NCBI GenBank assembly: GCA_964036195.1 | Contig: OZ038458.1 | Coordinates: 19,481,832 to 19,545,831, forward strand | Source of the DNA: Sphaerolaimus hirsutus | Lineage: Eukaryota > Nematoda > Chromadorea > Monhysterida > Sphaerolaimidae | Direction of reading: 5' to 3' | DNA: 64,000 bases | Shown here: piece by piece, positions 1 to 64,000 of the stretch | How the letters are laid out: each line of letters opens with the position of its first letter | How positions within the stretch are numbered: the stretch's first letter is position 1 | Program-made: the position numbers and the translations under genes | The notes under the pieces: model-generated | The model's input: the letters and a program-made list of their open reading frames with translations, nothing else | What the model was told of the DNA's origin: nothing | Databases searched by the model: none

Positions 1-210
1 TTAGCACTTTTTGCGCTTTAAGCAATAATTGCTCAAGGAAATATCTGGAGAGGGTGTAAAAGTAACCCACGAGAAGAGTTTTCTTGTTTCGGTTGGGGAA
101 AACTTGGTAACAAACCGGCGTGGGAGATCGCAATTGGGTCACATATGTTGATCTCATTTTGGTACGTGTCTGGCTGCTCACTTTACCCCCCCCCCCCAAT
201 ATACGTGCAG

Positions 211-2693
211 GAAAATGCAAAATGCGTTTTCACACTGGGAAAATTCCATTTTGCGTGGTGTACCACCCGGACGACGACAAACAGCACTTTTTCCTGTCCG
301 GCATGCAGGACAAGAAAATAATTCAGTGGGACACTAGAAATGGCGAGGTCGTGCAGGTTAGATAACATCTGGAAATATAGTTGAGGCGACAAATTCGTAT
401 AGTTGACAAGTTCTTATAGTTTCTTAAGTCCACAAAGTGTTATTTTTGAGTAAATTGTATTTTAAGTTTCATATCCAATTCACGGGCCGTGCTGTGTCAA
501 AAAGTGCTTGCTCCTGAATACCACTTTATGTTGTGTCAAGTGTTTTGTTTAAAAATCTTGGAAAATTTCGGGCGTAACTCTGAATTTTCTAAATTTGAAC
601 TTGTTGACTTTCGGGGTTGTCACATTGGTAAATGCTGCTTGGCTGTGAAATTCGTACCTTATTTCAACCCCGAAAATCCGAAATCGATTTCAGGAATACG
701 ATCGCCACTTGGGTGCCGTGAACACGATAACATTTTTCGACAAAAATCGCCGATTTTGTTCGACCAGCGACGATAAATCGTTGCGTATCTGGGAATGGGA
801 AATTCCGGTCGACACGAAGTTGATACAAGACTCTGGGATGCACAGCATGCCCGCGGTCAGGATGAGCCCTAATTGTTAGTGGTTTGGGGGGAAAAAGCTC
901 ACTCGCGTGTCAACTTAAATGAAGAAAGGGGCCCTATTAGAAATTTTCAAAATTGATTAACTAGTATTCTGCATTTTTGCGCGGCAGCTGGGATCACTTT
1001 TTGTGCCAAAAAGCTGTTTGACCGTTCTTTTTTAAACTATAGTTCAATTTCTTCGTTTGTATTGGAATCCATAACATGGTCAAACTCAAATTTGGAAAAA
1101 TTGTGGATGGACATTTTAAAATTGTAAAATTCACCTTTCATATTCATATTTACAACACCTAAATTCCTAGCTTACCCTGAACCCCCCTCCCAATTTTCAG
1201 TAAAATGGCTCGTGTGCCAGTCAATGGACAATCGCATCGTGTTGTTCCAATTGTTCGACGACAAACTGCGCTGGGCCAAAAAGCGCGCCTTCAAGGGCCA
1301 CATGGTCGCCGGCTACGCTTGCGGCATGGATTTCTCTTCTGATATGAGGTTGGTTTTTGCTCGAGTTTTGGCTGTGGTGTTTAGGGATGGCAAGCGCTTT
1401 TTTATAAAAAACGCCGCTTTTTAAAAAAAAAGCGCTAGGGTCCCAGCGCTTTTTTTTTAAAAAAAAGCGCGGACAAAAAATTTTGCACTTAGACACTAGG
1501 TATTTTGCTATTTTTTTTGTGTACAAGCGCGAAATTTCACATGCAAATTACCACTGCTGGCTGTTTTCATTGGTTCCGTGGCATTTTTAGTGTCATTGCT
1601 TCTATTCCTGGATGTTATCCTGTAATAATAGGTTGTGACATGTTAGTGTAGTATAGAATATTCAGGCAATGTGCTCCCACATACTTCTACAGTGGGAAAC
1701 ATTAGTCTCAATGTATTAGCCTTCTCTTATAGCCTTGTTTATAAGCACTATTTCATGCCTAACTTCACTTGAAGTCACGAAACATTCACAAACAGCGATA
1801 ATGAGTCAATATAAAAGTAATTTTTTGGCAGAAATCACCACTTATCATGTTATCCCATGACTACACAGCCATTATATGGCTATATATCATCACAAGTACT
1901 GCCACTCGTCTGATATACCTGTATATATTGATACAGAACCATATTTGGGAGCTTTTTTAGGGAAAGTCTCGACATTTTTTTTAGGGAAAGTCTCGAAAGC
2001 GGGGCCGTTAAAAAAGCGCTTTTTTCCATCCCTAGTGGTGTTTTTGCCTTTCTTTGCGGGCCCTTGCGCCGACTTCACAAAAAGCAAAATGAAAATGTTT
2101 GAAATGCAATTTTTCATGCATGAAATGTTTTTCATTCTTTTTTTGGAATTTTTTGATTTGTTTTACTATGAGTTCAGGAAGAAGTTTTTTCAGAAAAATA
2201 GTATGTGACATTCCGCGTAGTAAAGTAGTGGGATGGCTGAAAAAGCTTTTTTTCAATGACCTGGTTTAAAAAAACGGTGTTTTTCAAAATAGGTTTTTTA
2301 GAAATAAAAATATAAATAGGTTTTAAATTAAAAACCTTTGAAAAAAACCCAGCCATCCCTAGTAAAGTATGTTGTTAAGTGGCAACTCAAGTGGCACGTT
2401 AACTTATAAGTGATAAGTAAATTTCTCAAAGCAAAATTCTCTCAACATTTGTAAGCTCACTCGTCACTAATCATTATGACGCCAAACAACAAATAACAAC
2501 AAAAAAACAACGCAGTTTCCTAATGTCGGGCGACAGCGACGGGCGCGTGTTCGTTTGGGACTGGAAAACGCACAAAATGGCCGCGAAATGGAAAGCGCAC
2601 GATCAAGTTTGCATCGGGTGTCTTTGGCACCCTCATGAACCTAGTTTGATTGCCACCGCTGGATGGGATGGACTGATTAAATTGTGGGATTAG
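211..2693 (+). CDS. CDC40: Pre-mRNA-processing factor 17 (CDC40/PRP17), 3' part
   Basis: This is a WD40 spliceosome factor acting at the second splicing step in the nucleus. Only the last about 216 residues are in the window; the N-terminus lies upstream. The exons I read are 211-356, 694-874, 1201-1348 and 2516-2693, all with GT-AG junctions and consistent phase (the first codon is split). Visible sequence includes [67 protein letters not shown] and a final [11 protein letters not shown] just before the TAG stop. These match the last WD repeats of the CDC40 family from memory, including the family's exact C-terminal end. The third intron (1349-2515) carries two small hAT-like insertions. The second to third exon junction gives SPN-L-KW where the family usually has SPNGKW, so that boundary could be off by a residue. 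AATAAA near 3103 is a possible polyadenylation signal. Confidence 0.93.
1382..2034. mobile_element. hAT-like non-autonomous element in CDC40 intron
   Basis: It begins TAGGGATGG and ends CCATCCCTA, and is flanked by the perfect 8-bp duplication GTGGTGTT (1374-1381 and 2035-2042). An 8-bp TSD with TAGGG-type ends is typical of hAT transposons. The ends carry runs of A/T plus AAAAGCGC. The interior, with TTAGTGTAGTAT and CTCCCACATACTTCTACAG, recurs in the copies at 8940-10930 and 58540-59110. No transposase is visible. Confidence 0.85.
2228..2361. mobile_element. 134-bp hAT-like MITE
   Basis: The ends are GGGATGGCTG and CAGCCATCCC, flanked by the 8-bp duplication GTAAAGTA (2220-2227 and 2362-2369). 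It is a short relative of the neighbouring TAGGGATGG element and lies in the same CDC40 intron. Confidence 0.75.
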
Positions 2694-3237
2694 GATGGTT
2701 TTTAAATTCTGGAAACCATTTTTGGGGTGGAGATTTGTGGTTTGAGTGATTTTGAATGGAATGTTTTGAGTATATTTTTGGTTGATGTTTGATAGATTGA
2801 GAGACAGTTCGTTGTTTGATGATGTTTTTATACAAACTTTGATAGCGTTAATTGTCTACTTGAAACAAAAGTGAATTTACCGTGACTAATTCGTTTATCT
2901 AAATTGACCGATAATGTAAAAAATTACCGGAAATCTCTATAAATACATTATGACTTTTGATGTTTTTAATTTTTCCGTTGAATATTCCGACAGTATCTAT
3001 CAAAAAAACTATTGCCGTTGTTCTATTAAACATTCACCACATAAACATTATTGACTCTTGGTGCCGCCATTTGCAGTTATTTATTGATTGTAAATATCAC
3101 AGAATAAATTATCACCAACTTCACATTATAAATGTGTCAAAAACTTTCAAACCCGTGTTCCATTTCCGACACTAACCAAAGTGCACATAAATATCTGCAT
3201 GTTTCCCAACTTATTTACCCTGAACACCTTCCACAAT

Positions 3238-4306
3238 TAGGGTGGCAGACGGTACGGCCTTGCGGTAAACCGTACGGTACGGTAAATTTTCCATTGTGCG
3301 GTAAACGGTACGGTACAGTAAATCTTCAATTTTGCGGTAAACGGTACGGTACGGTAAATCCCAAAAGTGCGGTACGCGGTACGGTACGGTACGGTAAATT
3401 TTCAATTGTCAGAAATGTATAAACTACGGACTACAGACAATTTTTACTTCATTATTTGGCGCTCCACACGGTGGTTGACGCTACTTTTTAGAAGTCGATT
3501 GAGTCAACTCAGAGTCAACTGTTTTAAGTAAAACTATTTTTAATTTTTTACCTGTGTTGATTAAGAAATATTGAGAAGTCGATTGATGTAGAATGAAAGA
3601 AGGGGATTTTTTGGATACATATTGTAAATGGCTCAGAGTCAATTGAATTTTTGACCAGTTGACTCTGAGTTGACGCTAATTTTGGCGTCAACTAGCGTGT
3701 GTGGGACCATTGACACCAAATTCAATTACACAATTTAATAATGGACTTTAGAACACAATAACAGTATGATGACAGAAAATTACCTGCAATGCAGGGGCTC
3801 AATATATAGGATTTTTCAAGGTGTAGAAGGAAAAAAATGAGGAAAATTGCTAAAAGTGGGTGAAAAATTGCTAAAAGTAGGTGAATAATAGTTGAAAATA
3901 GGTATATCAGTGACTATAGCACAAAAATAGCTGTAAATAGGCAATAAGGCATGAATGCAATTTCAGTGACACCCCAACCCCCATGCGAAATTTTGAGATT
4001 TGCACGCTTGCGCACAAAAAAATTGTAGAATACAACATTAATTGTCATGAATAAATTCAACAATTTGAGGTCAATCCGAGTAAAATTTACCGCAATTTTT
4101 GCGGTAAATGAGTGCGGTACGCGGTACGGTACGGTAAATTTCGGAAAATGCGGTACGCGGTACGGTACACGGTACGGTACGGTAAATTTCGGAAAATGCG
4201 GTACGCGGTACGGTACGGTAAATTTTTAAAAGTGCGGTAAACGGTGCGGTACGGTACGGTAAATTTTCCAAAAATGTGGTACGGTACGGTAAATTCTGCC
4301 ACCCTA
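3238..4306. mobile_element. hAT-like element with GGTACGG arrays, just upstream of SAS-6
   Basis: It starts TAGGGTGGCAGA and ends TCTGCCACCCTA, with the perfect 8-bp duplication TCCACAAT on both sides (3230-3237 and 4307-4314). Both ends carry degenerate tandem copies of GCGGTACGGTACGGTAAATTT (about 3245-3405 and 4080-4300). The middle holds other repeats: a unit with CAACTAGCGTGTGTGGG near 3690 and a block of GCTAAAAGTAGGTGA copies near 3840-3950. It ends 32 bp before the proposed SAS-6 start codon, so it must lie in the 5' leader or promoter of that gene. Confidence 0.85.
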
Positions 4307-4338
4307 TCCACAATGTCAAATGTAACCCAGTGCCCCAG

Positions 4339-7300
4339 ATGGGCGTGTTCTACGAGAGCCAAGTGCCTGTCCTGTGGGCACGCGAGCATGCGCTCGGATC
4401 GCCCGGTGCGTCCACTGGTGCCAGGTAAGGCGGGATTTTGTGCGATAGCCTCTGCATGTGGTCGTTTTTTTAGTAGTTTGAGTTTGCTGGCGCGAGTGTT
4501 ACATGCAGCCTTTGGGGGCAGTCCGATCCCGGATCCCGTGAAATTCCGGGATTTACCAGTCCCGATCCCGAAACCCCAATCCCGATCCCGAAATCCAAAA
4601 ATACCAATCCCGATCCCGAAAATTTTCAAATCCCGATCCCGAGAAACTCTCAAGTCCGGGATCCCGATCCCGGAAAAATTAGTGGAAATTATAAAAAGTG
4701 AAATAATGACGTTTTTGCATGCAAAAATGTGCATGCAAACCCCCAGCGTCAATTTTATGCCACTTTTCAGGCATCCAACGGTGTTTTGAGACCTTTATGA
4801 ACAACTGTGAATGCCAGAAAAATGGCCAAAATCTCTATCTCTAGAACACAATCCCGATCCCGGAAAAATGCCAATCCCGATCCCGTGACCCCAATCCCGG
4901 CCAATCCCGATCCCGATCCCGAAATCTCAAAAAACCAATCCCGATCCCAAAACCCCGATCCCGATCCCGAAATCTCAAAAAGTGAATCCCGATCCCGAAA
5001 AGTCAATCCCGTTTGAACCCTAGTCCCAAACCCTGTAAAGTGTAAAGTAAAGTGTCAAATGTAAAGTCAACTGCAAAGTAAAGTGTCAATCAAAACAAAA
5101 AGGAAAAGATTTTTATGCTGAACTTTGCATGACAATTGACAGTTCACTTTGCAGTTGACACTTTACTTTAAACTTTACAGGGCTTGGGACTGCCACCAGG
5201 TTTGGCATGTGACAGGGACGTATCCATGATTTTTGAGCGGGGGGGCTGCTTGTTTACCGAGGCCGGCGAGGGGGGGGGCTCAGCCCCCCCCCCCCTAAAA
5301 TTTTCGCTACATAGTGGCTGAATGGTGCCATTAGTAGGCGCCACGCCATGCCGCCATTGGCGTTGGCGCCAGCACCATGGAACGCTGTATATGTATGTAA
5401 ATATACATACAAAACAGCAAAAAGCACAACATTGAGTGTATTTATAACGATTTGCGGCCACATGGAGCAAATCTGATGATAATACCTTATGTACGGTGAA
5501 GAATGCGCGCTTGCGCGCAAAATTTTTTAGGCTGACCTTGAAAAAGTCGCATTTTCCGGTCACTTGCTCGTCTCGCCCCGGGAGGGGGGGCTGCAGCCCC
5601 CCCCCGCCCCCCCTGGATACGGCCATGGCATGTGATGAGCTTTTCACATTTGCCCTGCACCTTTTCGAACAATTTTGGCGTCTGTGTTGCTTAGATATGT
5701 ACTTTCTCGATGCGTTTTATTCATTCAGGTCGGGCGCTTTGCTGGTGACAGCATCGACGAGTGCCAGTCACGCGGGTGCAGTGGAAAAAGTAAGTTTTTT
5801 TTGTGACAATGCTATTTTTAATTTGACGTGGCTGGTTGTTAAGCTGTGACACCTCGTCATTTTATACTTTCTAGTTCTGTGTAAGAAAATTTTTAACTAC
5901 TGGAGACTTGCGTGACATTTTACAGGGTTCGTGCGTTGCACCTACACATCTATCTGCCCCATTTGCAGCTGCACATTGAGCTGGAAAGCGACACCGACCC
6001 GCTGTTCTACAGAACTTTGAGCTTGGACGCGGCCGCCTTCGATCGCATCAAACAGGAACAGACTTTGATTGTCGGCTTTGCCGCGTTCCCGCAGATGTTC
6101 CAGAAGTTGTTGGACGGATGTAAAGATAACGCCGATGGGGGTCATAGGTTTGTTAGGTGTGAGATTGACATTGATATGGCCCACACACACTAGTTGACAT
6201 CGCACAATGTCAACTGAATGTCAACTAAATACACAAAATAATTTTTTTAAGCGTGACACTTGACAGAACAAGTAAAATCAAGTGTCACTATATGAAATAT
6301 ATTTACTATGCTCCATCACATAATTAACAAAAATCAATTTGAATTTACTCGACATTTTTTTGATGTCAACTAGTGTGTGGGAGCAAATTTACAACGCGTA
6401 ATCAAATGTTTACCGAACAACCAAATAGCACAGGTATCAAGCCCTGGTGCACGTGGACGATTCTTGCGGCGAGTGCCGGCTGCAAATTGTGGAGACGAGT
6501 CAATTCAAGCGACTGGTGCACCTCAGTCTAGCTTTTGCACCTGTAGGTGATGACGACATGAAGCGACACCTGGCTGAATGCGTCAAATCGTTGCAGGTGT
6601 GTTTTGGGCGGGTTTTTAAAACATTTTTTAAACCGGGTTGTTTGAAAAACGTTTTTCCATACATAACTCAGAATTTTTTCTTGTCGTCGTGGACGTATTG
6701 TAGTGGAAGTTTTCGACTGTTTGTTGATCGGGTGGGCGCGCCAGCGCCATCCCTCGCTGCCGAGGGAGGGCGCAAGCGACCCACCCATAATATGGTCGGA
6801 CACACCAAAATGCGGAAATAGCAAAATTGAACGCTAAATAACTTTTGAACGCAATATTCTGTCGCAAAACTGATTACACCATTAAAAAGCCCGTGTCAAG
6901 AAGTACCCTCATGCAAATTTTCGGATCAAACAGTTGAGTTCAAAGGAAGTTATTACAGATTAAACTCTTTAGGTCGTGTTGTTCTTGTTCTTGTTCTCCC
7001 GATAATCTTCAAACTGCAATAACTTCCCTGTAACACAACCAATCTTGACGAGTAATGGCTCATATGAAAGAGCATATGATGCCATTTATTATTTTTTAGA
7101 AAATTTTTTACACACTTTACAACTGTAGCTGTTTGAAATTTTTAAACATCAAAAACTTTCAAATTTGAATACAAATGCAGCAATAAAAAAAATTTGTTGA
7201 TGTGCGCAGTGGCAAGAGCTTTCAATGAGCCATTTTGTGCCAATTTTGGTTGACATTTAGAGAAGTTATTCAACTTTGCGTGTTTTGTGTAATGTGCACA

Positions 7301-10300
7301 ATGCAGACCACTGGTTTAATAAAAAGCATGGGGGATTTGATTTTCATATTTCTCAATTTTTAATTTGTCAATGATTTTATGTTTATTTTTATTTTATTTT
7401 TTTATTTCACTTTAAAAATAAATTAAAAATAAAAATCTTGAATTTATCAATAAAATTTTTTATTATTATCAGTTTGTTTGTTTTATTTGTTTATCATTTT
7501 TCAATCAAAATTTTATTTTTTATTACTTCTTTTTTTAAATTTTTATACTTTTTTATTTTTTATTTTTGTTCAATGATTTATTTTTATACTTTTATTCTAA
7601 TTTTTTTATGTTTATATTTTTATTTTTTTTGCAATTTTAAAATTTAAACTTGAATCAATTAATTTAAAATAATTAAATAATTATAAAATTTGAAGAAAAA
7701 AATTAATATTTTTTTTAATTTATAAGTTGATAAAAAAAATTATAAATTTTTTATAAAATTATTTGTGTCAATATTTTTATAATTTTTATTATTATTTTTT
7801 ATTTCAATAATTATATAATTTTTCAATTTTCAATAATAATTTTCAATTTCAATAATTTTATAATTTTTATTGTTTACTTTTACTTATTTTTATTTCACTT
7901 TTATGTTTTTATTTTTATCCATTTTATTTATTATTTTATCATTTTTACAGCTCCATTTTGAGTGCCCATTCTGTTCAAGTTTCATATTGTATCCAATTTT
8001 TTAGACCATTGTAAGTTTTTTTTACAAATGTGAATCAAATTCACCCATGCTGAAAATAATTTTGGCTCATGAGAAAAATACAATCCCTGCAGGTGTAGAA
8101 AGTTCTTGAAAAAGTGACATTTTAATAATTGCAAAACATAAGGAAAATTTTGATGGGTCTGTGACCCCCCAAAAGAAGTATATCCTCAAAAAAATGGCTT
8201 AAGCCAATAAAAAGGTAGACGCTGCACACATAAATTGTTGACATGAATATGCTTTTGATCACAGAAAATAAATACACTTATTGACTGTGTCCATTGAGAT
8301 TGAGCTCTGAAAAGCAGTGTATTATTTACTTTTCCACATTGAGATTGAGCATTGAAAAAGAAGTAAATACATCAAAAAAATTCACCCAATTCTATCATGG
8401 CAGCGTGAGCTTTTTGTATGGTTGACGTGCTGCGTATCAATATCGTACTCAATGACACAGCTCACGCTGCCATGTTAAAATTGGGTGAATTTTTTTGATA
8501 TATTTGCTCCTTTTCAATGCTCAATCTCAATGTGGAAAAGTAAATGATATACTGCTTTTCAGAGCTCAATCTCAATCTGGCACAGTCAATATAGGTATTT
8601 ATTTTCTGTGATCAAAAGCATATTCATGTCAACAATTTATGTGTGCAGCGTCTACCTTTTTATTGGCTTTAGCCATTTTTTTGAGGATATTTATACGCCT
8701 GATAAATAGAGTTCAAATTGGTGTCAACGACCGAAAATCTTTGTCTAAAGCCTAAATTTCAATGTTCTGCATGAAAAAGCTCACTGTATACGATATGATG
8801 ATATAGACGTTTTCATCCCGACATTGACGTTTTTCTTTTACCTACATAGAACTTTTATATGATACTATCGATCTGATTTTTTTGACGTTCCAACTCACTT
8901 TCCAACTCACTTACTCACTCTATTTTTTTAGGCTCTCACTAGGGATGGTTAGGGTTGGCCGATGTTTTTTTTTAAACGTTTTTTTTTTTTACGTTTTTTT
9001 TTTAAAAACAACATGACGTCCGAAATGTTTTTTTTTTATAAAAAAACATCGGCCGAAATTTTTAGTACTAAGCACTAGGTATTTTGCAAAATTTTTGCGC
9101 GCAAGCGCGCAATTTCACACACAAATTGACATTGGTGGTTGTTTTCATTGGTTTTGTTGCATTTTTAGTATCAAAACATCCATTTCTATGTGCTACCATG
9201 GGTGGAATAAGCCGACATATGTTGCTGTAATATATAATATTGAGGTAATGTGCTTCCATGTACCTCCACAGTGTGTAACTTCACTCCCAAAGTAACAACC
9301 TCCTTTTATAACCTTGTTTGATCACCATTCCGTGCCAAACTTTACCTGAAGTCACAAACATTCAACTATAAGGCGATATACGAACGATATGTCAACGAAA
9401 AATGTATATTTTTGACACAAATCACCACTTATAATGCTATCCCATGGCTCCACAGGCATTATATGGTCATATTTAACATCACAGAGTATTGCCAGTGTCT
9501 GATATACCTATATATGTTGGCACTAGGTCATATCTGGGAGCTTTGAAAAAAAAACGTTTTTTTTTCCAACCCTAGGGATGGTTGATGTCTTTTTTAACCG
9601 TCTTTTTTAAATGTTTTTTTTTAAAGAACGACAGAGACATCAAAACCGTCTTTAAAAAAAACATCAACCAAATTTTTTAGTACTTATGCACTATGTATTT
9701 TGCAATTTTTGCACATAAGCGCGCAATTTCACATGCACATTACCATTGGTGGTTGTTTTCATTGGTCTTTGAAGCATTTTTAGTGAAAAATCTTCCATTT
9801 GTTCATGCTATTGCATGATAATAAGCTGTGATATGTTAGTGTAGTATCAAATATCCAGCCAATGTGCTCCCACATACTTCTACAGTGTGAAACATCACTC
9901 ACACTGTATTAGCCTTCTCTTACAACCTTATTTAAGCACTATTCCATGCCAAACTTCACTTGAGTTGCAAACATTCAACAAAAGGCGATATGCAGAATGA
10001 GTCGACATAAAATGGATATTTTTGACAGAAATCACTACTTATAATGCTATCCCATTGCTCCACAGCCATTCTATGGCTATATGAAGGGTGTGCTTCTAAA
10101 AGTACCGATCTACAAAAAATCGATTTTGAGATAATCGCAATTGAAAGTTTGGAGCATGCAATACCCATACATGGGTATTGGGTATGGGAATTTTGGGTAA
10201 GGGTATTTCGGCCATATTGTTGGGTATCCACATGCATGGGTATAATCATTGATTATACACAGTACACTAGCTATATAAAATTTAGGGAATTGTATTTTTG

Positions 10301-13300
10301 TAGTACAGTACATTTTAAAGGAACAAATTAGTAATAGCGTGTAGATCGGTATTTTTTAAAGCACAAAATCAGAAAGCTGTAGATCGGTACTTTTACCCAT
10401 AATAAAAAAGCACAAAATGAGTTTTTGCGCAACCGGACGCCGATCTGACATCGGTACTTTTAGAAGCACAAAAAATAATGTGCAGATCAGTACATTTAAA
10501 AGAACAATTTTGAAAAAAGTGTGTAGATCGGAACTTTTAAAGACACAAAAGCTGAAAAAGCTTGTAGATCGGTACTTTTAAAATTTCAAAAACTGTATTT
10601 TGCGATTTTTTTTGCTTTTTTCGACCCCCCATATCTCAAAATTGAATTTCGCACCCCCCACATATTATATATATTTTTGAAGCGCATTTTTATGGGGACC
10701 CCAAAAATGGTCCTAACTCAAATTTGAAAAATTTGTAGATCGGTACTTTTAGAAGCACACCCTTCATATTTAACATCAGAAAGTACTGGTACTTGTCTGA
10801 TATACCTGTATATGTTGTCTTATAAGTTATAACCATAATTGGGAGCTTTTAAAAAAAGACCATCTTTTTATATAAAAAAATGTATAAAAAAGACAGGTCG
10901 TAAAAAAAAGACATTTTTTGTCCATCCCTAGTTCTCACGCCTAATAATCCCCCCCACAGCGGCAACTATCAACTGCACGTGGCCAGGCGGCCAGCTTAGA
11001 ACAGTCTACCAGCAACGCGACCAGTCAACTCCAAAGCGAACTGCTGGCAAAGTGCCAAGATTACGACAAATTGAAACAGTGGACCAGCAATGAGATGAAA
11101 CGATTGAAAGAGAAATGCGCTCAGGATGTGGCCAGGGCTCAGCAGGGTGGTGATGAGCGGGTTCATGACCTTGAACAACAGCTTCAGAGGTTGAAAGATG
11201 ATTTATATAAGGCACATGATGAGTGTGAGGTGGGTGGGGTTGGGATTGAAATGGGACCGCGGCTCCGGTCTCGGTTTGAAAAGGTGTTGAAACTTTGCGG
11301 TTTCGGTCTTGTGGTCCTGGTCCCTGTCTCTTCTATTTCTTTTTGCCTATTCTCTGTACTTTTTGTGCTTATATACCTATTTTTAGCTATTTTTCACCTA
11401 CTTTTAGCTATTTTTCTCCATTTTCTTCCGTCTATACCTTGAAAAAGCCTGTATATTGAACGCCCGCAACCACCCCAAACCCCCCAACCACCCAACCCTT
11501 CCAACCTTCGCCCTCAAAACGTAAACCGGTCGACACATACGCGCAGCACCTTCGCTCAACTTTGTCGCGCCGCTCGGACGAGCTATCCGAGATGCGCGCC
11601 GCTCACGAGGACCTCACTGAGCGCTGCGAGCGGCTGAGCGCCGCTGACGAACAGCTGAGACGAGTGGCTGAGCGCAGGGACTCTTTGGAAAGTGATCTCA
11701 GAGCTGGCGAGCAGAAATATAGAAGATTGTTGGAACAGAAGGTTTGTGAGGGCAATTCAGTTGAAAAAATTGGAGGTTTTTTATTTCGCCTGTTTTTTGT
11801 TGCAGAAACAGCTCGCTGCTAATCTGGAGGCGCAGCGGGTCGAGTTCGAAAAAGGCATGGATGTTATAAGAAAGCTGCTCCAGCGCAACCATGGTGAACA
11901 TGCTAAGGTGTGCGAGCCTCTCAGCTTTTTTGAGAATATTTTTCGCGTATTTGTTGGAACCATACTGTGTGCCAAAGTTCGAGCATCGACTACTTTTTAT
12001 GTAGAAAATGTTTTGGAAGGATGTCGACATGAAAGATCGCGAAATAAAGTCGAATATCCTACATCCACTACTTTTCATATCTCATATGTGAGGTTACATC
12101 AATATCGATAATCTCTAGAAAATCACTGTCTAAAACCCACACCTCCCCAACCCACATTCCACCTCAGTCAGAATCTCTGGGCGACGCGCTGCTAAAGCAG
12201 GAAACGCGCATCGGCGAGCTGACGCAGCAGCGCGACCAACTGCAGCAGCAATTAGACACCGCTAATGAAAACTTGGTGCAGGTGAAACGCGACAATGAGA
12301 GCAATGAGCGCAAAGTAAGTGGGGCGATATTTATGTTTTGCAGTTGTTGTTTTGTTATTTGACCCGGGGGTATTTTTTATACGACTGAGAATTTTTGATA
12401 GATTGAAATAATTTCAAACTGAATAATAATTTCATATTGGAGAATCGTTCCTCATAAACACCTTCCCGGTCACGTCCGGTTCATTTTTTTCTTTTACTTC
12501 TTACATCCTATCCCCAGTTCTAGGGTGCCCCAGAGGCTGAAACTTGGGGGAGATATTGGCGCATGACTTCGCATGAATGGGGGGGGGGTCGCGACGACCC
12601 CTCTCAGGGTGGGTCTCCCTAAGTGCAAATTTTTTTTGCTTTTTTTGGTGTCTCACGGCAGGTCCGGCACCCGCTGATTTCTGAGCTGTATGAGCGGTAT
12701 AAATCTAAAATTTTGGGGATGTGTTACCAACACCACTTCCCTACAATGCACTATTCAATAGGGTGAGATTAACGTGAAAAATTTCGCAAAAATTCACTTA
12801 TTCTCCAAAAAACACCACTCCAGAATAGATGGATGACAAAAAATTCACTTTTTGGAACTTTTTTATTAGACACTTGAAGAGATGGTTTACAATACTTTAA
12901 AGGGAAGGGTTTGATGTTTAAAGTTATGTACAGAACCATACCTCTAAAATGCCTGCATTGCTATATTTACTTAGGGCGAATTTTATGACATCATAATGAC
13001 ATCATTGCAGGAACAAAAATTTACACTTTGAAATTCCCCTCAAGAAAATTTTGCAATGAATGCATTTTAGAGGTATGGTTCTTTACATAACTTTAAACAT
13101 CAAACCCTTCCCTTTAAAGTATTGTAAACCAACTCTTCAAGTGTCTAATAAAAAAGTTCCAAAAAGTGAATATTTTGTCATCGATCTATTGGGGGGTGGT
13201 GTTTTTTAGAGAATAAGCGAATTTTTGAGAAATTTTTCACGTTAATCTCACATGATTGAATAGTGTATAGTAGGGGAGTGGTGTTGGTAACACATCCCCA

Positions 13301-15365
13301 AAATTTTAGATTTATACCGCTCCCACAGCTCAGAAATCAGCGGGTGCCGACCTGCTGTGGGACACCAAAAAAGAAAAATTTGCACCTCGGGCGACCCACC
13401 GTGAGAGGGGTCGCCGCGAGAGGGGGGTTGCACCATTCATGAGAAGTAGAGGGGGGTTGCACCAATACCTCCCCCAAGTTTCAGCTTCTGGCGCGCCCTA
13501 GAACTGGAGATAGGGTGTCACAAGTACGATCAAAAATAGGGTGCCGGACGTGACCGGGAAGGTGTTTACATAGATGTCTCTTACAGTTGACCGAGACCAA
13601 CGAAAAGTTGCTGTTAGCGGAGGCGCGCGTGAAGAAACTGGAGAATGAGAGTGCATCGAGCAGTGCGCGTGAGTTTGTCACTTTCAACTTGTAGCGTGAA
13701 GACGGATGATTGGGCGGGTAGTGTTTGATGTATTCAGTACTTAATTTTTGCAGAAATTTAATTTAACGAAATCCTACAATGATTCAATGATCACTGATAA
13801 GGATCAGATAGACTATGACTTTTTTAAAGCTGGGTAGGATAGTTGGGGATATCAAGATTAGGGATGGCCAACGGTTTTTAAAAATAAAAAACCCTGTCGT
13901 TGAAAAAAAAACTTTTTCGGCCATCCCTAATCAAGATAATTCCATGTTAACACCAAATTACACGTATTGCATCGTATTAGGTAAACGAATATACATAAAT
14001 ATAAATAAATACATAATTTTTCAACACTCCAGTGTGCGAGCATTTGAACAAGCAGTTGAATGAGCTGCGAGTTGCGTCCGCAGTGGCGCCCGCACCGCCC
14101 AGAGAACACCTGCAACCCGCCTTTCAGAATTCCAGGCCGCCAGGTGATTGTGTTATCTATTTATGTCATTGTGCGGATTTTACAAAATGAACTACGGAAT
14201 GAGAAGCGTTCCATTTCATTTTCAAATTAAAAAATCAGTTTTATATATTTCACGCAGCGCTGCGATACCCGAGCAACGTGTATCAGCAGCAACAAGTGCA
14301 GTTTTCACGGCCGCAATCTGCAGCGCCGGCGGCGCAAACAGCACAATCTACTGCGCTGGCGCCCTATGCCGCCGGCCGGCCTTTGATCCGCCCGCCGCCC
14401 AACAGTTTCCCGTTCCGCCCGCTGCAGCAGGCGACTGGCGTGAGTGGGGATTTTTAACGCTATGGCTGTAACGCCATTTGGAGGCGCCAAAGTGTAGCGC
14501 CATGTTTTTTAGTGGCGCTTATTTCTGGTCATTGGCTCCCAGACCCTGTACCCGGTACGGGCATTTTACATGACTTTTGACACATTGCATGAACTTTGAC
14601 ATTTTACAGGGTCTGGGACTGGCACGAAGCCTGTCTTTCGGTTATCAGATTCACCAAAATTGTAGTATTTATGAGTCCAATCTTGTCAAAAATCTCTTGT
14701 TAAAAACCCTATATTTTGTCCGATTTTGACCTTTAGTAGATTGGATCAAACAAAATCGGGCTCCCTACGTCTACAGTTGCATGCATTATACTACCGTAAA
14801 TCCTCGAATAAGTCCCCGGGGGAGTTATTTTTTCCTCAGAATTTTTATAGGGGGGACTTATTCGAGGGGGGGAGTTATTTTTTCGTCGGAATATTGGGTA
14901 AAAAGCATGATCAATATATTATCTAAATGGGGTTAAGTAGGTTGCATTAACGTGTAAGCCAGTAAAGAAATCCCGTAATTCATGCAATGAAATCAATGTT
15001 AGTGTGCATCAATGCAAAATAATGCGTAATTTTAATGAACGTATACATAAATACGTTTTTTATACATGGACTTCTTTTTCACCCTTAAAAGAGGGGGGAG
15101 TTATTCGAGGGGGGAGTTATTTTTTCCTCAGTCAGCTTACAGGGGGGGGGGTTATTCGAGGGGGGAGTTATACGAGGGGGGGACTTATTCGAGGATTTAC
15201 GGTATTTATAGTCAGGTGTCAAATTTAAAATTTTGCAATTTGCAGCAAGTTTCCGCGCCGCTGCACACGAGTACCCCGAATTTTGCGGCGAATGCCGCGA
15301 CGACAAAAACTCCGCCCACTGGCCAGCCGCCTCTGCTCACACCCATACTAAAGAAAACTAGATGA
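4339..15365 (+). CDS. SASS6: Spindle assembly abnormal protein 6 homologue (centriole cartwheel protein)
   Basis: SAS-6 forms the ninefold hub of the centriole cartwheel by head-to-head contacts and coiled-coil dimerisation. I read 11 exons: 4339-4424, 5926-6147, 6434-6596, 10960-11229, 11547-11741, 11806-11907, 12168-12314, 13587-13668, 14033-14143, 14258-14439 and 15246-15365. They total 1680 nt, are in frame throughout, have GT-AG junctions and end in TGA, giving 559 aa (human about 657). Residues 1-157 are the globular head, with ELESDTDPLFYRTLSL, VGFAAFPQMFQKLL and ETSQFKRLVHLSL; Phe-127 aligns with human Phe-131, the head-to-head contact residue. Residues about 158-430 are coiled coil, with a conserved end ALCEHLNKQLNELR. 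Residues about 440-559 are low-complexity Pro/Gln/Ala. The ATG follows family length (MGVFYESQVPVLW against the human N-terminus). Introns up to 4.4 kb hold nested transposons, but the frame is undamaged. Confidence 0.93.
4515..5196. mobile_element. Introner-like palindromic element (copy 2), split by a CCCGAT-array element
   Basis: The right part (5024-5196) reads CCCAAACCCTGTAAAG...CTTTACAGGGCTTGGGACTGCCAC, the usual ends of the CAG/CTG-targeted family. The left tip GGGGGCAGTCC appears at 4515-4525 and is separated from the rest by a CCCGATCCCG-rich insertion. It lies in SAS-6 intron 1. Confidence 0.6.
4526..5023. mobile_element. CCCGAT-array element in SAS-6 intron 1
   Basis: It is made mostly of degenerate tandem CCCGATCCCGAAA units, ending CCCGTTTGAACCCTAG like the copies at 15406-15530 and 15581-16283. 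Open frames rich in Pro/Ser/Arg through it are array translations, not genes. The left end is not the usual TAGGGTTCAAACGGG, so this copy is truncated or rearranged. Confidence 0.6.
5213..5627. mobile_element. hAT-like element with poly-G blocks
   Basis: The ends are CAGGGACGTATCC and GGATACGGCCATG, with the perfect 8-bp duplication GCATGTGA (5205-5212 and 5628-5635). The interior has two G/C homopolymer blocks and the motif GAATGCGCGCTTGCGCGC. It is closely related to 49111-49549. It lies in SAS-6 intron 1. Confidence 0.82.
6178..6385. mobile_element. MITE with ACTAGTTGACAT ends
   Basis: Inverted ends GGCCCACACACACTAGTTGACAT and GATGTCAACTAGTGTGTGGG enclose about 200 bp in SAS-6 intron 2. 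It is related to 29987-30647. No coding capacity. Confidence 0.55.
7330..7960. repeat. AT-rich low-complexity tract in SAS-6 intron
   Basis: About 600 bp is almost pure A/T, dominated by TTTTTATTT and AATTTTTATT. An apparent Phe/Leu-rich open frame (7438-7647) is only a by-product of this composition. The flanks at 6600-7330 and 7960-8170 show no coding signal. Confidence 0.8.
8181..8690. repeat. Near-perfect 510-bp palindrome
   Basis: The two arms (8181-about 8425 and about 8445-8690) are inverted copies; for example GGTAGACGCTGCACACATAA on the left matches TTATGTGTGCAGCGTCTACC on the right. It is centred near 8435 and probably a fold-back MITE. It lies in the large SAS-6 intron. Confidence 0.85.
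8950..9574. mobile_element. Inner hAT-like element nested in 8940-10930
   Basis: The ends are TAGGGTTGGCCGATG and TTTCCAACCCTA, with the exact 8-bp duplication GGGATGGT. That duplication is itself the tip of the outer element, which proves the order of insertion. Confidence 0.83.
10083..10765. mobile_element. GATCGGTACTTTT fold-back element
   Basis: The inverted ends are GAAGGGTGTGCTTC and GAAGCACACCCTTC. The interior has spaced repeats of GTAGATCGGTACTTTTAAA. The flanking duplication ATAT fits: the uninterrupted sister sequence near 9470 reads through this site. It is related to 56422-57635. Confidence 0.75.
12457..13567. repeat. 1.1-kb inverted-repeat element in SAS-6 intron 7
   Basis: The left end AACACCTTCCCGGTCACGTC matches the right end GACGTGACCGGGAAGGTGTT in inverted order. 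Long internal matches include GTTTCAGCTTCTGG with its complement and CTTTAAAGTATTGTAAACCA with its complement. It is centred near 13010. The poly-G stretches inside give spurious frames. No transposase is seen. Confidence 0.85.
13859..13929. mobile_element. 71-bp minimal hAT-like MITE
   Basis: It runs TAGGGATGGCC...GGCCATCCCTA with the perfect 8-bp duplication ATCAAGAT (13851-13858 and 13930-13937). It is the smallest member of the TAGGGATGG family here and lies in a SAS-6 intron. Confidence 0.88.
14533..14625. mobile_element. Introner-like palindromic element (copy 1), short
   Basis: It reads GGCTCCCAGACCCTGTA...TTTTACAGGGTCTGGGACTGGCAC, about 93 bp, in the last SAS-6 intron. It has the same tips as the copies that interrupt coding exons. 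Confidence 0.7.
14792..15204. mobile_element. TACCGTA-ended element with CTCGAATAAG and G/C tracts
   Basis: The ends are TACCGTAAATCCTCGAATAAG and CTTATTCGAGGATTTACGGTA, both starting or ending in TA, as expected for a TA-targeting (Tc1/mariner-type) MITE. The interior alternates GGGGGG and GAGTTATTCGAGG. It ends about 40 bp before the last SAS-6 exon. Confidence 0.75.
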
Positions 15366-15405
15366 ATGGCAGATTGGTTCCTGCGTTGCGCAGATATGTT
15401 TGCGG

Positions 15406-15530
15406 TAGGGTTCAAACGGGATTGACTTTACGGGATCGGGATTAGCTTTTGGAGATTTCGGGATCGGGATCGGGACCACAAAATTCCGGAATTTTTCGGG
15501 ATTCGAGATCGGGATCCCGTTTGGACCCTA
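15406..15530. mobile_element. 125-bp CCCGAT-array hAT-like element
   Basis: It runs TAGGGTTCAAACGGGATT...GGATCCCGTTTGGACCCTA with the perfect 8-bp duplication GTTTGCGG (15398-15405 and 15531-15538). It lies 40 bp after the SAS-6 stop codon, so it may be part of the 3' UTR. Confidence 0.87.
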
Positions 15531-15580
15531 GTTTGCGGTATTTACTTGATCTATGTGGTTTCGAGAACTGTAGGTAGATT

Positions 15581-16283
15581 TAGGGTTCAAACGGGATCCC
15601 GAATCCCGAGAAATTTCGGGATTTTGTGGTCCCGATCCCGAACCCTCAATCCTGATCCCGATCCCGAAATTTGAAAAAGCCAATCCCGATCCCGAGACTT
15701 TGAAAATCCCAATCCCGATCCCGAAAAAAAGTCCCGTATCCCGATCCCGGAAAAATTCACAGACACAAAAGATACCAGAAATGGCACTTTTAAAGGACCA
15801 TTTTGTATGAAGTTTGCAAAAAAAATTTACGCGCAAGCGCGCATTTCCTCACCTCCCTCTATATCTCTGTTCCATGGGCATGGGCACCACTACAAATGGA
15901 CTCGATACAGTGCCCATTACCGTAGTTTAAGGTTAATAGACATGCATATATGGTAGACAGTGGTGTGAATGACCATGCCAGGCAGCCCATTGCGCAGTGC
16001 CTAAATGACTCTATATAGCATTGTTTTGAATGCCAATTTAATCCAACGTTTCTGGCATCCATTGTTTTTGGTGTTTTGGGTCATTTTTTGAAATGTCAGG
16101 AGAAAAATTCTGAAAACCAATTTTTTATGCCTAAATCCCGATCCCGAAAAAACGCCAATCCCGATCCCGAACCCGAAAGGTCAATCCCGATCCCGAAATC
16201 TCAAAAAGCCAATCCCGATCCCGAAACTTCAAAAAACCAATCCCGATCCCGAATCCCGAAAAGTCAATCCCGTTTGAACCCTA
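15581..16283. mobile_element. CCCGAT-array hAT-like element
   Basis: The ends are TAGGGTTCAAACGGGATCCC and GATCCCG...TTTGAACCCTA, with 8-bp flanks GGTAGATT and GATAGATT (one mismatch). Tandem TCCCGATCCCGAAA arrays sit at each end around about 380 bp of unrelated core. Confidence 0.82.
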
Positions 16284-16989
16284 GATAGATTGTAAATACA
16301 TTCATGCTTAGGCTTTCATGTAAATACCAATGCACCGTACTTGTGCCCTAAAATGTGACAAGTTTCAAACTTTATGCAAGAGTTTCAGATTCCCAGTCAA
16401 GTGACAGCCATGTCTTTATAAGCGAAACATCAAAAGCTCTGTACAGGTACAGGTCTATGTGAAACTGTCGGGAGTGGTTGCACGGGAGTACCAAATCAAC
16501 AATACTGTATATGGATGAATAGAAACTTCCCTTCTATTTGCTATTGCTAAAACCTTGGTAACGAGCTTGTTTTATTTATTCAGCAATGATTTTTGGTCGT
16601 TCATCGTGGCTTGTCACTTTTTGACACATTTTTTACTTGCATTTATTCATTTGGTTATTTCCAATAAAATCAGCAAATTACAAAGGGAGTGCGTTGTGTA
16701 GCACGAAATGGTACGGGTAAATATGCGCTTCTGGCGCTTGGCGCCATTTCCCCCATATAATAACGGAATTGAGTCTTGGCGCTGGCGCCATTCTTACAGT
16801 GAACCTAAATACCTGTCTATTTTTTCATAGTGCAAATTTTGAGGGAGATTGATCCAGGGAGGGTGTATTTTGAGGGTCTGTATTATTTCGGCAGAATTTT
16901 TTGAACTCTTATTCTTTGTTTGTAACATACGCAGATGTAAAAAATGCAACAATAAGCGACATGTATAGGCGTCTATATAGACTAACATA

Positions 16990-17532
16990 CAGGGTGCGGC
17001 AATTTAGACCTACGCTCTAGATTTCGAATAACTAGTCACTGGATGGTCGGATTAACGTCAAAATTTAGGTCAACATTAACAACTAAATAGGAAAGGATCT
17101 CTGGAAATATGGTCGCGATAGCTCCACTCGTTCTCAAGTTATTGATGCAAACACCATAATTGTCGCTTTACTACCACCTTGCTTTACAACCAATTACACA
17201 AGCGTCTGTCGATTTCCTTATCGGTAACGCGGATTAGTGGCGCGCGCACACACATTTTGACATGCCGCTGCGAAAATAAAGAGAAAAACTGGAAAAAACA
17301 ATCCCAATCCCGATCCTAGTCCCGAAAAGTGGATCCCGTTTGAAACCTATCACGTGGTGACAATTGCGCGGTTGCATGAATAACTTGAGAACGAGTGGAG
17401 CTATCGCAGCCATCTTTTCAGGGATCCTTTCCTATTTAGTTGTTAATGTTTACTTACAATTTGACGTTAATCCGACGACCCAGTGACAAGTAATTCGAAA
17501 TCTAGAGCGTAGGTCTAAATTGCCGCACCCTG
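16990..17532. mobile_element. Fold-back element with long inverted ends
   Basis: The left end ACAGGGTGCGGCAATTTAGA mirrors the right end TCTAAATTGCCGCACCCTGT. Inverted identity continues for about 100 bp on each side, with ACGCTCTAGATTTCGAAT. A remnant of a CCCGATCCCG array sits inside near 17300. 16290-16990 shows no gene. Confidence 0.8.
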
Positions 17533-17992
17533 TATATAAGTATGTAACATAACATAACCCTGTACCCTGCCCTAACATAACTTAGTCCTTGTTTTGAACG
17601 TGTGTTCTGGATTACACAGATCGCAAACTGCAGTTTTTAGCATTTACATCCTCTTTGCACTCATTTTGCGTGGGGAGTAATAACACTATTTTTCGAGGAA
17701 ATACGGTATGCTCGCAACCTTTGCACACAATGAAAAGTGTCCTGGCCTCGCATGTGCCGGGCTTGGCTTACGTGCGTGCCGGGCGTATGTGCGTGCCGGG
17801 TTCACATACGTACAAGGACTGGCACAAAATGAACAAACTTATGACAAAGGGCAGTGGAAATGTTCTATAGTATAGGTCGATAGGCTCGCTGTAGACAATG
17901 CGTGGGGTTTGTGGGTTTTATTTTTTACCGCTTAAGCCGTTTCAAACTCTAGCATCACAATTTCTCGCTTACATAATTTTTACACCGTTACA

Positions 17993-18373
17993 TACCCTAA
18001 ATCCTCGAATAAGACCCCAGGGGCGTTATTTTTTCCTCAGACGTTTTGGAGCGGGGAGTTATTCGAGGGGGGGGGCTATTTTTTCCTTGTAAAACTTAAT
18101 TCATTGTATAAGTGCAGTCTGTAAACTCATGTAATTCAGGTATTTAATTGTCCAACAAGAATAAAAAGATGTGTATACACTGCATACACGGTAATCTATC
18201 TGCTGTCGCTGCTCAGGCTAATATTCTTTTGTATTAATGTATTGTATCGTTTTCATCCAGAGGGAACGTTATTCAAGAGGGGGGAGTTATTCGAGGGGGT
18301 AGTTATTTTTTTCCTCACCTCGCAAACAGAGGGGAGTTATTCGAGGGGGGTCTTTTTCGAGGATTTGCGGCAT
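17993..18373. mobile_element. TACCGTA-ended element, degenerate copy
   Basis: It begins TACCCTAAATCCTCGAATAAG and ends GAGTTATTCGAGG...TTTTTCGAGGATTTGCGG, with G tracts inside. Same family as 14792-15204 but with mutated ends. Confidence 0.65.
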
Positions 18374-18448
18374 AATCTTTACAATCACAGGCTCCTTTTC
18401 CCGCTTTTTCCATTTACTCGACACATGATCGCTGGGCCATATTAGGGG

Positions 18449-18624
18449 CCAGTTCCTCAAATTGAGAAGTGATAAGTAAAATGGCAAAAGCGAAGTGAAT
18501 TGAGAAGGAATTTGGCAAAAGCGAATGGAAATAACTTTTTTTATTTTTACTGCACTTATGCCAATTTACGTGCCATTTCACTTCACTTTTGCCATCTTAC
18601 TTCTCAATTTGCGGAACTGGCGCC
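18449..18624. mobile_element. MITE with GCCAGTTCC...CAATTTGCGGAACTGGC ends
   Basis: It is an inverted repeat made of AAGTAAAATGGCAAAAGCGA and its complement, ending GGAACTGGC. A second copy is at 60458-60690, and a relic lies near 22735. It ends 27 bp from the stop codon of the first Ly6 gene. Confidence 0.7.
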
Positions 18625-18651
18625 AGAGCACCTAGTATCTACTCGGACGTT

Positions 18652-20316
18652 TCAAAGATTGGACATTTTCACAAAGATCGCAGCCAAAGCGGCGCAGAGA
18701 ATAATCGCCACGCGAGTGGGCATATTGGCACTCTGCCCGTTGCAGAAGTCGCCCTTGCAGCAGCACATTTTCACGGGAATTTGGTGTCCCTCGTCAACGC
18801 CTCGCAACAATAATGGCAAACCTACGTCCACCTGTGATGATTTTATTTACTTTTTTTATAAACCTCGGCGGACCGCACGCTCCGCCTTTTTCTGAAGGAA
18901 ACTCTCGATCATGACGTCATCGTGATAGAAAAATGATTGTTCCAAAAAAAAATTATTTCAGGCGTAAAAAATTATGTTGGTTGTACTCGGCTCCGCCTTT
19001 TCTTTTTCAAATATTTTGCGTGGGAGCTGATACATAAGTTTCCTACTCCCGCGTTATCGACTGCAGTAGTATGTTATAATTATGTTATGCTGGTAATTAT
19101 AACATGTAAGTAATTTTGGGCGCATATTGTGCTGTCCGCCGAGTATAGGAACATAGTTTGGGGCATAGTTTCACTGTCGGGGGGAGGGGGGTGTTCGCCA
19201 CAAGCACACTAGTTGTGACTCTGGACCGTCCCAAACAGCCTCGAGTGGGTTATAAATCTCTAGTGAGCGCAGCGTTCCGCAAAAGCCCACAGCCGCGACA
19301 TACCTTGACAGTCCCAGTCTTTAACTCCTTGCAGCCTTCAGCTTCGAGGCAGTTTGTAGTATCGGCGCAACCCTTGAAATACAGCTGCTCGTCCTCCCCG
19401 ACTGCGTTCTTGTAGCAACCGTCGGAGTTCTTTGCGCACGGATCCGCGGTGCCGGTTGACTGCGTTCGGGGGGTGAACTGAATTTTGGGGTGCCGTTTTT
19501 GGGGGTCCCGCGGGGTTTGTTTGGTTGTTCTTTCGCACCCCTGCTCGGTGAAGTGGCCATTTTTTGGGAAATTTTTTAATTTACTTGCACATACTTTGAC
19601 ATTGAAATTGATGACCGCAAATTATCCGAAGGCGCCGTTGGCGCCTGGCGCCGCTTTTCGATATGCGCCATTCTTTCTGGCGCTTTTCCATCACTATTGG
19701 GTTGTAAATATCATTAATGTCGAGTAGGACCTCGGTGACCTTGTGGTGAACTCGTCCATTTTTTTATTTACCAACCCTTTATTACCTATAAATAAATTGC
19801 GAAATATTTTAGTTAGGGTAACGCTTTTGAAATTACCACCGCAGACAGGCGCAATAAAACCTCTTTCATTGGAAAAAAGTGCTCACAGGCCGGTCGCCGC
19901 CATCATACTTTTTCGTGAAACACTTGACGCCTTCTTTTTTCTTGGTGTCCTCGCCCGCCGCTATGGACGCCGTCAGGAGCAGAAGTGTGGCCGCCAGGGG
20001 GCAGTCCCAGACCCTGTAAAGTGTAAAGTAAAGTGCCTGATGTCATGTAAAAGGTCAGTGTAAACCAGAAAAGAAAAGATTTTTTACTGATATTTGAATG
20101 ACAATTGACACTTTACATTTGCCATGACAATTGACACTTTACATTTGCCATGACAACTGACACTTTACATTTGCCATGACAACTGACACTTTACATTTGC
20201 CATGACAATAGACACTTTACATTTGCCATGACAATAGACACTTTACATGACATTTGACACTTTACTCCACACTTGACAGTGTGTGGGACTGGCACCAGGA
20301 TGCCGGTGCGCAACAT
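18652..20316 (-). CDS. Ly6-1: secreted/GPI-anchored Ly6 (three-finger) domain protein
   Basis: A small cysteine-rich surface protein of the Ly6/uPAR fold; its function is unknown. Coding blocks on the minus strand are 20316-20296 (MLRTGIL), 19994-19887 (AATLLLLTASIAAG signal core, then EGVKCF and YDGGDRP), 19459-19304 (CAKNSDGCYKNAVGEDEQ, FKGCADTTNC) and 18831-18652 (VKMCCCKGDFCNGQ, then the hydrophobic tail VAIILCAALAAIFV and TGA). CCxGDFCN is the Ly6 end signature, and the hydrophobic tail suggests a GPI signal. An introner-like element (19998-20295) with a CAG/CTG duplication splits the signal peptide. Its exact removal gives 465 nt (154 aa) in frame, equal to Ly6-4. On the sense strand the duplication is CTG, so no canonical acceptor AG sits at the precise boundary. 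The gene is therefore either broken, unusually spliced, or started elsewhere. Confidence 0.72.
19627..19695. repeat. GGCGC-array MITE remnant
   Basis: A short GGCGCCGTTGGCGCCTGGCG stretch ends GGCGCTTTTCCATCACTA, inside the first Ly6-1 intron. The matching copy in the duplicated Ly6-2 locus (24898-25075) is longer. Confidence 0.6.
19998..20295. mobile_element. Introner-like element (copy 3) inside Ly6-1 signal peptide
   Basis: It runs GGGGCAGTCCCAGACCCTG...GTGTGGGACTGGCAC (plus strand) between two CAG triplets (19995-19997 and 20296-20298). The interior includes five near-identical units of about 30 bp, TTGCCATGACAAnnGACACTTTACA. It interrupts codon positions of a signal peptide that is continuous in the paralogues. 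Confidence 0.82.
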
Positions 20317-20429
20317 GATGGCGCCGCTGCCGCCTCTGGTCCGCGTGGTGCTGCCGCTGCCGTTCGCCGTGCCGCTTCTACTGCTGCTGCACGCTGTCCG
20401 CTCTGTGCCGCGGCTGCCCCCGATCGCAG

Positions 20430-20515
20430 CTTTTTCTTCACTGGCTTTGACTGTTTTGCGCCGAATTTCTAGTGCGTGTTTTTGACGTAGTTTCTGTGCT
20501 GGTTTGTATTTCAGA
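20430..20515 (-). promoter_or_regulatory. Conserved 5' flank shared by Ly6-1 and Ly6-4
   Basis: The plus-strand text TTTTTCTTCACTGGCTTTGAC...GCGTGTTTTTGACGTA recurs nearly unchanged at 37355-37422, upstream of Ly6-4. Both lie at a similar position 5' of the signal exon, so this may be promoter or 5' UTR. The role is inferred only from conservation. Confidence 0.4.
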
Positions 20516-20724
20516 AAAAAATCATTGTTTGAAATACTAAATATTTTGTGAATCTTCTGATTAGATTAGATTCGTTCTGGGCGCCATCCGGAAAAACGTC
20601 GCGGGGCGCTAGAGAAAATGGCGCTTTCTGAAAGAATTGCGCCAGGCACAAAACAGGGCGCCAGAAACAATGACGCCAACGATTGAATGCCACTATTTCA
20701 CCATTTTCATCGGTACAGAACATC

Positions 20725-21137
20725 TACCGTATTTCCTCGAAATACCACCAGGGGGTTTATTTTTCTGAATGAGAATTTTGAGGGGGTCAAACGAGGGAGG
20801 GGGTATTATTCTTATTATATAATAAGGGGGTATTATATAATTTTTAGAACTCCCAGTACTAATTAGTTGTTTCTAACGTTCGCAGACGTAGAAAAATGTA
20901 AAAATAAGCGCCATGTATAAGGGTCTAGACTAGTGATGGAATGGCGCCATGGCGCTGGCGCCCTTTAATGGCGCCAAAGGGCGCCAGCGCCATTGGCGCT
21001 TGGCGCCCTTTTCTGTGGCGCCATCTGGCGCCTGTCGCCAATATTTTGAATGGCGCCATTGGTGCTTGGCGCCAATTTGGCGGTGCCGGTGCCGTTCTAT
21101 TGGAGGTATGCCGTTCTATTAGAAGAAATACGGTATT
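20725..21137. mobile_element. TACCGTATTTC-ended composite with GGCGC insertion
   Basis: It starts TACCGTATTTCCTCGAAATACC and ends TCTATTAGAAGAAATACGGTA. At 20934 a GGCGC-array element (TAGTGATGGAATGGCGCC) begins inside it, so the two families overlap. The left part has a close duplicate at 25585 onward. Confidence 0.6.
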
Positions 21138-21275
21138 ATCAGTTTTGGGTGTGTAAAACGCCACTCTTTACTACGATCCTTACCGAAAATTTTTGGCGAA
21201 AAAATACCCCCCCCCCCCTAGTAAGCCCCTCAAATACCCCCCCTCAAAATTTCCACTCTGAAAAAATAAACCCCT

Positions 21276-21500
21276 ATGATAGTGATGTAAAAGCGCCATG
21301 GCGCTGGCGCCTGGCGCTAGCGCTAAACCAAAAAGCGCCATGGCGCTTTTGGCGCTTGGCGCTAAAATGCTCTGGCGCGCTTGGCGCCATGCCTCCGAAA
21401 AGCGCCATGGCGCTTTTGGCGCTTGGCGCTATTTTCTGGTGGCGCCATTGGCGCTTGGCGCTAGCATTTTAAAAAGCGCCAAAAAAGCGCCAGAGAATGA
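21276..21500. repeat. GGCGC-array element
   Basis: The sequence GATAGTGATGTAAAAGCGCC is followed by alternating GGCGCTTTTGGCGCTTGGCGC units. Ala/Trp/Arg-rich open frames across it come from the array. The flank from 21500 to about 22210 holds GTAAGTAAATT repeats near 22020-22200 but no gene. Confidence 0.7.
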
Positions 21501-22216
21501 AAAATTTGCGCTGCGGAACTGACTGCGAATTGCGTAAGCTCAAAGGCCAATGCATTATATGGCTATTTTTATTCTTATGTATGAAGTGTGCATCATACTA
21601 CCGGTAGGTATTATGCTACCAAGGTACCTAGGTTACCTACCGTAGGTATTTTGTACACACCATATCAACCCTATTTTGGACTGATGTCAGCAAAAAAAAG
21701 AAGGCAAATAACAAGTAAAAAAACTAATGTGCAATAACGATGGAATTATTTGTCATTTGATCCTTTCACCTATAGTTTTTTACAAGCGAAATTGTAGATT
21801 CTACCACAAAATAAAATAAGTAACCCCAGTATCAAATGGAAGTAAATATGTAAGACGGTGTGTTTGCATGCAAAATTTTTGGAAAAAAAAACAGTTGATG
21901 GCCACAGAAACTATGAGATTTTTTTTTAAGTATCTGAGTTAACCCTGTTTAAGGAGAAATTCATATCTAATGATATTGGTTGAAGGATCAGGGACCACTC
22001 TGACAAGTAAAACGATAGATCATAAATGGTAAGTAAATTCATGTGTTTAGCCAAGTGGTAAGTAAACTTGACAAGTACTTTCAGTAACAAACTTACTTGT
22101 CACTTGACCTACTACTTAGAACCTTATTACCACTTGTAAATTTTCTTACAGCCTATAACGTTTCTTACCACCTGTGACGTATCGTTTTAATTGCCCACTG
22201 TCAGAATTGTCATGAG

Positions 22217-22449
22217 ATGCCATTCCCAACCCTTTAAAATGTCATGCACAGTCTTAGAAAGTCATGTAAAATGCCATGTAAAATGTTAAACATAGAAATT
22301 TGACACTCTACAGAATATTTTACATGACATTTGACATTTTACAGAATACTTTACATGACATTTGACATTTTACAGGTTTTTTACAAAACTTGGCATTTTA
22401 CATGTAATTTGACACTTAACAGAGTTTTACAAGGTCTGGGAGTGTCCCC
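22217..22449. mobile_element. Introner-like palindromic element (copy 4)
   Basis: It reads CCATTCCCAACCCTTTAAAATGTC...TTTTACAAGGTCTGGGAGTGTCCCC. Degenerate tips, with internal repeats of GACATTTTACAGAATAC. It is not in a recognised gene. Confidence 0.55.
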
Positions 22450-22593
22450 AGGTGGGATTTCTACGTTTAGTGTTAAGTAAGAAAGCTTTTTGGCGTTATT
22501 TGGCTATTATTACGTTCTTGGAGACGATAGAAGTCATGTAAGGTGATGAAACTGGTAGGTGAACTGTGCCTGCGTCATAAAAGGAAAATATTT

Positions 22594-22690
22594 TGCCGTG
22601 GCGCCATTGGCGCTTGGCGCTGGACTTTGAAAAGCGCCATGGCGCTTTTGGCGCTTGGCGCTAAAGTCCTGGCGTTTTTTACATCACTAC
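22594..22690. repeat. GGCGC-array element fragment
   Basis: Short run of GCGCCATTGGCGCTTGGCGC and GCGCCATGGCGCTTTTGGCG ending near TTACATCACTA. Same family as 48011-48303. Confidence 0.6.
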
Positions 22691-23028
22691 CCTATGACAC
22701 TTACTGTTCAACATTTTTAAATGCTTTATTTTTTCACTTCTCCACTTGCGGAATTGGTTCCAGATATCATTTCGTATAGCGGCGAACCTAATTTTTTCAA
22801 AAGGGTAAAAACTGATGTGAACTTGCAATTTTTGACCAGAAAACCATTGAAGTACAAAGTCAGTTTTTTCGAGTAATGTAAACTTCCTTCCTTTTTGCCA
22901 TTGCTAAAAACCTTAGAAACGAGCTCGTTCTATTCGGTAATTATTTTGGGTCGTTGTCTTTTACACTCAGTTATTTCCAATAAAAAATTAACAAGGGCTG
23001 TGCGTTGTGTCGCTGGAAATGTTCAATG

Positions 23029-23248
23029 TGCCTACAGACACTAGTTTCCACCGTGACTTCGGTGAAAACTGCATTTTTTTAAAATGCAAATTAATCATCA
23101 CGGTGGAATGATTCAATTTAATTTAAATTTGAATTAATGAGAGTAATTCATTGAACTAAAACCATATAGCAAACAATGAGAGTAGGCCGGATGTCGCCAT
23201 GTCGCCATTTCAGTTTTCGCCAAGTCACAGTGTAGTGTATGTAGGGCC
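23029..23248. mobile_element. MITE with CACTAGTTTTCACCG-type ends
   Basis: Starts GTGCCTACAGACACTAGTTT and ends with a partly decayed GTAGTGTATGTAGGGCC. Better preserved copies are at 48329-48572 and 50568-50785. Confidence 0.6.
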
Positions 23249-23259
23249 ATTAGGTAATC

Positions 23260-23395
23260 TACCGTATTACCTTGAAATACCCCCAGGGGTTTTATTATTT
23301 CGCCAGCAAAATTTGAGGGGGGGGGGGGAATAATTCGAGGGGGGTTTATTCGTGGGGGGGTCTATTATTTCGCCAGAAATTTTCGGAAAGGTAGG
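23260..23395. mobile_element. TACCGTATT-ended element fragment
   Basis: It starts TACCGTATTACCTTGAAATACC and contains G tracts and TATTATTTCGCCAGAAATTTTC. The right end is missing. Confidence 0.55.
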
Positions 23396-23613
23396 GTCGC
23401 TGTAAACAAAGCGCGAGGGTTGTCTGTTTTATTTTTAACGCTCAAGCCATGTTTTCCACTCGGGCATCACAATTTCTCGCTTACATAAATATCACAATTT
23501 TTTACCCTGTTACGTAAATATAATATTTACAATCACAGGCTCCACACTTCTTCCATTTACTCAACACGCGATCGCTAGGCCATCTCAGGGCCCCTAGTAT
23601 GTACTCGGACGTA

Positions 23614-24743
23614 TCAGAGTTTGAACATTTTCACAAAGATCACAGCCGAAGCCGCGCAGGTAACAATTGCCACGCGAGTGGGCATGTTGGCACTCTGCCC
23701 GTTGCAGAAGTCGCCCTTGCAGCAGCACATTTTCACGGGAATTTGGTGTCCCACGCCAATTTGGTTCGCTCCCACCTGTTATGATTTTTATGTATTATAC
23801 CTACTATACTCGGCGCACCGCACGCTGTGCATTTTTCAGAAGGAAACACTCCATCATGACGTCATCGTTGATAAAATAAAAATTGTTCCAGAAAAAGCAT
23901 TTCAGGCATAAAAGTGATGTTGGTTGTACTCCGGCTCCTTTTCTTTTTTAAATATTTTTTTATTCTCGTGAAAGTGGATACATAAGTTTCTTACGCCCGC
24001 GTTATCGACTGTAAGTAATATGTACCTATACATATTTAAGTAATTTTGGGCGCATATTTTGCTGTCCGTGGAGTATAGGAACATAGGCATTTTAGTTTAG
24101 GGCATAGTTTCACTGGGCTGAGGGAGGGGTGTTCGCCACAAAGCACACTACCTAGTTGTAACTCAGGACCGCTCGGTCAAAATTGCTGGAATTTAAATAT
24201 TTACGGTATTTATATTTTTCCAAATATTCTAAAAGAAGATTTTTCACGTTTTTTAAGGTGTAGAAACAGAAAAGATTTTGGGGTCATTTACCTGACTACC
24301 CAACCCCCCCCCCCCTCAATCAATCTATTGGCACCGCACACTGGATGTCAACTGGTTTCGGTGTCAACGCTGTCAACGGTGTTCGATGACTCTGCAGGTT
24401 GCAGGACAAATTTCAAGGGCTCATGTGGCAAAGTCGAAGAGGACCATGTGCATAATTGAGCATGGTTTTACAGCCCATAAACGTAAATATGTGTGAAAAG
24501 CAGTCTGCCCAGTTGACATCCAGTTGACATCCAGTTGACATCCGCAACATTCCACCAAAGTCCACAACCCCGACATACAAAGACACCCCCAGTCTTTAAT
24601 TCCTTGCAGCCTTCAGCTTCGAGGCATGTATATGGGTTTGTAGTATTGACGCAACCCTTGAAATACAGCTGCTCGTCCTCCCCGAATGCGTACTTGTAGC
24701 AACCGTCAAACTTCGGGTCACACGGATCCGCAGTTGCGGTCGA
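23614..24743 (-). CDS. Ly6-2: Ly6 domain gene lacking its signal exon (probable pseudogene)
   Basis: Two coding exons are intact: 24743-24579 (STATADPCDPKFDGC, YAFGEDEQLYFKGCVNTT) and 23775-23614 (VKMCCCKGDFCNGQ, hydrophobic tail AIVTCAASAVIFV, TGA). Both are in phase 0 like Ly6-1, to which they are very similar. The intron and flanks are also homologous to Ly6-1, so this is a segmental duplicate. The part of Ly6-1 that holds the signal exon (about 19822-20663) is missing here: homology stops near 25194 and resumes near 25506, with a 311-bp hairpin-bearing sequence between. Without a first exon the product could not be secreted, unless another start is used. The central exon has a 3-codon insertion relative to Ly6-1. 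Confidence 0.65.
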
Positions 24744-24897
24744 CTGCGTTGGGAGTGATAACTGATTTTGAGACCTTTTGAGGGTCCTGCAGGGTTTGCT
24801 CTTTCACATCCCTGCTCAGTGAAGTGGCCATTATTTGGGGATTTTTGTTGAATTTACTTACACGTACTTAATGACATTGAAATTGATGACCGATGAT

Positions 24898-25075
24898 CCG
24901 AAGGCGCCGTTTGCGCCTGGCGCCGCATTTCGATATGCGCCATTGGCGTTTCGCGCACCTTTTCTATGGCACCTGGCGCCATATTTCCCGGCGCTCTGTT
25001 TTCAAATGGCGCCCCGGCGCTTGGCACTCTTTTTCTATGGCGCCTGGCGCCATGGCGCTTTTCCATCACTGTTGG
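24898..25075. repeat. GGCGC-array MITE in Ly6-2 intron
   Basis: Array of GGCGCC units between GATGATCCGAAG and GCGCTTTTCCATCACT. It occupies the same place as 19627-19695 in Ly6-1, so it was present before the duplication. Confidence 0.7.
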
Positions 25076-25194
25076 GTGGTAAATATCATTAATGTCGGGT
25101 AGGGCCTCGGTGGCCTGGGCGTGAACTCGTTCATTTTTTAATTACCAACTCTTATTACCGATAAAAAAATTACGAAATATTTTAGTTAGGGTAA

Positions 25195-25505
25195 GGCGGT
25201 GTTTACACGGATTCTTTGTGACGACAAAAATTGTGATTTTGTCAACCATGTTTTTGGGTGAAAACCAATAAGTAGATAGATCGGACGCCTCAATTGATCA
25301 TTATTTGATCGACCCCATTACTTGGAACAATAATTAATTTTTATAGATTATGCAATAATGCACAGCAGATAATGTATTTTTCTTGTTGTCGTAGGTTTGT
25401 CGGAGGGTTTGTTCTACGCGGCCTCGCTAGCGAGGCCATGTAGAACAAACCCTCCGACAAAGCTACGACAACATGAAAAAAGTGTGATCTAGTGTGCGTG
25501 ATTAG
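25195..25505. mobile_element. Hairpin-bearing insertion replacing the Ly6-2 signal exon
   Basis: It begins GCGGTGTTTACACGGATTC, like the ends of 55530-55830 and the start near 33570. It contains an almost perfect hairpin at 25384-25471 (GTCGGAGGGTTTGTTCTACG against CGTAGAACAAACCCTCCGAC-like sequence around CTAG). It sits where homology between the Ly6-1 and Ly6-2 loci breaks. Confidence 0.65.
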
Positions 25506-25584
25506 GGAAACAATGACGCCAACGATTGAATGCCACTATTTCGCCAACGCCACTATTTCACCATTTCTATCGGTACAGAACATC

Positions 25585-27220
25585 TACCGTATTTCCTCGA
25601 AATACCACCAGGGGGTCTATTTTTCAGAGTGAGAATTTTGAGGGGGGTCAAACGAGGGAGGGAGTATTTCTTATTGTATTAGGGTGTAAACTAAGTTTCT
25701 TATATTTTTTTACGATCTCATAGAGATACACATTCCTGCGTCCCATTCTGTTGTACATTGGCCGATTTTGATGCCCTTCGAGTATGTTGGGGTTTGGGGT
25801 CTGCGCTATGCCGAATTGTTTTGGTTTGCTCGTATAATGCCCCAGTCCCGAGATAAGGGGGGTCTATAAAATGGTGGTCATTTTGCATAGATTATCTGTA
25901 CGTTGAGTTTGAAGCTTAATAACTTGACCATTTCTGGGTCGATTTAGATAATTCAACAATTAAAATGATCGAAACAACCTGAAGATTCCATTTTTGCGGT
26001 CAGATTAGAGATGTCTAAATTTCGTATGCCGATTTGAACCAGTTTTTAAACATGAAAAATAGTCGTGATAATACTTTTTAAAGACGGTTGTTTTGAACAT
26101 GCTATCATATACTTTAGACAAAAAGTATAAATCTGGCCCAAAAATTGTTTCAATATCTCTTTCCAGTCAAAAGTTACAGGACTTTAAACTTGCACCCCCA
26201 AACCGTAAATATAAATTACTGCATGAAGAACAAAGCATGCAAATTCAAAACTCTATATCTCAGCCATTTCTCTGCCGATTTTCACCTATGAATGCTTAAA
26301 ATGATCACAATGACCTGTAGATTTCATTTTTATGTTCTGATTATCTGTATGCACTGTTCTTCATGCGGTTATTTTATGAGCGGTAGGTGAAAGTTCAAAG
26401 TGATATAACTTTTGATTGGAAAGAGATATTGAACTCATTTTTGTTTTAGATGAATTCTCGTTGCTTAAAGTATATGATAGCATGTAAAAAAATTATTTTT
26501 TTCATGTTGAAAAACCGGGTCAAATCGACATACGGAATTTAGGCATCACTAATCCGACCGCAAAAATGGATCTTCAGGTTGTCCCGATAATTTTAAGTGT
26601 CGAATGATCCAAATCGGCAAAGAAATGGGCAAGTTATTCAGCTTGAAAGTCAATGTGCAGATCATCTGTGCAAAATGACCACCATTTTTTAGACCCCCCT
26701 TATCTCGGGACTGGGGGATTATTTGAGCAAACCAAAACAATTCGGCATAGCCCAGACCCCAAACCCCAACATACTCGAAGGGCATCAAAATCGGCCAATG
26801 TACAACAAAATGGGATGCAGGAATGTACATTTCTATGAGATTTCAAAAAATATAAGAAACTTAGTTTACAGCCCAATATAATAAGGGGTATTAAATAATT
26901 TTTAGAACTCCCAGTACTAATTAGTTGTTTGTAACGTACGCTGACGTAGAAAAATGTAAAAATAAGCGCCATGTATAAGGGTCTAGACATATAGGTATAA
27001 CTATTATATGTAATTGGTATGAACCATGTTCTAACGTAACAAAGTCATTGTTTTTAACGTGTGTTCTGCATTGCCCAGATCACAAACTGTAGCTTTTGTA
27101 AATTACGTTCTCTTTACACTTAATTTGGGGGGGGGGGGTATTTTGAGGGTGGTTATAAATTCTTAGTGGCCATTTTTAAGGGGGGATTTGGAGAGGGGGG
27201 TATTTCGAGGATATACGGTA
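25585..27220. mobile_element. TACCGTATTTC-ended element carrying a 1.19-kb palindrome
   Basis: It starts TACCGTATTTCCTCGAAATACC and ends TTTCGAGGATATACGGTA. The flanking portions match 20725-20930 next to Ly6-1, including AACTCCCAGTACTAATTAG and AAATAAGCGCCATGTATAAG on the right. It contains the nested palindrome 25682-26874. Confidence 0.7.
25682..26874. repeat. 1193-bp near-complete palindrome inserted after duplication
   Basis: The left end GGGTGTAAACTAAGTTTCTT mirrors the right end AAGAAACTTAGTTTACAGCCC. Inner matches include CTATCATATACTTTA with TAAAGTATATGATAG and GCATGAAGAAC with GTTCTTCATGC. It is centred near 26278. The equivalent site by Ly6-1 (about 20810-20830) lacks it, so it is younger than the duplication. 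A partial relative lies at 55850-56080. Confidence 0.85.
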
Positions 27221-27262
27221 TACAGCAGCAGTTTATTACATTTCCTTGGTGGTATTTTATAT

Positions 27263-27842
27263 TACCGCAATCCCTCGAAATACCCCCAGGGGATTTATTT
27301 TTCAGAGTGGAAATTTTGAGGGGGGTATTTCGAGGGGGGGGGGGGTTATTATTTCGCCAGAAATTTTCGAGACAGTTTGTAGTAAAGAATGCTCCATTTT
27401 ATACCCCAAACTGGTAATAAATGCGGCGAACGATGTTATACTTGGACGTATCAAACGTGTATCGCTACACGAACCAGTCTATGTGTACCAGGGATGCAAA
27501 TTGGTCCCAATTTTTACATCATGTATATCGTAAACTGGTGGAAAATTGAAATGTAAAATTCACAAAACCATTTTTTTAAACCCCCACATGTAAGCTGTCA
27601 GGCTGTCATCTTGTGTGAGGGTGCCCCCAAGTATCTACTATATATACCCAACGGGGCACCCCCTCAGGCCACCCTTGCTGCTGAAAATATTTTTTATATG
27701 TGCCACTAGCTTATTCATGATGTACCTTCTTCCAGACGGGGGTATTTCGAGGGGGGGGGGTATTTTTCCCCAGCTCGAAAACACCTTGGGGTATTTCGAG
27801 GTGGGGGTTTATTCAAGGGGGGTATTTCGAGGAAATACGGTA
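27263..27842. mobile_element. TACCGCAAT/TACCGTATTTCC-ended element
   Basis: It runs TACCGCAATCCCTCGAAATACC...TTTCGAGGAAATACGGTA with several G-tract modules of the form GGGTATTTCGAGGGGG. TA flanks both ends. Confidence 0.7.
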
Positions 27843-28264
27843 TTTAGAAAAAAGCTAAACACACTGCATTTATCCATAAATATATGTAGGTATTCCTAAA
27901 ACAATTTATTGTGAGTTATTTTTATTATATGTTCGTGAGGTGCACTTTATTCACATGCAAATATTTTACAGAGGAGTTACATTTTGTCAGAATTTTTACC
28001 ACTTCACAAGAACCATGATCAAGTAACAAAATATAATACCTGACCGAAAAAATACACAAAATACATTGTTGGTTACCTAACAATATTGCAAGGGATATGA
28101 AAAGAATCACTTGGTTGAGGTGCTTGCCAAGTCAAAAGCGCTGTTTAGTTGGGGTTGGATAAGTAAATAAACACATTTTAGAAGGGAGAAAACCATTTAA
28201 TAGACTTCATAACTACTCAGGACCTTATCAGAGGGCCATCTCTGGACTCATTTGTTTCGTCTGG

Positions 28265-29936
28265 TCAAATGTCTGGAATGTTCAAAAATTGGAAAATTAT
28301 CACAGCCAAAATCGCACAGCAGAAAAATGCAACGAATGTGGGCACATTGGCAACCTGCCCATTGCAGAGGTCGCCCTTGCAACAGCACATTTTCGCGGGG
28401 ATGACACTTTTGGCTTCGCCTATACCCGCTGATCTGCCTCGTACCTGCCAGTGCCATATGCGGATTTAAGTAGGGTTGCAAACTGCGGCGTGATATAAGT
28501 AGGTATTTAGGTAGGTGGTTGAGGGAGTTGGCTTGCATTATATGTGTGGTATTTCGGCGCCATCGCCTCATGATATATCACTCTTCGAGAATGGCGGCGC
28601 GCCTGGCGCCATTTTCTATGCTTGGCGGGTCAATATAAAGTAACTGAAAAATTGATGTTTCCAGTCTGAGTTTTTTTCTTCAAAATTCATGTTCCAATCT
28701 CAACTTTTCTAGATAAATTATCATGTGAGAGATGTTATTTTCTAACTTGAATGGAAAATGATGTTGCACAATAACCTACGGAAAATTGATTTAATATTCC
28801 ATTGACTATTATTATACTCCGGTTACTTTACACCCTGCACGCGTGGTTCCCGCTGGAAGTGTGCCAGCGATGGTTAACGCGTCCGAGTTTCATAAAAAGA
28901 TGACAAAATTGATTGTTGTTATAATGTTATTCACTAACATATTCACATCGATGATTTTTTTTCATATTTTTACGGAAATCGCATGATTTAATAATCATTG
29001 GCACGCTTCCAACACGAGACATAAATCAGTGCGAGGGCAGAGTATCACGTACGCCGAGTATAAAAGGGGTGATTTTTCAGAGGGGTGGGGGGGTGGGCAA
29101 TCAAAAATGTACAGTATCTTAATCAAAAAAAATTTTCAACAAAAATTCTGACATACCACTACATCGACATCCTTCTCCTCCACGCATCCCTCTTCGCAGC
29201 AGGTGTTCAGAGAAGCGCAACCCTTGACAAACAACTGATCGTCCTCCCCCAACGCATCTTTGTAGCAACTGTCGACACCCTCTGGACAATCGATGGTGCC
29301 CGTTGACTGCGGTGGGATAATTGGGTGGATTTAAGGCGGAGTTTGTGCTGAACTACCTAGACGCTTTTAAAAAAGAGCCGTTTTTCAACTGGATCGCAAA
29401 TTTTAGTACATACATACACCAGGTTTTTAAAAAAAATTTGTGCAGAAAGATGTAATTTCATAAAAATTACCGTTGGTCGTTGTTTGCATTGGTTTTGTGG
29501 CAGTTTTAGTCAAAAGCTTGCCGACACTTTTCATGCTAGTGTGCAATAACACGTACACTGCAATAACACGTACACGTACCAGCGCCGTGCACTTTGCAAT
29601 GGGATAAATTAACCTAGTGCCAACAGCACCAGGACACATACACCAGAACTCACAGGATTATCACCGCCCTCATACAGATGCTTGAAACACCTGGTGCCAG
29701 TCCCTGACCCTGTAAAATGCCCTGTAAAATGTCATGCAAAGTGTCAAAAGTCATGGAAAATGCCCTGCAAAATGGCTACTGGGTTGCCATTTTGCATGCC
29801 ATGTTCCATGACATTTGACATTTTACAGGGCATTTTACAGGGTGTGGGACTGCCCCCTGATTCCATCCACCAGAATCGACGGGTGCGTGAGCAGCAGAAG
29901 CGTCGCTGCCAGGGCCGCGCTGCCCATGCCCAGCAT
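28265..29936 (-). CDS. Ly6-3: secreted/GPI-anchored Ly6 domain protein
   Basis: Coding blocks on the minus strand are 29936-29857 (MLGMGSAALAATLLLLTHPS signal peptide), 29690-29654 (CFKHLYEGGDNP), 29306-29157 (STGTIDCPEGVDSCYKDALG, KGCASLNTCCEEGC) and 28444-28265 (KMCCCKGDLCNGQ, hydrophobic VAFFCCAILAVII, TGA). Phase is consistent, giving about 148 aa. The first two blocks are separated by an introner-like element (29694-29856) between CAG triplets. Exact removal joins ...VDGI-RCFKHLY, matching DKIQCFE in Ly6-4. The sense-strand tip is GG rather than GT, so the precise boundary would be GG-AG. A GT-AG alternative (donor CT|GTAAAATG, acceptor CACCAG|G) is also in frame and adds RGQSHTL in place of R. 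The intron at 28445-29156 contains an unrelated MITE. Confidence 0.78.
28814..29061. mobile_element. MITE with CCCTGCACGCGTGGTTCCCG
   Basis: About 248 bp bounded by ATACTC and GAGTAT. The copy at 39215-39468 shares ACCCTGCACGCG, GTTCCCGCTGGAAG, TTCATAAAAAG, CATTGGCACGCTTCCAAC and GGGCAGAGTATCA in the same order. Confidence 0.75.
29694..29856. mobile_element. Introner-like element (copy 5) inside Ly6-3 coding region
   Basis: It runs GTGCCAGTCCCTGACCCTG...GTGTGGGACTGCCCC between CTG triplets (29691-29693 and 29857-29859; CAG on the gene's strand). It is 163 bp and almost entirely palindromic. Confidence 0.82.
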
Positions 29937-29986
29937 GATAGTATCCTCTGGTGTTGTTTTACTTACTTATCATTGTGTCGCATAGG

Positions 29987-30647
29987 GGCCACGCACACTA
30001 GTTGACGCCGCAAAAATATGTTAACTGAATGTCAACTAAAAAACTCAATAAAATTTTTAAGAGCATCACACTTGACAGAAACAATGATAGGTACTACCTA
30101 GGTAATCAGGAAACTATACCTTATCACATCCTAATTCTATTCTAATACCTAACAATTGTGGTGGAACGAGCAAATCTAATGCAATTTCCACGTAAATTGA
30201 ACGTGCCGTGGCACTGCGTTATTGGACCCAAACGTGAAATCTATGCACATCCCTAATGCGACAGAGCAAGACATTTTGGCATCGCTCAGATTGATTTTGG
30301 TTAAAGTTTCGCTGTATTTTTGCAACGGTTTTTTTAACATTGTCTGAATTATATTATTATTTCACGGTCACACTGTATGTTGTAAAACGTGGGTGCAAAT
30401 GAGAGTTTGCTCTATCGAATTGGCAAATGGCCAATCTGCGTGAATGGGTTTTAAGGGGACGGAGTGTCCGTTTTCAATAAACAAGCGGGACAGGCGAGCC
30501 ATCCGCAAAAAAAACGTTTTTGATTGTACAAAATTTTATGAAAAATTAAATTAAATAGGAATGTTGAAATCATATAGGTAATTAACCAAAATCTAGTTGA
30601 TTTTAGTTGACATTTTTTGATGTCAACTAGTGTGCGGCAGCCCATAG
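29987..30647. mobile_element. MITE with ACTAGTTGACG ends upstream of Ly6-3
   Basis: The ends are GGGGCCACGCACACTAGTTGAC and GTCAACTAGTGTGCGGC, with about 660 bp between. It lies directly 5' of the Ly6-3 signal exon, so it may separate the gene from its ancestral promoter. Confidence 0.6.
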
Positions 30648-30699
30648 TCACACAGAAATAGACAAGTTGATAGTAAAAAGTTCACAATTTGCAAAGAAG

Positions 30700-31990
30700 T
30701 ACCTACCCAACAGTGGACCACTGACAAAAAAGATAAGTCATCATGGTCAGAACATTTTTATTAAACAGAATGCTTCCAGACGGCTAAAGCGCGCATCATC
30801 TCGGCCGTAGAGTACCAAAAGTTATGAATAATATTAGAGTTTTGAAAGCGTAGACGGTATTTTACAATGTACCTAATTCCGTGTTTCGTCGGTACGTAAA
30901 TAATTGCGAGCATTTCAGTGAGTATAATAGTTGATGACATGGGAGTGGGTGGTGAGCAGGGTTGGCAAAATCCAAAAAAATTAGAAAATATAAAATTTAA
31001 GAATAAAATAAAATAAAATGAAACATGAATTGCCGAGTTGCCATATTGCAGGGCATTCTACGTGACTTTTGACACTTTGCATGACATTTTACATTTTACA
31101 GGGCATTTTACAGGGTCGGGAACTGCCTCTGGAATCAGTGCCTTTCCTTTAGTTGTGTTCCGTTCCTATCTACCACTTGTTCACTCGTGTGCAATTGTCC
31201 GTTCGAGCTAAGCTTCGTAAAAATCATCAGGAATATTCAACTTCATTTCATTTATCCGAACAATTAGTTACGCCTAACAGTTTTCATAACTTGGGTAATC
31301 TGTAATACATCAATCACATGGTTCAATCAGTAATTTGTTCTCGCAATGCTTGTCACATAAGTATTCGCAGCGTTTTTGCTCGCTTTGTTTCAGTACTAGT
31401 GATGGAATCGCGCCAACAACTTATCGACAGTTTTTCATGATGCCAATAACTCAATACATTTTGAGTGCGACAGTCTCTATTTCATACCACAATTCTTCGG
31501 CAAAAAAACCCAATTGTGGGAATTTTCTTCAAAAGTTTTCTACTTGTCCCATCGCTGAAACGGGCCATGTTTAACCGACATCTAAACCCATCCCACATCT
31601 AGACTGGGACAGGGAACATTCTGACACGGAACTCATTTAATTATACCCGGCATGCTGAGAATAGGCAATCAAACACATGACCTAATGATTTGGAAAATGA
31701 AAATTGAGAGGAAGTATGAAAATTTGCGATTTTCGGTGCAAATTATAGTAAAATTGCTCAAAAGCGTCCAGATACCTAGATAGCTAGGCAATTCGCGGGG
31801 GGGGGGGGGTGTTCAGGGGAAAGTAGCCAAAAAAAAGTTTCCCTCAGGGATAGATAGATCGCTGGGCGGTTTGGGGTGGGGTTACCCGCCCCCCGTTGAC
31901 ACGGATGACATAAAATTAAATATGCGGTCGGTCTAGATATGGGATGGGTTTAGATGTCGGATGGCACAGGCTCCCTGTAACGTCAAATTT
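30700..31990. other. Non-coding stretch between Ly6-3 and Ly6-4
   Basis: I see no gene. It contains half of an introner-like element (31039-31130, ending CAGGGTCGGGAACTGCC), a TAGTGATGGAATCGCGCC tip of the GGCGC family near 31397, and a G tract at 31797. Confidence 0.5.
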
Positions 31991-32068
31991 TGACACAAAC
32001 TGTGGATGGGTTTGATTTTGATTATCTGCACCGGCATCTTTCTCAACAGATAATGACACTAGACGCTA

Positions 32069-32150
32069 ATTGGCAGCGCCAAACAAGATGGCGCCAGAGC
32101 ACGCAGACAACAGTAAAAGGCGTTAACGCCATGGCGCCTTTCCATCACCT
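32069..32150. repeat. GGCGC-family fragment
   Basis: Contains GCAGCGCCAAACAAGATGGCGCC...GCGCCTTTCCATCAC, a decayed short copy. Confidence 0.5.
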
Positions 32151-32362
32151 TATCACAGAGAGGGATCTTGGGTAGCCGCCCACTTTCCCCTCCGGTTGAA
32201 TTCCCCTCAGAGGCAATTGGCAATTGAATTACCAAATGTCCAGATGATTTGCCAATTCAATTAGCAAACGTTCGGGCGGTTTGCCAAAAACCCGTTAAGG
32301 TGACTTGACTATCAGTTAAATTCCCCTTGAGGGGGATTGACCTGGGAAGGGAATGTGACCTA

Positions 32363-32535
32363 TGGGCACTCTCAGACCCCGTCAAAAGCCCTGTAAAATG
32401 TCAAATGCCATGCAAAGTGTTAAAAGTCATGAAAGTCAACCGAGTTGCCATTTTGCAGGGCATTTTCCGTGACTTTCGACACTTTGCATGACATTTGACA
32501 TTTTACAGGGTTTTTTACAGGGTATGGGTTGGCAC
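32363..32535. mobile_element. Introner-like palindromic element (copy 7)
   Basis: It runs TGGGCACTCTCAGACCCCG...ACAGGGTATGGGTTGGCAC with CTA triplets on both sides (32360-32362 and 32536-32538). It lies just 3' of the Ly6-4 stop codon, so it may be in the 3' UTR. Confidence 0.7.
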
Positions 32536-32570
32536 CTAGATTCAGGATCTGGGACACATCTCATCTCTAC

Positions 32571-35500
32571 TCAGATGTCAACGAGGTGCAACATTTTCAC
32601 GAGGATCAATACGAAGAAGGCGCAGCAGCCGATTGTCACGCGGATGGGCACGTTGGTTTTCTAGGGGGCAGTCCCAGACACTGTAAAAGATCCCGTAAAG
32701 TTTCATGTGTCAAGTCTTATTTTTCGTATCCAAATCTTATGTTTTTGCATCCAAATCGTACGTTTTTGGTGTGTTTTTTGTCTCCAAATCTTATATTTTT
32801 GTATCCAAAACTTATATTTTTGTATTGAAATCTTATGTCCAAATGTAAGATGTGCATGGAAAGGCATAAGATTTGGATACTATATAATAAAATTGAAATA
32901 CACATGACACTTTACATGGTCTTTTACATGACACATGACATTTTACAGGGTCTGGGACTGGCACCTGGCCGTTGCAGAAATTATCGTCGCAGCAGCATTT
33001 TTTGGCGGGGATATAATTATCTTGATCTTGACCGAAACTGTAGGTCGTAAATCCGCCTTTCTGTAAACGGAGAAGTCGCAGGTTGCAAAATGAGTGGAAT
33101 TTCAAATACCTTATTACCTCGAAATACCCCCAGCGGGTTTATTATTTCGCCAGCAAAATTTGAGGGGGGGATAATTAGAGGGGGGTTTATTCGAGGGGGG
33201 GTCTATTAATTCGCCAGAAATTTTCGGAAATTCCCCATACGCAGACGTAGAAAAATCGAACAATCACAGATTTATATGTGTTTATAAGCATATATTACTG
33301 TATATACACAAAACCATTCCCTAACGTCACTTAATCATCAGTTTTAACGTGTGTTCTGCATAGTATTTTACAGATCACAAACTGCGGTATTTGTCATGTA
33401 CGTTCATGTTACACTCAATTTTAGGGGGGGGGGGTATTTCGAGGGGGGGTTATTATTTCCTCAGCCGAAAGTTAGGGGGGTATTTCGAGGGGGGGTGGGT
33501 TAATTCAAGGGGGGGATAATTCGAGGTAATACGGTATTTAATTGAATACCTAGATCTATATATTTTTTAAAGCAGTGTTTACACGGCCTCCGTGTGACGG
33601 CACTGGTGTCGACGGGACCCAAATACTTATCACCTCCAATCTTTTCATATACCGTATTTCCTCGAATTACCCCCCTCAAAACGGCCACTATGAATTTATA
33701 AACCCCCCTCGAAGTCTTCTTTTTCATGGTGGTTATTGTTGCATTTTTCTACCTCTTGCGTACATTACAACCAACAATAAGTAGGTATTTTTACCTATGT
33801 ACTGGGAGTTCAAGATAATTCTGGTGAAATAATACCGCCCTCGCAAAAACCCCTCAAAATTTCCACCATGAAAAAATAAACTCCCTAACACACGATAATT
33901 TTTGAATTGACAGTAAATTTTTTGGCCCGTTTTCAGAATTAAATTTTTCATTTTTCAAAAATATTTCTTAACATCAAAAATTTATTAGGTATTTTCAAAT
34001 ATATTCCCCTCACAATGACATCACTATTAAACCAACTATCTCGACATCGACGCTTATTTTTTGACAGTGATTGACGTCGGGGCAGTGAGTCTCGTCGGCG
34101 CAACCCCTGATATAGAACTGATCATGCTCTCCGAGCGTATCCTTGTAACAATACTGGCCATCCTTACATTCGACGATTTTTGGCGGCTGCATTGAGAGTA
34201 CAATGATGTAAACAGCGCCAAAATTTGGCGCCAGGCGCTTTCTAAACCTTAGCGCCAAGCGCCAATAGTGCCACGCGTCAAAAGCTCCATGACTAGGGTG
34301 TCAAATTTCCGTTTTCCGTTTTCCGTTTCCGTTTTCCGCAGGCAAATTTTTTCCGTTTTCCGTTCCGTTTTCCGGCTGCTGAAACTTTTTTTCCATTTTC
34401 CGTTCCGTTTTCCGGCAACTTTTTTTTCCGTTTCCGTTTTTCCGGCTCATTTTCCGTTTGCCGGCTAAATTTTCAGTTTTTCCGCTTTTTTTTCCATTTT
34501 CCGCCTCAATTTTCCATTTTTCCGCCTCATTTTACCTTTTTCTGGCTCAACTTTCTGTTTTCTGATCTGCCAAACTGGTAAAAATTCATGCAGATTATCA
34601 ATGATGTAAAATTTTTTCTGTTTCCAGCATAATTACTGCAAATTTTTTCCACTACCAGCAAAATTTCAGCAAATTTTATCTGTTTTCCGGCAAAATTTCA
34701 GCAAGTTTTTCCATTTCCGTGCAAATTTGATTTTTCCGTTTCCGTTTTTCCGGCCTCTCTTTCCATTTTCCGGCCGCTGAAATTTTTTTTCCGTTTCCGT
34801 TTCCGTTTTCCGCCAAGTGCAAATTTTTTTCCGTTTTCCGTTCCGTTTTCCGGCCGCTGAAAAATTTTTTCGTTTCCGTTTTCCGTAAAAAATTTTTTTT
34901 GACACCCTATCCATGACGCAGTTTCCTTTGGCGCTAGCGCCAGCTTTTGTTTCTTTCTGGCGCCACTTAAAACTAGCGCCAAACGTCAAAAGCGCCAAGG
35001 CGCTTTTCTTGGGCATTGCGCCAAGCGGCAGGAAGCTGTACGCACCTTTAAGTAGGGATTTTGATCACCGCCCACATATAGATGTTCGAAACGGGTCAGG
35101 CCTAAATGGCATCTAATCCGCTTGGCATCTGGACCCAGATAGCATGGATTTCTGTCTGCTTGGCATCTAGACCTGCCTGGCATCTATCCAATGCTGGATG
35201 CCAAGCGGACTGTGGCATAGATGCCAAACTGGGGGGTAGGGCCAGATGCCAAGCGGGCAGGGCGGGTCTACATGTCCAGTGTATCATGTGCACAAAAAAT
35301 ATGAATTCAAAATGTGTAAAAATTTCAATGTTGTTCCCAATTATTATTTTCAGATGTCAAGTGTCTCTGAATTTTTTTATTTAAATGCAAATATGAGTAC
35401 CATTTGAAATGGGGAAGAAGGGTAGATACATGCATGCCCATGTAAATTCATAAATACAAATCTTTAGTAACCCTGTAAGAGTGGCTACTAGAATAAATTT

Positions 35501-36854
35501 TTATCAAGCCATTTTTTTGAGGGAATTGCATTTTGGGACACCATGCATGTAAAAAGCCTCAGTGTTAAGGGGCAACTTTCAAATCGATTGATCATTTTTG
35601 GAAACAGCTTTGTAAACTTCCATGTGTATTGGGCCACCCTGTTCAAGTGGCTTTCAACATTGAGTTCCAGCAGTGTTCACATGGAATTTTAACTCATTTA
35701 CAGGGTTGCCTACATTAGTGGATTCCTAGTTTCCTAGTTTAGTGCATATGGCTAAATTTCAATCAAACACATTATTTGGATGAACAAGTTCTTATTTTTT
35801 GGACAACGGTATTGTATAGGAATTTTTGGAGTGCCTCTACGATGGCGTGAAATATCGCAGTAGACACATTTAATCCACAATAAACTTCAAATTCAAATTC
35901 AAACACAACACTAAATATATTGATCAATATTTTATTTCAATTTCACATTTCAAATTGGCTGATTTTGAGGATCCCAGAAAATCTGTTAAAAATATCTTAT
36001 TTGACCATCTATTTCTAAGCCATCATGTACACAATATTCAATGCATATCTCACCACACTACCCAGATCAATTTGAGTGTTGCCCCTTAACACTGAGGCTT
36101 TTTACATGCATGGTGTCCCAAAATGCAATTCCTACCAAAAAATGGCTTGATAAAAATTTATTCTAGTAGCCACTCTTACAGGGTTACTAAAGAATTGTAT
36201 GTATGAATTTGCATAGGCATGCATGTATTTATCTACCCTTCGTCCCCATTTCAAACAGTACTCATATTTGCCTTTAATTAAAAAAAATCAGAGACACTTG
36301 ACATCTGAAAACAATAATTGGGGAAAACATTGAAATTTTTACACATTTTGTAACATTTTACACATAATTTTTGTGCACATGATACACTGGACTGGATAAA
36401 CAGGTGTACTCCTATAAAAATAAGTTGCAGGGTGACAGGTTCAGCGAGTAATATTTCAGCTGTGCAAGTAAAGGTTCAGCACAAATTTTTGAAAAAACAA
36501 CAACATTTTTTGTCAGAATTTATTTTGGGACACCATGCATGCACAGGCGCGCAACAGCCCGCCATGAGGCACAGAAACCATGAGGCCGTCTCGTGGGTGG
36601 GGGGGGGTTCAGCCCGCTTGGCATCTACACCCACACGGCATGTAGCCCGCTTGGCATCTATGGGACAATAGATGCCACGCGGGTCTAGATGCCATGCAGG
36701 CAGAAATCCATGCCACGCGGGTCCAGATGCCATGCAGGTTTAGATGCCGAGCGGTGCAGACTCGTTCGAAACACTGTATTTTATCCGCTAGCGCCGACTG
36801 GTGCGTCAGCGTGAGAAGCAGAAGCGTAGCTGCGAGAGCGGCGCTGCTCAACAT
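32571..36854 (-). CDS. Ly6-4: Ly6 domain gene with element-derived intron and a fold-back insertion
   Basis: Coding blocks on the minus strand are 36854-36764 (signal MLSSAALAATLLLLT, then ALADKIQCFE), 35083-35046 (HLYVGGDQNPYLK), 34186-34037 (CKDGQYCYKDTLGEHDQF, RGCADETHC), 33060-32965 (GGFTTYSFG, AKKCCCDDNFCNGQ) and 32660-32571 (KTNVPIRVTIGCCAFFV tail, TGA). The sum is 465 nt (154 aa), as in Ly6-1. The last two blocks are one exon in Ly6-1, -2 and -3; here an introner-like element (intron 32964-32661) splits them at CNGQ|KTN, with donor CAG|GTGCCA and acceptor CCCCTAG. The first exon is broken by a 1671-bp fold-back element with 9-bp TSD (35093-36763), which has no GT-AG at its exact ends. 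The gene is therefore possibly dead, unless that element is also removed from the RNA. Confidence 0.75.
32664..32964. mobile_element. Introner-like element (copy 8) acting as an intron of Ly6-4
   Basis: The plus strand runs GGGGCAGTCCCAGACACTG...ACAGGGTCTGGGACTGGCAC between CTA (32661-32663) and CTG (32965-32967). On the gene strand it reads CAG|GTGCCAGTCCC...GGGACTGCCCCTAG|AAA. The interior has a module of TATCCAAATCTTAT copies, direct and inverted, shared with copy 9. Confidence 0.87.
33107..33536. mobile_element. TACC...CGGTA-ended element in Ly6-4 intron
   Basis: It runs TACCTTATTACCTCGAAATACC...TTCGAGGTAATACGGTA with G tracts. The internal stretch TTTTAACGTGTGTTCTGCA...CAGATCACAAACTGC is shared with 27040-27110 and 56350-56400. 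Confidence 0.7.
33649..33893. mobile_element. TACCGTATTTC-ended half element
   Basis: Starts TACCGTATTTCCTCGAATTACC, with CCCCCTCAAAA modules at both ends; the right tip is not found. It lies in the Ly6-4 intron next to the previous copy. Confidence 0.5.
34195..35025. mobile_element. GGCGC-array element split by a TTTCCG element
   Basis: GGCGCCAGGCGC blocks at 34215-34265 and 34928-35020 flank the insertion 34294-34909. The insertion site duplicate TCCATGAC shows the two halves were once continuous. Confidence 0.6.
34294..34909. mobile_element. hAT-like element built of TTTCCGTTTTCCG arrays
   Basis: The ends are TAGGGTGTCAAATTTCCG and TTTTTTGACACCCTA, with the perfect 8-bp duplication TCCATGAC (34286-34293 and 34910-34917). 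The interior is degenerate TTTCCGTTTTCCGGC. Same family as 46943-47494. Confidence 0.88.
35093..36763. mobile_element. 1671-bp fold-back element with 9-bp TSD in Ly6-4 first exon
   Basis: It is flanked by the perfect 9-bp duplication GTTCGAAAC (35084-35092 and 36764-36772). The outer zones are arrays of GATGCCAAGCGGG and its complement (35108-35260 and 36608-36760). Inside are long inverted arms, such as GGACACCATGCATGTAAAAA near 35537 with its complement near 36110. A 9-bp duplication points to a Mutator-like (MULE) fold-back element. No transposase is seen. Confidence 0.85.
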
Positions 36855-36876
36855 GATGCCGCCGCAATGTCTCCTG

Positions 36877-37272
36877 GTGCCAGTCACAGACCCTGTAAAA
36901 GACCCTGTAAAGTGTAAAAGACCCTGTAAAGTGTAAAAGCCCTGTAAAATGTCGTGTATCAACGACTATGTAAAGTGACAGGTATCATGTAAAAGACCAT
37001 GTAAAGTGTCATGTATCATTAAAAGACACTGTACAGTGGCAGGTGTCATGTCATGTAAAAGAAAAAGACCCTGTGAAGTGCCATTTGTATCCAAATCTTA
37101 TTGTTCGTATCCAAAAATTTTGAACATAAGATTTGGATACAAAAACATGAATTCGATGTGATACAATAAGATTTAGGTACACATGATACCTTACACGGTA
37201 TTTTACATGACACATAATATTTTACATGGTATTTTACACTTTACAGGGTCTTTACAGGGTCTGGGACAGCAC
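36877..37272. mobile_element. Introner-like element (copy 9) upstream of the Ly6-4 start codon
   Basis: It runs GTGCCAGTCACAGACCCTG...AGGGTCTGGGACAGCAC between CTG triplets (36874-36876 and 37273-37275). It is 396 bp and carries the TATCCAAATCTTAT module also found in copy 8. It lies 22 bp 5' of the start codon on the gene strand, so it would be in the 5' UTR. Confidence 0.8.
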
Positions 37273-37349
37273 CTGCAGTCCCCAGTGGAATCGATGCTGC
37301 CTTCTGCTGCTGCTGTGACTCTTTCTGCCTGATCTGGTGCTACATCTGG

Positions 37350-37430
37350 CTGCCATGCTCCTTTTCTTCACTGGTTTCGACCGCTTTGCACAGATTGTGT
37401 GCTGCGTGTTTTTGACGTAAAAAGTTTGCA
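37350..37430 (-). promoter_or_regulatory. Conserved 5' flank of Ly6-4
   Basis: CTTTTCTTCACTGGTTTCGAC and GCGTGTTTTTGACGTA match the Ly6-1 flank at 20430-20515. Sequence from 37430 to 38190 has one plus-strand open frame (to 37677) without family resemblance or splice support. Confidence 0.4.
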
Positions 37431-38206
37431 CGCATCCTGTGAAATACTAATTATGTACCTATTTACATTGACGGTTATCATTGAGAGTGTTGCACTTTTC
37501 ATCTCTGACAGTTTTCAACCCCACCATGACGTTTTTGATCGAAAATCGCCAATCTTCGGAAAGTGCCTGGCAGTATCTTGGCGCTTTTACATCCCCCTGC
37601 AAATAAAAAACATCCCCTATAAACGGGAAAGCATCATCAACGCGCAACCACACTTTACTTCCGAGTGTGAACTTTAAAAAGAAATGGATCACGTGAAGCG
37701 TGAAAATTATCCAAAGTTTGAAAATAAAAACTTATCACGCAGCAACGATGATTCCAGAACATCTGCCGTGGCACTACTACGGCTACATGCTGCGCTTGTT
37801 CCTGTGTTCAATGGCACTATTTGTTAGTTGAATTTGCGTGGAACACGTTTGTATTTTACGTCATTTTGATAAAAAGACTCGCTTGCCATTGAATATGCAT
37901 TAACTGATCGACCATTAGGTAAATATTTACAGCTGCACAAATGTCATGTGTGTCAATATAATATACGTCGCATACATTCTTCATACAAAAAATTATTCAC
38001 CTAAGAAATGTGGACACTATACTCGGCAGACACGATACTCTAAAAGCAGATAGGAGTTATGTCTTCGGCTGGCAGGCGGCCAGCCGAAAACTTATGAAAC
38101 AACGTGATGAAACATCGGCCAGAGACCGGGCGTCATGCGTCATGGAATGGCCGCAGTGCGGTTCAGTCACTTCAGTCAGTTCACTGCGCACTGCGATTAT
38201 GACGTC

Positions 38207-41200
38207 ATGATGGACTGTTTCCTCCGGGAAAATGTAGGCTGTAATGTCGCCCGAGTATACCTATTGACATCGTGAAACTTAAAATGTTCAAATCCATAAC
38301 CCGACAAATCCACCAAACCAACGGCTCAATGTTTCGCAGTTGTGCGTGGTCGGCTGGCCGCTGGCCCTCTCTCAGGGCAGGTTGCACACGCGCGGCCCGG
38401 GACGATATTGAATCAGCCCGACACGTTTTTTTCGGGCAACCCGACACATGCATTGTGTATTGACTCTGGAACCATGCACCAACCGACTTTTTGATAATTT
38501 CACCGGGAACCGGGCGGCGCCAACGCATAAGAAATATATAAATATAATACCATATTTGCTTGAATAATTTTCCCCCTTGAAGAATTCCCCTCTCGAATAA
38601 TTCCCCCTCTTTTGGATACTTTCGGGTAATTACGCTGTGTATAGTTTAAAGGAAAATGAATGACATTGTATGTTGTCAACAAAGCATAATTCATGAAACG
38701 AGTTGAAAGAAGCATGCTTGAAAGCTTTGACGGCAAAATAATTCCCTCCCTTGAATAATCCCCCCTCTTGATTAGTTCCCCCATCGAGAAAAAGTATAAC
38801 GAAAAAAACTCCCCGTGGGAATTATTCGAGCAAATGCGGTATTCAGGTATTTCACACCATTCTCACAATGAATCGAGTTGCCCTCACTCTTGCCGGGCTA
38901 ATTCAATCTAGCACCTGGAACTACTGGAAGAAGTGCAGCAGCGCGGGCACAACGCCAGCACAACGACCAAAACGAACAACAACGCGACGGTCACGTCCGC
39001 CCTCCCAGTGGGCGCCTACTTCATGTGCGTTCTGGCAGTGTGCCAAGCGGTGGTCGATTTCGTCTGCGCTTTGCAGTGCTGCGAGTGCATCAGGCAGATT
39101 CCATTTGTCAGGGACGCGCAGAAGCCCATACACTTTGCCGTGTGTTCATTTTTTAAATTCAAAGTTGAGTTTGTGTGTAAGGGTTAATGGTAAATTTATC
39201 AACTACCTGTAAATATACTCCACTCACTTTATACCCTGCACGCGTAGTTCCCGCTGGAAGCGTGCCAACGATTTTTCACGCATGCGATTTTCATAAAAAG
39301 TTGAAAAAAAGTTATCTCTGTTACAACGCTATACGTTAACTTATTCACAACAATCATTTCTTCACCTTTTATACAAAAATCGCATGCTTCATCATCATTG
39401 GCACGCTTCCAACGTGAGAGAGACATCAATGAGTGCGTGGGCAGAGTATCATGTCCGCCGTGTCTACATGTTGTCATGTACCCATGTATCGTATTTCCTC
39501 AATTAGAATGGCATACCTCCAATAGAACAGTAGATTTCGCCTCATTTTCACTAATGTAAAAATAGAGCAGCGGTCTCCAATAGAACGACAGCTTCCAATA
39601 GTGACAGGTGATAGATAATATGTTGGATGAATGACAAAACAAAAAGTATGTCTGAAGTTTGAAAAGTGACGGTGAGAACGGTCAAAGTTGATAAAAAAAT
39701 AGAACGGCGCTCTTCTATTAGAAGAAATACGGTAAATACGGTAAATGGTCGATTAAAACATATTTTTGGTTGAATTTAAACTGAAACTAGTTCTTTATAT
39801 CCCCTCAGAACGTGCTGTTGGGCATAGTGCACGCGGTAACTGCGAGCACTTTGGGCTACCTCACCTGGCTGCCGCTGTACGACTGGCTCAAGAACGTCAA
39901 CCGGTGGGAATTGAAAAACTTCGTGTCGCCCAATTTCTTCGTTAATCTCGTCTACATCGCCCTCTACGTTTTGCATTGTTTACTAGCTGTGAGTTTGGTG
40001 TACTGGATGGACAACGCTTTACAAAGAATGCTACCATATTTTGATGAATGAGGTTACGTGAAAAATTGTGCATCAAATTCACCCATAGTGGGAGCAATGT
40101 GATCTGATGAGAGAAATTTTTTATGTCTGTTCATTTATTCAGATGGGATATAGTAGATGTCGTTGTAAAGTGCGCCATCACTGATGGGCCATCAGTAGAG
40201 TATATTGTACCTAGGTATTTAAGTTAAATAGCATGCATAAATGGTGATTTACAGCATAATGAGAAATACGAGCTGAAGCGAGTACAGAAAGTATAGTAAA
40301 AATTAGTTACTTTTACTCGCGTCGCGAGTATAATCAGAGTAAAATACTTTTTTCCCTGAAAGCGTATATGCGAGTGGGTATTTTATTATCAGGAAAGCGT
40401 AGAAACTAGTAAAATTACATTTTCTTTCAGGAAAAAGCATTATGACTGTTTACCGCTAACAACTAAAATGTGTTTTCTTTCTATTAATAAGTATTCTTTA
40501 TAAAAAGCAGGGGTCTCGAATGGCAAAAATACTCTTTCTGTACTCGCAAAAATTACTCTACTGTACTCGACTACTCTCAAAAAGTAAGCGTACAGGCGAG
40601 TACAGATACATTTTTCAAAGTATGCATATGCGTATTTACCGTATTTCTCCGTGTAAACCGCCCCCCCCCGTGCACAACGCCCGGGGCGTTACACAGCTTT
40701 ATAGCGCCCCCGGGGCGCTATGCATGGTTTCAAAAAATTCCGCGGCGTACATCACATTAGCTGCACGCTGGGAACAAGAAATGTGTAAATACGTAAAGAT
40801 GTAAACATGTTTACATCGATTTTACAAAAAATTGCCATGTGTAACGCCCCCTACCCAATGATTTAACGCCTGGGCGTTATACAAGTTTAAAAAAAAGGTT
40901 ACCAAAAGGTGCCTTGATTTTGTATAACGCCCGGGCGGTATACACGGAGAAATACGGTACTCGGTACTCGAGTATGCGTACTTTTTCAGTAAAAGTAAAT
41001 ACGCATTAACAACTGTGGTCAAATCCCACCGATCGCAGCTGTGCTCGGCGGACAACAGCGCGCAGTTGATCAAGAAGAAGCGGCAGCGGCGCATGTTCCG
41101 CCGCGTCAAGCACACCGACGAGATGGACGACGAGCCAAAGAAGAAAGCAGCGCCGCCGCCACCACCGCCGCCGCCGCCACCGCCAACTTCGATGCGGGTA

Positions 41201-42028
41201 TCACTTCCAAATCCTGTAAAATGGCCTGTAAAAAGTCAAATGTCATGCAAAGTGTCAAAAGTCGTGTAAAATGCCCTGGAAAATGACAAACGACGATTTC
41301 TAGGACATTTTACATGACTTTTGACACTTTGCATGACATTAGACCTTTCACAGGCCATCTTACAGGGTGCGGGAGTGCCCCAGGGCGGCACGGAGATGTT
41401 GGAACAGCCGCAGGCCACAGAACTGGAACTGGGTATGGTCACGGACGCGGGCGGCGCCGCTGCACCAGCAGAGTCTATCTACGACCCCAGCAATGTCAAG
41501 GGCGTTCGTTTGCACTTTGCACGTGGTTGTGATTTATGTGGATAATACTCTCAAACACTTTTGACATTGAATAAACGTATTTATTTTCAACTTAATCCTG
41601 TACCATCATTATCCTGTAACATGTCATGTGAAGTTAAATCTGTTGTAAAAAAGAAAAGGTGGTGTAAAGCGTCATGTAAAATGTGTAGAAAAGTAAAATG
41701 TGAGTTTGCCAAAACAATAGATGTAAGAGAATACCTGTTACAGTGTTACAGCGCATTTGGCTGGGCATCTGGGCTGCGGGACGTGATATTTTACACCTTA
41801 CATGACACTTTACATCGTACGGGACTGGCACTAGGGTTGGTAAAAGAAAGAAAATTTCACGGCAGTTTGATACTCGCGGTTACCTACCTAAATATTTTTT
41901 GGACGATTGATAACGCGCAGTTGGGTTCGATCGCGCCAGTTGCCACGGATAAGTCGATGCAAAAGCCGATTGGCAAAGTGAGCAAAGAGCGCAAAAGCAA
42001 AAGCAAGGTCAGTAAGCACGGCTGTTAA
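38207..42028 (+). CDS. Unidentified multi-pass membrane protein with basic, proline-rich tail
   Basis: I do not recognise the family. Proposed exons, all phase 0: 38207-38233, 38912-39139, 39809-39988, 41039-41197, 41384-41494 and 41921-42028 (about 270 aa). The first exon (MMDCFLREN) and the 41494/41921 junction are the least certain. Visible parts are an N-terminal Asn/Thr stretch with possible glycosylation sites, hydrophobic spans GAYFMCVLAVCQAVVDFVCAL, NVLLGIVHAVTASTLGYLTWL and FFVNLVYIALYVLHCLLAL, then KKKRQRRMFRR, a run of 11 prolines, and YDPSN. The donor at 39989 (GTGAGT) is preferred to reading on to a nearby stop, because that read-through enters a repeat also seen near 43570. An introner-like element forms the 41198-41383 intron. 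TGACGTCA (38200-38207), a CRE-like palindrome, overlaps the proposed start. Confidence 0.6.
38548..38841. mobile_element. TACC...CGGTA-ended element (TTGCTTGAATAATT type)
   Basis: It runs TACCATATTTGCTTGAATAATT...AATTATTCGAGCAAATGCGGTA with CCCCCTCTTGAATAAT modules. It lies in the first intron of the membrane-protein gene. Confidence 0.7.
39215..39468. mobile_element. MITE with CCCTGCACGCGTAGTTCCCG
   Basis: Same family and length as 28814-29061. It lies in the second intron of the membrane-protein gene. Confidence 0.75.
39486..39734. mobile_element. Element with TCTATTAGAAGAAATACGGTA end
   Basis: It contains CCTCCAATAGAACAG and ends CGGCGCTCTTCTATTAGAAG then AAATACGGTA. The same units occur at 60286-60413 and 21098-21137. 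The terminal AAATACGGTA links it to the TACCGTATTT families. Confidence 0.65.
40270..41005. mobile_element. ACTTTTACTCGCG repeat with a nested TACCGTATTTCTCC element
   Basis: Degenerate GAGTAAAATACTTTTT and AAAGCGTA units lead to GTAAATACGCATTAACAACTG. A complete nested element (40637-40959) runs TACCGTATTTCTCCGTGTA...TACACGGAGAAATACGGTA with GCCCGGGGCG-type internal motifs. Relatives of the outer repeat are at 53085-53587, 58090-58260 and 61595-61882. Confidence 0.65.
41198..41380. mobile_element. Introner-like element (copy 10) forming an intron of the membrane-protein gene
   Basis: It starts GTATCACTTCCAAATCCTG directly after ATGCGG and ends GGTGCGGGAGTGCCC before CAG|GGC. Donor CGG|GTATCA and acceptor CCCCAG are canonical, phase 0, and join SMR to GGTEMLE in frame. 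The inner pair CCT|GTAAAA and TTACAG|GG is also in frame and would add residues VSLPNP-GAGVPQ. Confidence 0.8.
41594..41832. mobile_element. Introner-like element (copy 11), degenerate
   Basis: Recognisable by AATCCTGTACC...CATGTCATGTG and ACACTTTACATCGTACGGGACTGGCAC. It lies in the last intron of the membrane-protein gene. Confidence 0.5.
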
Positions 42029-42206
42029 ATTTGGTGTTGTTCCTCCAATAAGCCCCCTGCTCGAATAAGCCCCCCCCCCCACCACGGTGCTGGCGCCATT
42101 TTAGAGCGCCTCGCCATTGGTGCCTGGCGCGCAGTCCTATGTTCTAAGTTAAGGAGTAAATGAGCAGCGAATTATGCTCACTATAATTCACGGGAAATAA
42201 TACGAT

Positions 42207-42993
42207 TAGTGATGAAATGGCGCCATGGCGCTGGCGATTTGAGTCTATTTTAGAGCATAAGTGCGATAAAAGTCGATTTTTACTCGCAGTCGACACTGAG
42301 CAGCCCGAGTCCAAAGGACAGCGGCGAGAAATATAAATAAATGGACAAAAGTTGACGTTTCCGTTATGGGCGGACAAGTGGTGAGGGCTGAATAGATGGT
42401 TCGGCTGATTGAACGATATTTTATGTGAACTTTCCTTGTTTTCTGATGGTAAACACGGTCAAACAAACATCAAACGTCAGTCAAACAAACAACAAACGTC
42501 AGTCAAACATGGCGCTGTCGGGCTAAACATTTTTGAAAAATCTAAATTTGTATATTTATTGTGTATTTTTTGTAGTTACGCACTTTTGGAACGAAACACC
42601 ATATATTGTACCTAGTACTTAGTTGATTGAAGTTCCATCAACTACTTAAAATACTAAATACAATGGCGCACCGCACACTCAAAATTTGCAAGAGCGGTTC
42701 GAAAGTTTTTTATTTACGCTCGGGCGGAATTCTAAAGTAGGTTCGGACGATTTTATTCACGACAAGACTGAAAAACTACTGAAATTTGGGTAGGTTCGGA
42801 CGATTTTGAGTTCCAACCCTCTTTTTAATTCCGACCTTGCAAAAAAACGTTCTAACTGCGCCAATTTTGAGAGTGCGGTGCGCCAATATGCGTTTTGCCT
42901 GTTGTATCCAAATTCGGAATCAGAAATGATTGATACGAATCCGTAAATTTCGTCTACTGGTGCCATGCCACAAAAGCCATTTTTCCATCACTG
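42207..42993. mobile_element. TAGTGATG-ended region of the GGCGC family
   Basis: It begins TAGTGATGAAATGGCGCCATGG and ends GCCATTTTTCCATCACT. The interior between is not GGCGC array and I see no coding exon. It could be one element or two half copies. Confidence 0.4.
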
Positions 42994-43221
42994 ATAATTT
43001 GTTACGATCGTGATCTTGTTTATTTATCTGTTTATTCTGTGAGATTTGTGATTTTTGCGGCGTCGGTACTCGCTTCATTTATTTTGTTTGTGTGAATTAA
43101 GTTCCTTGAAAGTCAGGGTTGCATTAAAACGGTGACCAGTATTTAGTGTTTTAAATACGAAAGTGAATTTGCTGTCTTCTTGACTGGTTGCGACGATTTT
43201 TCGCTATTCTCATCGATTGTT

Positions 43222-43931
43222 ATGTCTTCCGATCCGTCAAAACAGAGTGAGTTCAATTATTGATTTTGTAGTGTAGCTATTCGATGCGCAAAAACCGTTT
43301 GTAGTCTATTCGCAATAGTTTTCACAATTTGGAACAGTGCCAAGTTTCGTTGCATAGACATTTTCGAGTCGTTCTGTTATCGTTCAGGCCGCGGTCCCAG
43401 CAAACAGGCCGTATTGGAGGGAATTCGGGAGCGTAACAGGAATATGATGCTTAAAGCGGGCGTGGCTGCCAGCTCAAGGTTGTTGGGTATCGATTTTTAG
43501 GGGGTTTTGTTGTGTGTGTGAAAGTTGCGCTGTGTAAACTGGACAGACAGATCGCTATACAATGAGTGATACCATATTTTGATGGATAAGGTCACGTTAA
43601 AAACTGAACCAAATTCACCCAAAGCAGAAGGAATATGATAAATAGGATGAGAAAAAAGTTACCTAATGTTTATTCAGATTTATTCAGATGGAATATGGTA
43701 GATTTCATTGTAAGGTGTAATATCACTGGAGTATGTGAAATATGCGCGTATCCGAAGATTGTCCCCATCCATCCCACACGTAAACGTTTCAGACCCGCTC
43801 CGTCCACAACCACATATCCCAGTGCCAGTTCGGCCCTTGCCGCTTCACCCAGTACCAGCGCGCCTGCGACGAACTCTGCGGCACTTTTTGTACCTTCCAG
43901 ATTTGTCAATCTGATTTGGTTTTGGGGTTGA
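43222..43931 (+). CDS. Possible small protein gene (three exons)
   Basis: ATG TCT TCC GAT at 43222 starts a 25-nt exon ending A|GTGAGT. The second exon, 43388-43478 (acceptor TTCAG, donor AG|GTTGTT), reads RGPSKQAVLEGIRERNRN then MMLKAGVAASS. A third, from 43793 (acceptor TTTCAG) to a TGA at 43931, is in phase and reads RPAPSTTTYPSASSALAASP with a Ser/Ala/Thr-rich tail. The sum is 255 nt, 84 aa, in frame. No family is recognised. The first two exons look convincing; the third could instead be non-coding, and the gene may continue further. Confidence 0.42.
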
Positions 43932-45490
43932 TATATGACGCTAAGAAAAAGACTATTTGTTCAGTTTTCAAAACCTCCCAAATATGGATCAAATGGAGTC
44001 AACAGATATGAGACCTGTCTCAGTACGTCAAAAATTATCTAGCTATTTATGTACCCCTATGCAAAATTTTTGGCGACTATCCGCTGACACCCCGCAAAAA
44101 CAATCGACCAGCTATCTGGAGCGATGGTTGAGAAATTTTACCCCAATTTTTGCTCAAAATCATCAATTTTTATACCTTTTTGCTCATTTATACCTTCGAA
44201 ATCACTAGTTCATGTGCCTAACTACTTGTTTTTAGGTACTTCTAGTATCACTCTGTGCGCTTATATACCAACTTTTGGCTATTTTGAGCGATTTTTACCC
44301 TTTTCTTACTTTTACACCTTGTAAAAGCATATAGACATTTGGCCACACAAACCCTCCGGAAATTTTGCAGCTGTCTATCTAGAGTTGGAAAAAAAATCAA
44401 TATTAAAAAACAAAAATCATTTTTTTAAACATAAAATCAGTTTCCGCCCTGTGATTTAGAAAAATCAGCTAAAAAATCAAGTGCCAACCCTCTGAAGCAG
44501 CGATTTACTATCTGTCTGTAACCCCCGCAGGGGTCCAAATCTACAAGACCCCTGCCTCATTCTGGCAAACTCGTATGTAGGGCCATTCTTGGGGACGTAT
44601 TCCCTTATTCATTTAGTTGCCTATTGACATATCTGGTGCACACCAACTCGCAATATGGCAATGAAATCATGCCCGCATTTCCAAAGCTCGGCTCCGGCAC
44701 CCAGGCGAATAATGCGGCTGGCACAAAGCCAACTTCGTGATCTGGTTATTTTTACTTTGTGGCTAGTGCTTATTATGGTGCAATTATTTCTCAGTATAAA
44801 CAGTCCGGATTTGAAATTGTCACGATTTCAGAGCCTGACTAGACATGTGGTAAAAATGGGCTAATGGTAAAAGCTAAGCAAAATACCTCGTGTATCACTG
44901 GCTGCCGTTTTACCGATTTTATCGTTCGGTAAACTGGCTGTCATTTCTGATCCGGACGTTTGAACATATAAATAGAAATATTTGTCGAGTGTCTGCGTCT
45001 AATGGATTCTGTGGATGTTTTAATAAATGTCTGCGCGATCTGGCTGCAACTTTCGAAAGTGATTACTTTCGATGTCGATATTCGACATCTACGCCCCCCC
45101 CCCCCCGCCCGTGCCATGTTTCTATTTTTATACGTGATTTATTTGATGCCCACCGGCTCATCGCAGCGGTGCCTGGTATTGATTCCATATGCGCCCCGTT
45201 TATTTTGGTTGTGAGGCTCACTGGACATCTTGAAAATGGCTAATTTTTCATCATACCGAACTTTCATATTAAGTGTTTTTGATGACCAAAAGTTTTTAGA
45301 CAGCCGCTGTGCCAGGCGGAAGTCTTTTCTGCCGCGGTTTTTACGCACTGGCTGTCCGCATTCGGGTCTCAGGTGTCCCAGCGGGCTGCAATTTGATACG
45401 CGGCTCCCTTCATAAAAAGTGTTTGCTTATGCGATATTTTATCTGTCTGGGTGAAATTGACCGCCCCAGTTCACAAGCGGATCCGCTCAG
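43932..45490. other. Stretch without an assignable gene
   Basis: Several hydrophobic plus-strand open frames occur (44655-44864, 45002-45214, 45230-45415), but I find no consistent splice sites or family match. Near 44215-44340 and 44510 are copies of a TATTTTTAGCTATTTT...AACCCCCGCAGGGGTCC repeat that also occurs near 11340, 55140, 57770 and 58340. Confidence 0.4.
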
Positions 45491-45500
45491 AAGACTACTG

Positions 45501-45688
45501 GGGACAATTCCAGACCGTGTAAAATTCCCTGGAAAATGTCAAATGTCATGCAGTGTCAAAAGTCATGTGAAATGCCCTGGAAAATGAAAACGTTTGTTTG
45601 CCATTTTGCAGGGCATTTTACAGACTTTTGACACTTTGCGTATTATCTGACAATTTACAGGGCATATTACGAGGTCTGGGACTGGCAC
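45501..45688. mobile_element. Introner-like element (copy 12)
   Basis: It runs GGGACAATTCCAGACCGTG...CGAGGTCTGGGACTGGCAC between CTG triplets (45498-45500 and 45689-45691). Confidence 0.75.
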
Positions 45689-46942
45689 CTGAGGTCCATA
45701 AATGTGTATCAAAAGTTTGATGTTATATGTATCTGGGTATTTGTTTTTGATTTCCTACAGTCTTCGCACACCCATTTTAATTTACTATACAATGAAACAG
45801 TCCAGGAAACCATGTGAAACATACTTTAGCGTTTAATGGATCTCAATAGATCGATCGACTGTGTTAAAAGTTAAAGTTCAATTTGTGTTTTCTGAGTTGT
45901 TATGTAATTTTTTTGACAGCTACCCTGCTGAGCATTATTCCGAAAGAGAAAAAAAACAAATAAAAATATGTGCTTAAATATTATACAATTTGATTTTGAA
46001 ACGTTTGGTTAAATTTACCCTGCAACAAGACGGAATTGAATTTGCTGCCTGCTGCATTATCGTACCTGCCTTTCGAGTAAAATATTAAAAATACCTGCTA
46101 TCATCATTGCGAATTTCAGGTTTCTCGTTTGCCAAATCCACCGCGTTTTACGCGCATAAATCAAAATTCACAAATAGAAAATTTCCATTTGTTGAATGGT
46201 TAAAATGAATTTTGTTGTGGCGCGCGTGTCGCCGCATAAATTCACTCTCATTTGCCAATTTGCTTGTCGTAAAGATTGGATGCAGTCATGAGAGTGAATT
46301 TTATTATGCGCATTATTTTAAAACGTTTGATTTTTATTTTCCAGCTGAAATTCGGTAGGCAATAATCGCGATCAATCTTGCATTTGAAAAATAGCACCCC
46401 AGATGTCATTTGCACTGGTTGGGCGCCATTTATCTTCTTGACACCCACATTTTGTGTTGTGCCATGTCCACTCTGAGGTAGACATAAATAAATACATTAT
46501 GTACCGGTTGGATGGAAATTTTCAAGACGGATGTGTCCATTGTGGGTGTTTGGAGGGGGGGGGGGGGTGGTTGACGCCTGAAAGCCTTTGCCTTGACAAG
46601 TGCTCTATTTGATTTTTGCTTTTGGTTAGGATAAAAGATAATGCTTTACTTTCTCTGCTAGTAGTTTATGTGCAACTTGAATATTTTGGTTATTACTTTT
46701 GCACTTTCTCAGTTCTAAAATTTCAAAATGTGCAACTTTTAAATACTCAATTGTTTCTTTTATGTTTCTCTGTGCACAACTTTTGTTTTCACTACCAGGT
46801 TTTTTGGAAATTGTAAACACAAATAAATGTCCATTCATCTTGAAATACCAAGCTATTTTGTATCTGAGTTTGATGTGTAATTTTGACTTGACACACACTT
46901 TCAGTTCAGTTGACAAATCTGTGCCAACTTCCTTGTCATGAT

Positions 46943-47494
46943 TAGGGTGTCAACTTTCCGTTTTCCGTTTTCCATTTCCGCTTTCCGCAGGCAAATTTTT
47001 TTCCGTTTCCGTTTCCGTTTTCCGGCTGCTAAAATTTTTTTCCGTTTCCGTTTCCGTTTTTCCGGCTCATTTTCCGTTTTCCAGCTAAAATTTCAGTTTT
47101 TCCGCCTTTGTTCCGTTTTCCGGCTCAATTGTCTGTTTTTCCAACTTTTTTCCATTTTCTGACTCAATTCTCTGTTTTCTGTTTCAGCCAAACTGCTAAA
47201 CATGCATGCAGGTTCTCAATTATGTGAATTGTTTCTATTTCTAGCAAGATTTATGCCATTTTTTTGATTTCTGGATAAATTTCTGCAATTTTTTTTCAGT
47301 TTCCGGCAAAATTTCAGCAATTTTTTTCCGTTTCCGGCATAATTTCAGCAACTTTTTCCGTTTCCGTTTCCGTTTTCCGGCCTTTCATTTTTCCGTCAGG
47401 TGCAAAATTTTTTCCGTTTCCGTTTCCGTTTTCCGGCAAGTGTAATTTTTTTTCCGTTTCCGTTTTCTGCCAAAAAGTTTTTGTTGACACCCTA
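46943..47494. mobile_element. hAT-like element built of TTTCCG arrays
   Basis: The ends are TAGGGTGTCAACTTTCCG and GTTGACACCCTA, with the perfect 8-bp duplication GTCATGAT (46935-46942 and 47495-47502). Same family as 34294-34909. The region 45700-46930 upstream shows no gene. Confidence 0.88.
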
Positions 47495-48010
47495 GTCATG
47501 ATGTGACCACATTTTTGTGTTGACATTTACTTTACAGCAAAAACATACCGCTAAAATATAGAATACCAAGTGTGCAAATGTGCATGTGATCTCAGTTGAC
47601 ATCACAGTTGACAAATTTTTTAATTAGGGCCATTGATGATTAGGCTATCAGAACAACTATTCTTGTTGCTTCTGATAAAAAAAAACTAATTTTGATTGCT
47701 TCAATGATCAATTTCCAGGTGCCGATTTTTAATTTTATTCATAACATCCAGCAGACACGTCTGTATCCTTTCCCCAGAAATTGAATGGCCGTTTTTGGCC
47801 GCCCAGCTGGCAGTGCGCTTGTGTATATATTTCTATTTATGTATGCATCCTCTTTGTTCGATCAACATTCAATAGATATTTGAAGAGGGCTGCCTTGCAC
47901 ATTTATGCCGCTGTGCTGGTGAAAACTTTACTGCGAGTGGAGAACTGCTTGTAACTGGGCTAGTGGTGGAAAGGTGCCAGAAATGTAAACTCATGTGCCC
48001 CATGAGAGTG

Positions 48011-48303
48011 ATAGTGATGGAAAAGCGCGATGGCGCTTTTGGCGCTTGGCGCTCTTTTGCTGTGGCGTCATTGGCGCTTATCGCCACACCCATAAAAAGC
48101 GCCATGGCGCTTTTGGCGCTTGGCGCCAGTTTTGCCTGGCGCCTGGAACAAAATGCCTGGCGCTGGTACGTGGCGCTAGCGCCAAAGAAAAAAGCGCCAT
48201 GGCGCTTCTGGCGCTTGGCGCCATTTTGCTTTGGCGCTTGGCGCAGGGTTCCAAAAAGCGCCATTGCGCTTAGCGCCGAAGTCCTGGCGCTTTTTCCATC
48301 ACT
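48011..48303. mobile_element. GGCGC-array element, best-preserved copy
   Basis: It runs TAGTGATGGAAAAGCGC...GGCGCTTTTTCCATCACTA. The interior alternates GCGCCATGGCGCTTTTGGCG and CTTGGCGCC units. The TAGTGATG tips suggest a hAT-type MITE, but I could not find a clean duplication. Confidence 0.75.
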
Positions 48304-48328
48304 ACCCCATGATTCTTTCTGTGATATT

Positions 48329-48572
48329 GTGCCTACACACACTAGTTTTCACCGTAACTTGTGTGAAAACTGAATTTTTTTCAAAATGCAAATGAATGAA
48401 CACGGTTGAATGATCTTATTTTACTTATATTTGAATTTAAATTAATGGAAGTTAAAATTTGAAAACTAAAACACATATAGATAGCATACAAAGAGCATAG
48501 GCTGGATGTCCCTATGTGGCCATTTCAGTTTTCACACCGGTCACGGTGAAAACTAGGTAGTGTGTGTAGGGC
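48329..48572. mobile_element. MITE with CACTAGTTTTCACCG ends
   Basis: The ends are GTGCCTACACACACTAGTTT and AACTAGGTAGTGTGTGTAGG then GCC. Same family as 23029-23248 and 50568-50785. Confidence 0.72.
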
Positions 48573-48893
48573 CAATCAGTCAGTTTTTATAGGCTTCAGA
48601 ACACCAAAAGCTTTCATTGTGAGGAGATCTGTAGCGTGGTGTTTAAATATATATTTTGCTGATAAGCTATCATCTCAGCAAAGTCCGTGTTCAGCAGCGA
48701 CTCCGAAAATTTCAACGTTTGTGATTATTTTTCCACGAGCGACCCCTATAAACATATTTCAATCCCTACAAAAAGCTGCACTAGCCCATCCCCACCCAAA
48801 CGGGGTGTATCCAACTACTAATCGAGCCATTAGGGCAATCCACTGAATCCCCAATCACAACACCCCACTAGCAACGTTCGTTGTCCTGTCCTG

Positions 48894-49056
48894 GGGGCAG
48901 TCCCGGACTCTGTGCAATGTCAAATGTCATGCAAAGTGTAAAAAGTCTAGGACAATTCACTGGAAAATGGCAAACGTTTGCCATTTTCCAGGTCATTTTA
49001 CATGACTTTTGACGCTTTGCACGACTATTGACGTTTTACAGGGTTCGAATTAGCAC
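48894..49056. mobile_element. Introner-like element (copy 13)
   Basis: It runs GGGGCAGTCCCGGACTCTG...TTTTACAGGGTTCGAATTAGCAC, with CTG before (48891-48893) and CCG after. Confidence 0.65.
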
Positions 49057-49110
49057 CCGTTCCCACCTTCGACCCACCCTCCCCTGTTCTCATTCCATTC
49101 GCGTCTGCGC

Positions 49111-49549
49111 CAGGGACGTATCCAGGATTTTTGAGCGGGGGGGGCTGCTTGTTTACGGCGGCCGGCGAGGGGGGGGGGGGCTCAGCCCCCCCCCCCTAAA
49201 ATTTTCGCTAAATAGTGGCGGAATGGCGCTATGGCGCTGGCGCCATTAGTAGGCGCCACGCCATGGCGCTATTGGCGTTGGCGTCAGCGCCATGGAACGC
49301 TGTATATGTATGTAAATATACATACAAAACAGCAAAAAGCACAACATTGAGTGTATTTACAACGATTTGCGGCCACATGGAGCAAATCAGATGATAATAC
49401 CTTTATGTATGGTGAAGAATGCGCGCTTGCGCGCAAAATTTTTTACGCTGACGTTGAAAAAGTCGCATTTTCCGGTCACTTTCTGGTCTCGCCCCGGGAG
49501 GGGGGGGGGCTGCAGCCCCCCCCGCCCCCCCCCCCTGGATACGGCCCTG
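49111..49549. mobile_element. hAT-like element with poly-G blocks
   Basis: The ends are CAGGGACGTATCCAGG and CTGGATACGGCCCTG, with the perfect 8-bp duplication GTCTGCGC (49103-49110 and 49550-49557). It is nearly identical to 5213-5627 in its core (ATACATACAAAACAGCAAAA). Confidence 0.88.
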
Positions 49550-49559
49550 GTCTGCGCAT

Positions 49560-50560
49560 TGTAACAAGATTCCAGCCCGCCGCCCTGCCTTACATGAAAT
49601 GAAATATAGCGCCGCGCCGGGCGCGCATTGTAAATCGGCGCTATTTATTATTCTCGCATAGAAAATCGTCGACGGCACCCTCAGTTTACACGGTTGAAAA
49701 GTATTTATTTAGCCCCCCCCCCCGATTCGCGTGCTCGTACACACGTTGGAACGTCGGTAAAATGTTGCTAAGCGGTGATGCGCGTTAAATGACAGGTGAA
49801 ACATGTCGCGCCGCACCTGTCGCTAAGAGTGCGACTGCAAGTTTTTGCGTCGCTCAGACGGCAGCTCGTGGCCGCCGCGTCGTTTTGGTTGCTTGGGTCC
49901 GCCACGGTGAGAATATTATCGCAAAATAGTCGATACTCGTTTGAGTTTGAAGACGTCACTTTTGGATGGGGGGTTGGGGGTTGCGTGACGCCTGGCTCTT
50001 GTTTTTGCGCTTGTAGTTGTTGGCATGATTTTGGGTATTATACTGGTTTCGGCGTGGTGTATGCCGGTGCTATGTCGACAATATTTTTTTCATTATAAAT
50101 ACTTAAATAACATTATAAATTAATGTTCTAGTCCCAGCAAACCGTCTAGTTGACGTCACATCTTCAACCATTTCGTTGGGGGGGGGGTAAAAATGTCTCC
50201 ACCCCCGGCTCCCACTTCCCACTTCCTCAAACCCCGGCCGCTACCCCAAACTACACGTGGGCTAGTGTTTTTTGGCCATGCCAACATTCTCAAGTGGGCG
50301 ATTTTGTCTGATCTGGCACGCGGCCGCGCTGAACGGTGTGTCCTTGATATTTACCTGCCGGTGATGCGATACTGCCGCGTATATATTCATCTCCGCGAGT
50401 GGAGATCGTTCCATGCGCACCGTGTTCCCTGTTCGATTTGCAGGGTGGTTCAGATTTGGGAACTTGTCGATTTTTGTGTGGATATTGTACCACTAGTACA
50501 CCCTGTCTGCATTATTTGACCTGATCACGAGTATCTACCACTTTTGGTCTTATAGATGGT
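49560..50560. other. Stretch with open frames but no assignable gene
   Basis: A plus-strand frame at 50193-50519 starts MSPPPAPTSHFLKPRPLP and contains LKWAILSDLARGRAERC; it has no recognised domain and no clear splice context. A possible exon at about 49796-49908 (SLRRQLVAAASFWLLGSATV, donor ACG|GTGAGA) is equally weak. Confidence 0.3.
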
Positions 50561-50567
50561 TGATAAT

Positions 50568-50785
50568 GTGCCTGCGCACTAGTTTTCACACGAAGTTTCG
50601 AAAACTCACAAATCAGCTTAGAATGTATTTGAGTTTTCTACAATGAGGTGGCCATGAACTACAGTTGATGGAGATAAAAAATCACTCATTGTGGAAAACT
50701 CAAACCCATTCAAAGCTCATTTATGAGTTTTCAAAATTTTGTGAAAAAAACTGTGAAAAGTGTGAAAACTAGTGTGCGCAGGGCC
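50568..50785. mobile_element. MITE with CACTAGTTTTCAC ends
   Basis: The ends are GTGCCTGCGCACTAGTTTTC and GAAAACTAGTGTGCGCAGGG then CC. The interior is an inverted repeat around GAAAACTCA. Confidence 0.75.
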
Positions 50786-50924
50786 ATTGCAGTTTTTTAT
50801 CAGTATCAACATGTATTGCATATCGACCACCTTTTTCAATATGGACAGCAAGTCTGAAAAAGAATGAAGGACAACATCAAACAGTCAGGTATATCTATTT
50901 AGACTGAACATTATCTCTAGTCCA

Positions 50925-51352
50925 GGGGTCCCCAGGACTTTTAATCCTTGTTGCTGTTCAATAGATAAAAAATCACTCCTGAGGTTTATCTGAGTTTTTT
51001 TTTTGGGGGGGTTCTCTGGGGTTCAATACATAAGCTTTTTGGACGTGTAGAAACTAGAAAAGCAATAAAATCCTGTACATCATGTAAGTACATCAATATC
51101 CAAAATAGTGAGTTTGGAGGTGAAAAATTGAAAAAAATTGAACAATTTTGAGTTCAAATTCAACCAATATTGCTCAAAATTTTCTGCCACAGATCACTGA
51201 GTTTTTTTGTGAGGGGGGTAGTGATTCAGGGGATAGTAGCCAAAAAATTAGATGGATATCTATCTAGATATATTTATTTGGTAGGCATAAATAGATCAGT
51301 GAACAGCCTAGAGATACATTTGTGGGTAACCCGTTGGAGACCCCTGCTCTAT
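50925..51352. repeat. AGGGGTCTCC-ended repeat
   Basis: CCAGGGGTCCCCAGG near 50932 and TTGGAGACCCCTGC near 51333 form imperfect inverted ends. The interior contains GATAGTAGCCAAAAAATTAG, shared with 31820. Downstream (51400-52500) I see hydrophobic open frames but no supported gene. Confidence 0.45.
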
Positions 51353-52559
51353 CTGTTAACAAGAAGAACTAATTATGCCAACATTTCAACAAATGGACTT
51401 CAAAGTACATTTTGAGTGTGCACACCAAATTTATTTCGCAACTGAATTTTGAATTTTAACGGAACACCCTGTACATTTTTATCGTGTCTCAGCCAGGGTG
51501 TTCCGCGTTGTGTGCGCTACACTGCTATTTTACTTGCACTCTGGTTTGTTTTTGATATCTTTCCCAGTTTCTCGATTAATTTTTGGTTCATTTTTGCACG
51601 TCCTCTGCTTTTGCTCGCATTACATTTTGCCTTCTTCACAAAAACAACTATTTTTAATACCTTTTTTGTGGGAAATTACCCGCGCAGGTTTACTCACGTA
51701 CATGCCTATGAAAAAGATTAATTTTGGAATTTTTTATCAATCTGTTCCGCTGACTATCATGTACTTCATTGTCAGTTGCCAAACCCAGGTTGAAACTCAA
51801 TTTTCCCGATTCGATTTTTCGGGCAGCCCGATAAAATATTCACTCATTTTGTAGCCGATTCGTGGTTCAAAAAAATTGCGATTGGCGTTCAAAAAATCGC
51901 GGAAGATTTATATATTTTTAAAAATAAGAAAATAAATAGGTAAAAATATATATTTATGTATATTTTTTCGTGTTTTTTTTCTCTCGGAAAGATGGTGAAA
52001 ATGCGACTTTTGGTACGACTTTTGAAGGTGTTATGAAAAAATTTTGCGCGCATTTCTAGATCACACAGCTTTATTATCAGAAAATGGGTCATCGTACTCT
52101 CAATTCACTATAAATTACACTAAGTGGCGTGTTCATCGCCCTATTTATATGTATGCTTACATAAAAATTAGCGATTTTTGGCGCCAGCGCCAACACGCCA
52201 ACAGCCATGGCGTGGCGCCTACGAATGGCGCCAGCGGCACGGGCGCACAGGGCAACTCCGCAACGGGCAACCACAGCTATTTTTGTACGTCTGGCATCTG
52301 TCACACTAAGATGAATATGTACAAAAAAATTTACGCAAAAGTTTGCTCAGATGCATTGGACCAAACTCACAATATCATAATGATTGCATGAGCACACCTG
52401 CCTTATCTGACATGATCCTATTTTATTCACATCAAATGTGTCGCACTCAATTCCTGCTCTTCGTGCATTCCATTGCATTAACTGCCTTATAACTTTGCCC
52501 TACTAACTACTCGGTTGCCCTATGCGGGGTTGCCCCACACCATGCAGCCGCGCCAGCGC

Positions 52560-52690
52560 CATGACGCTATTCCACCACCATGTAGGGAAAAATTTTTTTT
52601 TTTGGGGGGGGGCTGAGCCCCCCCCATTCGCGGGGGTCCGTAAACAAGCGGCCCCCTCCCCGCTCCAAAATCCTGGACACGTCCATGTAT
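52560..52690. mobile_element. Short G-block element of the GTATCC family (fragment)
   Basis: GGGGGGGGCTGAGCCCCCCC and CCAAAATCCTGGACACGTCC are recognisable from 49111-49549. This is a rearranged partial copy. Confidence 0.5.
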
Positions 52691-53084
52691 GTATATATGT
52701 ATGTATGTATAAATATATATTTCCGTAGATATATTTGATTATATTATCTGAAAAAATACCAATTTTATGAACGCTAATTGCGATGAATTGCATGCATTAT
52801 CAGCTAAATTAGAAACTGAAGGCATGAATGAATCCACGAGTATTTCGGTCGATTACAGCTTGAGAAAGTGCCCAATGGCGTTTCAGGTAGCATTTACTGC
52901 CTATTGACTGTTTCCACGATGGTCATTCAAAGACGCTCTCCCATCGGAAAAGCTTATTGAGCAGCGAGGAACGGTCCTTTTGAGACGGGATATTAAAAAA
53001 ATATGTTTCCGACCTCCATCAATAAATTGCGGGTGGGGGCTTCGCTGAGAGATGGAGGTTTTTCGCGGCGTAGTCGTTCAAACG

Positions 53085-53587
53085 TATTTACGTTGACTCG
53101 ATAAATACGTATACTCGCGTACTGCGTAAATACGTTAACGTTTCCTCCCGAAAAAATACCGGTTCACAAAACTCGCGTACTTTTTGAAAGTAAGCGAGTA
53201 TTAAAAAAACGTATTTTAAGGGGACAGAAAATGTCATTTTGGCAGACAGAAAGTGACAAACAGAACATTTTCCTAAGAAATACTTATCAGGAGAGGAAAA
53301 CACATCGTTGATGTATTTCAGAGTAAAAATTGAAAACACACACCAATTTTGCGTTATTTTTGTGAGAAAAATACTCACTTTCACGTTTTCTGTAAGCTAA
53401 AATACATTTTGACTTTTTCCATGGAAAAAATACTCATTTTTACGTTTTCTCCGGAAAAAAAGTTTTTCTCACCTTTTACGCGGTGTAAAAGTAGAAATAA
53501 AATACTTTACGTTTTCTGTACTCATGTGTGAGTAAAATAAAAATACTTTACGTACTTTAAAAAAAGTTCTGTACTTTTAACAACTCT
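53085..53587. mobile_element. ACTCGCGTACT/TACTTTTAACAACT repeat
   Basis: Many short degenerate units of AAATACTCACTTTCACGTTT and ACTTTACGTTTTCTG end with GTACTTTTAACAACTCTG. Related to 40270-41005 and 61595-61882. Its open frames are not coding. Confidence 0.55.
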
Positions 53588-54135
53588 GTTTCGCGGTTTA
53601 CAAAAAAAATCATTAAATATTTGCAACAGTGCCCTTATTCCCTTCTGCAACAATGCCCTTCCAGCTACCATAATCAACTTCGTTCTCGCTGCTAACATTC
53701 AGCAAACATTCAAAGATTGAATTGACAATTTATATTCCCATTGTGGCTAATTTTCTAAGTTGAGCTTAACATGAATAAAATACGTGGTTTTATCACGCAA
53801 TTAATTGGTTCCCGGTTGCGTCTGTTTGTGGGGAGTTGTAGCGATGGAAAAGCGCTGTTTTCAACGGTCTCACTTTTTAAATAAAAATGTTTTTCCGCTG
53901 TTTAAAAAAAGTCCACACATTTTTAAATTTGCCCATTTCACACTCAAAACTCTGCAGCATTGCAGCTAGGTGAACAAGCGACTTTTTAAAAAGCCGTTGA
54001 TCAACGCGCTGACCATCTCTATAAAGTGGATAACATATATCTAGATAGCTGAGCGGCCTCCGGGATAGATAGATAGCTGGGCGGTTTGGGGGGGGGGGTA
54101 ACCCCCCCCCAACCCCCCCTTTCCTACCCCTGAGT

Positions 54136-54278
54136 CAAGTGTCATGTCATGCAAGCTGTCATACAAATTTGCCAAATGTTAAAAGTTCAGCAATAAAGTC
54201 GTTACTTTTTTATTTTGATTAACACTTTGCATGACATTTAACCATTGACATGACACTGTACAGGGTGCGAGACTGCCA
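54136..54278. mobile_element. Introner-like element (copy 14), degenerate
   Basis: CAAGTGTCATGTCATGCAAG...ACTGTACAGGGTGCGAGACT then GCCAC. The left tip is eroded, so no TSD can be read. Confidence 0.5.
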
Positions 54279-54359
54279 CCGGGGGTTATTTTCCCCTGCT
54301 CACTCAAAACTTGCATATTTCCAGGGGTCAATTCGAGGGTATACGGTAGACAAGTGCGA

Positions 54360-55530
54360 TTCAATTTGCGTGTCCACGTCGAAACGTGCTTACATTATAC
54401 CTTAGCTCCATGCCTTCATTTGTATAATTCCCCCGCATGGCACCCGCGGCCGTTTCAGCTTTTTACGCTGATAGGGCAAGGCACAAATAAATGCGCGCGT
54501 GCCACCATAGGCCTGTTACCTATTTACCCATTTTATTTTGGCTCAAAGCTCACGCTTTAATGCTCGAATGTTTTCCCACTCGGCTTGTGAATATTTAGTT
54601 TTATATTTGGAATATTGCAGATGCAATATGCGTTGACGTTTTATTCAAATATTTCGATCGACCGGCGGCACATTTTCAATTTCAAGCGTGAAATTTTGAC
54701 TGTTATTTATATTCGATTAAACATGAGAACATTAATCATGTCGCCTCCTGGAGCTTGGTAGAGATGTTTGAACAGGTGTCTTTCATATTGGAATAAGTAA
54801 TTTTGTTTGAACTGAGCTCGCCTGAAATCCATCCACCGTTAAGTCTATATGTCCAAATGTGTATATGGAGTGGTAACAATTACAATTTGTGATGAATTTC
54901 CAATGTTTTTCGAGTTTGAAATTTTTAGCTGTGAGAGGAACTTTCCTCTATTCACTCATTTCTGACAAATTTCAGAAACTGGGTGAATGCTTCCCGCATT
55001 TTCTCGTTTTTTTTCAGGTATGGAAGTGTGAAATGTGTCATCGAAGTATTCAGATGTTTATCACTTCTGCAGGGGTCTCCATTGGGGTGGGTTTCATATC
55101 ATTTCACTATTTTCACCTCCAAAATCACTAGTTCTTGTTCCTATTTACCTATTTTCAGCTATTTTTAGTACTATGTTCTCTTGTATACCCGTTTTGAACT
55201 ATTTTACGCTTTTGAACTATCATCGATTAGCTATTTTTCACAACAACTTGTCAAAAAAATGAAATGTTTATTATAAAACTCCCTTTTAGAAAATGTCTAC
55301 AAATGCTCTTTTGAGCAATCTGAGGCTTGCATAAGTGCTCTTTATGCACATCTGCACTTTGTGGAACAATCTTAAGTAGGCAAAAAAGTTTATATGGTTG
55401 AAACTCCAGCTGTTTAGTTTGCACGGTGTTCTAAATAGTCTGGAATGCTTTGAACGCGAATCCTTATTGAATTTCCCCTGACTTTCTTATTGTATCTCTT
55501 ATTTCTTATTTTTTCCGTCATCTAAAGCGG
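54360..55530. other. Stretch without a recognisable gene
   Basis: AT-rich sequence with a TATTTTCAGCTATTTTTAG repeat unit near 55150. Short hydrophobic frames lack splice or family support. Confidence 0.4.
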
Positions 55531-55830
55531 CGTTCACACTGCGAGCTGTGCCGACAACTATTTTTCTGTCGGCAATGGACATTTTGTCACGACAACGCAC
55601 AAATTTTGCAGAAATTTTGCGTGTGCCGACAACAAAGCCTCGTTATAGGTGTTTGTCGGTTGGGTCTCGTTGAATGTTTTACTCCTGTCGTTTGTCGTCA
55701 CAGAACTACCGTTCACAGCTTGTGACGGCAACGTGACGACAAACAACCACACGATCGGCACAATATTCATCTTTTTTGCTTGATTTGTCAGTTTGGGTCT
55801 CGTTAACGAGACCCAAACCGACAAATACAA
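55530..55830. mobile_element. GCGGCGTTCACACTGC-ended element with central palindrome
   Basis: It starts GCGGCGTTCACACTGC and contains a perfect 28-bp palindrome around GGGTCTCGTTAACGAGACCC (centre near 55805). GTCGGCA and TGCCGAC units recur. It is related to 59390-59765, which ends GCAGTGTAAACGCTGC. Confidence 0.6.
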
Positions 55831-55849
55831 ACAATACAAAAAATTTCGT

Positions 55850-56085
55850 TGTACCTTGGCCGATTTTGATGCTGTTCAAGAATGTTGGGTTAGGGGTCGG
55901 CGCTGTGATGAAAAAGTTTTGTTTCCTCGACTAATCCCCGAGTCCCCCCAGTCCCGAGATAAGGTTTGTTGGTAAAAATGTGGTCATTTTGTATGGCCGA
56001 TCTGGATGATGACTTTGAAGCTTCATAGCTCGGCCATTTGTGGGCCGATTTGGATCGTTCCACACTTAGAATGATCGGGACAACC
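55850..56085. repeat. Partial copy of the 1.19-kb palindrome family
   Basis: Contains CTTGGCCGATTTTGATGC, GTCCCGAGATAAGG and TGTGGTCATTTTGTATGG, matching the left arm of 25682-26874. Confidence 0.65.
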
Positions 56086-56421
56086 CCGCCCCCCCCCTCG
56101 AAATACCCCCGCCCAAATTTAGTGTTTAGAGAATGTAAATGGTAGTAGGTGCGGTTTGTGATCCAGACAACGCAGAACAGACGTTAAAACAATGACTGTG
56201 TTATGTTAGAGCAGGGTTTATACTAAAAATGAAGGTTTTAAGGGGGGGGTTCATTAAATTGACAAATTTTTTAACCCCGAGTCCTGTCCCAAGCCCTGTC
56301 CTCACATAGTCATTGTTTTTGTTTTTGTTTCTGTCCCAAGCCCTGTCCCGAGTCATTGTTTTTAACGTGTGTTCTGCATTACACAGATCACAAACTGCAT
56401 TGTTTAGCAATTACAAATGTT

Positions 56422-57635
56422 GAAGGGTGTGCTTCCAAAAGTGCCGATCTACAATTTTGTCAAATTTGAGTTAGGACCATTTTTGGGGTCCCCATAAAAA
56501 AGCGCTTCAAAAAAATTATAAAAAGTTCAGGTTGTGAAGCTAAATTTAGAGATACAGTAGGTCAAAAACTGCAAAAAAAACAGCAAAATACAGTGACGGT
56601 AATTTTAAAAGTACCCATCTACAAGCTTTTTCACCTTTGAATCTTAAAAAGTGCTGATCTACACACTTTAAGAAATTGTTTTTTTGAAAGTGCCCATCTG
56701 CATATTATTTTTTGTTCTTCTGAAAGTACCGATGTCAGATCGCCACTTTTTAGAGCAAAATCTCATTTTGTGCTTTTTTCTATGGGTAAATGTACCCATC
56801 TACATCGAGTGAATTTGTTCTTCTGAAAGTACCTTTGTTAGATGAGTACTTTCAAATGCACTTTTTTTTTGTTCATTCTGAATGTACCCATCTGCGTGTA
56901 GATTGGCACTTTCATTCGAACAAATTTGAAAACGTTTTTTTTCAGCCCTATAGATTGGTACTTTCAAAAGCACACACTGGAAAAATGTGGTTAAAACTCG
57001 AAAATTAACACAAAATTGATAATTCTAGAAGTGCCCATCTGCATTTAGATTGGTACTTTCATTTGAACAACTTTGAAAACATTTCTGTAGATGGGTACTT
57101 ATTGAAGAACAACTTAAAGTTTTTCATGTAGATGGGTACTTATTGAATAACAACTTTTTTAAACACATTTTTATCACTGATTTCTGCTTTTTGGATGTAG
57201 ATTGGTACTTACCAAAGAACAACGTTTTGTTTTTCTGTAGATGGGTACTTATTGAAGAACAACCTTTTGTTTTTCATGTAGAAAGGTACTTTTAAAGGAA
57301 CATTTTGAAGAATAATTTTTTTTCATTTTGGAGTACAAAATGTAGATGGGCACTTCTTCAAAGAACAAATTTTTGTTCTTCATGTAGATAGGTCTTCATG
57401 AACGATCTTCATCTAAAGGAACATTTTGAAGAATGATTTTTTATTCCATTTTCTATTCGTTTTTTACTGCAGAATTTTAATTTTCATGAATATTTGATTT
57501 TGCGCATGCAAAATCGAAATATCCTTTTTGTTAAATATTTGATTTTGCACATGCAAAATTGAAATTTCATTCAAAATTGAAATTTTTCATTGAAACAAAA
57601 AGTTGTTCTTCAATAAGTACCCATCTACATGAAAA
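56422..57635. mobile_element. Long GTAGATGGGTACTT repeat element
   Basis: It starts GAAGGGTGTGCTTCCAAAAG, as an inverted counterpart of the right end of 10083-10765. It then runs for 1.2 kb as spaced copies of AAAGTACCGATCTAC / GTAGATGGGTACTTATTGAA. The other tip is not clear. Confidence 0.65.
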
Positions 57636-58539
57636 ACTGTCTATCTATCTATCTATCTGGAGTGATTTTCAAGAAAATTTACCCAAATATTTTTCAAATC
57701 AAATCACAATTTTTTTAACCTTTTTAAAGATTTCCATGTCCAAAATCACTAGTTCATGTTTCTTAATACCTATTTTCAGCTATTTTAGCTAAATACTACA
57801 TGTTCTTGTATACACATTTTAAGCTAATTTACACTTTTTTTTAAAAGAATTTGGCAATTTGTTTACCTTTGAACCCCCATAACTCCCTCCCCCCAAAAAA
57901 AATTCAGCCATCTATCCCTTCAGAGGAGTGATTTACTAAACCCTATGAGGGAAGTTTGTTTGCTACTACTTTTTGCATAATTTTAACTGCGCATAATGAT
58001 GACATTTAGTGAGGGGGGCTGATATAGGTATCAAAAGAAAGCCCATACATTTCTCATCAAACGTATGAATTTTCCAGACTTGTTAAAAGTACCAAACTTG
58101 TTTCAAAGTATATGTAAATGTAAAGTATTTATTTTTTACTCACCCCCTGAGTACAGAAAATGTTAAGTAATTTTGGTTACTTTTACTCATGAGTAAACAT
58201 GAGTAAAATACTTTTCCCTCCAGAAAATGTAATTTTGAGTATTTTTTGAAAATTTTGGCCTAATTTTCATACAACATCACTGATTTTCATACGTTTTTGA
58301 CCAATTTGACCATCATATTCACAAGTAAATGTGTGATGTGCCTATTTTTGCCTATTGTTAGCATTTTTTCCTATTTATCACCTTTTCTCCCCCTTTTTTC
58401 CCATCTATGCCTTGAAAAAGCCTATAAAAAGCCTACACCTATATGACATATATGAACCCCCGTGGGGGTCCAAGTCTACAAAACTCCTAATACATGGTGA
58501 TTAGAGTTCAAACAATATCACTTTTCAATATTTGATATT

Positions 58540-59258
58540 AGGGATAGCCAGCGCTTTTTTTCAAGCTCTTTGTTTTAAATGCCACTTTTTAAAAAAACAA
58601 GGGTGCCAGCGCTTTTTAAAAAAAGAGTACAAGCAAATTTTTTAAGACTTATGCACAAGGCATTTTGCAATTTTTTGCATTGAAGCGCGAAATATCACAT
58701 GCACATAACCATTGGTGGTTGTTTTCATTAGTTTCATTGGTTTCATTGCTTCTATTCCTGCATGGAATCATAAGATAATAAGCTGTAATATGTTAGTGTA
58801 GTATGTAATATCCAGTCAATGTGCTCCCACATACTTCTACAGTAGGAAACATCAGTGTTAATGTATTTAAGCACTATTCCATTGCTTAACTTCACTTGAA
58901 CTCATGAACATTTGATAAATGGCGATTTACAAAACGAGTTGACATAGAAAGTGGATTTTTTTTGGCAGAAATCACCACTTATAATGCTATCCCATGGCTC
59001 TACAGACATTCAATGGCGATATATACCATCACAATTACTGCCACTTGTCAGATATACCCATATATATTGATTCAGAACCATATTTGGGAGCTTTTTACAA
59101 AAGCTCTTGACATTTTTTTGTAAAAAAGCAAAAAAGAGTGTATTTAAAAAAAGAGCGCTGGCGCCATTGCCTTCCTGCACCATTGGCACTTGGCGCCATT
59201 TTTTGGAAGAGCACCAAGGTGTTTGGCACCAAAAGCCTGTCACTTTTTCCATCACTAG
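58540..59258. mobile_element. TAGGGATAGCC element fused to a GGCGC/CCATCACTA end
   Basis: The left end TAGGGATAGCCAGCGC and the core (ACATACTTCTACAGTAGGAA) match 1382-2034. The right end (GGCGCCATT...TTTTTCCATCACTA) belongs to the GGCGC family. It may be a chimera or a nested pair. Confidence 0.6.
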
Positions 59259-59389
59259 TAAAATGTCAAATAGCCACCCTTAAAAAGCATGATTCCATTT
59301 CCATTTCTTCTCCATGTGAGAGGAGCCTAGTCAAAAGTGTATCCAAACCTTTCATTCAACTTAATTAAAAATGTTACCTTAATTTAAAA

Positions 59390-59765
59390 CTTTCACTCGT
59401 TGTCGTCACAAAAAACACGTTCGCAGCTCTATGAGGACAAGAAAAAACAAAAATCAACCTCCCTTGATGACATTGTATCTTGTGTGACGACAAGCACTCA
59501 TTGTCGCATTGTCGCCAATCAAAAGCTTGTGCCGACAACAAGATTTTTTCGATCAAAAAAAGCGAACCGACAACGTGAAATTTTTAAAATGCTTATAACT
59601 CTGGAACAAAAAGGCCGATTTATCTGAAATTTGGCATGTGAGTGCACCTAACTAGTGAGTATACTGACCTGTTTTTTCTCGCAGATATGGAACTTTATTC
59701 TGGATTGATGGAACTTTTTCACTTTTTGATTTGTCGGCACATTTTGCAGTGTAAACGCTGCTTAA
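59390..59765. mobile_element. GCAGTGTAAACGCTGC-ended element
   Basis: Contains TTGTCGTCACAAAAAACAC and GTTGTCGG-type units and ends GCAGTGTAAACGCTGC, the complement of the 55530 end. 59770-60280 holds no recognisable gene. Confidence 0.5.
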
Positions 59766-60285
59766 ACTAAACCACCCTGTAAAACGCCCGGTGATAGTTC
59801 GCATTATTCTGTTTAGCTAATTCCGGACGCCAAACACTTTTTTGTTACCCTTTGCGACCATATAAACTTGTGTATTTAGTATATCTTATTTTCATACACG
59901 CCTATTCAGAGGCACAATGAAAACAATAGCAAAAACAAGCTGCCCCGGACCCAAACCCTTCTTTATATTGCATTTATACGCCCGTTTATTGAGTTAGCGC
60001 GGCCATTGCAAATTGAATTTTTTGCAACTTGAAGTGGTCGCTCAGTGGTAGATGCCGCCCGGGCGCACTAAATAGATTTTTTTCCATTGCCCCCCCCCTA
60101 AACCGGCTTGTTACTGTAGGGGCCGGAAAATTTACGAGTCATTTAGTTGACGGATTGAATTGACAATCGAAAGTGCCACGGCAAACTTGCGTCCATCATC
60201 ACGGTTTAGATAACTATCGATCATGTTCGGTGCGCTTTGCAACGGGCCCTTTCTGCATGCCGTCTGAATCAGTGGCTCCAAAGTA

Positions 60286-60413
60286 ACGTATTTATTCTAA
60301 TAGAACGGCATACCTCCAATAGAACGGCACCTCCAATAGAACGGCAGGTAAAAAAGTGCACGAACAAAATAGAACGGCGCTCTTCTATTAGAAGAAATAC
60401 GGTAAATGGTGGG
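60286..60413. mobile_element. Element with AATAGAACGG units and AAATACGGTA end
   Basis: CTAATAGAACGGCATACCTC...CGGCGCTCTTCTATTAGAAG then AAATACGGTA. Short copy related to 39486-39734. Confidence 0.7.
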
Positions 60414-60457
60414 CACCTTACACCGATATAGCGAAGGGTGCCAGCTTGCATCAGGGA

Positions 60458-60690
60458 CCAGTTCCGCAAATTGAGAAGTGCTAAGTAAAATGGTAAATGC
60501 GAAGTGAAATGGCAACTTACTAAGTGAATTGAGAAGTAAGGTGGCAAAAGCGAAGAGAAATTACTTTTTTTTTTACTTCACTTTTGCCAATTTATACTTG
60601 CCATTTCACTTCACTTTTGCCATTTCACCGCGCTTTTGCCATTTACCGCGCTTTTGCCATTTTACTTCTCAATTTGCTGAACTGGCACCT
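60458..60690. mobile_element. MITE with CCAGTTCCGCAAATTGAG ends
   Basis: The ends are CCAGTTCCGCAAATTGAG and CTCAATTTGCTGAACTGG. Same family as 18449-18624. It directly abuts an introner-like element. Confidence 0.72.
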
Positions 60691-60691
60691 G

Positions 60692-60848
60692 GTGCCTATC
60701 CCAGGCCCTGTAAAATGTCAAATGTCATGTAACTGTCCAGGCAAATGGCAAATCCTTTGTCATTTTCCAAAGCATTTTACGTGACTTTTGACACTTTGCA
60801 TGGCATTTGACATTCCACTGCGCACTTTACATGGTCCGGGTGTGGCCC
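60692..60848. mobile_element. Introner-like element (copy 15)
   Basis: It runs GTGCCTATCCCAGGCCCTG...ATGGTCCGGGTGTGGCC with CTG before (60689-60691) and CTA after (60849-60851). It precedes a possible coding exon. Confidence 0.7.
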
Positions 60849-61066
60849 CTAATCCAACGGGACAAACTTTCCGCCGAGCGGCGCCCAGCTGGTTTGCGGT
60901 TGCGTCACCCACGCAAGTAACTTTATACGGGCCGGTCCCGACTGCGAGAGCTACCTACCACATACTCACGTGCTCGGGGCCGCCCGCTGCAGCTGCGCCT
61001 GGCGGCGCATGTGCTCCGGGCTGGCACCCCCCACCCCCTCCCATTCCACCCATCTACAGAGCCTGA
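60849..61066 (+). CDS. Possible C-terminal exon, proline-rich (uncertain)
   Basis: An open frame after the introner-like element reads PTGQTFRRAAPSWFAVASPT, then YHILTCSGPPAAAAPGG and HPPPPPIPPIYRA before a stop. The GC-rich composition resembles exons elsewhere in the window, and AATAAA follows near 61156. No acceptor site, upstream exon or family match can be shown, so it may be spurious. Confidence 0.25.
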
Positions 61067-61594
61067 AACATGAGCTGTGGGTTAGCTGGGTTGTATTCGT
61101 GTGTAACCCCCCCCCCAATTGTGGTGTGGAGTGGTTTGCAGGGGGGTATGTTGAAATAAATATCTTGTGTGTTCTGAATGTTCTGTGCGCTCACTTATCG
61201 ACTATCTTTTTACGCGTCAATGTGGATTGGATTTTTAGGAGTTTTTGGAAATATTAATTGTTCAGTGCTTTAACAATTAATTCCTATTGAATGTTTTATC
61301 AACTTACAACACCTTTCAGTTGTACAATATGTACTCATTAATATACCATGACACATTTATACATTTTTAAAACTTGTTTCTGGCAACAAACTATCGCCCA
61401 CCAACAAGTAAATAGTATATAAATACTTTACCTATACGCTATATACTTTCCTTTCTTAAAATGGCTGTGTACACAGTGCCTTCCCACATGCATTGCTTAT
61501 GGAGCAGTCCACAAACATTTTTTTGCCAGAGTTTACCAAGGAGCATATTCTTTTCTCAGGGTTTTTGTACTCCTGATTGACTGACGACTGTCTC

Positions 61595-61882
61595 TGGTAT
61601 ATTGTAAAAGCGAGTATTTTTTACATAGAATATGTAAAAGTGGGTACTTTTTCATGTCAAATGTTTTACACTGTAAGAAATAACAGATCATTTTTAATGA
61701 TTATATGGTAATTTCTATAGGAAAATGATATGATTTCTTCAAGGTTCTTTATTTTAGCAACAAAAAATACACACACAGGTGATTACAGGTACTTTTTTGA
61801 AGAGTATTTGTAGATGTAAATATTTTCCCAATACTCAAGTATATGTATTTTTGAGTAAAAATAAACACATTTTAACAACTGT
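61595..61882. repeat. AAAAGTGGGTACTTTTT/TTTTAACAACTG repeat
   Basis: Units of GTAAAAGCGAGTATTTT lead to AAATAAACACATTTTAACAACTG, like the ends of 40270-41005. Confidence 0.5.
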
Positions 61883-61889
61883 CAAGAAG

Positions 61890-64000
61890 AACAAGAAAAT
61901 ACCTGAGAAGAAAATCTAGACAAAAAGCTAGGCAGAGTTGGCAAAAAAAATTTAATAGCTCTGTTGAGATATTTACATATAATTTTTGATTAAGCAAAGC
62001 TGCATGGTCCCTAAAAAGTTTTTTAAAAATTAATTTAATGTAAAACATGCTAAATGTAAAAAATTTGATTCCACCAACTAAGTTATCAGGCATCCAATCT
62101 TGTTGATCCCATTACATTTGATAGACATGGCCAAGTAGAAATGAATCTAACCTGGCTTTCTTGGGATTCATTTCACAAGCCTAACAAATTTTGACTTAAA
62201 AAAACAAACATTTTTATTCACATGTGATATTCCTGCAAACAAAGTATTTACACCTGAACTTAAAACTGCATTATTTATCAATGGCTTGCCTTATGTACTT
62301 TCACATTGTGGCATTTCTGAACATCAGCACAACAGATTTGTTATGTGAGCATTCTGCTGTCTGAATGTCCTTGTCCCCCCAGAAGTGTGCCGCAGCCATA
62401 CATTTGCTTTTATGCTGTGAGTGAGTGCATAAAAAGAATTCCACCAGTCACTACAGATGATTTTATTTGAGTTGTGCTCCATGCCTAGGCCCTCACAACA
62501 ATATGAATTTTTCATTGTTGAAAATTCCAGAGACTACCTAGCCTCAGTTGCAGCTGTGGGGGTGAAGTGATCAATGTGTAAATATGTGCGCAAAATACTC
62601 CAAAGTTTTGTTGTAGCAAATAGTAATACTTTAATAATATAATAATTATTTATTGTGGTACTTTTCATCATTACGTGTTACTAGTTATTTATGGGTATCT
62701 GAGGTGATGTTATTTTCCTCGTATTTTACACGTAATTTATTTAGGTTAATACGATAACGAAATACTATTTTATTGGTAAGTTGTATTGTTTAGCCCTGGC
62801 CACTTCTCACCACAATCATGTGTATCCTAGTCCGCGGCGCCCTTTCATCTTTTATTTTATTTTTTTACTGTCATTTTCTCCTCTTTTCCCCAATTTTCAC
62901 TCAGCTGTGGTATGTACCCAGAATAAAATATTCACTGCGGCGAATGAATATTTTACGTGAATACATAAATGCATACTCGAAATTTGCGTGCGGAATTTCA
63001 GCCGTTTTGATGTGTGCCGCTTTGTTGCTCAAATAACAGCGGCTGCGAATACAAAATACGATAAATAAATGTCTCGGCAGCTTGATAACGTGTAATCATC
63101 GAATATTCTGATGAGAGGAAATGAATCACTCTCGCTGCATTGGCGCTGAAATGACAGCCCTTTTGCTCCATCTAAATTGGCCGCATTAAGCTCAGTTGGC
63201 TGCAATTTAGTGGCACCCGTTTGGCCCAAATTTGTCATCATGTCAAATGTCTCTCATTGGGCGAGGTATATTGTGACAGATTATTGCGAATGGGGCCTGT
63301 AGTTTGGGTGCTCTATGCTGAACTTACCGACCTTTATAGTGACCTTAGTAGGGCGAAAGTGAAGGTGCCAATGGCGCTAGGCTGTCGCTGCTTGGCGCTC
63401 TCGCTGCAGTCAAAGCTCTTTTGAGCGGCGCCATTTCACCATGGCGCCAGCACCATGGCGCCTTCCCGCTGCCAGCTGCGTTTCCGGCGCGCTCACTCAT
63501 TGTGTCGGCTATTTACGACCGACCGCCGGCCCTCAATCGTCATTTGTAATTATACAAGTGTACTATAGTTGGAATTGTGCCAATCTGTCTGCCTAATCAT
63601 AGGCTGCTTCATGACAAATTTATTATACACGCAGGTGAGCTGTGTGCGAGTTAATAAAATGTCGTGGTTGTTGTACTTATTGGCTAATTTTATTGAGGTG
63701 ATTGTCCTCGTGTATTTATTTATATCCTCATAAATATTTCGTTGGCAGTCCTCAATAGTCAATATCCAGAGCCTTCCATTTGTTAGATGCTAATAAAAGC
63801 ATTCAATTTACTTAGGTGTGTATTTTAATTAGCACAGCTTTGGTTTAGACAGTCTTCTCAAATGCACCTCCTTTGGTTGTCTCACTACTAAAAATACAGC
63901 GATAGACAGAACGTACTTTTCCCCCAGCTCAGAAAAATTTGGCACCAAGCCAGACGAATTTGTATATTATTGCCTAATCACCGTTGTTTGTTTTTGGGAC
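61890..64000. other. Stretch without a recognisable gene
   Basis: No conserved frame or splice pattern is visible. The only repeat I recognise is a GGCGC-family segment at about 63370-63470 (GGCGCCATTTCACCATGGCG). Confidence 0.5.

What the first reader, a model, noticed from the sequence alone, without database searches (positions are those of the whole stretch)
32571..33060. A transposon became an intron: paralogue comparison shows clean intron gain in Ly6-4
In Ly6-1, Ly6-2 and Ly6-3 the last exon is uninterrupted through CNGQ-SAN or CNGQ-VAN. In Ly6-4 a 301-bp palindromic element sits exactly there. Splicing CAG|GTGCCAG to CCCCTAG|AAA (intron 32964-32661, minus strand) gives CNGQ-KTNVP with no gained or lost residue. 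The donor is the element's own tip; the acceptor AG comes from the target-site triplet. This is the expected behaviour of an introner (intron-generating transposon).
Basis: partly seen in the sequence, partly recalled or inferred. Interest (0 to 1): 0.92.

Follow-up and report, generated by a model that had tools for sequence, protein, structure and literature searches.

The report
Transposon hairpin acting as new intron
A short hairpin-shaped transposon has landed inside a protein-coding exon of an animal gene exactly so that it could be cut out of the message as a brand-new intron, and many sampled copies elsewhere in the genome also sit in exons, so this looks like a factory for new introns, although the cutting itself has not been seen.

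Summary
In the fourth Ly6-like gene (minus strand) a 300-bp palindromic element splits the last coding exon after CNGQ. Removing 32964-32661 (GT...TAG) restores CNGQ-KTNVP, in register with the paralogues; six of six other significant paralogue exons run through the site. The two target-site copies are CAG and CTAG, so the duplication is imperfect. The element belongs to a family of MITEs (short non-autonomous transposons) with CWG target duplications; four exact 26-base end patterns total 2,130 places in the genome. Of 87 distinct sampled copies, codon statistics placed 25 in coding exons GT tip first and 3 the other way. Joined flanks match BCKDHA and IFT70 with no gap at the junction, and three protein families across it. 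A duplicated gene carrying such an element shows 0 amino-acid and 4 silent changes in 103 codons while the element diverged 8.6%. This is introner behaviour: the tip supplies the donor and, where the triplet is CAG, its second copy supplies the acceptor. Splicing is inferred; no RNA was available. Open problem: CTG-type copies, without a terminal AG, also sit in conserved exons. The species was not identified, so earlier cataloguing cannot be excluded.

The parts
32965..33060 (-). Ly6-4 exon 3 (coding, KGGFTTYS...CCCDDNFCNGQ), upstream of the element
32661..32964 (-). Proposed new intron, 304 nt: GTGCCAG ... CCCC CTAG, exactly the element plus the right target-site copy
32665..32964 (-). MITE (introner) copy, 300 bp, terminal inverted repeats GTGCCAGTCCCAGACCCTGTAAAA / GGGGCAGTCCCAGACACTGTAAAA; folds as one long hairpin
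32965..32967 (-). Left target-site copy CAG (Gln codon), exon side of the proposed donor
32661..32664 (-). Right target-site copy, CTAG (expected CAG): supplies the acceptor AG
32571..32660 (-). Ly6-4 exon 4 (29 codons + stop): hydrophobic C-terminal tail, in register with paralogues
34037..34186 (-). Ly6-4 exon 2 (ends read by eye from AG and GT, approximate)
36760..36854 (-). Ly6-4 exon 1, signal peptide MLSSAALAATLLLLTLTHQSALADKIQCF (3' end uncertain)
36877..37272 (-). Second splice-competent copy in the Ly6-4 5' leader: CAG|GTGCTG ... GGCAC CAG|GAG, 19 nt before the ATG (leader status inferred)
19998..20295 (-). Copy inside Ly6-1 signal-peptide exon, CTG|GTGCCAG ... CCCC CTG| (no terminal AG); joined MLRTGI-LAATLLLL aligns with Ly6-4
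29694..29856 (-). Copy inside Ly6-3 first coding exon in reverse orientation, CAG|GGGGCAG ... GGCAC CAG|; joined VDGIRCFKHLYEGGDNP
32362..32537 (-). Another copy just downstream of the Ly6-4 stop codon, target copies TAG/TAG as read by eye

Best explanation
A short palindromic DNA transposon (a MITE with CWG target duplication, resembling the NuwaI group of PIF/Harbinger-like elements) inserted at the CAG glutamine codon of the last Ly6-4 coding exon. Its left tip begins GTGCCA, so the exon now reads CAG|GTGCCA, a GT donor. The duplicated target triplet at the other end, now CTAG, supplies the AG acceptor. The spliceosome removes element plus right target copy and the reading frame is unchanged. 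Shown: the insertion, its absence from paralogues, the frame restoration, the family, its presence in many coding exons and the bias for GT-first orientation. Inferred: that splicing occurs, and at exactly these two sites. In general the tip gives the donor when it lies GT-first in the gene, and the target copy gives the acceptor only when it reads CAG; CTG-type copies must use another acceptor, a non-canonical site, hairpin excision, or be damaging.
For: Exact GT...TAG removal is the only frame-preserving GT/GC-AG solution with zero amino-acid change found for Ly6-4 (5 solutions within the limits searched, all using the same TAG). Paralogue exons uninterrupted 6 of 6. Genome counts of exact 26-base ends: CAG|GTGCC 556, CTG|GTGCC 434, and at the other end acceptor-side CAG 693, CTG 447; 0 for the patterns read backwards. 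Target duplications CAG/CAG 44 of 60 and CTG/CTG 36 of 61 partnered copies. GT-first bias among exonic:3 (p=2.7e-5; random re-pairing of flanks would give about 9:3); 21:3 without training loci, 28:8 with a generic amino-acid model. Homology across joined flanks: BCKDHA 1.1e-18 and IFT70 8.8e-25, no gap at the junction; OSCP1 3.3e-19, VWA 1.2e-8, Srx 1.6e-7, each spanning the junction. Duplicate pair L116/L117: 0 nonsynonymous, 4 synonymous changes in 103 codons with element divergence 14 of 163 plus a 2-nt indel; about 20 nonsynonymous expected if neutral.
Against: No RNA data. Donor GTGCCA is a weak match to the usual GTRAGT (recalled consensus). The target duplication at Ly6-4 is imperfect. 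A stronger-looking GTAAAA lies 18 nt inside the tip and would keep the frame with six extra residues. CTG-type copies without terminal AG occur in conserved exons (L094, L139, L092), and in the 90-base model they show little orientation bias (8:6) against 20:2 for CAG-type (p=0.036; p=0.30 at 120 bases). The model-free ORF test gives only 22:10, p=0.05. Only 7 of 34 sense peptides sent to Pfam passed a curated cut-off, and the VWA peptide found nothing in PDB sequences.
Confidence: 0.75

Rival explanations
1. Imprecise introner: the element is spliced, but with other sites, for example the internal donor CCT|GTAAAA (+6 residues VPVPDP in Ly6-4), or in CTG-type copies a GC donor at +2 with the internal TTTACAG acceptor (+7 residues), or an exonic AG downstream.
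For: Frame-preserving alternatives were found in each of the ten loci enumerated, for three of them only on the second run with shorter upstream sequence: +7 aa GC-AG in L094, L139, L092 and Ly6-1 among others; L116 and L117 share a GT-tip donor with an exonic AG at +15 (-5 aa), among other shared solutions.
Against: BCKDHA and IFT70 homologues align with no gap at the junction when removal is exact, and OSCP1 matches 50 residues on 50 profile positions, although short insertions could be tolerated; L116 has lost the +7 solution.
Confidence: 0.12
2. Spliceosome-independent hairpin excision: paired inverted repeats lead to cleavage and RTCB ligation ('SOS splicing'), removing the element whatever its orientation or triplet.
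For: 81 of 81 elements of up to 300 bp fold end to end against 7 of 81 flank controls. Copies in Ly6-1 and Ly6-3 and CTG-type copies in conserved exons lack one or other terminal splice dinucleotide. The pathway is described for metazoans in a review (PMC13247085, passages); that pairing of the repeats triggers it is recalled, the primary paper was not held.
Against: It predicts no orientation bias, but exonic copies are biased to GT-first.
Confidence: 0.07
3. Not removed: an insertion that breaks Ly6-4, or gives a different C-terminus (VPVPDPVKCHVSCKRP...) without the hydrophobic tail.
For: Retained reading stays open for 43 codons; no transcript evidence.
Against: Downstream exon keeps frame, hydrophobic character and approximate stop position of paralogues; family-wide orientation bias and L116/L117 constraint argue that exonic copies are tolerated.
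Confidence: 0.05
4. Old intron lost from all other paralogues.
For: None beyond logical possibility.
Against: The intron is, end to end, a copy of a mobile element, and six paralogues lack it.
Confidence: 0.01

Closest known systems
Introners (introner elements; Gozashti et al. 2022, PMC9860276, parts 1-3 of 7 and passages read)
   Same: Inserts in exons; many families have TIRs and TSDs; in some, one splice site is carried by the element and the other taken from the TSD; for most families no change in mRNA length; bias to GC-rich motifs in gene-enriched families.
   Different: Here the TSD is a 3-bp CWG; splicing not yet shown; many exonic copies have a target triplet without AG. In that survey introners were found in only two animal groups; whether this species was among them is unknown.
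NuwaI transposons (PHIS/PIF-Harbinger superfamily; PMC4482050, passages and section 7 read)
   Same: 5'-CWG-3' target duplication; TIR usually starting GGG (one end here GGGGC); in that paper known only from animals.
   Different: This family is a short palindromic MITE; no linked transposase found; the other tip starts GTGCC. No NuwaI copy was described as an intron in the parts read.
Amoebophrya introner elements with hairpins (PMC7789003, passages read)
   Same: Inverted repeats at intron ends, 3-5 nt direct repeats at boundaries, hairpin, non-GT-AG boundaries.
   Different: Dinoflagellate parasite, over 60% of introns non-canonical, no family-specific IR; here one coherent family and GT-first bias.
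SOS splicing of DNA transposons from mRNA (review PMC13247085, passages read)
   Same: Transposon removed from host mRNA and the pieces rejoined.
   Different: RTCB-dependent and grouped with non-spliceosomal reactions in the review; the bias seen here points to splice-site use.

Membership tests
Introner | Related mobile copies at non-homologous positions in coding exons, with similarity reaching both ends | tested here: met
   Same ends and TSD pattern in exons of unrelated genes; that they are introns is inferred
Introner | Intronless ancestral state at the site | tested here: met
   Six paralogue exons uninterrupted; orthologues in sister species not available
Introner | Splice sites from element tip and/or target duplication | tested here: met
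   Ly6-4 CAG|GT...TAG|; CAG-type copies CAG|GTGCC...CCCCCAG|; not met at the exact ends for CTG-type copies
Introner | Spliced in RNA | not testable with these tools
   No transcripts held
NuwaI (PHIS) | 3-bp CWG target duplication | tested here: met
   80 of 121 partnered copies identical CAG or CTG, 15 more CAG/CTG mixed, 26 other; Ly6-4 itself CAG/CTAG
NuwaI (PHIS) | TIR beginning GGG | tested here: inconclusive
   One end GGGGC, other GTGCC
NuwaI (PHIS) | Mobilised by its DDE transposase | tested here: inconclusive
SOS splicing substrate | Paired inverted repeats | tested here: met
   81 of 81 elements up to 300 bp fold end to end
SOS splicing substrate | Removal independent of splice sites and orientation | tested here: inconclusive
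   GT-first bias overall, but CTG-type only 8:6 at 90 bases

The most novel reading that the evidence does not exclude
An animal genome in which one hairpin MITE family colonises coding exons on a large scale because two systems tolerate it: spliceosomal removal when the CWG target reads CAG behind a GT tip, and a second route independent of terminal AG (hairpin excision, or GT...TG / GC-AG splicing) for the CTG-type copies found inside BCKDHA, IFT70 and others.
Probability: 0.3. Interest if true: 0.88.

Novelty: new variant of a known kind. Interest (0 to 1): 0.75.

Why it matters
How new introns arise is a long-standing question, and clear animal cases are few: the 2022 survey found introners in only two animal groups. 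Here intronless paralogues, the inserting element and over two thousand exact end sequences are in one genome, so intron birth, its dependence on the target triplet and selection on new introns can be measured directly. The CTG-type copies make a sharp test of whether animals also remove transposon hairpins without AG acceptors.

Tried and rejected
Old intron lost in paralogues: rejected. Chance palindrome: rejected by fold z-score and family. The first whole-element search returned mainly partial matches, the best of them 83-84% over 170-195 bases; of the seven other loci it fetched, six (L003-L008) are one copy nested in a larger repeat with near-constant flanks, so I switched to exact end patterns. 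Longer copies among sampled loci gave no transposase recognisable by eye (not sent to Pfam). PF13359 is abundant; on contig C1, the 15 listed matches lie 3.9 kb or more (start to start) from all 206 exact ends printed for C1, and the nearest ends belong to a complete MITE, L119, so the autonomous partner is unidentified. Dinoflagellate-like and tunicate-like non-canonical splicing were considered; the few host introns read by eye look canonical. Plasmid, tRNA and Rfam searches found nothing. Ly6 proteins reach no Pfam cut-off (best DUF7773 0.00087, QVR 0.0052): 'Ly6-like' rests on weak profile hits and cysteine pattern. Organism: mitochondrial COX1 fits code 5 best as judged by eye; that it and the Srx receptor look nematode-like is recalled, not tested.

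Limits of the statistics: ORF controls are random CAG sites in the window and are not GC-matched. The codon model was trained on 7 pieces, 6 of them sampled loci, one intended piece (L027) being missed; hence the repeats. From 140 sampled tips to 87: 17 had no partner end within 520 bases, 2 were exact duplicates, 26 had another partner triplet, 4 had flanks too short, 4 were near-duplicates. Peptides sent to Pfam were 34 sense and 24 antisense, chosen by ORF length or look, not at random. The Fisher test by acceptor triplet was done after seeing the data. One search stopped with an error before its last table (right-flank motif of CTG-type copies), which was not redone. In one search three of ten loci gave no solutions because of stops upstream of the exon; they were rerun with shorter upstream sequence.

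Full report
The thing itself. On the minus strand the gene called Ly6-4 has a signal-peptide exon starting at 36854, an exon at about 34186-34037 and an exon at 33060-32965 that ends in CCCDDNFCNGQ. A palindromic element, GTGCCAGTCCCAGACCCTGTAAAA...TTTTACAGTGTCTGGGACTGCCCC, follows at 32964-32665, then CTAG, then 29 codons and a stop, KTNVPIRVTIGCCAFFVLILVKMLHLVDI. Removing 32964-32661 gives CNGQKTNVP, in register with CNGQSANMP and CNGQVANVP of three paralogues in the window. Searching the genome with the joined tail finds six other places with E below 1e-6 that run through this point in one piece, while Ly6-4 alone matches in two pieces. So the interruption is derived.

The family. Ten paired copies lie in the 64-kb window, allowing up to 7 substitutions in a 24-base end. 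Four of them lie in exons of this gene cluster: Ly6-4 last exon, Ly6-4 5' leader (exon status inferred), Ly6-1 signal-peptide exon and Ly6-3 first exon. If Ly6 exons are about 3% of the window (my estimate), four or more of ten there has probability 1.5e-4. Exact 26-base ends occur 556 (CAG|GTGCC), 434 (CTG|GTGCC), 447 (CAG|GGGG) and 693 (CTG|GGGG) times, with none for the patterns read backwards; these are ends, so one element can be counted at both. I sampled the first 70 listed places of each GTGCC pattern, from contigs C1 and C2. With a partner end within 520 bases and exact duplicates dropped there were 60 and 61 copies, of which 44 had CAG/CAG and 36 CTG/CTG target copies. CAG/CTG mixed pairs (15 of 121) outnumber any other mismatch.

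Insertion in coding exons. Flanks are GC-rich (0.56 and 0.54 near the ends against 0.41 for the window). Joined flanks of CAG-tip copies keep open frames of 50 or more codons on both sides in 24 of 50 copies on the GT-first strand and 14 of 50 on the other, against 4.9% of random CAG sites in the window, a control not matched for GC. Homology settles individual cases. BCKDHA (L094; 1.1e-18) and IFT70 (L139; 8.8e-25) align through the junction with no gap there. OSCP1 (L016; 3.3e-19), a VWA domain (L066; 1.2e-8; no PDB match) and an Srx-type receptor (L092; 1.6e-7) span it. B4GALT (L057) spans it by only a few residues, a Kelch repeat (L130) ends at it, a zinc finger (L055) lies away from it and SIRT6 (L027; 4.3e-26) stops short of it. 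All of these are GT-first. In all, 7 of 34 sense peptides passed a Pfam cut-off. Of 24 antisense peptides none gave a junction-spanning match above its cut-off; GDT1 in L025 passed its cut-off without spanning, and one sub-threshold match (SBSPON_C, E=0.043) spans. Peptides were chosen, not random.

Orientation. For 87 distinct copies I asked whether left and right flanks independently prefer the same strand and phase without stops. GT-first won 25 to 3 (p=2.7e-5; CAG-type 15:1 of 46, CTG-type 10:2 of 41); randomly re-paired flanks would give about 9 and 3, so the antisense calls are at chance level. The result is 21 to 3 without the training loci, 28 to 8 (90-base windows) and 28 to 5 (120-base) with a generic amino-acid model, and 22 to 10 (p=0.05) by open frames alone. 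The two ends are similar inverted repeats; the clearest difference is in the last few bases, GTGCC against GGGGC at the 5' side. I infer selection for the GT tip, hence splicing.

Acceptor. If the second target copy supplies the acceptor, CAG should be favoured there. Genome-wide the acceptor-side triplet is CAG 693 and CTG 447 (ratio 1.55, p=3e-13), the donor-side triplet CAG 556 and CTG 434 (1.28); the difference between ends is modest (p=0.03), and a target-site preference could contribute. By acceptor triplet the orientation bias is 20:2 for CAG and 8:6 for CTG (p=0.036; not significant at the wider window, p=0.30). The share of sense-exonic copies does not differ significantly by acceptor triplet (20 of 51 against 8 of 36, p=0.11).

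Selection after insertion. L116 and L117 are copies of one gene 16 kb apart carrying a CTG-type element at the same site. The elements differ at 14 of 163 aligned positions plus a 2-nt indel; the 103 coding codons around them differ by 4 silent and 0 amino-acid changes, where about 20 would be expected at the element's rate. I infer that the gene has stayed functional with the element inside. Both copies share a GT-tip donor with an exonic AG 15 nt downstream (-5 residues) among other solutions, so this case does not need non-canonical splicing. Within the limits searched, the BCKDHA copy has no frame-preserving GT-AG solution and the Srx copy only one of +17 residues; both have GC-AG ones, including GC at +2 with the internal TTTACAG, adding seven residues.

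Mechanism and its limits. For Ly6-4 all five frame-preserving GT/GC-AG solutions found use the TAG acceptor, and only the tip donor leaves the protein unchanged. The element folds end to end (z=-9.3), as do 81 of 81 sampled copies of up to 300 bp, which could bring the splice sites together or feed a hairpin-excision pathway. No RNA could be examined.

Compared with what is known. This works like an introner (PMC9860276). Its CWG target duplication matches the NuwaI group (PMC4482050), but the transposase link could not be made. Literature searches for introners, MITE-derived introns and hairpin excision listed no paper I recognised as describing this family; the library is partial, most listed papers were seen only as titles and starts of abstracts, and the species is unidentified.

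Noticed in passing
window 19998-20295 (minus): Element of the same family inside the Ly6-1 signal-peptide exon with CTG/CTG target copies; no terminal AG, yet the other Ly6-1 exons read by eye look open.
   Followed up: partly
window 29694-29856 (minus): Element in reverse orientation inside the Ly6-3 first coding exon (CAG/CAG); in-frame GT-AG use would add 2 or 6 residues, or one with a GC donor.
   Followed up: partly
window 36877-37272 (minus): Splice-competent copy in the 5' leader of Ly6-4, 19 nt before the start codon.
   Followed up: partly
sampled loci L009-L148: Target copies often mismatch only in the middle base (CAG on one side, CTG on the other; 15 of 121), suggesting that the W position is not always copied from the target during transposition.
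   Followed up: partly
G000, listed PF13359 places, e.g. C14:19604995-19605627: Many of the listed Harbinger-type transposase matches cover about 633 bp for 147 positions with 4 in-frame TGA, as if a roughly 190-nt stop-containing insert or intron lies inside the DDE domain.
   Followed up: no
L003-L008: One copy of the family has been carried to several places inside a larger repeat with near-constant flanks.
   Followed up: partly
window, e.g. 27840-27690, 33540-33110, 23390-23260: Recurrent repeat of the type TACCGTATTTCCTCGAAATACCCCCC, often near the Ly6 genes.
   Followed up: no
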